From an uncultured archaeon (GTDB taxonomy: Archaea > Thermoproteota > Nitrososphaeria > Conexivisphaerales > CALBHZ01), in assembly GCA_937892815.1 (NCBI GenBank), contig CALBHZ010000002.1, positions 1 to 10,535 of the forward strand: DNA of 10,535 nucleotides. Direction: 5' to 3'. Within the stretch, counting starts at the first letter, position 1. Every line of letters begins with the position of its first letter. The translations under genes and the position numbers were made by a program. Of this stretch, positions 1 to 10,535 are shown piece after piece. The notes under the pieces are model-generated. The model was given only the letters and a program-made list of their open reading frames with translations. It made no database searches and was not told where the DNA came from.

Positions 1-2
1 AG

Positions 3-2039
3 TTTGATCAGCGGAAAATTACGAACGCCATATTCAAGGCATTAACCGCAACGAGTAAAGGCGATAAGGCATTAGCGAGCAAGCTATCCAATAAAGTTGT
101 GAAGCTTATTAACTTGAGGTTTAAGGAAGAGGAGATTCCTACGGTTGAGCAAATACAGGATATAGTTGAAGAAGTGCTGATTTTAGAAGGGCTTGTAGAA
201 GTTGCGAAAAGCTACATATTGTACCGCGAGCAAAGGAGGAGGATAAGGGAGGCCGTTACAGCGATCGATGAAGCTGTAGATTTAGTTGATAGCTATATAG
301 GAGAGCAGGATTGGGAGGTTTATGAGAACGCAAATATGGCTTATTCCCTTCAAGGATTAAATCATTACGTAGTATCACACGTAACGAGGAGGTATTGGTT
401 AAATAAGATCTACCCAAGAGAAGTGAGGGAAGCTCATCTATCTGGAGATATCCACATACACAACTTAGATACGCTTGCAACCTACTGTTGTGGTTGGGAT
501 TTGCTAGATCTCCTAATTAAGGGGTTTAGAGGAGTTCCGGGTAAAGTTGAATCAAAGCCGGCGAGACATTTCAGAACTGCTCTAGGTCAGTTAGTTAACT
601 TCTTCTACACTTTACAGGGAGAAAGCGCTGGAGCTCAAGCAATCTCATCGTTCGATACCTTGCTTGCCCCCTTTATAAGGTACGATGGCTTAAGCTACGA
701 AGAAGTTAAACAGGCCTTACAAGAATTTTTATTTAGCTGTTCAGTTCCAACTAGAGTTGGATTCCAAACGCCATTTACGAACATAACTCTAGATGTAAAG
801 CCCAACCCATCATTATCGAACCTGCCTATAGTAATAGGAGGGGAGGTAAGGGAGCAAACTTACGGTGAATTTGAAAGGGAAATGCAAATGATAGTAAGAG
901 CGTTTTACGAGGTAATGATCGAGGGAGATGCAAAAGGAAGGCCCTTTACCTTTCCTATCCCTACTGTAAATATAACTAAGGATTTCGATTGGAATGCTGA
1001 ATTTTTAAGTCCTATGTGGGAAGCTACGGCTAAGTACGGCATTAACTATTTTGCAAACTTCATTAATTCAGATATGAAGCCTGAAGACGTACGGAGCATG
1101 TGTTGTAGGCTTAGATTAGATACGCGAGAACTTTACAGAAGAGGCGGTGGTTTGTTTGGATCCAATCCTTTAACCGGCAGTATTGGAGTGGTTACGATAA
1201 ACCTTCCTAGGATAGGATATCTATCTAAGACGAGAAGCGAATTCTTCGATAGGTTAGAAAGAGCGATGGAATTGGCGAAGGAAGCACTAGAGGTAAAGAG
1301 AAAGGCGTTAGAGAACTTCATGGATAAGGGTCTTTATCCATACTCGAGATTTTACTTATCTGAAGTAAAGAAGCATAGAGGATCTTACTTTAGCAACCAT
1401 TTCTCTACTATAGGAGTAGTAGGCATGAACGAAGCCCTTCTCAACTTCATGGGAGAGGACGTAGGGTCGAAAGAAGGTAGGAAGTTCGCTATATCCGTGC
1501 TCGACTTTATGAGAAGGAAGTTAGTAGATTTCCAGCAGGAAACGGGAAATTTGTACAACTTAGAGGCTACTCCCGCTGAATCTACGGCTTATAGGCTAGC
1601 GAAGCTGGATAAGAGTAAATATCCCGACATAATTACGGCCGGGATAGAGGAACCGTACTATACCAACTCTTCTCAGCTCCCAGTTAACTACACGGACGAT
1701 CTTTTCGAGGCCTTAGAGCTTCAAGAAGAGCTCCAAGCTAGATATACTGGAGGAACGGTTTTCCACGTTTATCTAGGGGAGAGAATTAGCGATATAGATG
1801 TAGTTAAGAAGCTTTTACGTAAAATATTTGAACGTTTCAAAATTCCTTACTTAACGTTTACCCCTACTTTCTCTATATGTCCAGCGCACGGATATCTTAG
1901 TGGAGAACGCGTTAAATGTCCAAGATGTAATAGGGAATGTGAGGTATACTCTAGGATAGTTGGGTACTTGAGGCCGGTTAAGCAGTGGAATAAGGGGAAG
2001 AGGGAGGAGTTTAAACAGAGGGTCGTCTTTAAGCTATGA
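3..2039 (+). CDS. nrdD: Anaerobic (class III) ribonucleoside-triphosphate reductase, 5'-truncated by window edge
   Basis: Reduces ribonucleoside triphosphates to deoxyribonucleotides without oxygen, using a glycyl radical; cytoplasmic. The frame is open from base 3 with no start. Residues read before the GTG at 99 (FDQRKITNAIFKAL and on) are typical of an ATP-cone allosteric domain, which continues to about base 245 (PTVEQIQDIVEEVL, YILYREQRRRIRE). The GTG at 99 is therefore internal, and the true start lies about 10-15 codons before the window. Visible product is 678 residues. Family marks: the RSMCCRLRLD cysteine pair at 1101-1106 (site of the thiyl-radical cysteine), GGGLFGSNPLTGSIG after it, a metal-binding set near the end (CPAH, then CPRC), and the glycyl-radical loop RIVGYLRP with Gly at 1962-1964. 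The stop overlaps the nrdG start, indicating a co-transcribed pair. Identification is firm. Confidence 0.97.
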   Translation, partial: FDQRKITNAIFKALTATSKGDKALASKLSNKVVKLINLRFKEEEIPTVEQIQDIVEEVLILEGLVEVAKSYILYREQRRRIREAVTAIDEAVDLVDSYIGEQDWEVYENANMAYSLQGLNHYVVSHVTRRYWLNKIYPREVREAHLSGDIHIHNLDTLATYCCGWDLLDLLIKGFRGVPGKVESKPARHFRTALGQLVNFFYTLQGESAGAQAISSFDTLLAPFIRYDGLSYEEVKQALQEFLFSCSVPTRVGFQTPFTNITLDVKPNPSLSNLPIVIGGEVREQTYGEFEREMQMIVRAFYEVMIEGDAKGRPFTFPIPTVNITKDFDWNAEFLSPMWEATAKYGINYFANFINSDMKPEDVRSMCCRLRLDTRELYRRGGGLFGSNPLTGSIGVVTINLPRIGYLSKTRSEFFDRLERAMELAKEALEVKRKALENFMDKGLYPYSRFYLSEVKKHRGSYFSNHFSTIGVVGMNEALLNFMGEDVGSKEGRKFAISVLDFMRRKLVDFQQETGNLYNLEATPAESTAYRLAKLDKSKYPDIITAGIEEPYYTNSSQLPVNYTDDLFEALELQEELQARYTGGTVFHVYLGERISDIDVVKKLLRKIFERFKIPYLTFTPTFSICPAHGYLSGERVKCPRCNRECEVYSRIVGYLRPVKQWNKGKREEFKQRVVFKL

Positions 2040-2728
2040 TAATTAAGAGCGTACAAAAGTTAACGTTAATTGATTTCCCTAAGGTAATAGCTTGTAGCGT
2101 TTTCTTGTTCGGCTGCAACTTCAGATGCCCCTATTGTCAAAACCCCGAGCTCGTTGTAGGACCTAAAGAGCCGAGCATAAGCTTAGAGGAATTTTTTGAT
2201 TTCTTAAAAAGGAGAACGGGTTTAATTGAGGGAGTTTGTATTACCGGAGGAGAGCCAACGATAAATAGGGATTTACCGCTCTTCATTATCAAAGTCAAGG
2301 AGCTGGGGTTTAAAGTTAAGCTCGATACGAACGGATCTAACCCATCTATGTTAGAGGATTTAATCGAAAGGGGCTTGTTAGATTACGTGGCTATGGACGT
2401 TAAAGCTCCACCGTACAAGTATGACGTACTTGCTGGAGTTAAAGTAGATGAGAAAAAGATAAAGGAAAGCGTAGAGGTAGTTAAGAGCTCTAATATTGAT
2501 TACGAGTTTAGGGTAACTATTCCCCCTGGCTTCTTTACCGTAAGGGACATTATCGAAATAGGCAAATGGCTTAAAGGATCCAAAAAGCTGTACGTTCAAG
2601 AATTCAATCCTGAAAAGACGTTGGACGAAAGGTTGAAAGGGAGGAAGAGCGATAAAAACGAGCTACTGAAATATCGTGATGTGTTGAGAAGGTTCGTCGA
2701 ATATTGCGAAATTAGACTAGTCAGCTAA
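2036..2728 (+). CDS. nrdG: Anaerobic ribonucleotide reductase activating enzyme (radical SAM)
   Basis: Radical SAM iron-sulfur enzyme that cleaves S-adenosylmethionine and places the glycyl radical on NrdD. The 230-residue protein begins with the short strand typical of glycyl-radical activases (TLIDFPKVIACSVFLFGC). The 4Fe-4S motif CNFRCPYC follows, with Cys 27, 31 and 34 in CX3CX2C spacing. The SAM-contacting GGEP motif is at residues 71-74, and a later DTNGSNP segment fits the half-barrel. Its ATG overlaps the nrdD stop (ATGA), so translation is probably coupled. The order nrdD-nrdG supports NrdG over another glycyl-radical activase; a pyruvate formate-lyase-type activase would look similar in isolation. 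Confidence 0.93.
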   Translation: MIIKSVQKLTLIDFPKVIACSVFLFGCNFRCPYCQNPELVVGPKEPSISLEEFFDFLKRRTGLIEGVCITGGEPTINRDLPLFIIKVKELGFKVKLDTNGSNPSMLEDLIERGLLDYVAMDVKAPPYKYDVLAGVKVDEKKIKESVEVVKSSNIDYEFRVTIPPGFFTVRDIIEIGKWLKGSKKLYVQEFNPEKTLDERLKGRKSDKNELLKYRDVLRRFVEYCEIRLVS

Positions 2729-2749
2729 ATATTTGACCTCTTAGTAACC

Positions 2750-2756
2750 TTAAATA
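2750..2756 (+). promoter_or_regulatory. Probable TATA box for the pyrI-pyrE fusion gene
   Basis: TTAAATA is placed to start transcription about 25 bp downstream, near 2778. That leaves a leader of roughly a dozen bases holding a Shine-Dalgarno-like GGAG at 2781-2784, seven bases before the GTG start at 2792. The 63-bp gap after nrdG together with this box suggests the fusion gene is transcribed separately. Inferred from spacing only. Confidence 0.5.
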
Positions 2757-2791
2757 GAAATCCCTATTAACTTGAACGTAGGAGATCATAC

Positions 2792-3973
2792 GTGTTCGCG
2801 AAAGATAAGCTATTAGTTAGTAAAATAGAGAATGGGATAGTTATAGATCACATACCTCCATGTAGAGGTCTCGACGTCTTAAAGTTCTTAGATCCCGATC
2901 CAAGCGCAAGGGTGGTTGTAGCTAAAAACGTTAATAGTACGAAATACGGGAAGAAGGACTTAGTCAAGATAGAAGGGGAATACCTCACCTCTAGTCAGAT
3001 AGACGCATTGGCGTTAATCGCCCCTACATCTACCGTTAACATAATTGAGAATTGGGAGGTAAGGGAGAAGAAGGAGGTAAAGCCTCCTGAAGTTTTAGAG
3101 GGTATTTTAGAGTGTAGGAACCCCGCATGTGGGTCGAAAGGTCGAGAGAGTAGGTTCTCGGTTAAGCTAAAGGAGCCTATTGAGCATAGCTACTTCGAAT
3201 GTTTAGAGTGCGGCTTTAAGATCTTTTATCGAGATGCAATTGAAGAGATCATCAGAAAGGCATCGGCGGGCGTTTTAGTATCGATGGAAAAGGTGAGAAG
3301 GGAATTCTTAAGGCTTTTAATTAGTAAAGGGGCTTTAAGGCTTAATGGTCCCTTTAAGTTAAAAAGCGGAAGGTTAAGCCCTTACTTCATAAATCTAGGC
3401 GCTTTAACCGATGGAGAATCGTTGTCGAAGCTTAGGTGGATATTGGCCGGCTTCGCCTTATTGCTAGTTAAGGAAAAGGAAATAGAGGACTTCGATTTCG
3501 TATTCGGTCCGTCTTACAAGGGGATAAACCTTGCCGCTTTAACTTGCGAGGGATTAAGCGAGTACTTTGGGTTGAACAAGAGGTACCTATACGATAGGAA
3601 GGAGCCTAAGGGTTATGGAGATGTAGCGATGGACAAGCAGATAGTTGGGGCCGAATACTTTAAGCCAGCTCAAAGGATACTTATCGTAGACGATACCATT
3701 ACAACTGGTAAGACTAAGGAGGAATCTATTGAGAAATTGAAAAGCTTAGGTGAACATAAAGTAGTTGGAATTATAATCGGCGTAGATAGGCAGGAAGTTG
3801 CTGAAGGAGGAAAGAGCGCCGTTCAATATATAGAGGAGAGGTTCGGAGTGAAGGTATGTCCTATCCTAACGGCTAAGACGATATATTCGATGATTAAAAG
3901 GGATTTGAAGGAAGAAGATAGGAGAGCATGGATAGAATACTATCGAAAGTACGGCGTTGTAAAGTTAGAGTAA
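2792..3973 (+). CDS. PyrI-PyrE fusion: aspartate carbamoyltransferase regulatory chain joined to orotate phosphoribosyltransferase
   Basis: Two pyrimidine-synthesis domains in one 393-residue protein. Residues 5-95 match the PyrI nucleotide-binding domain (LLVSKIENGIVIDHIP, KKDLVKIEGEYL, ALIAP). Residues 106-146 are its zinc domain with Cys 108, 113, 137 and 140, the CX4C/CX2C spacing known in E. coli PyrI. After a short helical link, residues 166-370 are PyrE: FKLKSGRLSPYF, GPSYKGINLAA, RKEPKGYG, the PRPP-binding loop RILIVDDTITTGKT (296-309), and GVDRQE. PyrI binds effector nucleotides and needs catalytic PyrB, which is not in the window; PyrE converts orotate and PRPP to OMP. All key residues of both halves are present, so both are probably active. 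The GTG start has a good GGAG site. No stop or frameshift lies between the domains. Confidence 0.93.
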   Translation: MFAKDKLLVSKIENGIVIDHIPPCRGLDVLKFLDPDPSARVVVAKNVNSTKYGKKDLVKIEGEYLTSSQIDALALIAPTSTVNIIENWEVREKKEVKPPEVLEGILECRNPACGSKGRESRFSVKLKEPIEHSYFECLECGFKIFYRDAIEEIIRKASAGVLVSMEKVRREFLRLLISKGALRLNGPFKLKSGRLSPYFINLGALTDGESLSKLRWILAGFALLLVKEKEIEDFDFVFGPSYKGINLAALTCEGLSEYFGLNKRYLYDRKEPKGYGDVAMDKQIVGAEYFKPAQRILIVDDTITTGKTKEESIEKLKSLGEHKVVGIIIGVDRQEVAEGGKSAVQYIEERFGVKVCPILTAKTIYSMIKRDLKEEDRRAWIEYYRKYGVVKLE

Positions 3974-4060
3974 CTTCTTAAGCCTGCCTTGCTAACCTAT
4001 AGAAAAGCGTTCGATTGGTTATTCACATAATTCCACTAAGACTTTCTTAAGATTGCATGC

Positions 4061-4066
4061 TTAAAT
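4061..4066 (+). promoter_or_regulatory. Probable TATA box for the glycosyltransferase gene
   Basis: TTAAAT lies about 30 bp before the ATG at 4096, predicting a start of transcription only a few bases upstream of the codon (near-leaderless mRNA), as is common in Thermoproteota. The 122-bp gap before this gene otherwise shows only a twice-repeated TTCTTAAG (near 3975 and 4044) of unknown meaning. Confidence 0.45.
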
Positions 4067-4095
4067 TCGAGAATATCCTTTATTATGTTTAGGAT

Positions 4096-5242
4096 ATGAA
4101 GATTCTATTGGTAACGGAATGGCATCCCTTTAGTATAGGAGGTGTGCAATCACATGTTAGAGATCTAGCTTTTAACCTCTCGAAATTAGGCCATGAAGTG
4201 TTCATAATCTCTAAGGCATATAATAGCTCAGCGTTTGAAAGGAAGGGGATAAAGCACATTACCGTTAAACCTCTTTTAGCACCATTAAATATCGTACTAA
4301 TCCCTCCAAATTACTTTAGCTTGAAGGAGGCGATAATGAAATTGAAGCCCGATATTATCCACGCTCATCACGCTTTCACTTTCATGCCTTTGTTATCGTT
4401 AAGCATAGGGGAGGCATGCAACGTACCTAGGATCTTAACTAATCATAGCATAACGCTCGGTTTTGACTACGATTGGCTGTGGAGACCTTCATCTTATCTT
4501 CTTTTCATACATCGTTACTACATCTCCAAAGCTCAGGTAATTGTATCGGTAAGCAACGTAGCGGATAGGTTCATTAGCAAGTTCGTCGAGAAAAACGTGA
4601 TTAGGAAGGTTATACCTAATGCCGTTGATGCGGATAGGTTTAAACCCCCTAAGCAAGAGCCAGTAGAACCCTTAATCCTCTTCATAGGAAGGCTTGTCTA
4701 TCGAAAGGGAGCTCATGTGTTGCTTAGAGCTTTTCGCTACGTTGTAAAGGAAAAACCTCAAGCTAAGCTATTGATCGTTGGGAAGGGGTATATGGAGCCG
4801 ATTTTGAAGGTATTGGCACAGAAATTAGATGTTCAAGATAAAGTTGAATTTAGGGGGATGTATACCTGAAAGTGATAAAGAGGAAATGTATAGGAAAGCA
4901 TGTATAGTAGCGGTTCCCAGCGTTTACGGAGAAAGCTTTGGTTTAGTAGCCCTAGAAGCCATGTCATCGGGAAGGCCCGTCGTAGCGTCTAACGTAGGAG
5001 GTTTAAACGAGATAATCGATCAGGGTAACGACGGGCTTTTAGTTAAAACGGGTTCCCATAAAGAGCTAGCGGATGCGATAATTTCGCTTCTAAGCGACGA
5101 TAAGAAGCGTAAAAAGATGTCTTTGAAGGCTAGGGAAAAGGTCCTCAAAAAGTACTCATGGGACATCGTAATAAGGGATTTGCTGAAAGTCTATTCGCAA
5201 GCCCTAGGTAAGCAGGTTACAGCGCTTTTAAATAGGCGTTAA
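4096..5242 (+). pseudogene. GT4-family glycosyltransferase, interrupted by a single-base frameshift
   Basis: Retaining GT-B glycosyltransferase of family GT4, which would transfer a sugar from an activated donor, probably for glycolipid, glycan or glycoprotein synthesis at the inner membrane face; donor and acceptor cannot be told. The first part (4096-4869) has the N-terminal Rossmann domain with GGVQSHVRDLA, HAHHAF and NHSITLGF, then the start of the donor domain (IPNAVDADRF, FIGRLVYRKGAHVLL). It ends prematurely just after EFRG. The second part continues in another frame with CIPESD, the EX7E donor motif (ESFGLVALE) and the normal C-terminus. Dropping one G from the five at 4853-4857 restores a continuous 381-residue protein of usual GT4 length. 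Both halves are otherwise well conserved, so the shift is either recent, a sequencing error, or recoded. Confidence 0.88.
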
Positions 5243-5244
5243 AC

Positions 5245-5613
5245 TTAACGTTGTTCATCCTCTAGGATGGAAGTGTCCTCGTGGGAATAAGGCGGAGAAC
5301 ATACACATAGGATTTTTAACGGTTCATTTCCCGCTATGGCCTTATGCAACGCTTTAATCGGTATATGCACGAAATCATCCTTCTTCACTTCATATTTATC
5401 TCCTTCAACGAGAACTATCCCCCTTCCTTCGATTATGTAGTAGACCTCCTCGAAGTTCTCATGTCTATGTAGCTTAGTTGAGCTATTTGACGGGATTTCG
5501 GCTATAGCTACGCTTAAGTTCTTTACTTGAGAGTTCTTAGGATTGAATATCTCGTATATCGTTGAGCCGTCTTTCGTAATATACGGCTTTGTAGAACTCA
5601 TATCTCTCTTCAT
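5245..5613 (-). CDS. Small single-domain cupin protein
   Basis: A 122-residue cupin_2-type beta-barrel, probably binding one metal ion. Motif 1 is at residues 49-64 (HRHENFEEVYYIIEGRG: His49, His51, Glu55/56); motif 2 includes IPIKALHKA with His90. The tail CSPPYSHEDT is common in small archaeal and bacterial cupins often labelled mannose-6-phosphate isomerase-like, but there is no catalytic domain supporting that reaction, so the substrate is unknown. It is the last gene of the leftward set, 26 bp after the YkgJ-like gene, and its stop lies 2 bp from the convergent glycosyltransferase stop. The ATG at 5613 is used here; a second ATG four codons later (MSSTKP) is equally possible. Confidence 0.85.
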   Translation of the reverse strand: MKRDMSSTKPYITKDGSTIYEIFNPKNSQVKNLSVAIAEIPSNSSTKLHRHENFEEVYYIIEGRGIVLVEGDKYEVKKDDFVHIPIKALHKAIAGNEPLKILCVCSPPYSHEDTSILEDEQR

Positions 5614-5639
5614 CGTTCGCTTCTATAAGCTATAGGGAG

Positions 5640-6071
5640 TTAAGCTTTACTTCCCCATTCGCTCATTAAAATTACGACTAACTCTCTTACGAACCTTCCG
5701 TACTCCTTAACCTTGCTCTTAGATATAGAGCTTCTTTTCGGACAGAGAGGATCTACCTCTACTTTATCCTCCTTTACATTATAGATTAGGGGATAGAGCC
5801 TACATCCTAAAGGCCTATAGGGATAAATCTTACACGCCTTAGTTTCCTCGTCTAGAAATACGCACTTACCGTTTACGTTTTTAAGTTTGGGGATTTCGCC
5901 ACCCCTGTCGATGAAATAGTCCTCACGATATCCTAGGGATTTTATCCTGGAGATGTCTAATCGCGTTAATAACATTTCGGTTTTAAAACAGCATTTACCA
6001 CAATACTCATTATCGGAGATTTTGCAGTCTATCGGTAAATGTTCATTCAATAAACGGTAGTAATCCTTCAT
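5640..6071 (-). CDS. YkgJ-like cysteine-cluster protein
   Basis: A 143-residue protein of the YkgJ/UPF0153 type, thought to bind zinc or an iron-sulfur cluster. Eight cysteines are visible: Cys16, then CGKCC at 24-28, Cys70, Cys80, Cys90 and Cys110. The segment CKIYPYRPLGCRLYPL is the family's best mark. Biochemical function is not established for the family; some members occur near methyltransferases or flagellar genes, which is not the case here. Its ATG overlaps the stop of the upstream GTPase (ATGA), so the two are almost surely translated from one message. Confidence 0.88.
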   Translation of the reverse strand: MKDYYRLLNEHLPIDCKISDNEYCGKCCFKTEMLLTRLDISRIKSLGYREDYFIDRGGEIPKLKNVNGKCVFLDEETKACKIYPYRPLGCRLYPLIYNVKEDKVEVDPLCPKRSSISKSKVKEYGRFVRELVVILMSEWGSKA

Positions 6072-6868
6072 TTTTCAACTAATAAGGCTTCCTCAGGAGG
6101 TATGTAAAAGGAAAGCTTAGCTTTGTGGTAATCTCTTATTACATTTCTGGCCGCCTCCTCTACTAAAGGCTCTCCTCCCTTCTTATACCTCCATCCTCTC
6201 TTAATCGCTATAAGCTCCAATACCTTGTACGGATCTCTCTCACTTATCCCATAGGCATCTAAAACGCACTTAGAGTTATACTTCATGGCGGTCTCCAATA
6301 ATAACATAGCGGCAGGTATTGGATCCTTAAGCTCTTCAGGGCTCTTCCCTCTAATTACCGATTCAAATAAACCTCCTTCAATCGGTATAATTCCAGGAGT
6401 ATCTAAGAGGTAGATCCCTTCTTCGATCTTTAAAAGCTGAATTCCTCTAGTATATCCAGGGCTTCCAGGTATAGGGCTCGTAGGAGCGCTCTTCTTCCCC
6501 TTTAACGCGTTGATTACGCTAGATTTTCCTACCTTGGGATAGCCGACTACCGCTACCCTTAAGGGCCTTTTATCCGTACTGCACCTTATCACCTTCTTAA
6601 GCTCCTCTACTCCTCTTTTACTTAAAGCGGAAAAGCATACAACTCTGACGTCAGCATCTGTTAATATTTCCTTCCACTTAAGAGCCACCCTTTTAGGTAC
6701 TAAATCGATCTTATTTAATACGAGAATGAGGTTTTTATTGTACTTAAACGTCATTTCCTCTAGCTTCCTACTTCTAGTACCTATCGGGTTTCTCGAATCG
6801 AGTACTTCGAGCACTACGTTCGCTTTTTTAACGATGTCCTTTATTAAAGACCATTTGGCTAAACGCAT
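6068..6868 (-). CDS. Circularly permuted GTPase of the RbgA/YlqF (YawG) type, probable ribosome assembly factor
   Basis: The 266-residue protein has its G motifs in permuted order: DSRNP at 24-28, G4 NKID at 52-55, G5 SALS at 80-83, G1 GYPKVGKSS at 109-117, a Thr-containing G2 near 140 (PGYTRG), and G3 DTPG at 156-159. This G4-G5-G1-G2-G3 order defines the family that includes bacterial RbgA and eukaryotic nucleolar GTPases, which act in large-subunit assembly; the same role is inferred here. The C-terminal helical part (LLETAMKY, AIKRGWRYKKGGEP) matches the RNA-binding tail of these proteins. It is the first gene of a leftward operon with the YkgJ-like and cupin genes. A TATA-like element lies about 30 bp upstream. 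Confidence 0.92.
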   Translation of the reverse strand: MRLAKWSLIKDIVKKANVVLEVLDSRNPIGTRSRKLEEMTFKYNKNLILVLNKIDLVPKRVALKWKEILTDADVRVVCFSALSKRGVEELKKVIRCSTDKRPLRVAVVGYPKVGKSSVINALKGKKSAPTSPIPGSPGYTRGIQLLKIEEGIYLLDTPGIIPIEGGLFESVIRGKSPEELKDPIPAAMLLLETAMKYNSKCVLDAYGISERDPYKVLELIAIKRGWRYKKGGEPLVEEAARNVIRDYHKAKLSFYIPPEEALLVEK

Positions 6869-6893
6869 GTTAAGCCATAATTAACATATCGTC

Positions 6894-6903
6894 TTTAATA
6901 AAC
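6894..6903 (-). promoter_or_regulatory. Probable TATA box for the GTPase operon
   Basis: Read on the minus strand as GTTTATTAAA, centred about 30 bp before the ATG at 6868, predicting a very short leader. No clear Shine-Dalgarno site precedes the ATG, in keeping with a near-leaderless first gene. Confidence 0.4.
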
Positions 6904-6940
6904 CTCTCCAACTATTTACGATTTCACTAGCCCTTCCTAA

Positions 6941-6949
6941 CTTTAAAAG
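6941..6949 (+). promoter_or_regulatory. Probable TATA box for the C/D box sRNA
   Basis: CTTTAAAAG is centred about 30 bp before the predicted 5' stem of the sRNA at 6978, the spacing expected for an archaeal promoter. No protein start on the plus strand lies downstream of it, so the sRNA is its natural target. Confidence 0.5.
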
Positions 6950-6977
6950 ATAAAAAGAAAAGTAGCGTTTAGCGATA

Positions 6978-7045
6978 GGGGCCGATGATGAACAGAGGCC
7001 GCGCGAGCTAGTAGCTATGAGCTAGTGGGTGAGCTCTGAGGCTCG
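6978..7045 (+). ncRNA. Candidate C/D box sRNA (2'-O-methylation guide)
   Basis: Archaeal C/D sRNAs bind L7Ae, Nop5 and fibrillarin and guide ribose methylation of rRNA or tRNA. Seen here: a perfect C box ATGATGA at 6985-6991, a D box CTGA at 7036-7039, and a terminal stem pairing GGGCC (6979-6983) with GGCTC (7040-7044), four Watson-Crick pairs plus one G-U. Length of about 65-68 nt is typical. The segment is distinctly GC-rich in AT-rich surroundings, a known sign of structured RNA in thermophiles, and a TATA-like box sits at the right distance. Weak point: internal C'/D' boxes are degenerate (CGAG near 7004, CTATGA at 7015-7020) and the middle is built of alternating AGCTA/TAGCT copies. Target not identified. 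Confidence 0.55.
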
Positions 7046-7785
7046 TCGTTTTTCGTTAAAATTTCAATAGCTTTAGAAAACGTTCTTAACGCTTCATCTT
7101 TAGAGGCCACTCCTATAGCTACGCTCTTAACAATATCTTGTTTAAAGATCCAGCTTAGAGCTTTTTCAACATCTAACCTACCCGCTCCTAATACCTTCTT
7201 AGCTATTACCGGCTTCTTAACTTCCCTAAGCATCTTAATTACCTCTTCCTTTCCCTTTACGAAGATGCCGGCGTAATTTAATGGAACCATTACTACTTCG
7301 ACTTCAGGTATAGGTAGAATTCTCGGAAGGGATTTAATGGGATTATGTAAAGCTACTCCCGTTACTACGTTTAGCTTTTCCTTAACGTTACTCAGTAAGT
7401 CCGAGATTTCCGAGCTAGACATCGATTCCGATTGCGCTGCGTGTAATAGCACGATAGAGGGATCGAGCTCTTGAAGTTGACTTAAACTGCCAATGGGGTC
7501 TTCCGGAGATAGAGAGGCAACAATGATGGGTTTCAGCCTGGTAGCTCTAGATGCCTCAATAATAGAGTTAATTAAGAAATCGTAAGCTATTAGCTGAACT
7601 CCTATTACGCCTAACTTAAAACAATAGGCCAATATATCTACGATGTTCTTCGGATTTAAAACGAATTCATAATAGTACTCATGGGATTTTTCAAATTGAC
7701 CTGCCGCTAAAAAGGGAGAGGTGCCGATTAAAACCCTAGGTATCTCCACCTCTTTAATTTTAGCTTTAGGGACCGCTAACTCCAT
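7015..7785 (-). CDS. TIM-barrel protein distantly like aldo/keto reductases, function unknown
   Basis: A 256-residue soluble protein with alternating strand and helix segments. Resemblance to the aldo/keto reductase fold: an early strand with IGTSPFLAAGQF (residues 20-31), IVLLHAA (111-117) at the place of the usual barrel histidine strand, and SVAIGVASKDEALRTF near the end, like the family's cofactor-site helix. The catalytic tetrad seems absent: the segment GVIGVQLIAYDF stands where the Asp/Tyr signature is expected, and IIVASLSPED where the Lys strand normally ends in K. I infer a non-redox or binding role but cannot name it. The last ten codons, a Ser/Pro-rich tail, overlap the candidate sRNA on the other strand. 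It has its own promoter and is separated from the GTPase operon by 146 bp. Confidence 0.75.
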   Translation of the reverse strand: MELAVPKAKIKEVEIPRVLIGTSPFLAAGQFEKSHEYYYEFVLNPKNIVDILAYCFKLGVIGVQLIAYDFLINSIIEASRATRLKPIIVASLSPEDPIGSLSQLQELDPSIVLLHAAQSESMSSSEISDLLSNVKEKLNVVTGVALHNPIKSLPRILPIPEVEVVMVPLNYAGIFVKGKEEVIKMLREVKKPVIAKKVLGAGRLDVEKALSWIFKQDIVKSVAIGVASKDEALRTFSKAIEILTKNDEPQSSPTSS

Positions 7786-7808
7786 TATGAGCTATTTACG
7801 GAACTTGG

Positions 7809-7814
7809 TATATT
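7809..7814 (-). promoter_or_regulatory. Probable TATA box for the TIM-barrel gene
   Basis: AATATA on the minus strand, about 26 bp before the ATG at 7785, implies a leaderless message. It lies in the 127-bp divergent region that also serves the membrane protein gene. Confidence 0.4.
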
Positions 7815-7821
7815 AGGGTTA

Positions 7822-7842
7822 TTATTGTATTTTATTGTATTA
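7822..7842. repeat. Short AT-rich tandem repeat in a divergent promoter region
   Basis: Two near-identical 10-bp copies of TATTGTATTT/TATTGTATTA lie side by side between the divergent promoters. This could be a regulator site flanking the minus-strand TATA box or plain AT-rich sequence; no regulator can be named. Confidence 0.3.
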
Positions 7843-7879
7843 CCATTTAAGGACGACCAACTAAAAGGATTTTCAAAAC

Positions 7880-7888
7880 GTTTAAAGG
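7880..7888 (+). promoter_or_regulatory. Probable TATA box for the DUF401 gene
   Basis: CGTTTAAAG lies about 28 bp before the ATG at 7913, giving a start of transcription within a few bases of the codon. An AGGA just before the ATG is too close to act as a normal ribosome-binding site, which also fits a leaderless message. Confidence 0.45.
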
Positions 7889-7912
7889 AAGTTAAAGAGA
7901 AATTCAGTAGGA

Positions 7913-9100
7913 ATGAATTCCTCGCTCGCTTTGTTTATTTCAATAGTAGTAGTGCTTCTCCTAGTTAGGAAAACCCATCCGAGTATAGCGGTTTTCGTTG
8001 GCGCTACTCTTCTTTCCCTCCTATGCCTCCCTTGGCTAGAGTTCCCTGAAATACTTTTTAAAACCATGACAGATTGGCAAACGCTTCGTCTCATACTAAT
8101 AGTAGCATCGGCCATGACGATGAGCGCGGCGATGGAGGTTAAAGGGCTTCTTACCGATTTAGCGAAGGCGATGGAGGTTTTCGGCTCTAAAAAGGCTGTC
8201 CATATAGTACCTGCCATGATAGGGCTCGTACCTATGCCTGCGGGCGCTTTAGTTTCCGCAACAGCTGTTAGAAGCACCGCAGATAAACTCTCGCTTAAGC
8301 CCGAGGAGATCACCTTCATTAACTACTGGTTTAGGCATATCTGGGAATTCTCCATGCCTATGTATCAGAGCGTAATTTTAGCTAGCGTTGTGCTATCGCA
8401 ACCGCTATCCTACATTTTCCTCGTACTTTTCCCTCTCACCATTTTCTCTACGTTCTTCGGTCTACTCATTAGTAAACGTATCCTTTCTTCGAGAGACGAG
8501 GGAAGGTTGAAAATAAGCCTTCCTTTTTCAACGTTCTTAAGAGCTTCTTGGCCCATCCTCCTGCTCGTTATTATGGTGCTAATTGGCCTAGATCCCGCTA
8601 TAGCTTTCCCAATATCCCTCTTCCTTCTATTACTCCAGCAGAGATTTCGTCTTAATGAATTAAAGAAACCATTAAAATACGGGCTTAATCCTAAGATAAT
8701 CTTCCTGCTTTACGCGATAATGGTTTACAAACTCGTAATAGGCATTTCAGGAGCGGCTCATAGCCTCTTTGAAGACGTGAGCGCAATAGGCATGCCCATT
8801 TTTTCACTACTAATAATAATTCCCTTTATTCTTTCGTTTGCCATAGGACAATCATTAGCATTCGCCGGCTTAGCGTTCCCGCTCCTCCTTCCAATCTTAG
8901 TACAAAACGGGCTTAATTTGGGAGGGTTTATCTTAGCTTACACAAGCGGAATGAACGGCATGCTCCTCTCACCTCTCCATCTGTGTCTCGTGCTTACATC
9001 AAGTTATTTTGGCGCTAAGCTCACAAAAGTTTACGGTTATGTATTGCCACCGGTTTTAGCAATGGAAGCCATCGCGCTTATCTCCTACTTCGTGCTGTAA
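7913..9100 (+). CDS. DUF401-family integral membrane protein, probable transporter
   Basis: A 395-residue, strongly hydrophobic protein with about ten membrane segments, beginning at once with one (ALFISIVVVLLLV). Family marks are the reentrant-like PMPAGALVSATAV at residues 107-119 and NYWFRHIWE at 137-145, both characteristic of DUF401. That family is grouped with the ion-transporter superfamily of anion and gluconate-type permeases, so transport of an organic anion is the likely role, with unknown substrate. A second half repeats the pattern (FAIGQSLAFAGLAFPLLLP, TSGMNGMLLSPLHLCLV), consistent with two inverted structural halves. Charged residues are sparse and sit in loops. The gene is divergent from the TIM-barrel gene and followed 78 bp later by a small cysteine-rich gene with its own promoter-like sequence. 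Confidence 0.88.
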   Translation: MNSSLALFISIVVVLLLVRKTHPSIAVFVGATLLSLLCLPWLEFPEILFKTMTDWQTLRLILIVASAMTMSAAMEVKGLLTDLAKAMEVFGSKKAVHIVPAMIGLVPMPAGALVSATAVRSTADKLSLKPEEITFINYWFRHIWEFSMPMYQSVILASVVLSQPLSYIFLVLFPLTIFSTFFGLLISKRILSSRDEGRLKISLPFSTFLRASWPILLLVIMVLIGLDPAIAFPISLFLLLLQQRFRLNELKKPLKYGLNPKIIFLLYAIMVYKLVIGISGAAHSLFEDVSAIGMPIFSLLIIIPFILSFAIGQSLAFAGLAFPLLLPILVQNGLNLGGFILAYTSGMNGMLLSPLHLCLVLTSSYFGAKLTKVYGYVLPPVLAMEAIALISYFVL

Positions 9101-9115
9101 ATAAGCAGTTCCAAC

Positions 9116-9120
9116 TTTTT
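9116..9120 (+). terminator. Possible T-run terminator after the DUF401 gene
   Basis: A run of five T follows the stop codon by 15 bp. Archaeal RNA polymerase stops at such U-tracts without needing a hairpin; none is seen here. Confidence 0.35.
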
Positions 9121-9144
9121 ATAAAATGTTTGGATTTGCTAAAA

Positions 9145-9152
9145 CTTAATTA
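9145..9152 (+). promoter_or_regulatory. Possible TATA box for the cysteine-rich small gene
   Basis: CTTAATTA lies about 30 bp before the ATG at 9179. A GAGGAG at 9173-9178 directly touches the ATG, too close for normal Shine-Dalgarno use, so a short-leader message is likely. Confidence 0.35.
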
Positions 9153-9178
9153 AAATTACTTCATTAAGGAATGAGGAG

Positions 9179-9601
9179 ATGCGCTTTATAAGCTATAACG
9201 TCTGCGGCTCTAAACTTAGGAAGGTTAAAAGGCTTTTATTGTATAGCGAGTGCTTAGAGGAGGAATGTCCGTTATTAATCGATAAATATTCGAGAGATCG
9301 GATCGCTCTCTCGGTTTGTATGGAGGAGCTCCATCTAAATATGGTTGGGTTTAAGTTAGCGGGAATGTTGAGAAGATGTCCTCCTGAGGAGATGGTCGTG
9401 TTAGCGGTAGATGGCTCTCCCCACTGCGTTCAAATGTTCTACGCTGTCGAGGAAGCTTTGAAGGTCGTGGGCGATTATAAAGGGAAGGTGATATACCTAG
9501 CCGTTAGCGAGTGTAAGGCAGAACAGGTAGATCCTGAAATCGTTAAAACCTCGAGATTCCTTACGAAGGTAAAGAAGCTAGCATCGTCTAGGACGAAATG
9601 A
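9179..9601 (+). CDS. Conserved-looking cysteine-rich hypothetical protein
   Basis: A 140-residue soluble protein I cannot assign to a named family. Seven cysteines are seen, at 9, 25, 30, 47, 67, 83 and 112, with histidines at 52 and 82. The clearest motif is VDGSPHCVQMFYAVEEA (residues 77-93), after a predicted strand (EMVVLAV), and a final strand KVIYLAVSECKA; this looks like an alpha/beta fold with a cysteine-lined site, suggesting metal or iron-sulfur binding or thiol chemistry. Base composition and codon use match the neighbouring intact genes, and there are no internal disruptions, so it is probably a functioning gene. The ATG at 9179 is the first in frame. It is the last intact gene before the degraded region. 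Confidence 0.75.
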   Translation: MRFISYNVCGSKLRKVKRLLLYSECLEEECPLLIDKYSRDRIALSVCMEELHLNMVGFKLAGMLRRCPPEEMVVLAVDGSPHCVQMFYAVEEALKVVGDYKGKVIYLAVSECKAEQVDPEIVKTSRFLTKVKKLASSRTK

Positions 9602-9602
9602 A

Positions 9603-9607
9603 CTTTT
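9603..9607 (+). terminator. Possible T-run terminator after the cysteine-rich gene
   Basis: A CTTTTTG run begins within a few bases of the stop codon, suitable for U-tract termination in archaea. A 6-bp inverted repeat GCCTAG/CTAGGC at 9632-9657 follows but lies inside a gene remnant and may be chance. Confidence 0.3.
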
Positions 9608-9623
9608 TGATTAGCTCGTTTAT

Positions 9624-9805
9624 CTACGTACGCCTAGGTAACAGTTTCATTCTAGGCATTGATAGCTGTTCATAGGTATCTAAGCGCCAACGGATATGTT
9701 TACAAACGCTGACGACCTCATCGGGTCTATCGAACCCAATGACGAGGAGGATGAAATGGGTAATGAGTATCTGCGTAGGCCTATCTCTGCCTACGTAGGT
9801 AGGAA
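9624..9805 (-). pseudogene. Unassigned gene remnant
   Basis: On the minus strand this stretch reads as a coherent protein-like segment (RDRPTQILITHFILLVIGF, then DRPDEVVSVCKHIRWRLDTYEQL) with a hydrophobic strand and an amphipathic helix. It has no credible start of its own and begins in a different frame just where the TRASH-like remnant breaks off. It may be the frameshifted continuation of that gene or a separate decayed gene. I do not recognise the family. Confidence 0.35.
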
Positions 9806-9960
9806 CCCTTAGCGCAATGTTCACAGCAGAAGAATAGCTCTTCATCGTCTACCTCAAGCTTAACGTGATTTCCAAATGTAGTTCTACCACGTGTAGCACA
9901 CCTTATTTCCTTCCTTATAACAACGTTATGGCAAGCTTTCAAACGTTTTTCAACGATCTT
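9781..9960 (-). pseudogene. Remnant of a TRASH-like metal-binding protein
   Basis: The minus-strand segment reads KACHNVVIRKEIRCATRG, then HVKLEVDDEELFFCCEHCAKG. A cysteine at 9898-9900 followed 23 residues later by FCCEHC (about 9814-9834) resembles the TRASH fold, CX19-22CX3C, found in archaeal copper or heavy-metal sensors and chaperones; the spacing is slightly long. CATRG would be the expected CATCG with one Cys changed to Arg. There is no ATG start in frame; the reading frame simply runs on from the tail of the upstream decayed gene, and it ends abruptly after the motif. I read it as a broken gene; a functional small protein with a TTG start cannot be fully excluded. Confidence 0.45.
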
Positions 9961-9963
9961 CGA

Positions 9964-10535
9964 GCTAATATCGCTAGAATTCCTCCGCTTTTCACATTTT
10001 ATCGTATCCCAAATTTCATTAAGCTTTACCGCGAAACTAACGCCGATCACGGGAAGTATAAACCTCCTAAAATATTTCGTGAGGTACGTATTGGGCTTAT
10101 TGTAAGGACGTACCCTAACACGTACACCGCAACTGCTCATGCTTTTCATTTATTGAGTATAACATTTCTCAGGATCTATATGTCACTTCCTTTAGGGAGA
10201 GCGTCGATGAATGCCTTTGAAAGCACAACTCTTGGACCATATTCAGGGGTAACTAGAAGATCGTTTCTACCGCATTCTCCAAGCTCGGCCATTATCGCAT
10301 ATGGTAGCTTGAAGCCGTATCGTTTCCACAGGTATTCCTATGAAGCCTAAGCTTCTAAGAAACCCTGCTACACATGCAACGGTTACAATTTGTCTAGTAT
10401 ATCCTCATCCAATGCTTGCCTCTCCGACCTCGTTTGGCACGTATTTAAAGGCTTGTAATCCTCTCCAAAAGCCATAACTATAACGTTCTTTACTCTCTCA
10501 GGAATCTCGATGGATTACTTACAATGCTTTTCTAC
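9964..10535 (-). pseudogene. Decayed reductive-dehalogenase-like iron-sulfur protein, running off the window
   Basis: Homologous segments appear in order on the minus strand but in different frames: PERVKNVIVMAFGEDY (from 10502), KYVPNEVGEASIG (stop TGA at 10405-10407) GYTRQIVTVACVAGFLRSLG, GNDTA (near 10319-10327), YGFKLPYAIMAELGECGRN and LLVTPEYGPRVVLSKAFIDA (to a TAG at 10176-10178), then CGVRVRVRPYNKP (about 10131) and LNEIW with GYDKM, stop, KAEEF, stop. These match the reductive dehalogenase/epoxyqueuosine-reductase-like family: the GND and LGE-G-RN-LL-TPE-GPR signatures, a ferredoxin motif and a C-terminal GYxK...EEF segment. The first ferredoxin cluster is missing by deletion and remaining Cys codons have become Arg. 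At least three frameshifts and several stops show it is dead. The N-terminus lies beyond the window. Confidence 0.8.

Follow-up and report, generated by a model that had tools for sequence, protein, structure and literature searches.

What does an allosteric regulatory chain do when it is built into an enzyme other than the one it is known to regulate? ATCase with its PyrI chain is a classic model of allostery. In the window, the 10,535-nucleotide stretch of DNA from an uncultured archaeon that is analyzed here, PyrI is joined to the orotate phosphoribosyltransferase (OPRT) PyrE. The initial annotation of this DNA had claimed a PyrI with all four zinc cysteines fused in one gene to a complete OPRT with an intact PRPP loop, and had suggested that the fusion might either tether the OPRT to PyrB or place OMP synthesis under nucleotide control. 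The structural part of this description is borne out. The gene is a single open reading frame without an internal stop, both domains are matched, all four cysteines are found, and the OPRT part exceeds its family cut-off and contains the DRKEPKGYGD loop as well as VDDTITTG (residues 299-306), the PRPP motif. The coordinates of these features are collected in Table 1.

Table 1. Positions of the fusion gene, its protein parts, and its upstream elements in the window, together with two loci in which the fused PyrI is decaying.
Feature	Position	Strand	Basis
Gene of the PyrI-PyrE fusion (393 aa), from the GTG start through the stop codon	2792..3973	+	Open reading frame, Pfam/NCBIfam, homologues
Archaeal TATA-box-like TTAAATAG, upstream of the gene	2750..2757	+	Reading by eye
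GGAG, Shine-Dalgarno-like, 7 bases 5' of GTG	2781..2784	+	Reading by eye
PyrI part, residues 5-141, allosteric and zinc domains	2804..3214	+	PF01948, TIGR00240; 1pg5_B, 2yww_A, and 1d09_B by sequence; Foldseek 1pg5_B
Zinc cysteines C108, C113, C137, C140 (CX4C ... CX2C)	3113..3211	+	Invariant in 85 aligned fusions and in 121/121
Helix after the zinc domain and linker, residues 142-164	3215..3283	+	Predicted helix 146-157, then loop
OPRT part, residues 165-393	3284..3970	+	TIGR00336 over cut-off; yeast and E. coli OPRT; Foldseek 2prz_A
OPRT catalytic loop DRKEPKGYGD, residues 268-277	3593..3622	+	Invariant residues in 85 fusions
PRPP-binding motif LIVDDTITTGKTK, residues 297-309	3680..3718	+	Invariant residues in 85 fusions
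Decaying fused PyrI, two related Bathyarchaeota	L059 1-400; L052 1854-3173		

The two halves of the protein were assigned by family models and by structure. PF01948 (Pfam PyrI) matches residues 8-97 with 101.3 bits against a cut-off of 25, and the NCBIfam model TIGR00240 matches residues 5-141 with 127 bits, short of the 148.55 required by its equivalog cut-off. The zinc-domain model PF02748 gives no match to the window copy at an E-value of 1e-3 and is found in many homologues. For the second half, TIGR00336 (pyrE) matches residues 175-364 with 115.6 bits, above the cut-off of 106.8, and a Pfam search of the reading frame detects no carbamoyltransferase domain. Yeast and E. coli OPRT match the window protein with E-values of 7.5e-33 and 2.1e-31, and 2yzk, which we take to be the archaeal OPRT of A. 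pernix, matches weakly (9.5e-9). An AlphaFold2 model from 85 sequences has a mean pLDDT of 83.9, with a mean of 70 in the linker block 151-160. Its pTM of 0.74 makes the predicted arrangement of the domains moderately certain; the model is a single chain, and inter-chain contacts lie outside its scope. Foldseek relates the OPRT half to yeast OPRT (2prz_A) and the PyrI half to the Sulfolobus ATCase regulatory chain (1pg5_B), with TM scores by target of 0.85 and 0.73, respectively.

The OPRT part retains the residues expected of an enzyme. Across the 85 fusions, D268, R269, K270, E271, K273, Y275, and D277 of the DRKEPKGYGD loop are invariant, as are the catalytic lysine K243 and D300, D301, T305, G306, and K309 of the PRPP motif. 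The catalytic role of the loop is presumed from bacterial OPRT, and we likewise take LIVDDTITTGKTK to be the PRPP-binding motif. In the window genome, which is 86.74% complete, one PyrI and one PyrE exceed their cut-offs, and both lie within the fusion gene; the fused OPRT is the sole PyrE above the family cut-off. Together, the conserved loop and PRPP motif and the lack of another PyrE over the cut-off in this genome support the prediction that the OPRT part is a functional enzyme. Upstream of the gene, TTAAATAG resembles what we assume to be the archaeal TATA box, and a scan for bacterial-type promoters and terminators found nothing exceeding shuffled sequences.

Two kinds of artifact were weighed. 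A missed stop or an assembler join would be suggested by the fragmentation of the metagenome-assembled genome (304 contigs, 3.43% contamination) and by the count of zero full-length matches, among the matches listed, in the 299 other sampled genomes of the class. However, the best 120 of 714 homologues each align over at least 90% of the query, 26 loci and the one-contig genome G326 show the same fused frame, and the composition of the contig agrees with its bin, so that an artifact of this kind is extremely improbable and was rejected. The other sampled genomes of the order are without the fusion, and we therefore also considered that the window contig may derive from a close relative and be mis-binned. 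Its GC content of 0.416 falls within the 0.39-0.44 of six other contigs from the same bin and is unlike that of the Caldarchaeum/Aigarchaeota loci L032 and L034 (0.53-0.55). Tetranucleotide correlations are 0.47-0.69 to the six bin contigs versus 0.09-0.45 to ten loci of named relatives. Because the composition matches the bin and not the Caldarchaeum/Aigarchaeota loci, mis-binning is unlikely, although the contig may still come from a close relative. The initial annotation had looked to close relatives for the reality of the fusion, and on this point the outcome is mixed: among the matches listed, none of the 299 other class genomes has a full-length copy, but other assemblies hold one copy at 97% identity and seven at 71-77%.

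Other genes of the window were also inspected. At 99-2728 lies an NrdD with a partial ATP-cone match, overlapped by four bases by an NrdG2 activase; the catalytic part of NrdD is 59-61% identical to that of G045 and G049 and at most 34% identical to those of the order's genomes searched. It was tried as a marker of descent and is uninformative, its best match being to Bathyarchaeota-type genomes, as is the GTPase at 6068-6868, for which 21 other genomes searched gave no full-length match. A GT4-type glycosyltransferase at 4096-5242 runs over two overlapping frames (4096-4869 and 4829-5242), a split that reflects a frameshift or an assembly error. The reading frames at 7015-7785 (-) and 9179-9601 (+) have no match at an E-value of 1e-3 in Pfam, NCBIfam, or PHROGs.

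The fusion extends well beyond the window. A protein search returned 714 matches, scored among the 7,998 candidates with the most shared words; few of the best 120 carry names, and those that do come from Caldarchaeum, Aigarchaeota, Bathyarchaeia/Bathyarchaeota, and one source labeled Nitrososphaerales. Of 98 loci from a scan of named genomes, 80 were retained, and 61 of these (L031-L091) were analyzed in detail. The search for the same domain order in other archaea, proposed in the initial annotation, thus found the fused frame in 26 of 61 loci, these 26 belonging to Caldarchaeum/Aigarchaeota and Bathyarchaeota (L031-L053, L057, L060, and L054, which is truncated by a contig end and counted as fused). 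In 33 loci PyrE occurs without a joined PyrI; in L055 a contig end precedes the PyrI part, and in L056 the fusion is split across two frames. In a phylum-wide sample of 398 genomes, eight, including the window's own, match at E <= 1e-60, all nearly at full length, and G326, which is 99% complete in one contig, carries the fusion. In a class-wide sample of 300 genomes, the only full-length match among the matches listed is in the window's own genome, and of 14 same-order relatives searched for PF01948, one has it. No PyrI besides the fused copy was found in 11 of the 12 named fused genomes searched, Caldarchaeum-side genomes included; this search for a second PyrI covered whole genomes for these 12, besides the window genome, and elsewhere the stretch around PyrB. 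One genome, G045 (L035, L201, and L141), has an intact fusion together with a second PyrI and a second PyrE that groups with class-type OPRTs; the second pair may be real or may be bin contamination.

Phylogenies were calculated for each domain. The OPRT tree (62 rows) groups 25 fused rows in one clade (96/89), with L052 (fused) and L059 (PyrI mostly lost) as its sister pair; the unfused OPRTs of the Bathyarchaeote L061 (weak support, 91/53), Aenigmatarchaeota, and Micrarchaeota lie outside the fused clade. In the PyrI tree (44 rows), a branch (100/99) sets off all 26 fused PyrIs from the other rows, the four stand-alone Bathyarchaeota PyrIs among them, and a constraint that grouped four fused rows with these four was rejected (AU p 6e-56). 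The window copy groups with the Caldarchaeum side in both trees. These topologies fit a single fusion event, and we conclude that the fusion is real and old. Eight of nine pairs, none of which includes the window, have dN/dS values of 0.025-0.16 in the PyrI part and 0.042-0.18 in the PyrE part, with some dS values near saturation and the ninth pair not computable. Both domains thus appear to be under purifying selection in the pairs sampled.

We then examined which PyrI functions the fused domain could retain. The window protein and the best 120 of its 714 matches were aligned with 15 stand-alone PyrIs and E. coli PyrI, whose numbering is used here; the 121 fused sequences are related, so the counts are not independent events. 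D19, K56, K60, E62, and K94 are kept in all 121 fused proteins, H20 in 120, and N84 in 119, and the window protein carries D19, H20, K60, N84, and K94. We take H20, K56, E62, and K94 to belong to the nucleotide site. PMC6056424 links D19, V17, K60, N84, and I86 to this site. At position 89, 110 of the 121 have an aromatic residue; this residue is Trp in each of the 91 Bathyarchaeota-like rows, which were split from the 30 Caldarchaeum-like rows by homologue rank and not by name. The zinc domain presents a different picture at certain positions. Its four cysteines are kept throughout, and 119 of the 121 have N111. None of the 121 fused proteins has a basic residue at the r-Lys143 position, compared with 14 of 15 stand-alone PyrIs, and the r-Ile115 position holds I or V in 8 of 121 versus 15 of 15. 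At Tyr140, an aromatic residue occurs in 81 of 91 Bathyarchaeota-like rows, 4 of 30 Caldarchaeum-like rows, and all 15 stand-alone PyrIs. Ile115, Tyr140, and Lys143 presumably face PyrB in the E. coli enzyme.

A contact between PyrI and PyrB could be followed on the other side of the interface. According to PMC6056424, r-Asn111 is bonded to c-Glu109 in the R state, and replacing r-Asn111 with alanine abolishes both homotropic and heterotropic effects. Because this contact is documented and zinc-domain positions of the fused PyrI are changed, the Glu109 position was checked in PyrB. It is E or D in all 28 PyrBs that lie beside a stand-alone PyrI or PyrI-like gene (17 class loci, L002-L019 minus L011; L078, L079, L084, L089, L232, L240, and L241; and the four f2 loci L185, L186, L187, and L192). 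It is acidic in none of the five window and Caldarchaeum-side genomes, with Pro in the window genome (G000) and Val in the other four (G042, G043, G044, and G326); G326 was placed on the Caldarchaeum side by the genus code it shares with G354, whose match coordinates are those of L034. Seven of seven same-order f3/f4 genomes, in which PF01948 was searched for and not found, have P or A, and a one-residue insertion in the preceding loop is common to the window/Caldarchaeum-side and PyrI-less PyrBs. Among 20 fused Bathyarchaeota, which include G049 (an uncultured archaeon), 15 have an acid at the position and the other five have N, I, I, S, and S; without G648 (L055, fusion cut by the contig end) and G649 (L056, split frames), it is acidic in 13 of 18.

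In these counts, G647 enters both the set of 28 and the set of 20 because it has a fusion and a stand-alone PyrI, and G651 and G652, without a complete fusion, enter only the former. Genomes without a PyrB over the cut-off were omitted (for example, G041, G046, G638, and G645), as were the PyrB-like frames of L062, L063, and L065 (E, E, and P), since no PyrI was found in those loci. Handles with identical contig coordinates (G049/G598, G482/G636, and G043/G510) were merged by hand.

Gene neighborhood was compared as well. PyrB is found in 17 of the 18 class loci with a stand-alone PyrI, the exception being L011, and none was detected in the 26 fused loci, several of which are on short contigs. 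The PyrB of the window bin is on contig C94, with Pro at the Glu109 position. It is closest (up to 68%) to the PyrBs of f4 genomes that have no PyrI, so the change in PyrB may predate the fusion in the window lineage. In this lineage, the documented contact is lost on the PyrB side and PyrI positions are changed, with the sensor site intact and N111 kept. The converse case was observed in the same-order f2 loci, in which a PyrI-like gene adjoins PyrB: the four zinc-domain cysteines, N111, I/V115, Y140, and K/R143 are kept in four of four, and the allosteric D19, H20, and K60 in none.

Our results allow a function to be proposed. The gene product would be an OPRT with a built-in PyrI nucleotide sensor: ATP, CTP, or UTP would bind to the PyrI domain, and the signal would pass through the short helix and linker to the dimeric OPRT, setting OMP synthesis. 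Pyrimidine feedback would then act at the OPRT step in cis and not at ATCase in trans. Nucleotide control of OMP synthesis, the second suggestion of the initial annotation, is favored because the nucleotide site is conserved and the fused OPRT is the only PyrE over the cut-off. Judged on conservation, neighborhood, and phylogeny, we put at even odds the claim that nucleotides bound by the PyrI module control the OPRT in cis. The conserved site, the changes at Lys143 and Ile115, the lost Glu109, the fused loci without a detected PyrB, the trees, and the dN/dS values would all agree with it; the retention of r-Asn111, the partner of c-Glu109, and, in Bathyarchaeota, the acid of most PyrBs and the status of the fused copy as sole PyrI in nearly all named genomes searched would speak against it. 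For the window lineage and the Caldarchaeum side, our preferred reading is that PyrI has changed its client. It would have left PyrB to regulate OPRT in cis, and feedback would now act at OMP synthesis and no longer at the first committed step. Bathyarchaeota would represent an intermediate, in which PyrB usually retains the contact residue, the fused protein may still dock, and the sensor may serve both enzymes. We assign this reading a probability of about 0.4.

The fused PyrI could instead assemble with PyrB as its regulatory chain, placing ATCase and OPRT in one particle with carbamoyl aspartate feedback retained. The retained r-Asn111, the 15 acidic PyrBs in fused Bathyarchaeota, and the 11 of 12 genomes with no other PyrI are as such an assembly would have them. 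Two related Bathyarchaeota loci also bear on this point. L052 (G647) carries the fusion and a separate PyrI beside PyrB, and by eye K60, N84, and K94 are replaced by T, T, and E in its fused PyrI. In its close relative L059 (G651), a stop precedes the OPRT and only a short PyrI stub is left, again with a stand-alone PyrI beside PyrB. These losses indicate decay of the fused sensor in genomes that also have a canonical ATCase pair, and we counted them as possible support for cis control, where another feedback point would make the sensor dispensable. The decay is consistent with one feedback point being sufficient and fits equally well with a fused PyrI that otherwise serves PyrB. The replacement of the acid by P or V in the window and four Caldarchaeum-side PyrBs, as in PyrI-less relatives, argues against assembly with PyrB, as do the r-Lys143 position, changed in 121 of 121 fused proteins, the r-Ile115 position, changed in 113 of 121, and the 26 fused loci with no PyrB found. 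Overall, we consider assembly with PyrB unlikely. The tether suggested in the initial annotation is mostly disfavored in the window lineage, given its altered PyrI zinc domain, its lost Glu109 contact, and the fused loci without PyrB; it is weak for the window genome and plausible in Bathyarchaeota, whose PyrBs and lone fused PyrIs are still compatible with it.

The PyrI part could also be a structural add-on that dimerizes or stabilizes OPRT, with nucleotides bound for folding or without catalytic effect. PyrI and OPRT each form dimers, so their symmetries could fit. Related OPRTs occur without PyrI in Aenigmatarchaeota, Micrarchaeota, and some Bathyarchaeota, which indicates that this type of OPRT does not need PyrI, and L059 has shed most of the domain. 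However, the conservation of K56, K60, and K94 in all 121 aligned fused proteins, and of N84 in all but two of them, is more than a scaffold seems to need, and K60, N84, and K94 are lost in L052, from a genome with a second PyrI. A purely structural role is therefore rather improbable.

The change of client that we favor can be set beside known arrangements. Like the PyrI regulatory chain (PF01948/PF02748, TIGR00240), the fused domain has the fold, the nucleotide-site residues, and the four zinc cysteines; unlike it, the domain is fused ahead of PyrE, scores below the TIGR00240 cut-off, is changed at Lys143 and Ile115, and occurs in a genome whose PyrB lacks the Glu109 acid. The OPRT part agrees with PyrE of the E. 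coli/yeast type (TIGR00336) in exceeding the cut-off and in its loop and PRPP motif, and its closest solved structures are the yeast and E. coli enzymes, but it has an N-terminal PyrI, and Y275, invariant in the 85 fusions, takes the place of a His found in the loops of the bacterial and yeast enzymes. The PyrB-PyrI fusion (NF009916, PRK13376) also places PyrI within a longer pyrimidine enzyme; NF009916, however, joins PyrI to its own client ATCase, whereas the window protein joins it to another enzyme. In the bifunctional PyrF-PyrE protein (NF004034), OPRT is likewise joined to a second pyrimidine protein, but that partner is the next enzyme of the pathway and the partner in the window is a regulatory module. 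The 12 NCBIfam families that match the window protein include models of PyrB-PyrI and PyrF-PyrE fusions and none of PyrI-PyrE. We found no description of a PyrI-PyrE fusion in the open-licence literature, in keeping with the initial annotation, which had called it apparently uncharacterized. The component families are known; what appears to be new is their joining in one protein, together with the apparent move of PyrI to another client.

Other arrangements of PyrE were seen in the loci surveyed. In L077 (9200-10618) and L088 (9206-10657), an archaeal OMP decarboxylase is joined ahead of a related OPRT, in the known PyrF-PyrE order. Three f3 genomes (G008, L213/L229; G002, L214/L228; and G005, L216/L227) have an adjacent pair of PyrE-like genes, one over and one below the cut-off.

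Among the matches listed, homologues of the window protein are named either orotate phosphoribosyltransferase or aspartate carbamoyltransferase regulatory subunit, and each name hides half of a PyrI-PyrE protein. The proteins and loci described here provide a testable series, from PyrI unfused, through fused with the PyrB contact kept and fused with the contact lost, to decayed. If the change of client is correct, PyrI on another enzyme would illustrate the way in which an allosteric module passes from one enzyme to another, and the E. coli scheme would be no guide to the control of pyrimidine synthesis in these archaea.
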